64,000 nucleotides of DNA from Hypomesus transpacificus. Lineage: Eukaryota > Chordata > Actinopteri > Osmeriformes > Osmeridae. The notes beneath the pieces were generated by a model that saw nothing but the letters and a program-made list of their open reading frames with translations, did not search any database and had not been told where the DNA came from. Location of the stretch: assembly GCF_021917145.1 (NCBI RefSeq), contig NC_061083.1:1381951-1445950 (forward strand), written 5' to 3'. This document shows, one piece after another, positions 1 through 64,000 of the stretch. Both the position numbers and the translations under genes were made by a program. The number at the start of each line of letters is the position of its first letter. Within the stretch, counting starts at the first letter, position 1.

Positions 1-1384
1 TCATTGTGAATTATAGATGACAACTGTGTTGTAGTTGTGTTAACTGTTTGCCGCCTGTGTTTACCATTTTGCAGTACAAGTGCATCACAGTGCAAACATT
101 TTTAGTGAGTGAGAATGTGTTTAGAGTTTTGCCTGATGATTGTGAGTGACTGATTCGACAAATGAGTTCAGTGAGTGAGAATGTGGTTTCGTGTTTTAGC
201 AATTGTGAAAAACTGTATCACAAAAAATACAAAAAAGCTAAGGAAAATAAACACAATTACATGTTACATTCGTCTGATCCAATAACATAAATTATCATTG
301 TTTAAATGAAACACAACATCTCAAGCAAAAATGTGTTTATTTTTTAATTTTTTAAAGCTTTTAATATGCCTTTTTCATTTTGTTCTTTACAGTAACTCTG
401 TTCTTTGCTCCATGTACTAAAATCCAAGCACTATCAAAAAAGCCAACTAAAATAAAGCACACACTACATTCACTCTTTGCTCTTGTCGATCAGGTTGCAT
501 TATCAGCATCACACTAGATGTTTTCCCTCACAATATATTAAGGAAAATATCTCCTTGCATGGCACAGTACAAGGTCTAACTGTTATGCATGAATTAGGAC
601 TGATTGATGGTTGAACTGTGGTGCAAAGAAGTTTTGCACATAATGAGAAGAGGTTCACAGTTATGGGAATGATTTGGATCGAGACCAAATTTTGGACATT
701 GGCTGTTCACCTAAGAAATGTGCTTGGCAGTGTATGAAAGCAATGTAAAATGTATTTCTGTTTTGCAAAAAGAACACTGTTTTGCTTGTTAGGTTATGAT
801 GGAGATTAATTTATTTGCAAACAATAGACTCAACAATTGACTCAATTTCAGTAGACCAAGTTTCTTGACATTGTGTTACAGTAACAGGTTTGCAGAATTG
901 AATCATTTCAGGGAATCTGTTTTATATTATGCTTATTCAGTTGCCAAAATTTACTAAATACTCTGTGGCAATAGTTAGAAATAGATCACTATAATTTATC
1001 AGTTAATCTAGCTGTCAAACGTGATTAAAGAATGTGCAGAACAGCAACTGAATCTCTGGTTTGTAAACACAAAGCTATTGAAAGTAGTAACTCACTGGCA
1101 TAATCGAATCTATCAAATCTAATCAGGTATAATTACCATGTCATTCACTAAGCTTTCTCAATGGTTAATGCATTCCTTTTGGGTTCCCTAAGCCGATTGT
1201 TGCAATTGCCATACTTTTTGTCCTTTCTGAAGGGATACATTACTGTAAATGCTTAGAACAAACATTGTGGGCAACATGTGGAGGGGTAGACAGATCAAGG
1301 ACAGCCTAGATGTTAATTATGCCCTGTCCGGTGTCATGTTTCACACAGGCCATCTGAAAATAAATGACAACTGCTTGTGCCACT

Positions 1385-1437
<53 letters not shown>

Positions 1438-1589
1438 GGAGAGAGGGAGAGAGGGGAACAGATATTGGCTCAGTATTTCACATCAGTATGTCGGCACAGA
1501 GCATCAATGCTAATTGTCTTTTCTCTTTCTTCAAATTCCTTCTCTCTTCTTTACCATTATCCCATTCTCGATCTGTCTGTTGTCTCCAG
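1..1589. other. Upstream/intergenic sequence, no gene seen
   Basis: AT-rich sequence upstream of the growth hormone receptor coding exons. I see no coding exon. The first 200 bases contain a loosely repeated 'gtgagtgagaatgtg' motif, which may be part of an old repeat. A GA microsatellite lies close to the first coding exon. A non-coding first exon and promoter for the receptor must lie here or further upstream, but I could not place them. Confidence 0.5.
1389..1456 (+). repeat. GA microsatellite
   Basis: About 68 bases of (GA)n, interrupted by GGGAGA units towards the end. It lies 130 bases before the splice acceptor of the first coding exon of the growth hormone receptor. The Arg-Glu repeat ORFs read through it are artefacts. 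Confidence 0.95.
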
Positions 1590-1607
1590 CAAAAGGAATA
1601 GCACGTT

Positions 1608-4600
1608 ATGGCCTCTTCATCATCATCCCTCTGCCGCATCATCCTTCTCTACCTGCTCCCCTCCTGTAGTTGGTTGACTGCTCTGGGACTTTCACCCATG
1701 GACAGCATGACATCATCAGGTAGGTCCCTGCTAATCTCAATCACACATATGTATGTATGTTCACACACACTCTCATGCACAAACACACAAATGTGCACCG
1801 GGTGGCACTTTCATTTCTGACCAATAATTGTTTCACAGCTCATCACCTTGACATTATCTGCTTATGCTCTTTCTGTAGTTTTAATCGTGGCATTAGCAGT
1901 TAGATTATAATACCCATCATATTGAAACAAATGTCTGTCAAAGAAGTCTGTATTTGCCAAGAGGACTGAGTCAGTGTTGGGCAAATCTCTCCCTTCTCAA
2001 GTCAAACAGACCACAGATCAATTCAACTGTGGAGGGTAAATATTGGACCCAGTCTGAGTCAAAGTCCATGGACAGGATGGAAGGAAAGATAGTGGGAGGG
2101 TGGGATTGGTGCAAGAGAAAGAGGGAGGAATGGGAGGAACAGATGGATGGTTCGAGGGCCCACATGTGTATCTAACTGGCTCAGCACGCACTTGCGAGGA
2201 AACCACAAGAAGCAAGAACGCTGTGTTGGAATGGAGAGCTGCTAAATTTGGTTTGAATGAGGGACACTCCGGAATTTAAAATTGATTTGTTTTGGGTTGC
2301 CACATAGTTGTAGGAATGTTGCTGTAGTTCTCAGAGTGTGTGCAGTGTGTGTCTGAACAGTATGTGTGTGTGCATTTGTGCATGTACTTGTGTTTTAGGA
2401 CAGTGACCCATGTCTGGTTAATTCAGGACTAAAAAATCTGGGAACTCATGTATAAACGTTGCGTACGCACAAAAAGCTTGCGTACGCTGGTTGAATGTGT
2501 GGGCCGTTTTGAGCAAACGAAAAAGTATTGTCTGGCTCTGTAACACGGCAAATTTAACTGAAAAGTGCCGAAACTCACCAAACATTACAAAATTAAGTTA
2601 CCACTACTACGTTTATGACGTAGACTATTCAAAAAACATAAAAATAAAAGTTTTATCATTAAGGTGGATGATCACACCAAAACCCAAAACTGGAAATGTT
2701 ATATAGCCTTCTGTTTAATCCGCTACCACTTAATAACTTCTGTTCAACTTGAGGGTGTCAAACAAACGACAAAATCACTGTTACAATGCGCCACCACTCG
2801 TTTCTTAATTAAAAGTTTGACATCGGACCATTTCTTCTTAATTTCTGCCGTGGTCCGGTTCTCCGAACCCATAGCATTTATGTCACTATAATAATAATAA
2901 TGATTTTATTTGTAATCAGGGCCGGCGCAAGCACCTTTGCCAAGATATTTCAACAGCACTCCCCCCCCCTCCCCCCCCCCCCCCCCCCCCACGGTTAATT
3001 AATGGACGGACTTCGTAATTTGGCGCCCCATAGCAAACACCGGCCCTGTTTGTGATGCACCTTACATTGAGCTAAATCTCAAAGTGCTACAGGTTAAAAA
3101 CAAGAAAGGGCGCCAATAGTGACAGTTTTCCACTGCGCCGACTTTCTTTTGACGCTAATACCTTATGACAGGCCACCAAACAGGACATATTTTCTCGCCT
3201 CCACCTCGGTTGCCAGAATCTGTGAGATCGTTTATTAAATGCATTTATTAATGAACGTTCATTTTAGGTGATGAATACCGTTTATTCGAAGAAATACGGT
3301 AATTCAGACAAATAAATGACCTCAGGAGCGCATTTATAGTCCATCTGCTTATTGATTTATGGGAGGGAGGCAAGGCGGGGTCAATGGCTTGTTCACGTGC
3401 GGTCAATCTCACGTTGATTGTGATTTATAAAGGAAAGGTGCGCAGGACCTGGCATACGACCGGTTGTATACATGTGAATATTTCTGTGTGTAGGTACTTT
3501 TCGAATTTTGGCCGTGCGCCAAAACTTTTCTGGTATGAAAGCTGCGCAATCTTTCATACATGAGGCCCCTAACCACCAGTGGTTGGACTGGCTCCACCAG
3601 TGTCTGAGGATGCATGGATTATGCAGTCATGAAAGCACTTCCTAATGTACTAAGACGTGGGCCCCTCTTGGCACTTTGAGGATTTATGGTGTTGGCAGTG
3701 GATCAGAACTCTCTCCAGACTGTGACCTGTGGTTTAGAGGTTGCTTTTAAGCATGGGATAGCTGGAGAGCAAATGAGAGTAAATTAATAAGAGAGGCCAA
3801 GGGATGAAGGGAAAGTGAATGAAAGAAGAAGGGAGAGTGGGGGTGATGGGAAATAAAAAAAAGATTTGTTGGTTGTCTTTTGTGCATTTGTGGCTTGGCC
3901 TAAGTATGTCTACACATAACTGAATCACAAATGGTTAGGCATAGATCCAAGAACCTGACCCCTAAGATCTTTTCCCAACCTGGCTATCTGAGAGCCTCTG
4001 TCTAAGTTTTTAATCTTCACCAGGTTTGCAGAACCTCACGATTATTATTCAGGCCTCAGTAGCCATGTTGACCCAGTGTCTTCAAATAAACTGTCTACCT
4101 CCCTTTCCAGACTATTTTGATTGGTTACCAACCAGGCCCGTGGAATAGCCAACTGGCCCACTCTTCCTCAGCAACCATGACACATATGTATACAAAGAAG
4201 AGCTGCTGATAGAGAAAGTATCCTCTATCCTCCTTCCCTCCCTTTCTTTCCTCCTTCATTCCTTCCGCTCGACATTTCTTGTTTTCTCCATCTCCCCAAA
4301 AATGACTTGTATGACAGGACTTAATTAGTAAAAGCTGTGTAGGGTTTCACATACTTGACCCTGTTCATCGTCAGGGGTGGTACATTGAATGATAACTAAG
4401 ACTTCCTTACATCACAGTATTGTCTTATAAAACAAATACTCACAGACTAAAATCTATTTGTTGCCGAATTGTGTATGTCCAATTGTCTGTCTTGAGTTTC
4501 TAAGTAAATATATGCTTGATGTTTTCAATATTGGGTCTGGGTGGTTGTTTTTCACAGTTTTTCATTGGGTATGAAACCGAATTTGTACCATTGTTCTATC

Positions 4601-7600
4601 TCTTCTTTTGCTTTGTTTTTTAGGCCCTCCTCATATGACCTTGGCCATGAGATCTGGCTTCTTTCTCTTTCCAAATGACAATAATCACCTTTGAGTAGGC
4701 ACAATTTAAAAACTTTGTTTTGTCACGTTTGCCTTACAATTTATTTAATTCATTTGCAATGTTATGATTGTTTTCTTTTGTCTTCGTGCTTTATTATACA
4801 GATTTTAAGTGTGACTGGAAAGTAAAGGAGAGAGGGAAAAACATGCAGCAAACAGCCAAAGATGGATTTGATTCCTGGCCCCCATTTGCAATGTTATTTA
4901 AATTAATCTTAATGCTTAATTCTTGCTCTAATTTCTCCAATAAAGTGAAATAACAGTGATTTGAGTATATTTTGTATAATAATAATTAGGCTACACAAGG
5001 CAAAATATTGCTGCTGCTTCAGTCACCGCTTTAGTCAGCAGATGTCAAATTAGTTACCCTGAGCATTTTATTTTTTTATTGCCACCTAAGGCACATTTGC
5101 ATAGATTTCACCAAAAGTGTTATAATTCAAGCATAATTTAGGCATATATTGTTTTCCGCATTTTTGCATGTAATTTATAATTTGAGTTTGCCAGTTAACA
5201 TTATAAGTAAGTCAAAAAACTTCCATACTCAATTAGGTCCAATGGTTAATTGTAAGTTTGTAGCTGACCAATTCGTTTACACCAGAGCCTTAGCTGTTAC
5301 CACTGTGCCTTTGCAGATCCTTGCTCCCATTCAAAGCATTGCATTGTTGACTTTTTATTATTATAGTAGTGCATGTCAATCGATCTAGCCTCCCTTACCC
5401 AATTTGGACATTATTAAGCAATTACGTCCAATGGTAAATTCATGCGGGGGGCATCTGCGTTCTATAATTGCCTTCATTCTTTTGGGAAGGATTTCCAATA
5501 GACTTGGGAATATTTATGCTGGATTTGCTTCCATTTAGCCACAAGAGCATTAGAGAAGTTGGGTGCTGATGTTGGGTGATTAGACTTGGCTTGCAGATGG
5601 TGTTAGAATTGATCCCTATTTAGTTTGATAATTGTGTTTAGGTCAGGGATCTGTGCAGGTCAGTCAAGTGTTTCTAAACCAAACTCAACAAAACATTTTT
5701 CTATCATGCTTTGTGCATGGGGGCATTATCAAGTCAAAACACGAAACAGTATTTCTAAATTGTTGCCTCTTTAATGTCTCAAATGACAATGAATATTTCC
5801 ACCAGTAGAACTAACAAAACTGTGAAATACAGCATGATGACACACATACTGCCAAACACATGTAGTTGCAGGAGTTACCAGTCCTATTACAGGTTTATAA
5901 TGGGATAATTATGTAAAGTATACAGTGTATTACACATCAGACTGCATATTTTAGTTTATGGCTCAGTCAAGAGATGTCACAGTTTATTTTATGCTACCTA
6001 AACAATGACAAATGCATTGTAAATGTCTTTTTTCTGAAGGAACAGAACAGCAAAACATTCCGCATTATCACACGTAGCATTTCAGATTTCACTTACAGTT
6101 GGGAGTGTTTGCGTTTCCATTGCTGTTTTTAGATGTGTGCGACGTGTTCTTGACTCAAATCTGTGATGTCGAAATCAGTAAAGGGAGAGCGGGGAGCAGA
6201 AATCAATAGTACCTTCAGACACGTATTTATTGCTGCGCCAAATATAGGGTCTGGATGAGACTGAGGAGAGGAGTAGTGGTCAGGAGGAGGGTGATGAAAG
6301 CAGGAGGCAGCAAATGGAAAAGCCTCTGGGGCTGGGAAAGAGGGAGGTGTTAAGGTGTACGGTACATGGAAGAGCAACACAAGTGTGTAAGGAGTGAGGG
6401 TTGGGGGGGGGGTAATGAGGTTTAAGTGGGGGGGTGATGTGATATTAAGCCTATCATTTCTTTCAAAAGAAGATACATTGAATTGAATTCAGATTGTGTG
6501 TAGGCTTCACAGCACAGATTTTGTTATTCTAGTCCATACTCTAGCATAGTCAGGATACAGTGACAATGAGATTAAAGTGTCCATTTAAGAGTAGAGTCTG
6601 GTCCAGAGCAGTCTCAAAGAGAAACATTGAAATGCATAGTGTTCGTTGTATTAGCTTGAAGCGTTATTTTTATAAGCTATAGACTTATAAACATATATTC
6701 ACTACATATAAAGGATATGCAAAGTACTGTAAAATATGATTAGTTTAGTGTACATAATTATTAACTGGACAAGTACTTTTGTTGCCATCAAATTGGAGGA
6801 TTATGTCTATAAAATGCTATGATACAAGTCATATAGAAATTAATTGAAAGATAACCAAAAGTGTAAGTTGACAGTCAGCTATTTAGTATCATTGTCAATG
6901 CACTGAATCCTGTCAAACTCAAACAGGACCAGAGTGTCTAACCAAAGGATTAATAAATGTGTTGTTGGCAAAGAATTTTGTTGGCAAATAATTTTGTATG
7001 TCTGCTCAGTATATGGACACCTAGTCAAAATTGATCATGAGCATTCATTTGCGGTTGACAAATGCTTTGTTTCTGTAATTACCTCCAACCTTCTGGTTAG
7101 GCTTTGATGCCAGATTTCAGCCATTAGAGCATATAGGTTGGGAACTGAAGGAAATCTTCAAGCTAAAACATTACCAATCACTTTCGAGAAAAACAAGGTT
7201 AAATGTGGAGTCGCCACGATTTAAACAGGAAACTACCAAGACTCTTTGTAAATTGGTTCCAGCTGTTTCATCGTATAAATCCAAATGATTAATGTAGATA
7301 AATTAATGCAAGTAAAATGATGAGATTCTAAATTTCTCTTTCTACCACCTCGCCTTTCTTTCTCTCGCTCTCTTTTGTGCCCACACTCAGATCCCTTTCT
7401 CCGGGGCCCTCACTTCACCTCCTGTAAGTCCCATGAGCAGGAGACGTTCCGATGTTGGTGGAGCTCTGGAAGTTTCCAGAACCTCTCAGAACCTGGAGCT
7501 CTTCGAGTCTTCTACCTAAAGAAGAGCAAGTGAGTGTGTGCATGTGCAAATGTTACTAATTTAGCTTTTGATCTCACCCACAATTTGTGAAATACATTTT

Positions 7601-10600
7601 TCCACTCTCTCTTTGCCTACCTTCTATTCCTTCAACCTTCTATTCCTTCAACCTTCTATTCCTTCTATTCTATTCCCTCTATTCCTCAGCTCCATTTCCA
7701 GTGAATGGAGGGAGTGTCCTGAATACTCCTCCTCAGTGGAGAACGAGTGTTACTTCAACAAGAACCACACTTTCATCTGGACCAACTACTGCGTGGAGCT
7801 GCGCTCCCAGAACCAGAACATCACCTATGACCAGTTTTGCTTCTCTGTGGAGAATATTGGTGAGGCCCAGTACTGAACAACACCGACATGGATCAAATGA
7901 CTCAAGATAGAATTGGACACTGATTGTGCAGGATTCTGATAATAAGTGGCTTACAAAGTAGAATAGAATATTTGTCCTCATGTTATGGCCCTGTACTCAT
8001 CCTCTCACATAAAAAATTGCTTGTTGGGCATCATAGATCAGCCTTGTTAGCAAAAGTATTATAATGCAGCATCTTCTGTTGATATAATCTAAACAGCCAA
8101 TTGTCTCCTGGAGTTTGAATTTGACAATATTTTGACTGCTGTTGGTCATGTTCTAGTTTGACCTGCGCCAACAGTGTGACAATCTCTGAGTCTATAAAAG
8201 AGCACATCTGGAGCGTATTTCATGAGCAGTAAATATTCTTGTTTGGAAGATTATGACAAGGGTGGATGGATGGATGGATGGATGGGTGGGCAGGCGGGCA
8301 ACCAGATGTTGATATTTGTCCCTTTGCCCTCTGATAGTGCACCCTGACCCCCCTGTGAGACTGAACTGGACTCTGCTGAACGTGAGCCTCTCAGGCCTGC
8401 ACTATGACATCATGATGAGCTGGGACCCTCCACCTTCGGCAGATGTCAAACTAGGCTGGATGAAACTTGTCTACGAAGTCCAGTACAGAATGAAAAAAAG
8501 CACACACTGGGATGCGGTAAATGATACACAGGCAGACACCAACACTCACACACACAATTTCTGATACCAACATTCTAAGGCTTAAGATTTGTCCGACCTC
8601 TTTCCCTCCAGTTGGATGTTGACAGGTACACCCAGCAGACCATCTATGGCCTTCACACAGAAGATGAGTACGAGGTGCACGTGCGCTGCAGGATGCTTGG
8701 ATTCACAAACTTCGGGGACTTCAGTGACTCTGTCTTTGTGTATGTGCCAGGAGGTTCCAGCAAAGGTAAGATGTCAGGAAGTGAGATCATGGACAAGGGA
8801 CAGAGTCTTTTTACATAATGATCAGACAAGTATGATGTGATTGTTGAGGAGGGGATTGTGGTGAGGCAAATTGTGAGATCCATCCCAAAGGGGGTCTTAT
8901 GCTTATTCAGTTGTTTTGAAATGATTAATGAGGAGGATATTTTGACTTTCTCTCTTAGAGTCCTCGTTTCCAGTTACGCTGGTCCTCATCTTTGGGGTTG
9001 TGGGTGTGATTACACTCTGTATGCTTATTGTCTTCTCTCAACAGCAGAGGTAAGCACACTCTCTCTCTCTCTTTTTCTCTCTCTCTATCTCTCACACACA
9101 CCCACATACCAACCAACCATCCAAACAGAAAATATATGATATCATCATTGTCGAAATATGTTCCTCCTCCCCTTTCAGACTGATGGTGGTACTACTGCCC
9201 CCTGTTCCAGAACCCAAAATCAAAGGGATAGACCCAGAACTACTTAAGGTACTACATCACAGATCAATTGTGTGTGTGTGTGTTTGTTTGTTTGTATGAG
9301 AGAGACAAAGAGAAAGAAAAGGAGACAGAGAGAGCGAAATACAACTAAGAATGCAGTATTCTTGTTTAATAATATCACCTAAAGCAGCCAAAAATACAGT
9401 ATATGTGACATGTGCTGGTAAAAAGGTCTGCACGTCATCAATCTTCAAGTCGCGCTAAGATTATTTATTAAGAGTTTTGAAGAAGTCACATAATAGACAA
9501 CATTTTTAGGGTAACTGGATACTCATAATTTGTCGTGCGGAGAATCGATAGCCATGTATTTGAATGCCTTCCTTAGCCAAATTGTTGTTAGCTATGTTTG
9601 CTAGCACAGTTGCAACAGCGATGTCCATATGGTTGGGGTGGAGTTAACCATTGTTAACCATTGTTCCCACCCCATTACCTGCCAGTAGAAAGTGAAAAAA
9701 ATCTAAATCTTTCAAGGAGATTCTCTCCACTAGTTGATTTAAGAGGTACCAACATTCAAATAAGCAAATCTCATTCCAATATTTTCAGATTGAATGCATG
9801 ATACATATCCATGATACTTCATTTGAAAGCTTACAATCTGCACTTGATGTGTACTAAAATACCAGCACCTGTCACGTATGTCATATTCAATCAGTAATTG
9901 GCAAGTGTTGCACAACTTTTAACCAGAATGTTCTGTGTTTTATAAAAACTAAAAAAACAATGTTTTAAAGGTTATGGTAAACAATAATGACAGCAATATC
10001 AGATGGGTTATGAAGGCTTTGCCAGTTGGCCATTGTGCTTCTGTCGGTTTATGTCTGTCTCTCATCACCTTGATCCCACCAGAAAGGGAAACTGGAGGAG
10101 CTGAACTTCATCCTGAGTGGCGGGGGTATGGGGGGGCTCCACTCGTACTCTCAGGATCTCTACCAGGATGAACCCTGGGTGGAGTTCATCGAGGTGGACT
10201 GGAAGTCTGAGCTCGAGGAAAAAGAGGACAATCAGAGCTCTGACACCGAGCATCTACTCGCGCTGCCTTACCCAAGCCACCACACTCACCTGGGCTGCAC
10301 ACACACTCTCAGGTACGCTCTAGGTTCAGTGGTACTCAGATGTTGGGTTTGTTGATGCTAATTTGCGCATGGTGTAATTGTCTCGCTATGTAATGATACA
10401 TTTCTCTCTCTCACTCCTCTCAGTATCCCTGATGATGACTCTGGTCGAGCTAGCTGCTACGAGCCAGACCTTCCTGAGCCGGGGGCTCTATTGTTGATGT
10501 CTACCCTTCTGTCCAGCCAACTCCACAAAGGTGAGCCCCTTCTGGGTAACCAAAGTTGGGTGAAAACCCCGAACCGGGAGGTTCCAGTTTTTGGCCTGGC

Positions 10601-11258
10601 TCCAGAAGTCCAGACTCAACTGGAAGAGACTCAGAGCTGCGTCAACGTGGATTTCTACGCTCAGGTGAGTGATATTACTCCCGCTGGAGGGGTGATGCTG
10701 TCCCCTGGTCAACAACCACGTTCCCAAGAGAACAGCACCATCACGGAGCAGAGCGCGAAAGTTAAAGAGGAGAAATGCGAAGAAGAGAGTGAAGCTGAGG
10801 AGTGGAGGAAGAGGGTGAAGCAGCTGTTGGTGTTACATCCTGAGGGAGGGGGCTACACCACGGAAAGTAGTGCCCGCCACGTCAACACCCCCATCCCCCC
10901 TTTACCCAGAGAGGAATACCAAACTGTGCCCCCCCAGTCCCTGGAGACCACATTTCAGCAGGGGTTCTTCTTGCACCCTGGTGCAGTGGTAGGGGAGTAC
11001 CAGTCCCCCTACATCGTCCCTGAGTCTCCCCCAGCCTTGTTCCTCCCCCCTGTTTCGGACTACACTGTGGTACAGGATGTTGACTGCCAGCACAGCCTAC
11101 TCCTCAACCCTCACTCACCCCAGACCCCCCCACATGGCCCCCCTCAGCACCCCACAAAATCCAACCCCACCATACCCATTGACTACCTCTCTCCAGACCT
11201 GCTGAGAGAAACTACATCTCCTAACATAACTGGGGGTTTTGTAGGGAGTAACTCATAA
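1608..11258 (+). CDS. ghr: Growth hormone receptor (class I cytokine receptor), nine coding exons
   Basis: Single-pass receptor for growth hormone that signals through JAK2/STAT5. Coding exons: 1608-1719, 7391-7529, 7690-7859, 8338-8516, 8612-8765, 8959-9049, 9179-9248, 10083-10312, 10424-11258. All have GT-AG borders, and together they give 659 aa. In order: a hydrophobic signal peptide (about residues 8-30); the cytokine-receptor ectodomain with seven cysteines; the fish form FGDFS of the WSxWS-like motif near the end of exon 8612-8765; a transmembrane helix (about 256-278, starting FPVTLVLIFG); Box 1 (LLPPVPEPKIKG) encoded in 9179-9248; a Box 2-like acidic/Trp stretch (DEPWVEFIEVDW); and a long tail with several Tyr residues. 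The human exon 3 equivalent is absent, as expected for non-mammals. Seven ectodomain cysteines favour teleost GHR type 1 (ghra) over type 2, which lacks a cysteine pair; this is inference. The upstream acceptor is at 1588-1589. Selenoprotein P lies next, as in human. Confidence 0.95.
2440..3575. mobile_element. Interrupted DNA-transposon-like repeat with diverged inverted ends
   Basis: The left end reads 'ctcatgtataaacgttgcg' and the right end contains the near-inverse 'catacatgaggcccc', so the two ends form diverged terminal inverted repeats. The middle includes a second repeat-like piece around 2.92-3.06 kb with a long poly-C run at about 2961-2990. No transposase frame is visible, so this looks non-autonomous. 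The class is not determined. Confidence 0.45.
2961..2990 (+). repeat. Poly-C run
   Basis: About 30 bases that are almost all C, within the composite repeat of the receptor intron. Homopolymer length here may be inaccurate in the assembly. Confidence 0.9.
7616..7687 (+). repeat. Pyrimidine-rich short tandem repeat next to an acceptor
   Basis: Repeated 'ccttctattccttcaa'-type units run up to the splice acceptor of the receptor exon starting at 7690. They form an extended polypyrimidine tract. Confidence 0.75.
8264..8286 (+). repeat. (GGAT)n microsatellite
   Basis: A short run of ggat units in the receptor intron, about 50 bases before the exon at 8338. Confidence 0.85.
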
Positions 11259-14200
11259 TCACAAACAGACTGATTGTACATGAGCGCTGCTGCAAACCAA
11301 ATATGTCACAACATGACTAAACCGCATGAGTAAAACCCACACAGTTTGTGAGGGAAGATGCAGTAAGGAATTTTGTGAAAATAGAATTTGAAAGTTAGGT
11401 TCTGTCAGTACTTTTGAAGTTGAAATGTAACAGATCAAATGTTGTCAGAGAACGGTTTTTGAAGGCTCGAGGGGGTTAAAAGTGAAATTTATGTTAAACG
11501 CATCCTATCAGAACAAACTTTCAAATCTAGCTTTTCTACACACTTCTTCACCCATCCAGCACAAGAGCCAACCAACAAGTTGTGACTGACTGAAGCTTTA
11601 TGCACAATATCTGTTCCTTGGTGCCATTTTACTCTGCCTTAACTCTTCTTAAGAACATTATGATTTGAACAAACTATGTCTATATTAGCTCGTGTTTTCA
11701 CAATGTTTTGATGAAGTCATATTGTACAAGTTGAAGAAGGCAGCAGTACAGTCTGCAATTATAAAGGAAAACGTTCTTTCTATACTCTCAAGAATGATAG
11801 CTGTGGCTATTATATACCAACCCTATAGCAGACTCTTCATTATAAATAAGGGGCTGTTGTCTGTGCTCCTTCATACGGTACATTAATTATCTTCTGATTA
11901 CCTCCAGTGAGGACCTGACACAGGACCATGGAATAAGAGCCATGAGACAGCATGTTGTTCACGCCACAGTGAGTTCAGGTGCAGAAATGAACTGATAGCA
12001 TGATCAAACAACAGTTATCTCTCTAGCAGCAGCAGGGAGGAGCCATCTGTAAATGGTTTCTATAAAATAGCCTTAATTACCAGACTTTACTTTTCTTGTG
12101 GAGGGACAATAACTGGAATCATGCTACGTATTTAAAGGTTCCTCTCAGTTTCTTTCATGATCTTTGTATACTATTAGTGCATATCTTATGTAAATGTCTG
12201 TCTTTTTTCAGTTAGGCTACTCTACTGTGCTTGAGCAAATACCAAGTACGTATAAAAAGTGGAAGACTAGTAGCTTGCACATTACCCCACCCTTACAAGC
12301 AACCCAACACAAACAACACATTCAATTAATCAAAACCTTGCAAAGAACCATGACTGTCAAATCAACACATTAAGCAAATAATAGAATCAGAACAACATTT
12401 TTGTTACATAGGAGCTGCTATGCAGTTACACTTCATTATGGTTTAGAGGTACAAGTTATTACACAAGTGAAACACACTGTGGAAGTTGGGATTTCCAGGT
12501 GTGTAGATATAATTGATCTTGTTTTATTAACACAACCTTCAACTGCCCTTCTACCATGTCCACTTATCCCATGCCTTTCCTGCATACTTTTCCTTCTTAT
12601 ACTTTAGTAAAAATCTATACCGCTAACACTGAATACCACTTAATTGCATAGCGATTCCCATGTACCTTCAATGTTTTAGATATTGCTATGCAGTTCCGTG
12701 TAGTTAATGTAACCTTAATGTAAAGTGTTGCCATCAATTCTACTAGATCACAGAGGTGTGTTGTATTGGATATAGATTAAATGTATCGCGATGGGGACGA
12801 TGTTAGGCATGAAGAGCAGCAGACAGTACCTTGTCAATGCATTATGAGCACACACAACGGACTGAAACAACTAACACAATGACCATGTGTTAATGACCTT
12901 TTATCCTTTATAAGAAGACCTTGATAACATCAAACAGCTATAAATAAGCTTTATTATTATGATGATTTCATAGGCTGCATTAAAAGCTCTCATTCCGTTA
13001 CAATGCCTGTTTTTAAAAGAATGATTCAAAAAGTGAAATATAGATCTTTGTAATGTTACTGCCTGATGAGATATTTATCTTCATGCTTCTGTAGAGTAAT
13101 GTGGTAGGTCATTCTGAACCCTCTGTGGCAACAGTTCACATACGCTTGGGAAATGAGGATATGCATAAGCATTATGAGATACTATGTATCACACAGCACG
13201 TCATGAGCCTTGCTTGCTCCCTTGGTCCCATTGAGAAACCTCTCAATGATCTTCGGCCTGTGCTGTGATCATTATGTTATCAACTAGAAATGTCTTAACT
13301 CTGTTAGTGCCCTAAAGTACATGTACGTCTGCATAAATATTTTGTTACAAATTCAAACATTGTACTGCTTGCTTGATTAGTACATGTTTCTATTTGCATT
13401 AAGCCTTACCAGAGGTAGGCCGAGTTTGCAAAGTATGCGGTGAAATGTAATGCATAAAGACCTAATTCTACCGTGTCATATGAAATATGTATAATCTATC
13501 TGCAATGTTTTGAATCCTAACTAATGTTAGGCTTAGATCTCTCTCAGTGTATACAGTAAATTAAGACATATTATTTAGAGAAATACACCGAAGAATAGGC
13601 TTCAGTTGTTTATTTTGTAATTGTGTATGTCTGCAGACTGGAAGGATTATGCATGGCAACCCGGCATATATTTTTTGCATACTGAAACTGAATGATGAGA
13701 CTCAGATAGTTGCCAAGGTTACAAATAGAAGGAATGGAATGTTTACGTTTGAGTTTTAACAGTATGTTGGTATGAGCGTATGTTAGTCAATTTTTGTTTA
13801 AACTTTGTAATCTTACTGACACTTTAAAGCATGCACTTTCTACAAATTGTATTACATATGAGTGGTGTAGTCCACAATTTGTATTACAGACTAAATCAAA
13901 ACTCTTTAAGCTATTTAATAATAATATAGGTTCTAACCCAATATAAAAATACTCCAACATAATAAGAACTCTGTAATATCAGTATGCTATTAGTGTTAAT
14001 ATGTTCATCTAATATTAAATGCTGTATACACTTTTGATCAGGATTGTTTGATAGATACACAGTAAAAAATATGGCATACTGTATGATTTGTGTAAAAAGT
14101 TATATCCCCCAAAGATGTGACCACAGAAGTTTGTCACGCATGGGCTCAAGAGTTTATAAAGAGGTTGAACAGAGGTAATAAAGATGTCTAGACTGCTTTA

Positions 14201-14650
14201 TACCTACACATCTCGATGGATAATAATTATTTTCATTAAGGATGTAGTTGTCCTAGTTTTATCTGTAAATCCATTGTAAGTATTTTCACTTGACAAACAC
14301 AGTATTATATGTTTCAAATTGTGCTATTGAGGTCAACAGAATACTCTTTTCTGATCTGATATGGGTAGTCCCTTCAAATGTGCTTCTTCCACGCATCATG
14401 TGCAAATCTGTACTGTGCAAAACCAGATTGTTTCTGTTGAAGTATTCATTTGCAGCCAGACACATTAATGTGCCCTTAGTAGGCAAGCTAGTTATGCTCT
14501 AAAAAGCTTAGTTGCATTTGGTGAGGATCAGTAGTGTCTAAAAAAAATATCAAGCTGTATTTTATGGTTTTGTGTTTTTCTTGACAATCAAGCATTTGGT
14601 TTTTGTCAAGTTACTTTCAAAAAGTCAAACAATAAATATGTATATTTAGA
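11259..14650 (+). other. Probable long 3' UTR of the growth hormone receptor
   Basis: AT-rich, mostly unique sequence with no coding exon and few repeats directly after the receptor stop codon. The first clear AATAAA I found on this strand is at 14631-14636, which would give a 3.4-kb 3' UTR. Long 3' UTRs are usual for GHR. The end point is inference and needs RNA evidence. Confidence 0.4.
14631..14636 (+). terminator. Candidate poly(A) signal for the growth hormone receptor
   Basis: AATAAA on the coding strand at the end of the repeat-poor 3' region. Low certainty, because variant signals further upstream cannot be excluded. Confidence 0.35.
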
Positions 14651-15769
14651 CACCCTTTTGCCTGTTAACAATCATTGCTTAATATATTTTTACAATCCCA
14701 ACCGTAATGTGTTCAATGATGATTTGTTTCTATGTACAAAACTAATGCAGGCCTGCTTATATCAGTTTCTCCTTAAGTTCATGGTGGTGCATTTAGTGTT
14801 CTTCTCTGTAATGATTTAATATGCTGAAAGAAGAACAACAAAATGATTAACTGTGAGAGGCAGTTCTGATCAGTTCTGAATGTACTATGACGGTGGAGAC
14901 TGTTGATTTGGCAAAGGTCCAGTACAGCATGTGTAGGGCTGTCTCTGTACGTGTCTAAGTAAGAGATTGGTGGAGAGCAATTCAAATGTGTGTGTGTGTT
15001 TGTGTGTGTGTGTGTCTCTTGCCTTTTCCCCTTTTTGGGACTAAGTGGACTGGGAAGCGCTGAACAAGCAGCTGTGTGTCGGAGGGAAAGCAGATCGGAC
15101 AATTAGAATGAGCCTGTGTACTGCTCTGCTCTGTGTGTGGTTGATTGGATCAGAGAGCTAGCCACTCACAGACCCTTCGTTTTGGGCCATTGCAGGTAAT
15201 TACCCATAGGTCTGTGCTCCCGACTATTGGATCTTCAGAACAATTACGCCCACGCCAGCAGCTCATCCGAGCATCATTTATTCCTCAGCCAGCCGATTGA
15301 CCTTTTAAGATGCTCAGCCTGAACGCCAATTCAGATACATTACAGAGAGCAAGCTTGGGTGACGGGGGTGTTTTTGAAACTATCTTTCAATAGTTTTTGA
15401 TGTAACCTTTTGTTGATTTCACAACAGACTCCTGATGTGGAGATAGGAGAAAAATTTAAGAAACCTTGGGAGGAGCAATTCAGTGAGGGATCCCCTCCTC
15501 CAGAGATGGTTGAGCAAAATCTCCTGAAACATAATTTCAATTTACGTTACAAAAAAGAAGTTCATTCTTTCCAAAGGTCATTTACAGTGACAGCTATATG
15601 CCCATACTGAAGGCTGTCTAAGGGAGGAATCATTCAAAATAAGTGATTAAAACAACAACATATCCAATATCAGTGTCTTATGTTTATGTCGTTCGGGTAA
15701 ACATTCTTTGATTTATTGCAATGGGTTAACAACACAGTCACATAATGCAAAAGTAGAACTGAGAAAAAG

Positions 15770-17105
15770 GATTGCTCCCAAATGTCCCTGAGAAATTGAA
15801 AGTAGCAAAGGAAACAAGGACAGTTGTTATCAATGCTTTTCTTGTCAACGGTAGCTCAGGGACATTTTGCTGTCATTGGTTGCAAGACCAAGATGTGGCA
15901 GGAAAGGCCTACCTGGCTATGAACTATTGGGACTTGAGATTCACAAACTTGGAGGGTGACATTAATTGGATTGCCAAGGTTTATCAAAGTAAATTCCAGT
16001 TTCCAAAAAGAACATTGGTACCCAGGAAGACATTAACAGATGGCCCTATATAAAGGACACCAAGGGTAAGGAGGTTGAAGTTGAGCTCCTGATTGGAGGA
16101 AATGTTCCAAAGCAATGGAACCTTGGAAGATTATGAATAACCAAGATTAGAGACCTTAAAAACCCTTTTGCGATGGGTGGTGAATGGTACGATTAACTCT
16201 TGCACTGCCAAGAGTAATGAGAAGGGAAAGGCTGACTAACTGCCAATCGAATATAAATTGTAGATGTAGATCAACTCCTGGTTCAGCACTATAACCACTT
16301 TCCTGAAAAAGAATACGAGGAGAAAAGTGAAATGCCAGTTGACGATCACATGTTGACACTGAGTGCATCAAGTTCAGTAACCCTCAAAGATGGACAGTGC
16401 TACAGTATTTGCCATTAATACTTTGAAACAAGGATGTTTTCCCACATTTGGCCCACATGATATTGTTGGTCATTAAAAACATGATTTGAGAAGCTCTCAA
16501 ACGGCTGAATCATGGAACAATACAAAATGCATGGAAGAATAAGATGGACATTCAACCCTCACGTGGAGCCCAAAATGGTGGGATTATGGCTGTTTCAACT
16601 AGTAAAAAAGATGATCAGTCCTAAAAAAAAGCAAATAATGGAAACAGCTTTACAGACGGTCTTGTGTAAGGGGGAAGCTATTCTGAACGACAGATCAAGT
16701 ACAACAGTGTCAAATGGCCCTAACGACCTGGAGCACCTCACTCCAAACCCTCTGCTCTCCCTGAGAGCGAGCCAACAATGCTACCTGGACTAGCCAGAAA
16801 GGAAACGTGTACTTATGAAGGAGATGGAAGAAAGTGCAATGTATTGCTGACCTATTCTGAAAGAGATGGACGAGGATGCCTTCTCCTTATGCAGGAACGA
16901 GACAAATGGAACAATATAAAGAGAAACTTCACTCCTGGAGACCTTTTCGTCATCATGGATGAAAAAGCACCAAGGAACTTTAGATTGATGGTGTGGTTAA
17001 ATCCTTGCCTGAAGCAAATGGTGTCTGGAGTGTCTTAGTTAGGAAGAAGACTAATATCCTGCAGAGGCCTAAAAGTAAACTTTGTCTCCTTATAGGGGCA
17101 GCTAT
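15770..17105 (+). pseudogene. Decayed BEL/Pao-type LTR retroelement pol fragment
   Basis: Several short frames on one strand resemble consecutive parts of a BEL/Pao polyprotein, broken by stops and frameshifts. At 15772-16053 there is a region like the retropepsin-like domain (INAFLVNGSSGTFC) and the stretch that follows it. From about 16055 to 16400 more of the same polyprotein can be read across stop codons. At 16512-17035 there is the integrase end, with AILNDRSSTTVSNGPNDLEH and a later KRNFTPGDLFVIMDE motif. Reverse transcriptase and RNase H are missing between about 16400 and 16510, so this copy is internally deleted and inactive. LTRs were not recognised. The family call rests on remembered motif similarity, so exact placement needs a search. 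Confidence 0.7.
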
Positions 17106-18560
17106 CTGAGGCTATGTGGTTGCAGAACAATCTCTTTTCTGTCCCTTCAGTCGAGTAGAGCTTCCCTTTCTAGTTGGACTCCTACACCTACACACACTCA
17201 TACATCATACAATACCTTATACAGTACATTGTCTGCATATCAATAGATACTGTGAATGCTGTAAATCTTGATACTTTTGTAGGTATGGTTTGTTTGGAAG
17301 TAGTTGCATGCAGTGCAGTTAACAATTATGGGGCAGAATATTAGGGCCAATTGGAAATATAAGTTCTTATTATTAATGTGTAAATCATTTTGAGTGCTTT
17401 GGATATGCATTTATGTATGAAGATAATTTAAACTGTTTTTGTCCATTTGTTTAATTTGAATTTGCGTGTATTTATTTCCTCCTATGTATATTTCTCTGGT
17501 TATTTGATTGACAACCGGTAGCCCCTTTTTTTTACTTGCATGAGCGCATATTAGGTAACCTGGCCTGGGCAGCAGGAAGTCCTTGCTGAAGGTGGTGATG
17601 AGACCGTTTTTTGACCACAAACACACACCCACCTTGGAAATTCATAACTTTAGATTAACTAAGATATGTTTAGTTTTTTTACTCATGTAGTTTATTATTG
17701 ACCTTCATGTGGATCTCTGGAATCACTTTTCTCAGGAATGTCATGTTATGAAACAGCAGGGGCAATGGCTTAAAGTTTGTAAATAAAAAAGCACTTCACC
17801 ACATTGTGATACATAGTGGGGTTGTTGTGGCCTGCATGTATGGCTGCCACAGGTAATGGCTCATTCATCTTTATTGATGGTGGCAGTTGCAGAATGACTC
17901 AGAAGTGTATAGAAACATCTTAGCTCTTAAAGCCGGCGGTTCATCTTACAGCACAGCAATGATCCAAAACATATTGCTTCAACAACAACAAAAATCCAGC
18001 TAAATCTGGAATACATTTGGGTGCTCAGAAATAGAGGGGACTATGGTTTAAAGGTGTTGTAATGTTTGAACCAAAATGTATGAAGATGTGTTTAATTAAA
18101 CATGAGAGTGTGCACTTTAGGGGATCTGTTTGATTACAAATGTAAAACAGTGGAGTACAGAGGAAAATCAAGTCAATAACGTATTTGTCCCAAACATTAT
18201 GGAGGGGCCTGTATACAAATCGAGGGACATAAAATGTTTGTCATAATTGAGGTCAGATTGGGCTGGTATGTGAGATATTTTATGAAACTTACACGCCATC
18301 TGTTGGTGGTACCAAGAAAATTATACTAAAGAAACTTGTGGAAATCCTCAAGTTAGCGTAATATTATACAATTTTGCTAAGTGATAAAATATTGTAAGCT
18401 AAAATAATTAAAATACTCATACATCAAGCTCCCCAGGAATATTTGATGAAACTTTGTCTCTCCAAAAGACTAACTAATTGGAGTATTTTCTCACTTTCTC
18501 CTCCTTATTCACTCTCATACACAAACGCACACACTCAGTGTATAGTTGATGAAAAGGACA
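17106..18560. other. Intergenic sequence with a degraded DNA-transposon-like patch
   Basis: There is no gene between the retroelement remnant and the selenoprotein P poly(A) site. The stretch from about 17.78 to 18.23 kb resembles a worn Tc1-like transposon: it contains 'cagcaatgatccaaaacat', similar to the transposase NDPKH region, and 'cccaaacattatggaggg' near its end. The rest is AT-rich and I see nothing in it. Confidence 0.4.
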
Positions 18561-18571
18561 AGGTGAACATC

Positions 18572-18577
18572 TTTATT
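18572..18577 (-). terminator. Poly(A) signal of selenoprotein P
   Basis: AATAAA on the minus strand (tttatt on plus), about 66 bases beyond the second SECIS candidate and 1.07 kb after the stop codon. It is a good fit for the end of the selenop mRNA. Confidence 0.75.
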
Positions 18578-18629
18578 CAGTCATTTCAGTTTTACCTTTT
18601 CCAAACATTCCTCAAACACTGGTGAACAT

Positions 18630-18700
18630 CTGCTGTGCATGCATCAGGTTCTCTAAGTGACAATTGTCTTCCCTTAGATACCTTCATTAAGTACAGATTC
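18630..18700 (-). promoter_or_regulatory. SECIS element 2 (distal) of selenoprotein P
   Basis: On the minus strand: ATGA (18684-18687), a 5' arm AGGTATCTAAG, an unpaired AA (18669-18670), a self-complementary mini-stem GACAATTGTC, a 3' arm CTTAGAGAACC and TGAT (18643-18646). The arms pair with one small internal mismatch. The outer flanks (GAATCTGT / ACAGCAGATGTTC) can pair as helix I. This is the layout of a form-2 SECIS, which recruits SBP2/EFSec to decode UGA as selenocysteine. The fold was drawn by eye, not computed. Confidence 0.85.
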
Positions 18701-19289
18701 ATCAATATTCAAATCTTTCAGTCTATTTCACTTCAAGCATGACATAAAGAGTACAACTTCTTTCATGGTGTTTTGTAGGAAATATTAGCAAAATATGCCA
18801 TGCTTTAAAATATTTGTTAGGTGCATACTAGGCTATAGTGTATGGATAAAGCCGTAAGCCATACACTGTGCAGCTGAGAAATTGAGTGTTTAGGCTTGTC
18901 TACAAAAACACTATTCTAGAATATGTATACAATCAGAAACATAATTCAAAGCTTATTGAAAAATGTACATGAGCTGACTATAATTCGAAGAGGGAAAATA
19001 ACATAGAATAAAAAGGAGTGGACCTTGGGCTTGTTGCCCAACAGAATAACAATTGTATTAAGGGGGAAAAATGTGTTTTCAATGTGACACTTCTTTCTGC
19101 CAGACTACATAATCCTGGCAAGCTGTAACTTAATTTGGGTGGGATCAATTTTTTCTAGTTGCTTTTCCTTAGATGTCGCAGTCATTGGATTTAACATCTT
19201 TATTTTTCCCCAAAGCTTTGAAGAGCTGGTAAATTATACTTTGTAATTACTTATTAAGGTGATAATGTCCATGTTTTCTTTCCCTCCCT

Positions 19290-19370
19290 TCTCTTCAGTC
19301 TGACATCCGGCAAACGCCACTAGAGCATAGTTTCTGCACCTGCCTTCATTACGTATGGAGAGAGCACAAA
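19290..19370 (-). promoter_or_regulatory. SECIS element 1 (proximal) of selenoprotein P
   Basis: On the minus strand: ATGA (19346-19349), then a 12-nt arm AGGCAGGTGCAG, the AAA motif (19331-19333), a loop, a 3' arm GGCGTTTGCC and GGAT (19305-19308). Counting G-U wobbles, about ten pairs form between the arms. The AUGA-to-AAA spacing of 12 nt fits the SECIS consensus. The 3' core is GGAU rather than UGAU, so the tandem G-A pairs are kept. Selenoprotein P is the vertebrate selenoprotein known for two SECIS elements. Confidence 0.8.
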
Positions 19371-19645
19371 GGAGGAGTCAGAGCATGGATATGATCCCTT
19401 CTTACCTTCCACTCCTGGTGAGGAATGAGGCTGACAAACTGACAGAGAGAAGCAGTGCACTTTCTGAGGAAATCTTTTTTCCACACCATCACTAGCCTTT
19501 TGTTGGAACCCTTTATCTTCTCTCTACCCTCTCTCTCTGTCAGCTGCCATTGCATCACCTCAGGGAAATACTAGTTGGTAAAAGAGCACTTTACCCTAGG
19601 GTTGAGAGTTAAAAAGTTGGAAATGTAGCAGAACAATGGCCCTGC

Positions 19646-21428
19646 TTACAGCTGCTCTCAGCCTCACCCCTCAATGCCCGTGGGTCAGTCTCATTTGGCT
19701 GGCTGGGGCTGCAGTCAGTCTGCGGGGGGCAAACGTCACTGTCAAGTCTCCCTGATCTGATGAGTGGAGTCCCCCACTGACCTGTGTCACTGTCAGGAGG
19801 CTGGAAGTGCCTCGTCACAGTGTCAGAGACCAACTGGCTGCTCACCGACCTCGTCGCCAAAGAGCCTTCGTCAGTGTCAGCATCAACTGGTCTTCGGACT
19901 GGCCTGGTTTTCAGAGTCTGCCCTCAACTGTCAGCTGTGCTTGGACTTGCACTTGGCTCTCCCTGTCACTCAGGGCCTCTGCATCACTAACCCTGCGTCT
20001 GCTCTTTGGTGCGTGTGTCCAGGCTGCAACTGGTCGTGATGCATGGCCTGTTGACCCACATGCTCCTGGCCTAAATGAAAGGGCTGCTGTTGATGTTGTT
20101 GTTTCTCCTCATTCTCAAAGCGAGAGGCTACATGACCCTGCCCGTGCCCCTCCCTCCTGTCACCATGGTGACTGTGCCCCTTTCTATCCCCCATATTGCC
20201 GTGGTGGCCATGCCCTTGCCCGACACCATGGTGATGGTGATGGTGGTGCTGGTGTCTGGTGTCTGGAGTTGCCGCATCCTCAGGGTTGGCCTCCACTGTC
20301 CTGTTACACTCTGCTGGAAACTCAGTGTTCTGGGAGACAGAGGTAGAAGAGTGTCATTTTTAGCAATGTGTGAGTGTGTGTGCGCTTGTGTGCCTGTGTA
20401 TGACCTACCTCATATCTACAGTCCCCACAGACGCGTTTGCAGTATGTATCCTTAATGGCATTTTCTACATAGGGTGTCCCCAGAATGGAATAGGGGAGGG
20501 ATATGTGATAGCTGAGACGGCCACACCTGGAAAACAGGAAGCAGGAAAATTAGAGATTAGAGGGGGTCTCCATTATCTTGACTTTGAAAACTGAAAGGCT
20601 GACCGCGTCGCTATGTCTACACATTCACAATGTCTGTAGTTCTGTTCTATTATATCTTATTCTGTTCTATCCATTGGTTTTGTTATCTTCAGACAGCATG
20701 CAGAGTATGGCAACAGCTGTGTTGACAGATCGGTGAAAATAGTATTGGTCAACATGTTCACATCCATACCTTGACTATTATGCTAGGCAAAATCATTCAT
20801 GCTTAAATGGATCAAAAGGATCAACCAAAAAATGAATTGACCTATCATAGATAAGGAAGTCATCCTTGTCTCCTGCCAGCGCCTGCCACACATCTGCCTG
20901 GTCGGGCTCCTGCTTATACAGGGTGATGTTCTCCGACAACTTTTGCCGCAGCAGGTTGTGTAGTCTCTGTGATTGCTCCCCCCGGTGGTTCACCACCATA
21001 TAGGTGATGTTCTCCAGACCCTGACGTTCTAACGTCTGGCGCAGCCCATCCATGCTACTCCCGGGAAGGAGAGAAGGGCATATTCAAATTCGGACAATAA
21101 GGAAGGGGAGAGGAAAATAATGCGGTATGATGATGATTCATGTTACAAGTGTTCTATCTAACATGCATTTTACTTTTACTTTGTAACACTTTGTAGCACT
21201 CTTGTCAACATGGTGGACAACATACCGTGATGCCTGCACCAAACAGAACAATCAGCTGGCCTGGAAAAGAGCCACCACTGTCACCTGGCCCATTGCATCC
21301 TTCATTGGTTCCACCTCACCAATCTTCCAATCTGGTGGAGGTCTACAGCGTGTCCCCTCCCCCTGACTCTCTGCCCCGCCCCCAGGGAGCAGGCAGAGAG
21401 CCAAGAGAAGGTTCAGCCACACCCACAT
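19646..21428 (-). CDS. selenop: Selenoprotein P, four coding exons, 16 in-frame UGA (Sec) codons
   Basis: Secreted selenium-transport protein. Coding exons (minus): 21428-21226, 21054-20842, 20526-20409, 20329-19646; all splice in frame to 405 aa ending at TAA. The start gives a signal peptide ([20 protein letters not shown]), then a thioredoxin-like domain with U59-LFC, a Sec-x-x-Cys redox centre encoded by TGA. Exon 21054-20842 carries the conserved stretch [12 protein letters not shown]...DDFLIYDR; the next has [13 protein letters not shown] and CGDC. The last exon holds a His-rich segment (H-Q followed by seven His, then GHGHH and SHH clusters) and a C-terminal part with 15 more in-frame TGA codons, including the cluster S-U-C-U-H-U and pairs such as ASUQU and GUGU. 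Because TGA is read as Sec, ordinary ORF calling breaks this gene into pieces. Two SECIS candidates follow. This is the SelPa-type (long, multi-Sec) form. Its neighbour is GHR, as in tetrapods. Confidence 0.97.
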
Positions 21429-22101
21429 GGCTGGGAGTTAACGCTGGGTTGAACTGCTGACCCCAGAAAGGAATTGAAGCAAAGAGAGGAAAGAAGGAGG
21501 ATGAGGGGGAGGGGTAAAAGAGTATAAGGGAAAGTAAAGTCAAACATGCAGCATGAAAACGGAATGAACATTTGGGTGAAGTTTTGACCTAATTTCCACA
21601 TGACAATTTACACCTTCTCCTTTCATTAAGACTTGACAAGACAAACAAAAGTGTCTTCGAAGGTTTATCCAAATCAGGAAAATGCAGCATTCATTTTATA
21701 TTTTAGGGTATGTATTCAGTTTAGGTTTGATCAGTCTGCACTATAACAATCTTCAAGTGTACAAGTCAGCAAACCAATTATTTTTCAAACTAATATTTCC
21801 CATTCAAACTAACCCTAATTCTACTAAAAGGATTTTTAAAATAATATTCAAACAACAGTTGGGGAAGAGCTGGATATTTTCTAATTAAACTTATTACAAT
21901 TTCTTATCAAACTTGTTTAATTTTAAGAAATTATTAATCCTTTAATTGTCCATATCCTCGAGCAATAAAACATGCCTTTTGGACCGAGTCTACCGAGCAG
22001 AAAATGTACTACACAATTAAACAAGTAAGATTTATCAAACAATATTAGCGCTAAACCTAGCATGCATAGTAAAGTAACTCTTGAACAATGTTATTACTTA
22101 C

Positions 22102-22163
22102 AAAGTAGTCAGTTTGTGTTCCTCTACTCTGTTCCTTCTTGAAGCAGCTATTCCAACAAAAAC
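22102..22163 (-). other. selenop: Non-coding first exon of selenoprotein P
   Basis: On the minus strand, a short segment starts about 25-30 bases after the TATA box and ends at a strong donor (TTT|GTAAGTAATAAC; GT at 22101-22100). It would splice to an acceptor at about 21457 or 21454, just before the ATG at 21428. The transcription start is inferred from TATA spacing. Confidence 0.6.
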
Positions 22164-22186
22164 AACCCCAAACCCCTGCTCCCCCC

Positions 22187-22194
22187 TTTTTATA
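22187..22194 (-). promoter_or_regulatory. TATA box of selenoprotein P
   Basis: TATAAAAA followed by a G run on the minus strand, at a proper distance upstream of a short leader exon with a strong donor. A TATA-driven promoter suits a highly expressed liver gene. Confidence 0.65.
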
Positions 22195-22199
22195 CCACG

Positions 22200-23965
22200 C
22201 CTGTTGTTTTCCTGACAGAAAAAGGAGGACAAAGTTCAGCCTGGTTTCTGTGTATCTGCTGACTCTTGCACTTGTGCACGAGTTCATTTAGTTATAGCTC
22301 AGTTATTTGTGTAACTCATTATATATGACTTTTTTTACCGACATAACTAACCCCACTGTACGTTTTGTTTGCAAGGTGGCAACAATATTCAGACAATTGC
22401 ACAATAAAATGTGTTAACTATCAAGCGAACCCGTTTCCATGTAAATTTTATCGCACCATATCTTGTTTGTTTTACACTTCTGCATGAGTTGAATGGATCA
22501 GTATAATTCCTCTAAGACATTGTGCAGTCTCCCACAGAATAGCTAGGTCCAGGCTAACTGATTTAAAAACTGAGCCTTGGACCAGAATTTCTTATCAAAT
22601 GATTTAAAATAACTTTATTACAGAACACATACACATTTGAGCTATTATTGCTCAGCATCACTGCATGCAAGGACAAAGTACAATCTAAAATCCCTTGCAT
22701 AGGAAAACCCAAGGTCCAGTGTTTAGTGATCCTTAGGAGGCAAAGTCAACTGATAGTTAACTGTTAACTGTAGACAGTTAACTAGACAGTGATTAAAATC
22801 CTGATAGTGTCCAAGCATGATTTTTGAACCTATAACTAACCCATTTCAAATCAAACGGAGACCAGATTCAGTGTGGGGGGCCTACAGAACAAGTTTTATG
22901 GGAAATTACTCAATGTAACAATGCATAATCGTGAATAGTGAATACTTGATGTATTGATGTTTGACATGGGCCAAGTTAGATCCCCTGACGGATTATTGAC
23001 GTACTTAAATACATCACAACCTAGGTAAGTAGGCTGCAATCACACACACTGCCCTATGTGCCCAACATTAGCAGTTGAGTCTAAAAAGTAATGTCCAGTT
23101 ACATAAGAAAGGGTTAGTAACTTTAGATGTAATGGGACATCACCGCTCTGGAATTTAGACTAAGGTAAGATTCAGAATCATCCCCACCGGTTTCGCACTC
23201 ACAGCACTGCGAGGTTGATGCTATACCTTTTTGGGATTAATGCCCATCCTTTCCCTTTAATGTTCGAGCATTCCATTGCTTTGAAAATGTTTCACTTTCC
23301 AAGCATGCCAAGCACGCCATCCCCTCGGGATGTGTCCATCCTCAGATGTTAGTGATCGGCAACTCCATCACCAGTAACAAAAAAAGCTACCAATAAAGTT
23401 AACCTTAGGGTGCTGGCTAACACTAGGCCAAGCCACATGGCACACACATTGATAATAGGTATAACTATATTGTCAAAAATGTCAGCACCAATTATGTTAG
23501 GCTAAGGCAGTCAGGGGTCATTTAGGGTAATATACTAAGAGAATTTGGCATTGCTTAAAAGATGAGTTGGCATTGGATAATAGTCCTTGGACCTTGTTCG
23601 AAGCCAGGGGTGAAAATCACATGGGCACTGGCCCCAGTTGAAAATGGATTGATGACCTTAAGTGTCCCACCGCTGTTGATTTGTCGGGCTCTGGGTAGTG
23701 AGTTCTCCATGACAAGAACATGCCATTTTCATTTACAGGAACAACATATTATCCAAGTTGCTATGAATTGAATGTCTACAATGTTGCAATATTCTGCGCT
23801 CCAGTTACCTCCTCGATCTCTTAAAGGAGCCCTGCCCTTTTTACAACATTTGTTTTGATCAGCTTGACAGCAAAAAATATATGATTCAGAACTAAATGCA
23901 TTGTTAATTTATGTTCACAACTCATTTTAATTTGAGGATCATGTTGTTTAATTGTAATTTGTTTA
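22200..23965. other. Intergenic sequence upstream of selenoprotein P
   Basis: AT-rich and without recognisable coding exons. Distal regulatory sequence of selenop could lie here, but I see no specific signal. Confidence 0.4.
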
Positions 23966-23969
23966 ACTT

Positions 23970-24150
23970 CATTTACATTAACCAGACACTCTTATCCAGA
24001 GCAACTTACAATAAGTACAGGGACATTCCCTGAGGCAAGTAGGGTGAAGTGCCTTGCCCAAGGACACAACATAATTTGGCACGGTCAGAATCAAACTGGC
24101 AACCTTCTGATTAATAGCCCGATTCCCTAACCGCTCAGCCATCTGACTCT
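23970..24150 (-). mobile_element. tRNA-derived SINE
   Basis: Read on the minus strand, it begins with a tRNA-like head containing an A-box-like sequence (TGGCTGAGCGGTTAGGGAA) and a degenerate B box, followed by a body ending 'ggataagagtgtctggttaatgtaaatg'-like sequence that resembles L2-type LINE 3' tails. A second copy of the same family lies at 30145-30340. Confidence 0.8.
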
Positions 24151-24181
24151 TACATGCTCTTCTGGTTCTACCCATTGGCAC

Positions 24182-24338
24182 TTATTTGCTTTTCACAATG
24201 TATGCTTCAAGTTTTTGTCTACCCGCAATGTTTGGGACTATCTCATTGTTTATGATCATTGACCTGTGCACTTTTTGTAAAGCTCTCTCTTGGAAGTCAC
24301 TTTGGATAAAAGCGTCTGCTAAATGAATACATTTAATT
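24182..24338 (+). repeat. Interspersed repeat ending in an L2-like tail
   Basis: It ends 'ggataaaagcgtctgctaaa', a tail shared by many fish SINEs and LINEs. The whole block matches, in inverse orientation, the repeat at 35455-35705 (both share 'ccaagagagagctttacaaa' in minus/plus sense and 'gtcccaaacattgc'). Confidence 0.75.
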
Positions 24339-24959
24339 AAGATAGGAGCGAGTCTATGGGGCAGGAAGGCAGGGATGGAGGGTAGAATGGAAGGGGAAGC
24401 GAGCAAAGGATTTGGGCCACACACACTGGTTTGGCACAGGGAGATAATATAGTGCAAATTCTTTCTTTGGGATTTGCAAGCTTTCTAGTTGAACTTCATG
24501 GCTGCATATCTCCCTCCGGGAGATGTAAGGCTTGCCGCCCTGCTCTCTCTGACCCTGTCCCTCCACCCCACCGGTCTACTGTGGGTGTGAGATTAGCCTC
24601 AAGTGTAAAATGCTGGTGTCCACCTTGACACACTGACGCAAACACCTGCACACTGTGTTAACGAGAGAGCTGGGTATACAGAGTGCTCTCCAAGGTTAGA
24701 GGACAATGTAATGTCTGCATTGAACAGCCTAATAAGGCTGTTTCATGCCTGCTGGCAGGCAGGACTGCGAGGCTGGCGCCTGGCAAGTGAGAACTGGCAC
24801 AGGGAGGAACTTCTATCCGAGTTATCATCACAGAGACGAGACACAAGCCTTATCGCCCCTCTGCTCCACTACGCAAACCAGCCTGTACATAAACCAGCCT
24901 GGCACCAGCCTGGCTTCAACACCTGCTGGCCCCAAAGGAGGTGAGAAGTGCAGAGGAGA

Positions 24960-25115
24960 GAGGTCAGGTGTACCGGATGTTGCCGGAGGAGGTGAGGATG
25001 GACTCAATGACGGATGTGTAGAAGTGCACCATCGTTGACTTTGGCAAGTTGAATTTCTTCAGCTGCCGTAGGAAGTGCATCCTCTGTTGTGCTTTCTTGG
25101 TGAGGAGATGAAGGG
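24960..25115 (-). pseudogene. Non-LTR retrotransposon (LINE) reverse-transcriptase fragment
   Basis: The minus-strand reading of this part gives KKAQQRMHFLRQLKKFNL followed by a segment with FYTSVIESIL. That resembles the region after the catalytic part of LINE reverse transcriptases in fish genomes. It is short and truncated on both sides. The frame continues to 25347 but loses similarity. Confidence 0.6.
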
Positions 25116-25729
25116 AGAGAGGAGAGGTCACGTAAGGGTTAAGGAGGGTCTTGATTCCCGCGGGGGACATCGATGTCATCCTTCCTCCATCGAACGTTGT
25201 ATGTATTGATCTACTGATGGTAAAATTCATGAAGTACAGTGTACCATAAAAGCAATAGATTATTTCGGGGACACAAACAAACAGATGAACATGCACACAT
25301 ACACTCACAAATAACGATACTATGCCCAAATAAATTGCTCCAATCAAGAATTGTTGAAGGATGACTTTAAAAAGTGGAGCTACTTTTTTAGGGGTGCCGA
25401 GAACACAAAATATACATAAATACTAGGCAGTTTGGTCGCATTGCATCCCAGCAGTCTTCGTATTTTCTGGTGACATTATCAGCCGTCGCCATCGTGTGCA
25501 GAGCAGGAAATAAATTGCATTTTGCCCGGTGGTTCTGCTGGCTGTAGACTGCAGGAGGAGCATTTTAATATAAAACATGAACAAACTCACTCATTTCCCC
25601 CATTGGTTCCATTGAAAGTTAAAAAAAAATATTCAAAACATTCATTAGATCACATTCACAGCGAAGCCAACCATAACACCTGTGATTGCTAGCTGGCTGC
25701 CACATGGTCTACACACACTTCAAAATCAA

Positions 25730-25935
25730 TCACACACACACACGCTTCCCAGGGGGCATTAAGCAGCTGTTTCCTCCCCATGGAAACCCTTTGAAAAACG
25801 CCCAGGCAAACATAGGAGGGGTGTGTTCTACTGGTCATGTGTTTGTGTGTGTGTGTGCATGCTGTTGGATTGAGTTAGGTGTGTGTGTGTGTGTGTGTGC
25901 ATAAACATTTGTGTGAGAGGACTGTGTGTGTGCAG
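25730..25935 (+). repeat. CA/GT microsatellites
   Basis: A short (CA)n at about 25731-25743, then two (GT)n runs between about 25840 and 25900. Intergenic. Confidence 0.9.
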
Positions 25936-26209
25936 GGGCGCCACCAGGAATTTTGGGCCCCATGAAAAAAATATTCTATTAGGTTTTCTATTTTGGGGGG
26001 GCACTGTCAGTCAGTGATCTTCCACTTTAGAATGTTACAAAATGAATTGATTTCAAATGATATTGCAAAGAAACACTCAGCCATACATTAAATATGAAAG
26101 GAAATGAATACGGGTCACGTTTAACCCATGTTGTGCATTAGAAGGGGTTTGCATAGCTTGTGTATCAAAGGGTTAAAAGAGCGTTGTTGCTTGGTCTAGT
26201 TATATGGAT

Positions 26210-26217
26210 CTATGGAA
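26210..26217 (+). repeat. Target site duplication, left copy (hAT)
   Basis: CTATGGAA immediately left of the element at 26218. An identical copy follows the element at 27273-27280. Confidence 0.9.
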
Positions 26218-27272
26218 TAGTGATGGGAAGTTCGGTTCTTTTTACTGATTCGGTTCTTTGAATCTCGTTCAGTAAAATGAACGAATCTTTTTTCGAGTCA
26301 TTTGTTCATTTCAGGGGGGGGGGGGGGGGGGGGGTTGGGGGCTATACGTCCACTGCAAAGGACGTATAGCCCCTATACGTCCACTGTAGGTTAGTGCATG
26401 ACATGTGCACCAGCAAATACTATTTCAAAATAAATTCCTGCATTAAAATAATGTATCATGAGTTTGTATGATTTGGTCATGTATTATCACACTAGCATTT
26501 AATTATCACGTCAAACAATTACACTGCACTAAACTGTAAGTGTAAATGTAAAGTGAAAATAACAAAACCAGTCAGTATGATGACTTGAGCGAATATCATT
26601 CATTCACGTCTTACTAAAACAGCGGCCACGCGAAAGGGAATAAGGAAACTGTTTCCTCTACTAAAAAATACAATGCGGGTCACGTGAAAAAAGGATCCAA
26701 AGACTCGTAGAAAGACCGAGTCGGGGAAGGAACTAATCATTCGTTTCCCTAGCTACAGAGCCTATGCAGGTCACGTGAAAAATGATCCAAAGACTCGTAG
26801 AAAGACCGAGTCGGGAAAGGAACGAATCGTTCGTTTCCTCTTGCTACAGCCTATACAGGTCACGTGAAAAATGATCCAAAGACTCGTAGAAAGACCGAGT
26901 CGGGAAAGGAACGAATCGTTCGTTTCCTCTAGCTACAGAGCCTATGCAGGTCACGTGAAAAATGATCCAAAGACTCGTAGAAAGACCGAGTCGGGAAAGG
27001 AACGAATCGTTCGTTTCCTTTTGCTACAGCCTATACAGGTCACGTGAAAAATGATCCAAAGACTCGTAGAAAGACCGAGTCGGGAAAGGAACGAATCGTT
27101 CGTTTCCTCTAGCTACAGAGCCTATGCAGGTCACGTGAAAAATGATCCAAAGACTCGTAGAAAGACCGAGTCGGGAAATGAACGAATCACTCGTTGAGAG
27201 GACTCGTTACTCCCGAGTCCTTATAAGGATTCGTTCAAAATGAACGAATCGTTCACGAACGACACATCACTA
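26218..27272. mobile_element. Non-autonomous hAT-type transposon with internal tandem array
   Basis: 1,055-bp element bounded by inverted ends TAGTGATG / CATCACTA and by a perfect 8-bp target duplication CTATGGAA, the hallmarks of the hAT superfamily. No transposase frame is present. Inside are a poly-G run (about 26317-26340), a hairpin arm pair around GGGGCTATACGTCC (26337-26373), and six tandem units of 89 or 91 bp (see separate entry). The element ends 133 bases before the donor of a possible AK8 leader exon. Confidence 0.88.
26674..27190 (+). repeat. Six-unit 89/91-bp tandem array (180-bp higher-order repeat)
   Basis: CACGTG recurs at 26681, 26772, 26861, 26952, 27041 and 27132, so the spacings are 91, 89, 91, 89 and 91. 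Two unit types alternate ('ctagctacagagcctatgca' versus 'ttgctacagcctataca'). Each unit also contains GACTCG...CGAGTC, an inverted pair, and AACGAATCGTTCGTT or a variant of it. The array lies inside the hAT element. Confidence 0.92.
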
Positions 27273-27280
27273 CTATGGAA
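27273..27280 (+). repeat. Target site duplication, right copy (hAT)
   Basis: CTATGGAA directly after the element end CATCACTA, identical to 26210-26217. Confidence 0.9.
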
Positions 27281-27405
27281 CCCGTCGCTAGGCAACACAG
27301 CAAACAGGGTTAGTCTCAAACACCCTGTCTTTTATTGCGACAACGTTCTGTAGTTCCCTTCAGTAAAGGGTTACCAACGGACTTGCAGAATTTATGTCTT
27401 TAGAG
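27281..27405 (+). other. ak8: Possible non-coding first exon of AK8
   Basis: A stretch ending in a good donor (TTTAGAG|GTGAGACAT, GT at 27406-27407), just upstream of the first AK8 coding exon. The start is unknown. The call rests only on position and the donor. Confidence 0.3.
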
Positions 27406-27735
27406 GTGAGACATACATACTCATATTGTGTCTGCCGAAGTAACTAGAAACGCGTAGCTATGTCTTTTCATAATTACTAAATGTAGACTTAAATGAACCC
27501 CCAAGTAAACCACATATCTGCAAACCATGTTAGCTACTGAACTACAGTTAGAGCTAGCTGTCAGTACAAGACTAGCTAGACTAGCTAGCATACTAGCCTA
27601 CCAGTATAAAGTTTGCAATGCTAGAAAGGTTTGTTAAACGAGAAAAATTGAGTCAATGGACTTATGATTTCGCTGGTTGTAGGTACTGAGCCCCAAATAA
27701 TTTCTCCCTCTTATAGATTTCAAGTCAACGTCCTC

Positions 27736-30700
27736 ATGGATGCAACTGCAAAACCGCTAAGAATCCCACCTCAAATGGGCATTTATGCCGAAAAGCATGA
27801 AATATTTGATTTGGTCCAGGTACAGTACTGTAAAGTTATGAAATAATACAGAAATTAGCTAATATGTACTTCCATGCAACACCATGGCTTTAAGCTATGG
27901 TGTCCACCCCAAACCCCCCGTAATTTGCACACTGGTGTCAAAGTAATTTACAAGCTATGTTACTGTGGGTTTGTATGTAGATACTTCTTAAAAACTTGAT
28001 GGTGGACAAGCCAGATGATCCCATTCAGCACCTGATTGGTCTTCTCAAGAGGGGCAGTGTCCAGGGTAAGAACCTCTATTGTTGTACATTAAAGGGACAA
28101 TGTATTCCAAAATCAAAAATACATATTATTGCTCTGACCTGGAGTGCTATTTATCCATCTATTATATATATATATATTTATATATATGTAAAGAAAAAAT
28201 GGGGGGATTGCCGAGTTTTGGAGATGGTGTAGTATGTCTGCCTTTTCTCGAATATACTTTGGCACTTGCCAAATGCTAAAAAGGTCTGTGGATTATCTTA
28301 AAGACAGGGTAGGTAATGTTGGGAAGCACTTTGTCATTTGCAGAAATAAACTTTACATCCTGATAGCTACCAAAAAATCTAAAGGTTTGACACTAAACAA
28401 AATTAAACATTTTTGATTGAGCACCACAATTGTAGCCTAATCTAGTTTGATTATATTCGAGAGAAGGCATAGCCTACATCTTTATGGTGGATATCTTCAA
28501 AAATCAGCAACTCACCCCAAAGCAGTCTAGACTTGAGGAATAGGAAAACAGGTAAGAGGAAAAATATAGTTTTTGTGGACCCTTTAAAGATGCTGTAAAG
28601 TGGAATTGAAAATGAGTTTTAAGTTCATCACACCACAGAAGAATGTGTTGTTAACTACCCATCCAAATTCTAATGTAAAAAAACAAAGACAAGTATGTTA
28701 AATTAGGCTTTGAAATCGTGAGAAAATCAGCAGTCTTCTCTGGTTGAGACTGGGGGGGCGTGTTACCTGAAGCATCTGAAGCTCCGCCCCCTCGAATTTA
28801 TTGAATTTAGCAACAACAGCAACACTAACTAAATCAATTGCAGATATCAGAACAGACCTACCTGCAGTCTCTGAGTGTTTTATGTGTTAATTACTTTGTC
28901 TTTGCATCATACCAGCTGAGTAACAGAATGCAACCGTCTGTGATCTGACGTGGATAGGTCGCTGTGACGTAGCTAGGTCGGGTTTCGGCTCCGCCTATAC
29001 AAAACCTGATCTGAAAACGGATGTTCAACGGTCTAGCTCCACATTTCAGGTCGACAAAGTTTTCGCGCTTTGCACATGCTTTCAGGAACTCATTTCACAC
29101 GTATGTAATGTACTGAGAAGCAAATCATGGAATTTGCTTTACAGCATCTTTAAACATCGCTTTTCAAAGTGCCATTTCATATTTACACCACTAAGTGGCA
29201 CTGTAGCTAAAGAATAATCAGAATTAAATCCCATCAGAATTTTCTCTGCTGAGGTTATGATTGAAACATCTCTAGTTGTAGGGCTAAACATACACATATT
29301 TTCATATCCCATTAATCTATTCCCTGGTCACTATGGTTTTAACAAACTTTTATTAGAAATAAAAAAGTGTGTGTCCTGTTAATTGAGGCAGACATATTAC
29401 TCAAAATGAGTGCTCAGTATCTTTGTGTTTTTGTCTTGTTCCCTTCTGTCTTAGTACCAAGAGTTATGCTGTTGGGACCTCCAGCATCAGGGAAAATAAC
29501 TATTGTAAGATGGATAATCGTTGTAATGACAGCTATCCTCAGCTGGTCTGAAAAGAGTAAAATTAGTTAATTAATTTGGTATAAACCAGAGTAAAATGTG
29601 CCTATACACTGGCAATAAAATGTAATACATTTTCAAGGGAAAATGTCAATGTTGAACGTGTTGACTGTTTGGTTGTTTGATGTTTACATGTCTAGGCCAG
29701 AAAGCTGTGTGAACACATTCAGGCCATCCACATCAATACTAGCAACCTACTGATGGAGGACACTGACCAGACCATGCGAGCGCTGCAGTACAAAGACAAA
29801 CAGCAGGTACGGCCCAACATGTGCACACACACACAAGCTCATGCATAGTCAAGTACAGCTTTTGAGGCATGGAAACAGTTGAGTGCAAGTTGGACTGTGT
29901 CCTACCCATAGAACATGAAACACAACAGCAAATCCTTGTAAAACGGAAGCACAGACAATGTTGAGTAAAAGCGCTTATTTTTGGGTTTGTTTCTGTATAT
30001 TTATGTTTATTTGACTGTTGTTGTTGTTGACAGGAGATTCCAAGTGACCTGTGGATTAAGCTGATTCAGCAGCGGCTGTCAAAGATTGACTGTGTGAGAC
30101 GGGTAAGGCCCCTCTCTCCAACCCCATTCCTTACACACATTAATACATTTACATTTAGCAGACGCTCTTATCCAGAGCAACTTACAGGAAGTACAGGGAG
30201 ATTCCCACCGAAGCAAGTAGGGTGAAGTGTCTTGCCCAAGGACACAACATTATTTGGCACGGCCTGGAATCCTCCGGGAATCGATCCGGCAACCTTCTGA
30301 TTACTAAGCCGATTCCCTAACCGCTCAGCCACCTGACACCCTAATACATAAATACACTGACCTATCTGATACACAAACAGACATGTGGTACTACAGTGCT
30401 TTAAATGATGGATGTCCTTGTCAATTGAAATGGACCCTTTACCAGTATAGGGTCCAAAAATGAAATGTGTGTGTGCATGCATGTGTGTGTTTATGCAGGG
30501 CTGGATAATGGAGGGGATCCCTCGTACTCATCAGGAGGCTTTATCCCTTCAGAAAGCTGGCATTTTCCCAGATCATGTCGGTAAGGGCCTCATACTGATT
30601 GCTGCACTGCCACCTAGTGGTGATCTGAAATCTGGGTGTAGAATTCAAGCTTTGAGGTTGTTCGTCCACGTTAGTGTATGTGTCTTCTCTGTCAGTGATG

Positions 30701-33700
30701 CTGAAGGCCCCGGATTCAGTGCTGATGGAGAGGAGCCATGGCAAAAGGATTGACCCTGTCACTGGAGGTAACATGGCCAACACTGACAGATAAAAGACTA
30801 GAAAGCTACAGAGATTGCCTAGGGGTCTTAGCCATGGGACTTCTTTCCTCTACAGATGTGTACCATGTGACCTTCATATGGCCAGAGGGCGAGGAGGTGG
30901 CTGGGCGTCTGGTGCCTGAGAAAACTGTCTTGACAGAGCAGTGTGGGAGCCAGCTGAGGCAGTACCATAGCGAGGCTCACTCCCTCGCCAGGATTTACCA
31001 CAACTGCCTCAAGACCATTGATGCCGACCAGCCTCACACTGACGTCTTTGACCAGGGTAAGAGGTTAGGTCCTGAGTCTTTGACCAGGGTAAGAGGTTAG
31101 ATCCTGAGTCTTTGACCAGGGTAAGAGGTTAGGTCCTGAGTCTTTGACCAGGGTAAGAGGTTAGGTCCTGAGTCTTTGACCAGGGTAAGAGGTTAGGTCC
31201 TGAGTCTTTGACCAGGGTAAGAGGTTAGGTCCTGAGTCTTTGACCAGGGTAAGAGGTTAGGTCCTGAGTCTTTGACCAGGGTAAGAGGTTAGGTCCTGAG
31301 TCTTTGACCAGGGTAAGAGGTTAGGTCCTGAGTCTTTGACCAGGGTAAGAGGTTAGGTCCTGAGTCTTTGACCAGGGTAAGAGGTTAGGTCCTGAGTCTT
31401 TGACCAGGGTAAGAGGTTAGGTCCTGAGTCTTTGTCTGAACACACAAAAAACAAAAGCCAGACATGAAAAGTTGATGGCCCTAGTCTTCCCTAGGTTCTG
31501 CACAGAGCCGGTCATGTTACTTTGGAGACAATTATGTATATACGTTATGTATTCATTTAACAGATGCTTTAATCTAAACCAGCACATAGTACAGGGGGAT
31601 TTGAACCGATTCAAGGTCTCTGTCAGGCGCAACAAAGCAGCCCCAAAACATGACCAAACCTCCTCCATGTTTCAGTCTATAGGTGTTCTTTTCTTTGAAT
31701 GCTTCTTTTTATTTTGTCTGCAAACACAGAGCTGATGTGACTTGCCAAGTAGCTCCAGTTTGGACTCATCTGTCCAAAGGACAATCTCCCAGAGGGATTA
31801 TGGCATGCATTTGAGCAAATTCCAAATGGCTTGTTTTGTTGTTTTTCTGTTTCTGTTATTTTTCTTTCAAAAGTAGAGTCTTCCTTGGCCTTCTTCCAGG
31901 CCACTTTTGCTCAAAAAGCGACGGACGGTGCCAACAGAGACAGCCTGTGCGCACACACACACACACACACACACAAAGAGAGGACATATTGTCCGGATAT
32001 ATCTGCTGTCGCATAATGGGTGTGAATGTCTGTTGTATTTCATTTCGCAGTGTTAATGTACGTCTTATCCAGACACCGCTCCGTGGCCCCCCACACACCC
32101 AGGATCTTGCTATTTGGACCTCCAGGCTCAGGAAAAAGCCTGCAGGCTAAACTGATCTCCCAGAAATACAACATTGTCAACCGTGAGTTTCAGATCCAAA
32201 CATTGTAGACACGGTACCTGTAGTTTGGCCACTGCTGGCTGTAGTTTGCTGGGGCTGTTGGTTCTTTGCCCTGTGTGTTCCTGCTGGTCAATTGTGGTTC
32301 GTCGTTGCGTGTCGAGGTCATGCTATATATTCGAACCCTGTCCCTTCTGGTTTGTATAGTGTGCTGTGGGGAGCTGCTAAAGGCTGTGTCAGCTGATGAG
32401 ACCAACATGGGAGAGCTGATCAAGCCCTACCTGGAGGCTGGACAAAGAGGTACCATACAACAGGTTTAGGATTATGGCTCAGGTCAGCAGCTGGACAAGG
32501 GAATAATGCAGCTGAGCTAAAATAAGATAGAAGGAGGTTAGGCCTTGAGCTGGAGAACAGGAGGGCAGGTACTGAAGGTCTCTTGACTCTAGTAACATTT
32601 AACTGATTTAACAAATCTCTCCTGAGTGGGGGGCAATTCCTGTAGCGTACCGTACCTTCCTTAAACGGTCCACAGAATAAATCGGAAACATCTATAGCAT
32701 TAGAAACTATGGTTTTAACATAATGGTTAACACACCGCAATACTAATCCTCACTCTCTATTCTCGTATATGTCTCCAGTCCCAGACAGCATGGTTCTGCA
32801 GGTCATGACAGAGCGTCTGAGCAGGCTGGACTGCACTCTGCAGGGTTGGGTCCTCCATGGCTTCCCCAAAGACCTGGAGCAGGCAGAGAAGCTGCAAGAG
32901 TCCAACTTTATTCCCAGCAGGTGAGCAGTAGGGAGTGTGAGATTGGGAGAATGATGAGTGAAATGGGTGTGGAGGGAGGTGACAGGATGGGTGAAAGGGG
33001 GCGAGGGAGCATGGAGGGATGGAAAAGGTATGAGTGTGTATGAGTAGAGGAGGGAGGTAAGGTGGAGGAGGTTGTGGATTGATCAATACGAATATTGGTT
33101 ATAGATGGCTGATCTCCTGGGTTAGATACACAGAACTATTAAAGATTAGAGAAGAGGTGTAGGAGATGTCATTTAAATTATTTTTCCCCTTATCCTATCA
33201 GAACAGGACACTACAGCACATACTCACAGTTTTCAGTACATCGAGGTTCGAGCAAGAGAAAGTTAGGTTCCAAGCTACTGGATCCAAGAAGGGAGGGGCT
33301 GTTGTGTATATCCTCTGTCCACCATAACAAACTAGAAGAGAAAGGGTACAGATGACCCCGGGCCCGGGCATCCACGATGGTCTCGGCTGTTGTGAAAAGA
33401 GGGGACAAGGAAAGGAGGAGAACAGATGCCTGTCTTGGGGACTTGTGTTGGTGTTAGGCTGTCCTTAATGTCAATAGATCCTTAATACAACAGAGAGTTA
33501 TAGTAGTAAATCCTTTTTGCCACTCTGCAAATTGAAGCTGTCTGATTTGAGAAAAGTCCACAATAACGATAATGTCCTCTTCTCTTCCTGTAGAGTTTTC
33601 TTCCTGGAGATGACAGAGGATGTGGCCCTGGAGAGGGTGAGCCTTAGGTCCATCGACCCAGTCAGCGGTGAGAGGTCAGTTTGCTTGTGATGTTGGTCAA

Positions 33701-34335
33701 TGGTTGCTGTTCCACCAAGACCTGTTTTCAAAGATCAGGCACCAGGTTGTCACTCATTTCACTTGAGCATTGCGTTGCAGCGACATGACGCAACGTGCTG
33801 CGATGTGGTGCGCGATGGGTTCTTTTTTCCCACCAATTCATTTTCGTCATGAAAAGTCTCGCATCTTACTGCAATGCCAGAACCCTCAAATAAAATGAGT
33901 AACATCTGAATGATAGTGTAACCAGTGGTTAAATACGAAAGTGCACATAGAAGAGAAACCTTCAGCTGCACCAGTCCTGCCTTAATCATCTATGTCTGTC
34001 TATAACTTGTCCTCCTGATCTCTGTACAAGTCTGCAGTACTAATACATTTCCATCAATGGCCCATTCTCCTGCCAGGTATCACACAATGTACAAGCCAGC
34101 TCCCAACCCAAAGGTCCAGGCCCGCCTGCAGGCCAACCCCTTGGACAGTAAAGCCCAGCTGCTGCAGCGCTTGAAGGAGTACTGGGCCGATGTCCCGGTC
34201 CTGCAGAGCCTCTACCCTGAAGCCATCCACATCAACGCCGATCAGGACCCACAAACCGTGTTTGAGTCCCTGGAAAGCCGCTTGGTGGGGCGGCTGCCCA
34301 ACATCCCGACAGTGCATGGTCAGGGGGAAGACTGA
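27736..34335 (+). CDS. ak8: Adenylate kinase 8 (tandem adenylate kinase), 13 coding exons
   Basis: Nucleoside monophosphate kinase with two consecutive adenylate-kinase domains, found in cilia-bearing tissues in vertebrates. Coding exons: 27736-27819, 27981-28065, 29455-29504, 29696-29806, 30034-30102, 30499-30580, 30696-30767, 30856-31056, 32051-32182, 32360-32449, 32779-32920, 33594-33674, 34077-34335. Total 485 aa, against about 479 in human. The start [12 protein letters not shown] matches the family N-terminus; the acceptor lies just before it. Domain 1 has Walker A GPPASGKI (64-71), where the family has Thr after Lys, then [10 protein letters not shown] and KRIDPVTG (lid entry). Domain 2 has a normal Walker A GPPGSGKS (274-281), then [17 protein letters not shown] and [13 protein letters not shown] 32-bp minisatellite overlaps the end of the eighth coding exon. 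The gene is convergent with RAB14. Confidence 0.95.
28066..29454 (+). other. AK8 intron between coding exons 2 and 3
   Basis: A 1.4-kb intron containing an (AT)n run near 28163-28187 and AT-rich, possibly repeat-derived sequence. No coding exon seen. Confidence 0.6.
30145..30340 (-). mobile_element. tRNA-derived SINE in an AK8 intron
   Basis: Same family as 23970-24150, in better condition. The minus strand reads a tRNA-like head (GTGGCTGAGCGGTTAGGGAA, A box; CCGGATCGATTCCCGG, B box) and a body ending 'ggataagagcgtctgctaaa'. Intronic, antisense to AK8. Confidence 0.88.
31044..31434 (+). repeat. 32-bp minisatellite made of copied AK8 splice donors
   Basis: Twelve full 32-bp units starting at 31044, 31076, 31108 and so on to 31396, plus a 7-base partial unit. 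Units are nearly identical; one carries a G-to-A change (ttagatcc). The first unit begins inside coding exon 8 (GTCTTTGACCAG encodes V-F-D-Q) and spans its donor, so every unit repeats CCAG|GGTAAGAGG. All but the first 13 bases of the array are intronic if the first donor is used. Confidence 0.97.
31550..32050. repeat. Degraded interspersed repeats in an AK8 intron
   Basis: A worn SINE/L2-tail-like piece (tattcatttaacagatgctt) is followed by about 300 bases reading like a dispersed fish repeat (for example 'gactcatctgtccaaaggac'). A (CA)n microsatellite at about 31953-31974 follows. The class of the middle part is not determined. Confidence 0.5.
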
Positions 34336-35450
34336 GGAGAATGAATGCCTGTGGTGTGGGAGGGGTTTAGCTTCTGCCTGTCTAAGAAGCTGATTGAGAC
34401 CTGCTCCCCCTTGCCTCACCTATTCCTTGTTTCTGATGTACCACAACTTCCATATTTGAAGTTTAAATGTTGTTGTGGTTGTCAGCAATTTACACTAGCC
34501 AGTCAACTCAAGCAATACGTCAACAAAAAAGTAGTTGTCTCGTTTAATGGTTTAAGAAATAGTAAAGTCTGCTCTATTATTAGACGCTAATATGACAAAT
34601 ATTCCTTTTAGATATATCCAAAGGCAGTCTGCAGGGGTTGCTAGTCCCTACCCTGTCAAGTCAGCTGTATAAATGTCATGATAACATATTTTACCATTGA
34701 TGTACAACCCTTGGATTAGAAATTAATAGTAAAGGTTCTTAGACATCTTTGTCAGTGATCATATTAATGTCCTTTTTCTACATATTTTCCCGTAGTTAAC
34801 ATATGATATGAAGATGCTATTTGACTGTAAAAACAATTACCACGTTCTAAAAGCTACTGTGAAAGTCTACTTTTGATTTGACAATTTATTACTTTTGAGG
34901 GCGGGTCTCTAAAGCCACATTTGAAAGCAGGATCAGGAGAATAAATACAAGCAGCTCTGTTATGCTGGTGCACTTTTATATCACAGCCGTCTAAGCACAA
35001 ACATACAGTTCTACATGTATTCATACCTAGATACATAAAGAAGCCTTAGACCTAAAAAAACACATTAAACACCAAACAATAGCACCTCATGCCATTTGCT
35101 ACCTGCTCCTCATACTACAGATCCAGTCATATAGGCTATATCTGAAGATTGACAGACATAGCCAATATGTCTAATAATATACAGACAATACTCGTTGAGG
35201 GAGCGAACATGCTGCCACTTTTAATTTATCGATCGCTTTTATCTGAAGTGACTGAAATAGAGCAAAAAGTACAGCAGAAGATCAAGAATCAGTGCATAGT
35301 TCTACAGGACAGTTACTTCCATGGTCAGAGTCATGGAAAAGTCTATTAGTCACATCGCAAAGTAACCACGCCTCACCTACCAGCACCAGACACGTTGAAC
35401 GAAAAATAATTCTACATTGCAACAATAATATCTCGATCTCACAGGCCCTG
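34336..35450. other. AK8 3' flank
   Basis: No coding exon. AATAAA at 34940-34945 on the plus strand is a possible AK8 poly(A) signal. Otherwise AT-rich, unremarkable sequence. Confidence 0.4.
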
Positions 35451-35454
35451 TATT

Positions 35455-35705
35455 TACATTTATGCATTTAGCAGACCTTTTTATCCAAAGCGACTTCCAA
35501 GAGAGAGCTTTACAAAAGAGCATAGGTCACTGATCATAACAACGAGGTAGTCCCAAACATTGCAAGCAGCCAAAACATGAAGAATACATAGTGAAAAAAC
35601 TAGACAAGTGCCAAAAGGGAAGACCCATAAGAGCATGCAGCTACACAAGTTACAAACTAAAACAACATGAACCACAAAAAGTGCAGGACTGTACCTGTAG
35701 AAGAA
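35455..35705 (-). repeat. Interspersed repeat with an L2-like tail, minus orientation
   Basis: Inverse-orientation copy of the family at 24182-24338. It begins on the plus strand with 'atttagcagacctttttatc' and shares 'gacttccaagagagagcttt' and 'agtcccaaacattgc'. Confidence 0.75.
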
Positions 35706-36044
35706 CAATCAACAGTAAAATATTTCACAGTATATTTCATTTCAAGACTTAACTTCGTTATAACTAACCTACAAGAGCAACAAGTCACTCAATAAGAGTC
35801 ATTGTGATCCATTTGTGGTACTACATTTAATAAAATGATTTCCCAGTGGTTGTAGGATTATTGAACTGTCCTTGCCAGACACAGTCACTCCAGTTATTGG
35901 TCCTTGGTTTCCCTGCCACCTTATGATTCCATGGAGTGGCTGTTACTGGGATCTTCATTGTTGTCCTCTACTGAATTTCAGGTCCTCTCGTCCTCTTCCT
36001 TTATGAACGGGACACACTCCTCACCTCGCTATCCCAATATGGCA

Positions 36045-36880
36045 CTCTGTGACTGTTCTGAGGGAATTCAATCTCATGTCTGAGACCTCCCATATGGTCA
36101 ATGTCATCTCACTTCTTCAGTCCTTTGTCTTAGCTCTCTCTCCATTCCCTGCTACTCTCAAGGCTTGGTTGCCTGTGTGTGCACCTATGTCTGACCACTT
36201 CCTTGTGTCATTCACCATCTCCCTCCACCCCTCAAGCGATCAACTACGGTCTGGATCTCCCCACTCGTTTCCACTCTATCCTTTGTTCTCTATGTCCCCC
36301 CTTTCATCTTCTTCTCCACCATGTTTGCGTACACGCCACAATCCACCTTCAACTGCCTTTCCTAATCTCTCAACATTCTCCGCCCTCTTGTCTCTAAACC
36401 AGTACGACAGTCACCTAGTCATGTCGCTGATTGGAGTCCCTCTCTTCACTTAGACAGAGCTGCACTCTGGACAGGAAGTCTAAATCCTCTGACGATCTGG
36501 CCTTCGACCATTCCCTGCTGATTGCATTCATGGCAGCAACAGCATTGAACAAGTCTCTGTTCTACAATTCCAAGATCAACGCCTGCATCTCTAACCCACC
36601 AAAACTCTTCTCTCCCGCACTCCTTACAAGTCTCTCTCCCCTTCATCACTCACTGTTGATGACTTTAGGGCCCACTGTGAGGAGAAGGTGTCTGGCATCC
36701 AATACTCCTTCTCTCCTTCTATATCACCCCTCACCTACGACAGAGGTGAGCCTGGGGACCATCTTGCCTCCTTCGAGACACTTGAGGACTGAAATAGAAC
36801 GACTCTTCGTTGCCCAACAAGCGACATCATACCCTTCCTGGATCCCATCCTCTCTACCTTCTCCAGTCTATATTTCTTAA
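36045..36880 (+). pseudogene. LINE (L2/CR1-like) ORF2 fragment
   Basis: Broken reading frames carry two landmarks seen in fish LINE polyproteins: the end of the endonuclease (SDHFLVSFTISLHPSS) and the linker before the reverse transcriptase (KSKSSDDLAFDHSLLIAF and FYNSKINACISNPPKLFS). Stops and frameshifts interrupt it, and no reverse-transcriptase catalytic motif is left. It lies between the convergent genes AK8 and RAB14. Confidence 0.65.
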
Positions 36881-37677
36881 GGCCAGTTCACCCTGCCCAA
36901 AAAATAGCAACACCCAACGGTAGTTGGGTTGTGTTGGCTTGGTGTGATATGCCTGTTGTCATTTGTTGGGGCAGTGTGAAAAGTATAGTTATCTTTCCAA
37001 ACATTATAAACCCAACAGCCAACAGTAGAATTGTAGGTGTTTTGGGGATATTGCGTGTTTACATGACCATAAGAAACTTGATTATTTGGAATTGTTGGTT
37101 TTACCAAAATCATGGCACTGTACATCTTTGGGTCCTAATCAAGACTATCGACATGCAACTTCATACAACGCCCAGTTCTCTAGATTATTGGGACACACAG
37201 ACATTGCTGGAATTAAAGTTAGATGCACATGATATCTTATGGGTCAGGAACATCTTTAAAAAGACACACAGCTACCATCATCAGACAGAACTGTGCATCC
37301 AGTTATGGATTCAGCAAGCATTTGCAAACGAGTGGACCATAAGGAGCTTGAACTATGACCTCCTGTATCCTCAACACTAGTCTCAGACCCTTTCTCAGTC
37401 CTAATGATTTACAAGTACAACTGGCTTTAACTTTTTCCAAAACAAAATCTTCCTGTCAATATAATTTTGTCTTCCTTACCTCAAATTGAAGATGCAACCA
37501 GTCTGTTCGTTAACAAATCATTCTCGACTTTGTTGTTTTGCTATATTCATACTGCTTTCAAATACTGTACCTCCACAAGTAGCAATGAAGCAATCAATCA
37601 AGTTTAAATAATAACTTACACTCAATATTTTTCCAATTACTTTTCCATTTTGTTTGTCAAGAATCACAACTTTATGC

Positions 37678-37683
37678 TTTATT
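37678..37683 (-). terminator. Candidate poly(A) signal for RAB14
   Basis: AATAAA on the minus strand, 1.4 kb after the RAB14 stop. RAB14 has a long 3' UTR in vertebrates, so this is plausible but unproven. Confidence 0.35.
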
Positions 37684-37689
37684 TACAAA

Positions 37690-39058
37690 TTCACTCTAAA
37701 CTGCATTACAGTAACTAAATAATGTTTACAGTCCCAGTGACTTGGTGGTCCATATATACACAAATACTGTATATGAGAGCAACAAAAACAATATATTACG
37801 GTGTTAATAAAACATGTTTGGTCGTTACAGACATATGTACACCGTTGACATAACCAACATTAAGCATTCATAAATGGTGTCATGGTCGTTCAGTCTGAGC
37901 AACTGCTTTTATACAAGGAGTAAATTGTCAGTGCTATTCACAATAATATATAAACAATGTAATATATCACAACAAAAGACTTGTCATCATGATTGTACAT
38001 TGTGAATTTTTACTACTCCTCAGGCCAGAACAGATTCACAAATCAGTCATGATCGAGAAACTACAGCAACTCCCTTCACATGTAAATTACGGCCTTGGAT
38101 TAAAACATGAAAGGTAGTGTATACGCAAAGGCCGTAATTCCATCCAGAATGTAATCCAAGTCTTTCCAGATATTTTTGAGACGATGCCTACTTCATGAAC
38201 AGATGATTTGGGCATTGTTGATAATTTGGTTGGAAGAATCACGCCAAAAACTTATTAGTATATGATGAGAATCAAAGTTGAGGGTCAAACATTCTCATAC
38301 ACCGCAGAGAAAGATGAATGATACCACTTCTACCTTATTGAGGCAGAGAGCATTTTATGAATTGTGAGTTGTGGCTCTGAATTTAAGAATTGTCATCATA
38401 AAGCATGTTCAATATACAGATGACTTGGTGTCTTGAATCATACTTTGCATAAGTTAAAAGGAGTAAGGCTAAATAGAGAACCTAAGTTTCCAGTTTTGCA
38501 TGCTAGTTGCATGCACAGGCACCAAGAACCCCCTTGATCTTTACCCCCTTCTATTTACAACTTATCACTGAATCTTTTTTTACAAAAAAAGTTTAAAAAT
38601 AATAATATTTGGTTACAATTATTTAGTAGAACAAAAACGTACATCAACATATACCAAAATAGAAGCCTTCTGTAATGGTTAATATATTTAACAATAATCA
38701 ATACAAATACCACGAATCATACACCCATTATCTTTGATATCAAAGTCTATTTTCTGAAATACTTTCTCTTTATCTTTGCATTTCTATGTAATCTGCATTT
38801 AATCATTTCAATTGCTGCAATGGTTAAAATATCACATGATATGTTGGGTACATAATCGCAACTATGGCTCCCTATCCCCCAAGAGAGCAGATGCACGTCC
38901 CCACAAGAAAAAAAAAGGAAAGGAAATTGGGAGGAAAATACAGATATGGAACAAACACAAAAAGAAGTGGGAGAAAGGCAGGAGATGAGCAGAGCCAACT
39001 TGTCTCAGAGCTTCATGAGGTGGGAGAGGTCTTGTGGTGGTGCTGAGGGTGGAGGTCA
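37690..39058 (-). other. Probable 3' UTR of RAB14
   Basis: AT-rich, repeat-poor sequence following the RAB14 stop on the minus strand. No other coding exon is visible on either strand. Confidence 0.45.
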
Positions 39059-41799
<2,741 letters not shown>

Positions 41800-42417
41800 T
41801 TTATCCCTTAAATATTAAAAGACAATAGTAGAATAGTACAGTACAGTATAAAGTAACCACCTAATCACACAGGCCGCAATCTCAACTACTATAGTAGCCT
41901 ACATAGGCTAAACAGATTTGCTGGACTTGGCAAGCTATCTTAACGTATATTGAAATCTTTTTGGCACTAATCTTGTTAGCTTGAAAGTGATTGTGTTGAC
42001 AATCATAGCACTAGCTAGCTACTAGGTTATATTATATACTATCGCTCTTGCTGTAAACGTTCGCGTTTCATTATATATGCTAGCTCCACTCTTCTTTGAC
42101 AGCTTGCTGCTGGGCTAATATCCTAACGTATGAAGGTGCTTAACTAGCTAACAGGTAAAATGTTCTTAAGCGCATGATAGATCGCTCATGAATTTGATTG
42201 AGATGTTTTTCTCCCGTCTCTTTTCTGACGTTAACAGGCAGCTATGCTAAACTAGCATGGCGTGGATCAAGTCTACTATAGCTAGATGTACAGTGGCTAG
42301 TGGGTTGCCGGATAGGCCACTGATTTTTGCTAGTTATACATTTCTAGAAACATCGAACACGGTGCTATCATTCTTCTATTCAAAATCAAATATCAGACAA
42401 CTCTATATTTGCTTTAC

Positions 42418-42500
42418 CTTGTGATGTTCCTATCTGTCTAACCATGTAATTTGACTTCGTTGTGGTTCAGATTGAGAGAAATCTGCATAGCCCTCCGTGG
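42418..42500 (-). other. rab14: Possible non-coding first exon of RAB14
   Basis: The minus strand has a donor (CATCACAAG|GTAAAGC, exon end at 42418) about 610 bases upstream of the acceptor that precedes the RAB14 ATG exon. The 5' limit given is a guess. Confidence 0.35.
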
Positions 42501-43800
42501 TTTATGTCATCAAGCCCGTGCTAGTCTGAGTCAGGTGAGTTTCATACTACAATTCTGACTAACCTTTTGGGCTGAACGCATTTTTCGTGTTGTTGTTGAT
42601 CGATTAAATAATTATATAGTTTAGTAAGATCTGTTAGCAACCGGTTTGATGATACGTTTTCACAAATGTTTATTTAAATAGTCTTCTCAGGCAAATCACC
42701 TGATAGACCAACTTAGTTGAACCAGATTGTTTAATTGAAAATATCAACCAATCGTGTACGTTTTTGCGCCGCCGAGTGTGAGTCCAATATTTTGCCATTA
42801 CTCAAAATGTTAACTCGACCGGTATTGTCTATGCACAACAGATAATTAGTAACAGTAATTGTAAAATAAGAAACCAAAGCATAGGCTATTAGTATGCAAA
42901 TCCTTAATTCTCATATTGACAGTTAGCTAGCCTATAGCATAATTTCTGGAATTATGGCTTTTGATTTTGGTGTGCCATCCTAATATTTTTCACATTAATT
43001 TAATGGAATACATAATTGTAATTATAGTTAGATCTATTTGTGGCTTTATGGTGGGCCAGTGATATTGATGTGTATTAATTTAAGCAATTGCCAGCTTTCC
43101 TTCCTGCCTTCAGCCACACACAGCAAGTGTTGCTATTAAGTGTGATTATATATACATGTATATATTTTAAAAACTTGTTAAATATTATAATTTGCTCATG
43201 TTGTATAGTAATAGTATCTGAGCTTAAACTAAGTTGAACTGGCTTTATGGAACCAAATTGACTGGAAATGAGTCAGACTTATGAGTTGTAACTGAAAAGC
43301 CAGATGATTTTCAGTTACAACATTCATTGAAAATCAATTATTTGTCCACAATTTATCTTGCCAGAGAATAAAGGTCGTTGAATACATACTGAGTTGAGAA
43401 CAATACCACAACTTGTTTTAATTACAAAACATAGCAATACAACTTCTAATCATGTTAGCTTTGCTAGAGACCAGGGTATGACTTTTCATGCTACCCTAGG
43501 GGAGTTTAAATCTGAATAAAAAAATGAAACTTGAAATAAAACAATAACTTTGTATGATACTAACTTTGTAATGATTAGCCTGGTAATGTGTTCAAACATC
43601 AATCCTCTTACACATGAATCCCCTTTGGACAGGTCCTACATATAAAGTACCATACATACAAAAATGTGTCTTGCTTCAAATATATATGTTATAATTAGGA
43701 GAATTTATCCCTCATCAGATCTAACCAGAATATAAACCTCGAAACATCTTCCCTATACCATTCTTGGTCCATCTCTCTAGAAGGTCTTCTTCACAACCTA
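42500..43800. other. Intergenic region between RAB14 and TTF1
   Basis: AT-rich sequence without coding exons. It should contain the RAB14 promoter and the TTF1 3' end. ATTAAA on the minus strand at about 43417-43422 could serve TTF1. No repeats with clear ends were recognised. Confidence 0.4.
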
Positions 43801-43814
43801 TCTTCATGGGGGAC

Positions 43815-46800
43815 CTATTTGATATTGTCCACCTCGATATCCCCCTCGGTCTCCACACCAAATATTTCAGAGAGAAGGAAGTGGTTGTGGGGTCGCTCAC
43901 TCAAATCCACATCAGCATTCACAGTAGGATCCTTGACCAGGGACTCCAGCACAGGAAGTGTCTTATCATACAGGAAATCAATAATCTCTAAAAAAAGAGA
44001 AACGGAAAATAATCAGTTAACATGTCTTTTTGTTCAGCAGGTTTCTGTTGACATGCATCTGGTAGTAAATAAACGTTCATGAATTTACCACAGAAAGTCA
44101 TATTTTCCCACATAGGCACCCTGGTCACTTTTAGGCGGAAAAACAGCTTCTGCGCATGATATGGAGTCACGTTTCTGCACCATAAGGAACACACCCAGAC
44201 AGTTTAGTCCCTGGCTGAATTAGATCAGTTCACAACCAGGTAGTCAAAACGTAGTATTCAGATAAACTGAGAACATGTTTTACCCAGAGGCTGTAGCAAG
44301 TTCTTCCCAATCAACATCCGCTACATCTTCAACCTGCCTCTCATACAACCTAAAACATGTGTGAAACAGTCCGTCAGCCCATTAAGGTGAAACATTTTGG
44401 TTTAAAAGTTTAACAGATCAACATCTTACAACACATGAAACAATTGTAAACAATCATCAAGTGTTGACAGTCTCTCAGCCACCATGGACTCAAGACAACC
44501 AGTCTAACCCTTACGGTTCCAACCGCACCTTCTGATGAGGTCAACCTTGGCCTGGATACTCTTTGTTCTATTTCGTGTTTGATCCCTCGACACCAACTTC
44601 TGTTTCAGGAAACACATCCTGTAAAGGCAGATAAAAGCAGTTGTAAAACTGTTAGTGTGCAAGTAACTTGCAGTAACTTCCAATAGTGCCATATATTCTC
44701 TCAACTCTCCCATACCCCCCAACCCCAAAACCTTTACCACTTCACTCTGCATTGTGTCCAGGAGCGTGTTTCAACAATTTCGCTAATGCTTTTCCATGGG
44801 ATGCCGTTCATCAGTTTCTCCTTCAGGATGAACTTTTCCCCCGTCTGGCTTTGTAAATCCGGCTCAGTCAGGGTCTGCAGAATGTCCTTCATTGCCTCCA
44901 TAAAACGATCGGTCTCCTCCTGGCTCCAAGAGCCTTTCTGGCTGGCTGATACATACAACTATTACAAACTAGATTTGAAGCAGTTCACATCTAATCCCCC
45001 ATCATCCCAAATTAGGATTACATTCCCATCTCTAAAGTGTAAGGCTACCCACCAATCTGAGAAAAGCGTTTCTCCAGGGCCAAATCACTGCGGTCCATCA
45101 GACTAGAGATAGCTGCCCAGCTGTTGCCGTGCCGCTTTTGGAGTTTCTTCAAATTCCGCAGTTCATCCTTTGTGAATCTTCACAAAGGAAAAAAAGAAAA
45201 AGGTTTAAGTCGTATCGCTCAAGAGATTCAACATGTTCGTGTCCTGTGTTGATGAGGAAACCGATCAAAATAAATGAATTAATCCAACTACTCACTTTCC
45301 TTTGTTTCTGTATTCATGAAACATCCTTCTGCCTCGGGCGTAGACATCACGCCAGGGACGGGGTATTCCTTCAGCTACAATTGATGAAGGAATAGGTGAA
45401 GAATACAGGAGGAGGCACACTACTGACATCTGACAAGCTGGTGGGATTTACTTGAGTAGTTTAAACTACAAGAATGCACGTTTGATACATATGGCATATT
45501 ACAGTGTTTCCTCTATGTTGACATGCCCCACTGCAACAAAACAAATCCTAGAGGAAACACTGCATTAAGTAATTGTAATGTATCAATGCAGACCTAAAAC
45601 AATAACTTTAACAAAAGCTTCTTTTTTTGAAGATTATGAAGAGATTTCAAACAAGTGTTTCTTGTTTGGCTTCCTTAACTGACAAAGTGGTTTACCTATT
45701 TTCTCATAGAACTTGTGATTTATTTTTTGTTTGTTTATAAAGGTTTTCTGAGCTTCGAAGAGTTTAGGGAAGAAGAGGTGGGTGGTGCTCTCAATCCCTG
45801 TCAACGCCAAAAAGTCAAGCACGTTCTCCTGCAACCTCTTGTTCTCAGGGGCTGTGAACCGACCAGACCGGAGAGGAATACCTTGGAGTAACAGGGAACA
45901 GTTTAGTCGCATACACAGCTGAAAGCTTAGTGCTAGCAAAAAAAGGTTCGGTAAACATTATGGTCTGGTTTTGAGAAAAATCTGAGGATACACAACATGA
46001 AATGTACCACCATACAATCAAAATGTCCTTTTCCGTGAGAGAACTGACCTTGGCTTTTGAATGCTTTAAACCTAGCCAGGTCACCAATAAGGAGGCGTCG
46101 GATGACATCTGGACGTCTGGACTCGATGTTTGGAATAAACTCCTTCAACTCCTCCATAAGCCGCTGCATTTCCCTAGGGCAGGGTAAGGGAACAAACCAT
46201 ATTTTTGAAAGCGAGCAAGGAACATTTTAAATAACTGCCTTGTCCATGAGATGTTAACTATCAAAACACATTTGTAAACTACTCACTCTGAGATGGAATT
46301 CCTGGTGTCCTCTATTTCTTCTCTTCTGCTGCGGAGGGAATCCTCCCCAGTCTTGGTGTCTGGCACTTCTGGACCCAAACAATTTTCTGCAGTCTCTGTA
46401 CTCCTATCCAACTTTGTCTTTTTAGTTTTTCTTTTGGCCTCTTTTGTCTTCCTTTTGGCCTCTCTCTCATTTTCCAATGCCACATTCTCTTCATTCTGGT
46501 CGGATTCCCACATCTCTCCACCATCTGATATGGTGGTCGACTCTGGGGGACCATAATGCTGCTCTGTTCTTCGCTTCTTCACTTTCGGTTTCATGTCCGG
46601 ATTTGGACCACTGGACTTGATACAGTGTTTTGCTGTTGTAAGTGTTGCAGTCTCTAGACTACTGTCTGTGTTGTGTTCTGTTGGATGAGCAGTTGCATGG
46701 TCCTCCCCTCTCGCCTCGGGCTCTGTAGATCGGATTTTCCTCCGTCGTTTCTTCCTCTTGATCAGTTCAGGGACATCCTCTGAACCGTCTTGGTTCACCG

Positions 46801-47206
46801 TTTTAATATTCTCCAACATATCTGGTTCAGGAGCGGTCAAGTCCACTTCCTGTTCAGGTTGCTTTTTGTCATGTTTCTTTTTCTTTTGTCTACAGATATG
46901 TTCTCTATCATCCTGGGTTACCTTGGTTATAATGAGGTCTGGGTTGTCTACAGTCACAGTGTGGCTACCAGGACCCAGGCTGGTGGTGGAAGGGCTGCAT
47001 TCCTCATGCACCGAAAGGTCATCACACTTTTTTTTCTTCTTTTTCTTCTTCTTCCCAGCTAAACGTGTCTCTGTTTGTTCTGTGAGTGGGTGTTCAGTGT
47101 CTTCAAATGAAAGGGGTGATGTTTGAGACATCTCAATCAGTAAGGAACTATCCTTCGACTTCTTCTGTCCAAAAACTCCTGGACAGTTGGTGGTGCCGCC
47201 TACCAT
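43815..47206 (-). CDS. ttf1: Transcription termination factor 1 (RNA polymerase I), ten coding exons
   Basis: Nucleolar Myb-type DNA-binding protein that stops RNA polymerase I at rDNA terminators. Coding exons (minus): 47206-46287, 46173-46049, 45881-45696, 45374-45296, 45177-45053, 44945-44738, 44618-44529, 44349-44284, 44174-44089, 43987-43815. They join in frame to 685 aa. The first exon encodes a charged, low-complexity N-terminal half with nine consecutive Lys (52-60) and further basic clusters (KRKKRRRK), typical of nucleolar targeting. The C-terminal half holds the conserved FTAPENKRLQENVLDFLALTG region and Myb/SANT repeats: FTKDELRNLKKLQKRHGNSW and GSWSQEETDRFMEAM ending RSWTQCRVKW. 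I chose the ATG at 47206, because the slightly longer open frame starts at TTG. An upstream acceptor at 47224 and a donor at 47600 (exon end 47601) indicate a non-coding first exon. Confidence 0.93.
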
Positions 47207-47600
47207 GTTCAAGACTCCTCACACTGCACAACGGAAATGTAATTTATAAACGTTTTTTAATTTGCCATACGCTATTCCAAATAATATCATCGCTAAAGAA
47301 AACCAACTTCCAGAGGACGAACATTAACCAGTTCAATAACGTGACTTCGGAAATATTTTAGCTAGCTCTACGACTTTGCATTCCTTGATTTGCCAAGTTA
47401 CGCTATTGATTTAATCGCTAGCAACATTTTTGAATCGTTAGTACTGTAGCTACCTGCTAACGAAAAGTAGCTTCCAGAGTACAATCATTAACTAGTGTGA
47501 TTTGCAACCTAAATATGACAGCTATTTGAACGGAATGCAACATATATTATAGCTATGGGATACGATTTCAAGAGTGAAAACAAGAAGAGCACTCTCTTAC

Positions 47601-47660
47601 CAAACCGAAGTGAAATGCACATGGACTTCTTTTTTGAATGGAGGCGGCTTCAACCGGAAG
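47601..47660 (-). other. ttf1: Probable non-coding first exon of TTF1
   Basis: The minus strand has a strong donor (CGGTTTG|GTAAGAG) 377 bases upstream of the acceptor preceding the TTF1 ATG exon. The 5' limit is approximate; no TATA box is seen. Confidence 0.45.
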
Positions 47661-47699
47661 CTTGTCTCACTCTCTTTGCTTAAACTCTCCACTGACATC

Positions 47700-48326
47700 T
47701 AGGGCAGAGGATGTCATGTGTGGGGTCCGTCCGATTAGAATTAGCATGTGTTCCATTCTCTATAATGCCCCACAGACTAGCATATCCCATGAAGTTAGTT
47801 AGCTTTCATCCAGCGACTGTAGTCTTTTATACGCTACAACATCTTCCTATCTACAATAGCTACACTCACCATGGTAGCCTGTAAATTATTATCAGGGGCC
47901 GTTAGGAAATAATTCAGACTGAGCGTACACAAACACATACACATATGAAACGTTCACACATCTATACTACTGAAAACTCACATCCACATAAGTGAAATGC
48001 TTGCATCGACACATGAAACTCACATGTGAAATGTTCACACACGCATTCAAGAGCTCACGTAAGCGGGGATGCAAACCAATGATTGTAAAAATTCAAGGAT
48101 ACAAACACTCAGGATGCAGTTGCACATTTAAAACACCAGATGGCACCAGCACGGTAAAAAGGCTACAATGATGCATGCATCAACATATTTTCAATAATTT
48201 TCGTATTAAATCGTAAACTTGAACTGTGTAGCCTACAACATATTGAAGAGAAGGGCTTTTCTAATTATATAATTGTATGCGTGATTTAAAGAAATTCATC
48301 CATTATCAAAAAGATTTCAAACAGCG
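47700..48326. other. Intergenic region upstream of TTF1
   Basis: No gene seen. Around 47.93-48.06 kb there is a CA-rich patch with recurring 'cacacat' and 'catatgaaacgttcacaca'-like wording. Nothing else stands out. Confidence 0.4.
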
Positions 48327-48328
48327 TA

Positions 48329-49323
48329 GGGGAGACTGGGGACAGTCGCAACAAGGGACAGTTGCAACAAGTCTCTTTACTCCAATCAGAAACATGCTAG
48401 AGTGATGACACTCATACTGCACATGCACAGTTAGACCCCTCCCCCCACCAAGAAGACAGAACACATATTCAACATCTGCTGCTGCATTCATTGAACAAAA
48501 CTTGTTTTGGAGGTATGAAAGTAAATTTTTTCATGAGCTGTATTTTTGTCATACTGTCCTGACCTTTTGTATGAATTAATCAAAACTTACTTAGTTTGAA
48601 TTATTGTTTTGTTGACTTCTAAGTGAGATGGTTAGCATGTGTCAAGGTCAGTGTGCCTAGCCAGCACAGAATGTTCTGTCATGGCTTATAGGGTTGGGGA
48701 CGGTTGCAACCGTTCCCAAGCTAAGCATCCATATCAAAACAGACCACACAACAGTATTTTTCAACATGAACAAGTCAATATTTTGGAACGAGCATCAGAT
48801 TGCAAATGTTCAATTCTTCCTGTCTGACACTGAAATATGGATCGAATAGCATCTGTAACACCTGCACACTGAATCTATGTAGGCCTATGTTCTACACAAA
48901 CAAAACTCAATAACTGTTATTTGATCAATATTACTAAATAAAATACAATAGGGCTTAATATTATTGTATAAATAAATAATACTTTAATAATAAAGTAAAT
49001 AAGTTAATATTTTCAGAATTCTATGCTCATTGAGACAAAAAGCTAAAGTTAATTAGTGAAATTTAAGGTATTTTTAACATGTTGCAACTGTCCCTGACTT
49101 GTGTTGCAGCTGTCCCCTGGGTTGGGGTCAATTGCAACATCTGGCTTCTTCCATTCAAAAATATACTTTGAACGATATGTCATATGTAATCATCTTTAAA
49201 TGGTATGGGTAATTAGCAGACAGAAGCAAGTTTAATATATACAAATTTGGTTGGTGTAGTCTAAATGGTCTCTGAGTAACTGAGAGAATTGCAAAAAGTG
49301 TTGCAACTGTCCCCAGTCTCCCC
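48329..49323. mobile_element. Mariner-type MITE with TA target duplication
   Basis: The left end GGGGAGACTGGGGACAGTCG and the right end ...CTGTCCCCAGTCTCCCC are near-perfect inverted repeats of about 24 bp, flanked by TA on both sides (48327-48328 and 49324-49325). The 995-bp interior has no transposase frame but several extra copies of GTTGCAAC near GGGGACAG-type sequence. TA flanks and these ends fit a Tc1/mariner-superfamily non-autonomous element. Confidence 0.82.
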
Positions 49324-50820
49324 TAAAACTTAATTTTCAACTACTTTTATTAGCGACAAGATAGGAAAACGTGTATAAAACAAACTTCATTTCCACAATC
49401 AAATCGGCCAAACAAGTAATAGATATTTAGGTAGGGTACTTAAGTTTCAAAAAACGAGGCTATACAGTAGCCTACTACTGCGGTCAGAATAGCTCACTGA
49501 TCGTATCATTTTGTCAGAAACTCGCGTTACTCTAAAACGTTTTGACTTTTAGTTGACAAAATGGACAACACATTATTAAAGAAACTTAATTCATGCTACA
49601 AACCTGCCATAGCTTCTCCATCCAAACCCGGCCGAGTGCAGCAATTTATGGCCAGTGTGGATTGCATTAAAACAAATGGACTGAAAATGTTAAGAAAAAC
49701 TCATATCGTGATATATAGCCTACCGTTACAAAAATATATCGTGATGTAAATTTAGGAAAGGCCCTGTTAACGGCTATCATCTAGTAAATAGGTCAATAAA
49801 CCCTGTGGTGTAATTGTATCATTAAAAGTCCGAGGTCAGAAGAATTTGCCTTTATCTGTTTATTCTTGCAGCAAGGAGGAGCAGATCTAAAACAGTACCA
49901 AAGTGATGTCTGTAATAGAAAGGCTCTCTGAAAACGACATGACTGAGCACTCTTTTATACAGTAGTTCCAGACAGTTACATAATCAGTTCAATACTTCAT
50001 GTCTATCAAAAGGGGCACTCCACATTATGCAAGAAAACTAAAAGGAAACAGGTTGCAGCACTTAATACAGATTGTCAACACCAGAGCTTAGACAAGAAAA
50101 ATGAAATTGTGTTGAAGAATCACTGCTGTGTGGGCAAAACAACCAGGGTCAAACAGTTAAATTTGTTATATGTATGGTCAGCAAGCAGAAACTTAAGTCT
50201 TAGGCCAAAAGGTTAATCTAGCTTTACAAAAGTTAAAACCTAAACAATAATTGTTTTAGGCCTAAGAATATGATAGACATCTTTATAAAAAAAGTATTTT
50301 CTATTACAACCCTTTAGTTTCAGAAACATCCAGTTTGGCCCTTTACTTGCAAAAGTAAAAACAGAGAAGTGTTTCCGTATTACTCAACAATGGATGAAGA
50401 TCAGTTTGCATTGGACGACTAATCATCAAATTCAAATCAAATGTATTTGTATAGCCGTTTTTACAAGCAATGTAACAGAGGGATTGACACACGCCTGTAG
50501 AACTACCCCTCAACCAACCTAAACCCTCAAGGAAGACAAGGAAAATTTGAGAAAAAAAAACAAACAAAACCATGGGAGGAGCAGTTCAGTGCTCCCCTCC
50601 TGCAACAGTTGGTGAAAGAGAGGTGCAGAACACAGGCTGTTACATCCCTCACCCGTTTGCATGTGTGTTCTGTCTTGTGTGTTTGTTAAGTGTTACGGCT
50701 TTTCCCCCTAGACAAGGTTCGTAACACAGGCTCGTACCAGTCATACATCAATTAAAGTTAGATGACAAAATGGAAGAAACTTTGGGAGATAGCAGTCTAA
50801 CGGCAGAGGGTTTGGGATTT

Positions 50821-50826
50821 TTTATT
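50821..50826 (-). terminator. Poly(A) signal of zinc-finger gene 1
   Basis: AATAAA on the minus strand, 82 bases after the stop codon at 50908. The matching place in copy 2 reads differently, so that gene must end elsewhere (AATAAA at 53223-53228 is possible). Confidence 0.5.
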
Positions 50827-50907
50827 GTACGCCGGTAGTTTTTCCAGCTGTGGGTCAAAGAGAAGTGCTTTCAGGTTGTGACTGCTGGGACAGCTTGGTC
50901 CCGGACA

Positions 50908-51513
50908 TCACTTCTTTGGGGTTTTTCTATTGTGAACATGCAGGTGACTCTTCAGCTGGCCATTTGTTTTACCTGAATAGTCACAGAGTTCACAGCTGTA
51001 GGGCTTCTCTCCAGTGTGGATCCTGCTGTGCACTGTTAGATTGCTAGCATGGCTAAAGGTTTTACCACAGAGGTAACAGACGTAGGGCTTCTCTCCAGTG
51101 TGGATCATGCGGTGAGTTCTGAAATGGCCAGCGTGGCTAAAGGTTTTACCACAGAGGTCACAGCTGTAGGGCTTTTCTCCAGTGTGGACCCTGCTGTGAA
51201 TTGTTAAATTGGTAACATGCCTAAAGGTTTTACCACAGAGGTCACAAATGTGTGGCTTCTCTCCAGTGTGGATCCTGCGGTGAGTTCTCAAAGTGGAAGC
51301 ATGGCTAAAGGTTTTACCACAGAGGTCGCAGCTGTAGGGATTTACTCCAGTGTGTATTCTGCGGTGATCTGTGAAAATGCTAGCATGGGTAAAGGTTTTT
51401 CCACAGAGGTCACAGCTGTAGGGCTTCTCTCCAGTGTGGATCCTCATGTGGTTTTTGAGGCTAGTGGATGAGGAAAGGCTCTTCCCACATGCATCACAGT
51501 GATGTGTGTCCAT
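50908..51513 (-). CDS. C2H2 zinc-finger protein 1, seven fingers
   Basis: 201-aa protein that is almost entirely C2H2 zinc fingers, a likely sequence-specific nuclear DNA-binding factor. Seven fingers with TGEKP linkers: the first ([21 protein letters not shown], 51495 downwards) and last ([21 protein letters not shown]) differ from the middle five, which share CDLCGKTF or CYLCGKTF. No KRAB, SCAN or BTB domain is visible. The ATG at 51513 is preceded two codons upstream by an in-frame TGA, so it begins the exon's coding part. Two leader exons can be proposed from donors at about 51993 (AAG|GTACGTAC) and 52236 (AAAG|GTACGTGC). It is a tandem paralogue of the gene at 53646-54503. I cannot assign an orthologue. 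Confidence 0.88.
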   Translation of the reverse strand: MDTHHCDACGKSLSSSTSLKNHMRIHTGEKPYSCDLCGKTFTHASIFTDHRRIHTGVNPYSCDLCGKTFSHASTLRTHRRIHTGEKPHICDLCGKTFRHVTNLTIHSRVHTGEKPYSCDLCGKTFSHAGHFRTHRMIHTGEKPYVCYLCGKTFSHASNLTVHSRIHTGEKPYSCELCDYSGKTNGQLKSHLHVHNRKTPKK

Positions 51514-51979
51514 TACTCAGCTTTCTCTTTGCACTCTGTCTAGTCTCCCTGTATCCTGTCTTGTATCTAGTCTCTGGAAGCTTGTTTTTCTCTCTGGTTG
51601 ATCCTCTGTCTGGTTACTGCTGTTTCTAGTTGAGACTTTCAATTGTTGAGTCTCTCTGGTCGAGTCTCTGTAGTCTCTCTGGAGCCTTAAGGTGTCCCTC
51701 TGTCTAATCTCCGCCCATGATCAAGTATGATTGGCCAGTAAGGGATCTGGAAGAAACAGTTCTAAGTTAATGAGAACTCAGCTTTAACATATAAAATAAC
51801 TATTTTGTCCGTGTCCATTTTGCAAATGTAATGTTGATCATTTGGTGAGGTGTATGTTTCTCAAGGGGGGGTTCACAATGACTGAAGAGATAGTGTGCTG
51901 GATTCTCTAGCCTATGGCTGCAGTGGGAACATTCCGTAATTTATTTATTTTGTTGTAACTATCTGTTTGTTAAGTGCTG

Positions 51980-52340
51980 CCTACGAGGTACGTACCTTGA
52001 GACTCACAAAACTGTCTGCATCTGAATTACAAAAAAATTATATTACATTCACTTTTCACAACGTACTAACATACCGGTAGTGCTATCTCCATTATAGACA
52101 AATCTGGCTAACAACACAATGGACGTAAAGCTAGCTAGCTAGCTAGCAAGCACCGAAATTAAAATAAAACCAAGCACACAGTCGCAAATCCTGGCTACAA
52201 CGTCAAAAGCCAGGCATATGACGATATTGCACGTACCTTTCTAGTTGTTGGAACTGCAACAGAGCTTTGATATTTAAATACATTAGGTCTCAAAATGTTA
52301 AACCGTAGGGACACTTCACTTAAAGTATCTCCATGATAAA
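51980..52340 (-). other. 5' leader region of zinc-finger gene 1
   Basis: Contains two donor-like sequences on the minus strand (CTCAAG|GTACGTACC, and AGAAAG|GTACGTGC near 52236) and a GCTA/CTAG tandem patch (about 52132-52147). It is clearly homologous to 61120-61440, which supports it as the shared promoter/leader of this gene pair. Confidence 0.6.
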
Positions 52341-52829
52341 CTGCAAATGTTTACTCTTCGACAGGTCTGCAAACGCCTTTTGTAAATATATTTTAATCGT
52401 TGTCACAAATCGAGGCGATCGGCTCTAATTTTAACTGACTAGTTAAACTTTCTCTTCATTTGGGGAGACCAAAGTTCTCTGCTATCTTGCATCTGCTGTG
52501 TTGCTAAATCAGTTTGATCTTACCAGCTATATATTGTAATAGTGAATCATGAAAATATTCAATTTGCAGATTTTATAAGCCTATACAGCAGATTCTCAAC
52601 TAACTATCAAAGCGTAATTAGTAATCGAAACCTTAAAACTTAAGGGAATAGAATTGTGAAATGTTTATTGTATAGCAAAATGTTACCACTAGCTTACTAC
52701 TAATCAGGACCGGCCCACCGGATATTCGCCCAGTGCTACTGATGAGCCAATCCGGGCCGCTACTACTGAACAACGTTTTCTGATCCCATAAAAGTTGCCT
52801 ACTGTTAAACGCAACATGTTTTTCTGTGG

Positions 52830-54755
52830 CAGTTCACTGAAGAACAAATTAACTCGTTCGACAAACCTACCATAGCCTACTACACCATCCAAATCCGGCA
52901 GATCATGGCCGGTGCCGATTGCATTCTACTGAAACAAATGGACTGAAAATTGTAAGAATTTCACATACCATGATATATAGCCTACCGTTACCGTCCGTGC
53001 TACAAAATTATACTGTGATGACGTAACTCTTAGGACAGAACAGCCCTGTTTGTCATCAGGCTATCATCTGGTAAATAGGACAATTAACCCCTTTGTTTCA
53101 GAACCATCCAGTCTCTTGACCCTTGACTTGTAAATGTAAATACAGAGAAGTGAGTCCATGTTCTTCAACAGTGGATAAAGATAAGTGTGCATTGGACGAC
53201 TGATCATCAAATTCAAATCACATTTATTTGTTTAACCCTTTTTACAAACAATGTCACAGAGGGCTTCACATATGCTCGTAGAACTGCCCCTCAACCAACC
53301 TAAACCCTCAAGGAAGACAAGGATTTTTTTTTTGAAAAATAGAAGAAAACTTTGGAGGTTTCCAAAGACAGTTGTTGAAAGAGAGGTGCAAAACACAGGC
53401 TGTTTTGTCCCTCGCCCTGTTTTTATGCGTGTTCTGTCTTGTGTGTTTGTCTAGTGTTACGGCCTTTCCCCCTAGACAAGGTTTGTAATAGTCAAAGATC
53501 AATAAAAGTTAAATGACAAAATGGGAGATAGCAGTCTAACAGCAGAGGGATTGGGATTTTGTAGTTGTAGGCCGGTTATTCTTCCAGCTGTGGGTCATAC
53601 AGAAGTTCTCAGGTGGTGACTGCTGGGACAGCTTGGACCCAGACATCACTGCTTTGGAGTTTCTCTATTGTGAACTTGCAGATGACTCTTCAGATGGTCA
53701 TTTGTTTTACCTGAATAGTCACAGAGGTCACAGCTGTAGGGCCTCTCTCCAGTGTGGATCCTGCTGTGAACTGTTAAATTGCTAGAATGGCTAAAGGTTT
53801 TACCACAGAGGTAACAAACGTAGGGCTTCTCTCCAGTGTGGATCCTGCGGTGAATTGTGAAATGGCCAGCGTGGTTAAAGGTTTTACCACAGAGGTCACA
53901 GCTGTAGGGCCTCTCTCCAGTGTGGATCCTGCTGTGATCTATCAAACTGCTACCACGGCTAAAGGTTTTACCACAAAGGTCACAGCAGTAGGGCTTCTCT
54001 CCAGTGTGGATCATTCTATGAGTCCTGAATTGGCTAGCCCGGCTAAAGGCTTTACCACAGAGGTCACAGCTGTAGGGCTTCTCTCCAGTGTGGATTCTGC
54101 AGTGATCTGTAAAATTTCTATTGCTGCTAAAGGTTTTACCACATAGGTCACATCTGTAGGGCTTCTCCTCAGTGTGCATCCTGTGGTGAGTTCTGAAATG
54201 GCAAGCGTGGCTAAAGGTTTTACCACAGAGGTCACAGCTGTAGGGCTTCTCTCCAGTGTGGATCCTGCTGTGAACTGTCAAACTGCTAGCATGGGTAAAG
54301 GTTTTACCACAGAGGTCACAGCTGTAGGGCTTCTCTCCAGTGTGGATCCTTCTATGAATTCTGAAATGGCTAGCCTGGCTAAAGGTTTTACCACAGTGGT
54401 CACAGCTGTAGGGCTTCTCTCCAGTGTGGATCATCATGTGCTTCTTGAGGTTACTGGATGAGGAAAGGCTTTTCCCACATGTAGCACATTGATGTGTCTC
54501 CATAACTCAGCTCTCTCTTTGTTCTGTCTGGTCTCTCTGGATCCTGTCTTGTATCAAGTCTCTGGAAGCTTGTTTCTCTCTTGTGGATCCTCTGTCTAGT
54601 TACTGCTGTTTCTGGTTGAGTCTCTCTCTGTAGTCTCTCTGGTTGAGTCTATGTAGTCTCTCTGGAGCCTTAAGGTGTCTTCTTTGTCTAGTCTCCGCCC
54701 ATGATCAAGTATGATTGGCCAGTAGGGGATCTGGAAGAAACAGTTCCAAGTTAAT
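52830..54755 (-). repeat. Zinc-finger duplication unit, copy 2 (body and 3' flank)
   Basis: Homologous to 49560-51760. The similarity runs through the 3' flank, the ORF and about 250 bases upstream of it, and stops abruptly after 'gatctggaagaaacagttcc' at about 54750, where unrelated repeat-rich sequence begins. Confidence 0.82.
53646..54503 (-). CDS. C2H2 zinc-finger protein 2, ten fingers
   Basis: 285-aa paralogue of the preceding zinc-finger gene, same strand, 2.1 kb away. Ten C2H2 fingers joined by TGEKP or TGERP linkers (one TEEKP). The first finger ([21 protein letters not shown]) and the last ([21 protein letters not shown]) align with those of copy 1, so the difference is three extra or lost middle fingers. 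Finger 5 has a divergent helix ([13 protein letters not shown]). The ATG at 54503 has an in-frame TGA two codons upstream. No effector domain is visible in this exon. Its leader may lie at 61.1-61.4 kb, across a transposon cluster. DNA-binding residues differ between the paralogues, so their targets probably differ. Confidence 0.88.
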
Positions 54756-55009
54756 TCAAACATAAATATCCCACCTTCTCTCTTTAAAGCAATCCCCACA
54801 AAACTAAAGTAACGAGCGTTGAGTGGAGGGGCAGAGTGCGTGCAGGTAGGTAGACAAGTAGGCCGTCTAATCATTAGTCAGGGTACCCCTTAATGATTGG
54901 TTGGAGGTTGTTTAGATTTGAGTTTGTGAAAGAGGACACTTGATCAAAATGTTCTGTCTACAGTCAGTGCTTGCGCAAGAAGGTGGAACGTAAAAACTAC
55001 AGTAACCGT

Positions 55010-55135
55010 GCGTGTCCACTACAGCGGCGCATAGCTTCGGCTTCCAATCCATTTTCAATTAAACCGGGCGTTGACGCTCGCGTACGCTCCCACAATGCCC
55101 TACACGAGCGTCAACGCCCGGTTTCATTGAACCCC
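55010..55135. repeat. Foldback (long inverted repeat) element
   Basis: Arms AAACCGGGCGTTGACGCTCG (55062-55081) and CGAGCGTCAACGCCCGGTTT (55105-55124) are perfect inverse complements around a 23-base loop. It looks like the end or whole of a MITE. Confidence 0.8.
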
Positions 55136-55294
55136 CTCTCTCTGCTTTGCTCACCAAGAATTTGACCCACCAATGAGAAAATGAGCTATGACCGTGCTGC
55201 GTTATTGGTTTTTCCTCGAGACATCATTGCTTGCAAACGACCGAACCATGGCAGTTAGCCCCGCCTCTCTTCTCCTCGTAGCTTTTAAAGCTAC

Positions 55295-55415
55295 AGACAC
55301 AGAAACGGCACGTCCAGCTCATTGTGGGATTGCTCGTAGTGGCTGTAATTCTGCATCAAGGCTGAATTTCGGGAAAGAGGTTTCAGATACAGTATAAGGG
55401 GACCACTATATGGAG
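55295..55415 (+). repeat. Repeat copy without insertion (empty-site paralogue)
   Basis: Matches the sequence on both sides of the hAT at 58767-59682: 'gctcattgtgggattgctcg' on the left part, and 'aaggctgaatttcgggaaag' with 'cagatacagtataaggggac' on the right. Here the two parts are continuous. Confidence 0.85.
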
Positions 55416-56391
55416 CTAGAAAGCTGACAAAATAATTTGAATATGAAAGATCTGAAATATTTGTATGTCGAATTTCATAACTGAAATATTTTGCTGTTGA
55501 ATATATAATATATGAATTATTTGTATGCCGAATTGAATAATTCAAATTCAGACTGCGGAAATTCACTAGGCCAAAGCATAGACTTATATATTAATAGACG
55601 CAGCTAGATTTTTCTTCCGAGATGGCGTCCCCATTCATTTCTATGAAAAGTGCTCAGTGGCGCAGTGAGACAAGCGAGAGTGCGAAATGGACCGCGCCAT
55701 CTTTCCAGACTGACTTGTCCAGTCTTGCGCAGAAGCTTGCTCCTAGCTCCGAAACTCGTGCATGCTTGCAACTCAGACCCCCACCCCTCGCCTCTCGGCT
55801 TGAAACAACGGCCCCGGTGGATGAGGTGGTATTGCATTTACGGTTAGGCACCCGGCTCTTCAGGTCGTTTTTATTCTATTAACTCCAGTCAACATATTCA
55901 AAATTACCTCCCCCAATAACTTTGGTTTGATTCTCGAACCTGGCTCACACTACTAGCTTTTTCATAAAATAATTTTTCCTTAGTTTGAAACAAATCCAAA
56001 ATGGGTAAACTAGCACCCCATGTATTTGCTTACGTCAAGAAGAATTGCTTGGAAATGTGATTGTGGGACAAGCACAAAAGGGAACAACAAAAGGTGGCAG
56101 TGCACATTAATAAACAACTGTAAATGTACCAGCAACATTACTATTTTTCAACTGTAGAAAGTCACCCTAAAAAACAGTAGGCTACATCTTATAGGCAATT
56201 AATACAAAATGCATTAACCTAGTAAAAAAAAAGGTAGGCTACAACGTGATTGATTGCAAACCCACTAAATCATTTAAATAGGCTACCTTATATAAGTACA
56301 TTTGATCAAAAATCATATAACTGACGCAGCACGGGCAAGCAGCCGTTTTCAACTCTATCCCGACTGCAAGCAGCAACTCTCGCAAATAGAT

Positions 56392-57220
56392 CAGGGTTCT
56401 TGCAGGTTTCAGTAAGTCAAATTTAAGACCTTTTTAAGACATTTTAAGACCATAGAGATTTAAATTTAAGACCTACACAACGCATTACCCGAAAAATATT
56501 TAAATCAAAAGACTGAAAAAAACATGTAATTTCTATGAATGGAATTCATTTAAATTAAAAAAAGCATACATTTAATTTACAGATAAAGCAATCACATTAG
56601 AAACCAAATTGAATATTTTTGGGGCAAAGTTTGCAGCGAGCCTGGAGCTGGGTAGTGCTTGTAACCAACAGCGGAAATCGCTGTGATCTCTAGCCATAGG
56701 TGCGTTCGACTTCATGCAGCGCCGGCGTCGTCTGCAGCCGGCTGTGCCGCTGCATGAATTCAGTCCATGTCGAATGCAACTCATGTCTCGTTGAAAGTAC
56801 ACTTTCCCATTTTCTACACGTCGCCGAATTTTAACAAACTCTGAGGAAGCGCAGACGTATTTCGCATGCAGGTATTGCAGTTATCACAGGATTTGTAGTT
56901 TTATCCCCGCGTACGGCTATCCTCCAGAAAGAAATACAACACACCAAACCAACGTTTGGAGGGCAGCGTTCTGCTGGTTTTCTTTGTAGCAAAGACTCGC
57001 TTTGTAGGCTATGACGCAATACTTTTTTGCTACCTTGTAATAACTTTCTGCAGCCTGCGTGTCTGGAAATTACGAGGGTAATACCTTTTTAAGACCTGAC
57101 AAAATGAAATTTAAGACCTCGGATGAAAATAGGGACGTTTTTAAGACTTTTTAAGGCCTTAAATTTAAAGTTACGAATTTAAGACTTTTTAAGACTTTTT
57201 AAGACCCCGCGGGGACCCTG
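56392..57220. mobile_element. DNA transposon with CAGGGT...ACCCTG ends
   Basis: The ends CAGGGTTCTTGCAGG and CCGCGGGGACCCTG are inverted repeats, flanked by the 6-bp direct repeat ATAGAT (56386-56391 and 57221-57226). Sub-terminal regions are rich in 'tttttaagac'-type motifs in both orientations. No transposase is visible. The exact target duplication length, and therefore the superfamily, is uncertain. A foldback element at about 56699-56790 is nested inside. Confidence 0.72.
56699..56791. repeat. Short foldback repeat, GTTCGAC family
   Basis: GGTGCGTTCGACTTCATGCAGC on the left and the near-inverse GCTGCATGAATTCAGTCCAT...GTCGAATGC on the right form a palindrome-like element of about 90 bases. 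Related sequence occurs at 57306 and 60353. Confidence 0.65.
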
Positions 57221-57305
57221 ATAGATGCAGCCAGCCGCAGCCCATGTCAAACACATCTTTCAACAAATATGGCGTGGCCGAGGTGAATAGCCAACTGTTC
57301 AATAG

Positions 57306-57545
57306 GTGTGTTCGACATGGACTGACCGGCTGCAGGCGGCTGACTTGAAACAGTGAATTCTGGTTAGACTTTTTGTCCGACTTGAGACGGCGCCGAGGCT
57401 AGGTCACTGTGACGTCGCCATCAAAGTACCGTGAGATCGATTCGAGAACTGCCGGCTGGTAGCCGAGTGCATTTTCTCAAGAGCAACTGCACGGGTTCTA
57501 ATGACGACACAGCTATTTCATGATTGGTCAGACTCACACCCAACA
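57306..57545 (+). repeat. GTTCGACATGGAC repeat, copy A
   Basis: Begins 'ggtgtgttcgacatggactg'. Its right part, containing 'ctatttcatgattggtcaga', occurs in inverse orientation at about 60655-60760. Probably a non-autonomous DNA element. Confidence 0.6.
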
Positions 57546-57696
57546 ACAATTTCACCAATGCTCAAATCCGGACCAAACTGTTTAATTAAATTAAAAATGT
57601 GTTGAAGAAAGGGTTTTAGTCTGCCTCTTCACTCACCGAAAGACCAGGGACGTGCACAGGAATTTTGAAGGGCAGTTGCTCTTGCCTGAAAAAAGC

Positions 57697-57721
57697 CCCC
57701 CCCCCCCCCCCCCCCCCCCCC
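57697..57721 (+). repeat. Poly-C run
   Basis: About 25 C in a row, next to 'cagggacgtgcacaggaatt'. Its length is uncertain in assemblies. Confidence 0.9.
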
Positions 57722-58766
57722 GTGTGAAAACTACCCATACCATTTTGAAAAATGTAGACTTTTATAATATTTGTATGAATATAAAACCTCAGACAGACAC
57801 CAGAGTATCTTAACAATGTCTGGTATACTTCCACAGCTTTTACTTTTTCAATTAAGTTTCAAATACAATGATAGAAAATCACTGAATTTTGAAAATAGCT
57901 TAATCCTCGCAAATATTAAAAGGTCACATGACATGAAAACTTCAATTTAGGAGGTTATTTAACATTAATATGAGTTCCCCTTGCCTGCCTTTGGTCCCCT
58001 AGTGGCTAGAATTTTCGATAGGTGTAAAACTAAGCCCTGGGTGTTCTTCTCCGCCTTGGAGAAAATGAAGGCTCAAACGCTCCGTTTGAAAATCTGCAAC
58101 TTTTGACACAAGGAGCCTCTGCACATATTTTTGCTGGAAATGCGCCGACACAACCTCTCAAAGTTTTGCATGTCTGCGCCAAACATTTCAGCCACCACTG
58201 TTTCCTTAACTTGAGCCAGTACAAATTTGGCCTTGCTGACCGTCTGAAATTAAATTCTGGATCAGTAGGTTACTCCTTGGTCCAGCTACAAACCTCGGAC
58301 AAGTAAGTCAACTAACGCTATATAATTTTGTTGCTTGCGATATGGTTACCTAGCTTGCTACCCTTAGAATCTGGCTGTAACATTAACTCTGCAGCCATTA
58401 GCTGATGTACTGTCGCTAATGTAAAGGTAGATAGCATCAAGCATGTGTGTGAATACACATTCTGTAAGGCAGTGTTGTACGCTTTGTTGTTTTGTGGATA
58501 ACGTTCTGCTGTTGGTGTTATGGCGAGCGCGATATCCGCCTTTCCCCACATTTAAATGACTGAGTGTGCAGCTCTGCAAACCAGGGTTATCAGATGAGAA
58601 TGGGCAAATTCGAGGCATCTTACAGCAACGGGTCTACGAGCCATTGCGATACGTCCACTGTAAACATTAGTGCATGGTGCCGCCTCTCCTCCTCATTTAG
58701 CATTTAAAGCTACAGAAACAGCGCGTTCTGAGGAAAGCTCATTGTGGGACTATTCGTGGTGGCTAT

Positions 58767-59682
58767 TAGGGATGTCACGAGAACCGATACTTACGGTACC
58801 TTCCGATGCTAAAATAACAAAACACCGACGATGCCCATTTTTTTGAAGCACCGTAAGTACCGTGAGCGCCGATGCCAGATGTTAGCATCGGTGCTGCGCC
58901 TTCAGGAGTGTACTTCCAGTCGACGTTTACATTCAGAAAAACAAGATAACAACTGCTGCTTTAGTGATCACCCCGCTTCGACTTGTTGACAAGAAAGGCA
59001 AAAAAAGTAGTTTGCGTTTGAGGCAGATGACCGTGGCGTTATAATTAATCCGCAGAGGCCATTATGCAAAAAATGCTACCGCAGTCTTCAGACCAAGGGG
59101 GAATACTTTCAATTTAGCTAAGCACCTGAAAGATCGTCATCTGGATTTGTTTAAAGATTTCCATGCGAGTTCTGATTCAGTTCCAGAAGAGGCGCAGCAC
59201 CGATGCTAACATCTGGCATCATACAAAATAAATCAATGTTCGTTAAGGTCGCGGCGAAATTCTGAATACATCCAAAGAATGCTCTTTTTCTGTTTGTTTA
59301 AACTGTCATACTAAAATACACGTTTCATGATGTTTGAGATGGTGGGCACGTGTGTTACAATGGCTTATGTACATAGTTTAGGTTAGCTGTAGTTTTAACG
59401 TTAGCCCATAGCTTAGAAGGTAAACTCATGTCATGTTCATCTTGTTAGCTGAATGGCTTAAATGCACTTTATTATGTTGTGCTATGCTCTATTGCACATG
59501 TTTTGTATGTCTTTGTAGAACATTTTGCTATTTTTCAAATATTTTAAAGAAGTTCATGGCCTACATGGAATCTTAGACAATCCTCTTTTTTTTTACCATA
59601 GTATCGAAATTGGCATAGAGAATCGTGTTATTTTAATGGTATTGGCACCGACTACTGAATTTTTGGTATCGTGACACCCCTA
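58767..59682. mobile_element. Truncated hAT transposon with BED zinc-finger remnant
   Basis: Inverted ends TAGGGATGTCACGA and TCGTGACACCCCTA; perfect 8-bp target duplication GTGGCTAT at 58759-58766 and 59683-59690. The interior, plus strand about 59015-59155, reads a BED-type zinc finger (CKKCYRSLQTKGGNTFNLAK followed by a His-x-x-x-x-His-like end), the N-terminal domain of hAT transposases. The catalytic domain is missing. An internal inverted pair around 'gatgttagcatcggtgctg' lies at about 58878-58903 and 59195-59218. Confidence 0.88.
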
Positions 59683-59689
59683 GTGGCTA

Positions 59690-59691
<2 letters not shown>

Positions 59692-59722
<31 letters not shown>

Positions 59723-59723
59723 T
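59692..59723 (+). repeat. (AT)n microsatellite
   Basis: An AT/TA run directly right of the hAT target duplication. Confidence 0.9.
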
Positions 59724-60349
59724 TTGCACCAAGGCTGAATTTCGGGAAAGAGACTTCAGATACAGTATTAGGGGACCACTAATTCCTATATAAAAACATC
59801 CAAAAACAGCATGTCATGTGACCTTTAACTTTTTTCAAAATTGTGTCCAAAAATCATACATATACACCAGAATGATTTTAATAAAGTCTGGCCTACTTCC
59901 ACAACCTTTCAATTTTCAAAAATGTTTTAAACAAAACTCATAAATTGCTAATCTCTGAAAAGAGCATTAAATCCACGCTAATATTAATAACTTTTTCAAA
60001 ATTGTGTGTCTGTTTGTGCACATTCTGAAGATGGTTTGCACTGTGAATTTGCACTGTCAGTTCTGTTTTTGAATAAAGGGTTGAGAATTAATGCTTTTGT
60101 TTTTTTATCCGATTCATCTATTAATCGAAAAAAGAATCGACAGATTAATCGATTACTAAAATAATCGTTAGTTGCAGCACTAAACTAAATACATAAATGT
60201 AGTAGTTAACAGGATCTGTCGTGCGGCCGAGTGGTGCAGCTTTGACTCATCCGACGTCGGCAAGACGTATGTGCACTATCTGGGTCTTCCTCTGAGTTTG
60301 TTTACCATTACATGTACATTAACAATTGTCATGTGATATCTGCGTGAGC

Positions 60350-60850
60350 TTAGGTGCGTTCGACATGGACTGCGGCTGCATGAAACGACCGGCGAGAGTA
60401 GCCGCTTGCAGTCGGGGAGGAGTTGAAAACGGCTCTGTGAAGTCGGACATTCCAGCTTCTCGTGGTTTGCTGCGTTGATGTCAGTCATGGCCGATCAAGC
60501 GCTGTTTGTTTACTTTACTTTATAATTTAACTTGCTCTTTCCGTTAGTAAAGAGACTGACTAAAACCTTTTAACCACATTTTTATTTCAATTAAACTTTT
60601 TTAAGCGTTGGCGAAACTGAAGGTGTCCGAATATTCCAAAACACGTGTCAAAGTTGTCGTGTGTGAGTCTGGCCAATCATGAAATAGCTGTGTCGTCACT
60701 TGAACCCGTGCAGTTGCTATTGCGAAAATGCGCTCGGCTACACAGCCGGCAGTTCTGAAAAAAAAAAACCCTATGCGCATGTACGCACCGTCGCCATGTT
60801 GATAACGAGTTAGAGTTGCTTCGCTATGTACTGAATAAAGTGCCATTCAT
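60350..60850. repeat. GTTCGACATGGAC repeat, copy B
   Basis: Begins 'aggtgcgttcgacatggact' (about 60352) in the same orientation as 57306. Its right part (about 60655-60760) is the inverse complement of 57430-57540. The two copies probably represent rearranged or differently truncated members of one family. Confidence 0.6.
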
Positions 60851-61119
60851 TGTTGAACACAGAGACTAATGAGTCCTGTTATTCGTCTCGGCGACGACTG
60901 CCACAACAATAAAATGATTTAGGATTAGAACCAGGATTTAAATCCAATAACATTACTATACTCTAATACATGTGTCTAATTTTCAATTTAAAACTGGATA
61001 GTTACAACATAGAAAATAAATCACGGAATGTTTATGAGCACTCAACATATAGATCCACTACAGCAATACAGAACTCAGCACACTATTTTAATGCTGCCCA
61101 CCAGGGTCAAATTAAAGTT

Positions 61120-61440
61120 CACAGTACCTAGTACGTACCTTGAGACTCACAACACTGTCTGCATCTAAATAACAACAAATACTAGTCCACATGAGCTAAT
61201 AAAGACACACTGAATTTAGCTCACAACACAATCGAAGTAAAGCTAGCTCTAGCTAAAGTAGCTAGCACCGAAATGAGTTTAAAAACAAGCACAAAGGCTC
61301 AAATCCTGGATACAACGTCAAAAGCAATTGAACTTACTTTCATAGCTATTAGAACTGCAACATAGCTTTGATCTTTAAATACATCAGGTCTCAAGATGTT
61401 AAAACGTTGAGACACTTTACTGTACGTATCTCCAGAGAAT
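61120..61440 (-). other. Orphan zinc-finger leader, possible 5' exons of zinc-finger gene 2
   Basis: Strongly similar to 51980-52340, the leader of zinc-finger gene 1: it shares 'tacgtaccttgagactcaca', 'ctgtctgcatct', 'acaacgtcaaaagc' and 'agctttgat.tttaaatac'. It keeps the minus-strand donor CTCAAG|GTACGTAC. No zinc-finger ORF lies directly downstream. The nearest one on this strand is gene 2 at 53646-54503. Confidence 0.65.
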
Positions 61441-62030
61441 GTCTAATGTCTTAAACAGGCTCTGGTAGAAACCTTGATCAGCAACGCTGCTATTGGCTGC
61501 ATGCTCAGAAGTCTATGGCTGCTCTCCGTGGCCAAAATGAGCGCCCTGTTTTTTCCGCAACAGAGCCAACAGAGCAACAGCTTGCTCGAAGGTTGTTCCG
61601 AATTCGAAGATTTAATCAGAACGCCAAGGAACACCTCAAAGTCTGCAAAATCCAAGAAATAGGGCTGGCAAAAAGTAGCAGTCCACATTAAATGTAGAGT
61701 AGTGACCACGCGTTTTATCGCTTATTATAGTAAGCTAGGCCTATGTTTTTTTATATATATACTTTCATATTTTCATTTATCATCTTTAATTTCATATGAT
61801 GTGGTTTCAACAAATGTATTGTTTTGATGTCAACCATGATGTCAACCCCCTCTTGCAAATTCAGCGGAAATGATTTAAAATGTTTAGATTACATTTTATT
61901 CTCCTAATTTAGGCTGTAGGCCTATTAGCACTAGCCTAAACAGAAAAAACTAAATGTCAATGAATGTCTTTTGTGAAAGAAACACCTAATGTGTCAACAC
62001 AATCATCACATGTTAAATATAATTTGTCTG
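61441..62030. other. Intergenic, nothing recognised
   Basis: Two small overlapping frames on opposite strands at 61.44-61.71 kb have no recognisable domain. I do not call them genes. Confidence 0.4.
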
Positions 62031-62039
62031 CGCAGGTGA

Positions 62040-62480
62040 TTTTCTTTTTTTCAATATTGCACCCTATTTAGTCCCACTTCTCACACCATAAGTATATCTG
62101 ATGGGCCTGGATTGTAGGTGGCCTATATTATTTTTATTTCCTTTTATTTTATCTAACCTGATTTTGATGTAAATTCCATGTGGACTGTATTGGATTTGCC
62201 ATGTGCCTTGAGGCACACGGGTGATACTATGTAATTATGACATCATAATAGATTTTAATGACATCAGCATACAGTTCCACAAAGCTGTACATGTGCATCA
62301 TTTTAAAACCAGCAGATCATTGCTGCAAACTTTTTGAAGTAGCCTACATTTCTAGTCAATTTTCTTATGAACTTACTAGATAATAATTATTCAACGATAG
62401 CATGCAAATCAATGCACTCTCACACCTCAAAATGAGTGAGTATTACAATATTAACTGCTGTAGTATTTTTCAAATGCTTT
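62040..62480 (+). repeat. Non-coding tandem duplication, left copy
   Basis: Matches 62845-63290 along its length: 'atattgcaccctatttagtc', 'ggattgtag', 'tatctaacctgat', 'tgacatcataat', 'atcaatgcactc' and 'gagtgagtat' occur in the same order in both. It is diverged by substitutions and small indels, and no ORF is conserved. Confidence 0.78.
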
Positions 62481-62844
62481 CAAATATTGTACAACATCAT
62501 CACATGTCACCACCATCTGATTTACACAATGCCATGTCACATTTAGTGTTTGTACATTATTAGAAAACACTAAACACCATTTGTATACATCATATAATTA
62601 AAATGACTTGAAAACCACAAAAACATGATAACTTCACTATGAATGTCAAGTCCGTCATCGCACCGTCACCACCATCATACAAAAATATGAACTACTGTGT
62701 GGTTTAGGAGTCTGATAGTGTTGACACAAAATGTCAAGGTAAAAAACACTTTGATAAAAAGAGAAAGGTTGGGAGGTTGTATCAAAGAGTAGCTAAGGAG
62801 CTTAGTACATGTTAAATACATGGGCTACTAATTTGTCTGAGAAA

Positions 62845-63290
62845 GGGGTTTTTTGTAAATAAATATTGCACCCTGTTTAGTCCCAGTTCTCATGGCACAA
62901 CCATTGAACTAATATATTCTATGGAGCTGGATTGTAGGGTACCTATATGATTGTTTTATGTTTTACAATATTAACTAATCTAACCTGATGTGAATGTAAC
63001 TTTCTTGTGGATTTTATTGAATTTCCCATGTTTCAAGAGGCACAAGGCTAATCCTACATATTTGACATCATAATGATTCCATGACAACAGCATACCATTC
63101 TACAAAAATATACATGTCTGCATTTTACAATCTCACTCCAGATCAATGCTACATTGCTTTTAAAAAGTCAAATGTTCATGAACTCAATAGATAGTAATAA
63201 TATCACAATAACGTGTGTATCAATGCACTCCCACCTTGAAACATGAGTGAGTATGAGTGACTATTTTTTTCAAATGCCTTAGACTATAGT
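62845..63290 (+). repeat. Non-coding tandem duplication, right copy
   Basis: Second copy of the block at 62040-62480, offset about 806 bases. It contains the same ordered landmarks, and ends about 200 bases before the first visible kinase exon. Confidence 0.78.
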
Positions 63291-63483
63291 CTATAGACTA
63301 CTAAACATTCAATGTAATGACTATAGGTACATAATGATGCATATAGTAGCAACATTGTTAAAGACGATAGCTAAGGTAGCTAGATTTAAACATACATAAT
63401 AATAAAGACAGAAAAAAAGAGATAGATGGACAGGCAAAAATGTTCAATATACATGAATGTGTGCGTGTGTGTGTACTCTGTAG

Positions 63484-63994
63484 GATCGTTTGAGGAGAAG
63501 TACGTGGAACTGAGCTGTCTTGGCCAAGGTGGCTTCGGCTCAGTCTACGCTGGACTCCGTATAGAGGACAATCTGCCTGTAAGAATGACATAACACACAC
63601 ATGCAAAAATATACACACACACACACACAGCAGTATATCATTTTTATAAATCAACATGTTGTATTTCGCCCCACCCATCTCTTTCGATAGGTGGCAGTCA
63701 AGCATGTTCCCATTGATAAGGTCATAAATACAACTGTGGTGAGTGGACCAATCCCCCTTTTACAATTCATATATTCCATTTTAGATTCTCATTCTGAATT
63801 GTCTGTGTCATCCAAAACCACAGTCTTCCAACGGATAACATCCCTATTGCAGCATGAACTCTAACTGGTTGTCTGTGTTCTCTGTGTTTAAGACCCTGCG
63901 TGGGGAGCTCCGCCAGCTCCCCCTGGAGGTGGTGCTCCTACTGATTGTAGGACAGGGTGGGGCAGACATGGCTGAGAAGGCCAGGGATGAGGAG
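63484..63994 (+). CDS. PIM-like serine/threonine kinase, N-terminal exons (partial)
   Basis: Start of a protein kinase running off the window edge. Exons with proper borders: 63484-63578, 63691-63738 and 63893-63994, all joining in phase 0. The first encodes the N-lobe entry FEEKYVELSCLGQGGFGSVY, with glycine-rich loop LGQGGFGSV. The second encodes VAVKHVPIDKV, with the ATP-binding lysine. The third gives LPLEVVLLLIVGQGG, in the place of the alphaC region of PIM kinases. This wording matches the large fish family of PIM1/PIM3-like kinases. The true start lies upstream and was not found; the first visible exon begins in mid-codon (an acceptor TAG is at 63481-63483). Catalytic-loop and DFG motifs lie beyond position 64000. 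Confidence 0.78.
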
Positions 63995-64000
63995 GTGAGG

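Follow-up and report, generated by a model that had tools for sequence, protein, structure and literature searches.

The 5' splice site of AK8 exon 8 in Hypomesus transpacificus lies inside the first unit of a minisatellite that sets out 12 copies of it in a row. What is new here is that the same genome bears donor arrays on other genes, including the gene for an essential RNA polymerase subunit. We believe the AK8 array is probably a young, nearly neutral minisatellite, and that the donor nearest the exon, donor 1 below, is the one in use.

The gene lies in the window, the stretch of 64,000 nucleotides that was analysed, and coordinates given without a contig are positions in it. The 13-exon model is free of stops. 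Its residues 1-475 align with residues 20-495 of AK8 in PDB 9fqr (E 1.7e-146) with one gap of one amino acid, and the alignment is gap-free at the exon 8/9 junction. Pfam ADK matches two stretches (E 1.9e-47), the two adenylate kinase domains. Judged by these alignments the gene is the AK8 orthologue, colinear with known AK8 over its full length, and model and alignment together uphold the gene and exon that the sequence-only reading had named. AK8 is described as belonging to the radial spokes, and in mice ciliary motility is affected when it is lost (PMC12541429). A retrocopy was sought as a record of the splice actually used; exons 8-9 were found at one locus in the genome, with no retrocopy or processed copy. 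The features are these:

27736-34335, forward strand: AK8 coding gene (13-exon model, 485 amino acids; PDB 9fqr alignment; Pfam ADK)
30856-31056, forward strand: AK8 exon 8, 201 nt, phase 1 out, its last 13 nt being the exonic part of unit 1 (PDB 9fqr match)
31044-31434, forward strand: minisatellite, 12 x GTCTTTGACCAGGGTAAGAGGTTAGGTCCTGA (G>A once, in unit 2) plus 7 nt
31044-31050, forward strand: GTCTTTG direct repeat, exonic copy, a possible slippage seed
31428-31434, forward strand: GTCTTTG, the intronic copy that ends the array (sequence)
31057-31062, forward strand: donor 1 (GTAAGA), in the model the sole donor yielding full-length AK8
31089-31414, forward strand: 11 extra donors with the same U1 energy as donor 1 (-8.9 kcal/mol), starting in the model at 31089, 31121, 31153, 31185, 31217, 31249, 31281, 31313, 31345, 31377 and 31409
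31098-31100, forward strand: in-frame TAG, carried by every transcript spliced at donor 3 or beyond; the array's only variant base (G>A) is 31100
31057-32050, forward strand: intron 8, 994 nt from donor 1 and 642 nt from donor 12
32051-32182, forward strand: AK8 exon 9, 132 nt, in frame, coding the second P-loop GPPGSGKS

The array is real. TRF calls it at 31039-31434 (12.3 copies, 99% match, score 776), and 11 of its 12 32-bp units are identical. The site GACCAGGGTAAGAGG occurs 12 times on the forward strand of the scanned stretch and 0 times on the reverse. The exact unit has 11 occurrences in the 437-Mb genome (376 contigs), all of them at the AK8 locus, unit 2 being the variant. This near-identity suggests youth or homogenisation, going by the letters of the units. 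The extent, copy number and near-identity given in the sequence-only reading are thus borne out, and so is its claim that the unit crosses the exon-intron junction: the real end of exon 8, at 31056, falls inside unit 1. The donor itself was misplaced by one base. It was written CCAG/GGTAAGAGG (the slash marks the exon end), but a GT donor must be CCAGG/GTAAGAGG, that is CCAGG/GTAAGA, one base later.

Three other observations concern the same gene and two more the same window. The first AK8 P-loop (29455-29504) departs from the GPPASGKTTI of AK8 in the PDB, the usual S or T after the lysine being lost. Exon 2 ends (28061-28071) in CCAGGGTAAGA, the 11-mer that also ends exon 8; no array stands there, which makes it a natural single-copy comparison. 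TRF places an array with a 91-bp (or 180-bp) unit at 26673-27195, a short way before the AK8 start codon. On the reverse strand, 50908-51516 and 53646-54506 are open frames made of C2H2 zinc-finger repeats in 84-bp units.

All 12 units carry AGG/GTAAGA, the U1 duplex energy is equal for all 12, and these are the 12 best GT sites within exon 8 and intron 8. The products are not equal. When the model is computed for every donor, only donor 1 gives the intact protein. Donor 2 adds 32 nt and leads to a stop on entry to exon 9, at amino acid 264, while donors 3-12 all include the TAG in unit 2, at amino acid 266. The frame arithmetic offered before (32 is not a multiple of 3, so the next donors shift the frame) holds, and the read-through TAG it foresaw has been located. 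The remark that only every third donor keeps phase is right as arithmetic but has no bearing on the product, since the phase-keeping donors 4, 7 and 10 already include the TAG. The length of exon 8 would rise from 201 nt with donor 1 to 553 nt with donor 12. All 11 extra-donor products are predicted targets of nonsense-mediated decay because their stops, at amino acids 264-266, precede the last exon junction by 442-756 nt. This outcome has a general side: one of the three frames of AGGTAAG contains TAA, so in a donor array whose unit length is not divisible by 3 the reading frame runs into a stop by about the third unit. Of the eight arrays whose frame was followed (AK8, POLR2B, GABRA, USP and MCT10 and, less certainly, ZNF512-like, L051 and L053), all have an in-frame stop 1-93 nt beyond donor 1; the frame after each late donor was computed for AK8 alone.

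How might such an array begin? Exon 8 ends in GACGTCTTTGACCAGG, and GTCTTTG appears again right after the last unit. Slippage or unequal exchange between the GTCTTTG near the exon end and the one at intron +20 to +26 could have copied the final 13 bases of the exon together with the donor and the start of the intron, and this unit would then have multiplied to 12. As the first copy is the genuine end of the exon, exon 8 keeps its sequence. Seeding on the junction, as proposed earlier, fits the 7-bp repeat that exon end and intron have in common. Repeats of this kind are nothing unusual, however: 2 of 11 other AK8 junctions share 8 bp and 10.9% of 2000 random positions share at least 7 bp. We therefore reject microhomology as a special seed. 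Young minisatellites also occur at loci besides AK8. A 200-kb sample of 20 loci, taken at the 1.0-Mb position of contigs C1-C20, where the density may be atypical, holds 58 arrays (period 15-120, at least 4 copies, TRF score at least 100), and the 64-kb window holds 4. Two arrays of the sample have a 100% match and at least 10 copies: L013:4562-4915 (34 bp x 10.4) and L025:2274-3080 (54 bp x 14.9). Eight of the 58 are donor-like; no exon was seen by eye at their edges, one having no upstream sequence and one mostly N upstream.

The genome was surveyed for donor arrays in two ways. The first set consists of three GGTAAG in a row at minisatellite spacing, with 2528 overlapping matches versus 683 for the backward word. 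Upstream edges were fetched for 10 arrays on C1 and the first 2 on C2, among the matches listed, which reach from C1 into the first part of C2. On C1, two of the 10 sit on real donors, those of a GABA-A alpha subunit and, after a further fetch, of POLR2B; one further array adjoins a teneurin exon (E 2e-32) at the acceptor end, and the other 9 of the 12 edges showed no exon by eye. From 2 on the 12.5-Mb C1 there may be of the order of 70 GGTAAG donor arrays genome-wide, a very rough figure. The second set takes CAGGTAAG in a row, and 29 edges (13 + 16) were fetched from the matches listed, a part of all arrays; 27 were reached, L071 and L074 being the exceptions. Six of the 27 adjoin exons confirmed in databases (POLR2B, MCT10, DNAH7, DOCK, sushi, USP), one is weak (ZNF512-like, Pfam 0.0075, below the cut-off), four are open frames without a match (L051, L053, L072, L075), and the remaining 16 showed no donor-ending exon by eye. 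The two sets together make 40 different arrays, POLR2B being common to both, with 7 confirmed in addition to AK8. They are as follows, with the weak case last:

C1:2209500-2212200 (L037, L043, L078), minus strand: POLR2B exon and 73 donor-like sites; PDB match
C1:248950-250300 (L031, L061), minus strand: GABA-A alpha exon and array; 52/52 residues identical to alpha-2
L049: MCT10 exon and donor array; PDB E 8e-20, no Pfam match
L077: DNAH7 exon and donor array; PDB E 2e-22, no Pfam match
L064: DOCK exon and donor array; PDB DOCK6 E 4e-11, in Pfam an unrelated weak match only
L065: sushi-gene exon and donor array; Pfam 1.8e-9
L046: USP exon and donor array; Pfam UCH 4e-6, above the cut-off, no PDB match at E 0.01
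L050: ZNF512-like exon and donor array; Pfam 0.0075 (weak)

POLR2B is the strongest case among them. Its exon, with 60/62 residues identical in the PDB match (E 2e-34) and a Pfam match below the cut-off, ends at C1:2212000 on the minus strand in ...AHQARAGVSQ and is followed by 73 CAG/GT[AG] sites. All 72 of the 72 spacings are exactly 29 bp, and the sites read GTAAGA 33 times, GTAGGA 39 times and GTAGAA once. The intron measures 2353 nt, of which the array takes up about 90%, and the exon after it opens with GTGTTGAACCG, VLNR. The genome search found a single POLR2B locus; the only match elsewhere, on C14, is 43% identical. Of the later sites, 32 are as strong as donor 1. Strong donors number 12/36 in the first half and 20/35 in the second, one site of another type being set aside (P = 0.058), so we do not claim that they are fewer near donor 1. 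The GABRA array (TRF 20 bp x 44.8, 89% match) has an in-frame TAA 5 nt past donor 1. The USP, MCT10, ZNF512-like, DOCK, sushi and DNAH7 arrays show from 3 to at least 9 donors. In none of the eight arrays measured for strength (six confirmed genes, ZNF512-like and L051) is donor 1 the only strongest site.

Some arrays stand in other relations to exons. Those on the acceptor side are the confirmed teneurin array (L034) and, by eye, a collagen-like one (L054) and a PNPLA6/7-like one (L076); the last has no Pfam match, runs over more than 3 kb, and its 39-bp unit seems to span the acceptor. At L055 (C10:13399760-13400400, minus strand), beside a KCNN-like ion channel exon (Pfam Ion_trans_2), a CAG/GTAAGG array begins in the intron shortly past the real donor, not on it.

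Do arrays prefer donor words? Triples of CAGGTAAG give 333 matches versus 52 for the backward word, matches within one array not being independent. Counted by arrays on C1-C9 there are 12 versus 3, set against 14515 versus 10748 single words (P = 0.062), and on this per-array value we do not claim a preference. By last letter, T has 16 matches versus 22 in the control, no excess, while G has 57 versus 7 and C, among the matches listed, 113 versus 0. As a single word, CAGGTAAG has 3767 more occurrences than its backward form, out of 14515, and as a crude estimate roughly 26% of them may thus be real donors. Confirmed or weak exon ends make up 7/27 of the arrays (26%), or up to 11/27 with the unverified frames. 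Arrays therefore lie on donors about as often as single words seem to do, which is no proof of preferred seeding and equally no sign of strong selection against multiplying a donor.

The kind of structure is already known, since donor-spanning minisatellites occur in the human genes ABCA7 and IFI6. The IFI6 unit is 12 bp, so its alternative donors can keep the frame and make isoforms, whereas every extra AK8 donor is predicted to be non-productive; Turri et al. in 1995 reportedly described this minisatellite as giving multiple splice donors. The human IFI6 (6-16, G1P3) minisatellite, at an exon end like that of AK8, supplies several donors, and downstream repeat units are used (PMC4526556). 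The ABCA7 intron 18 VNTR (De Roeck et al. 2018, PMC5954066) has a 25-bp unit that opens with the two bases of the exon 18 donor. As in AK8, the unit contains the 5' splice site, the array starts at the exon end, and the unit length is not a multiple of 3, so that use of the next donor shifts the frame. Unlike AK8, it starts at the GT itself, is GC-rich, runs from about 12 to 427 units and is disease-associated; the AK8 unit is 32 bp with 13 exon bases, and its copy number is known here from one assembly. Alternative tandem 5' splice sites (BMC Genomics 2008, PMC2423196) resemble AK8 in that neighbouring donors of one exon compete, but they are two overlapping or nearby sites rather than an array of identical copies. 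Among the matches listed in the open literature searched, there is no report of the AK8 donor array, nor of a class of donor-spanning arrays in a fish genome.

Our proposal is that donor 1 would be used nearly always. The simplest cause may be exon definition, in which the exon 8 acceptor pairs with the donor closest to it, at 201 nt. Eleven of the 12 AK8 units contain UAGG, the hnRNP A1 core. This motif could help donor 1, since intron-distal donors are activated by hnRNP A1 and intron-proximal ones by SRSF1 (PMC5585400). If donors 2-12 are used now and then, the result would be premature stops and removal by decay. The array might also buffer splicing, make exon 8 ends noisy or compete for U1, as the sequence-only reading suggested. 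Multiplying a donor is apparently tolerated, since other genes of this genome show the arrangement too. Several things count against this explanation, among them the ordinariness of the seed repeat and the accessibility figures below. Eperon in 1993 is said to have found that when equal donors are both occupied the intron-proximal one is favoured, which is the opposite of donor 1. The ABCA7 array is not neutral, so such arrays need not be. RNA structure was considered as a reason for donor 1 and rejected: the array folds better than 100 shuffles (z -4.42), but accessibility singles out donor 1 at none of three window settings, and at one of them donor 1 is the least accessible of the 12 (0.005 versus 0.012-0.047).

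The best of the alternatives, though an unlikely one, is that the array is a length-dependent regulator, more units lowering productive AK8 through extra donors that feed decay or through skipping of exon 9. Skipping would cost 44 amino acids, including the second P-loop, and leave 441. In ABCA7, longer alleles have lower expression and more exon 19 skipping, and in one brain region alternative transcripts exceed the canonical one in 90% of cases (PMC5954066). The ABCA7 data speak against the idea as well: retention of one unit is 2 +/- 1% of measured isoforms and is unaffected by length, and the 12 units of AK8 are about equal to the smallest ABCA7 allele, of about 12 (PMC5954066).

That donor 12 or other late donors dominate, making this allele a strong AK8 hypomorph, would surprise us greatly. 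The equal U1 pairing across 12 donors and the in-vitro rule for equal sites both speak for it. The one POLR2B locus found, with 32 later sites as strong as the first, could hardly lose most of its product, donor 12 would give the 553-nt exon, and unit retention is rare in ABCA7 (PMC5954066). Least probable of all is an assembly artefact, be it in the repeat number or in the array as a whole: errors are common at tandem repeats, but the window is without N, the contig is at least 1.44 Mb, any long read spans 391 nt, unit 2 has its private variant, and arrays of the same design with other units stand at other loci.

With donor 1 in use at AK8 as the preferred reading, the wider claim is that minisatellites arise again and again at the 5' splice sites of functioning genes here and that the exon-nearest of equal donors is still picked; on this we are evenly divided. 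The recurrence on essential genes is the part of most interest to splicing specialists. Experiments on how a site is chosen among equal 5' splice sites usually employ two-site test RNAs, while these arrays, with 3 to 73 donor-like sites on real genes, are a natural in-vivo test. If donor 1 dominates, distance to the acceptor and not site strength sets the choice. There may also be a blind spot, in that donor-spanning VNTRs like that of ABCA7, where expression and splicing are altered, may be common. If the wider claim is true, donor multiplication would be near-neutral in vertebrates, and the preference for intron-proximal donors seen in short test RNAs would fail in vivo over such arrays.
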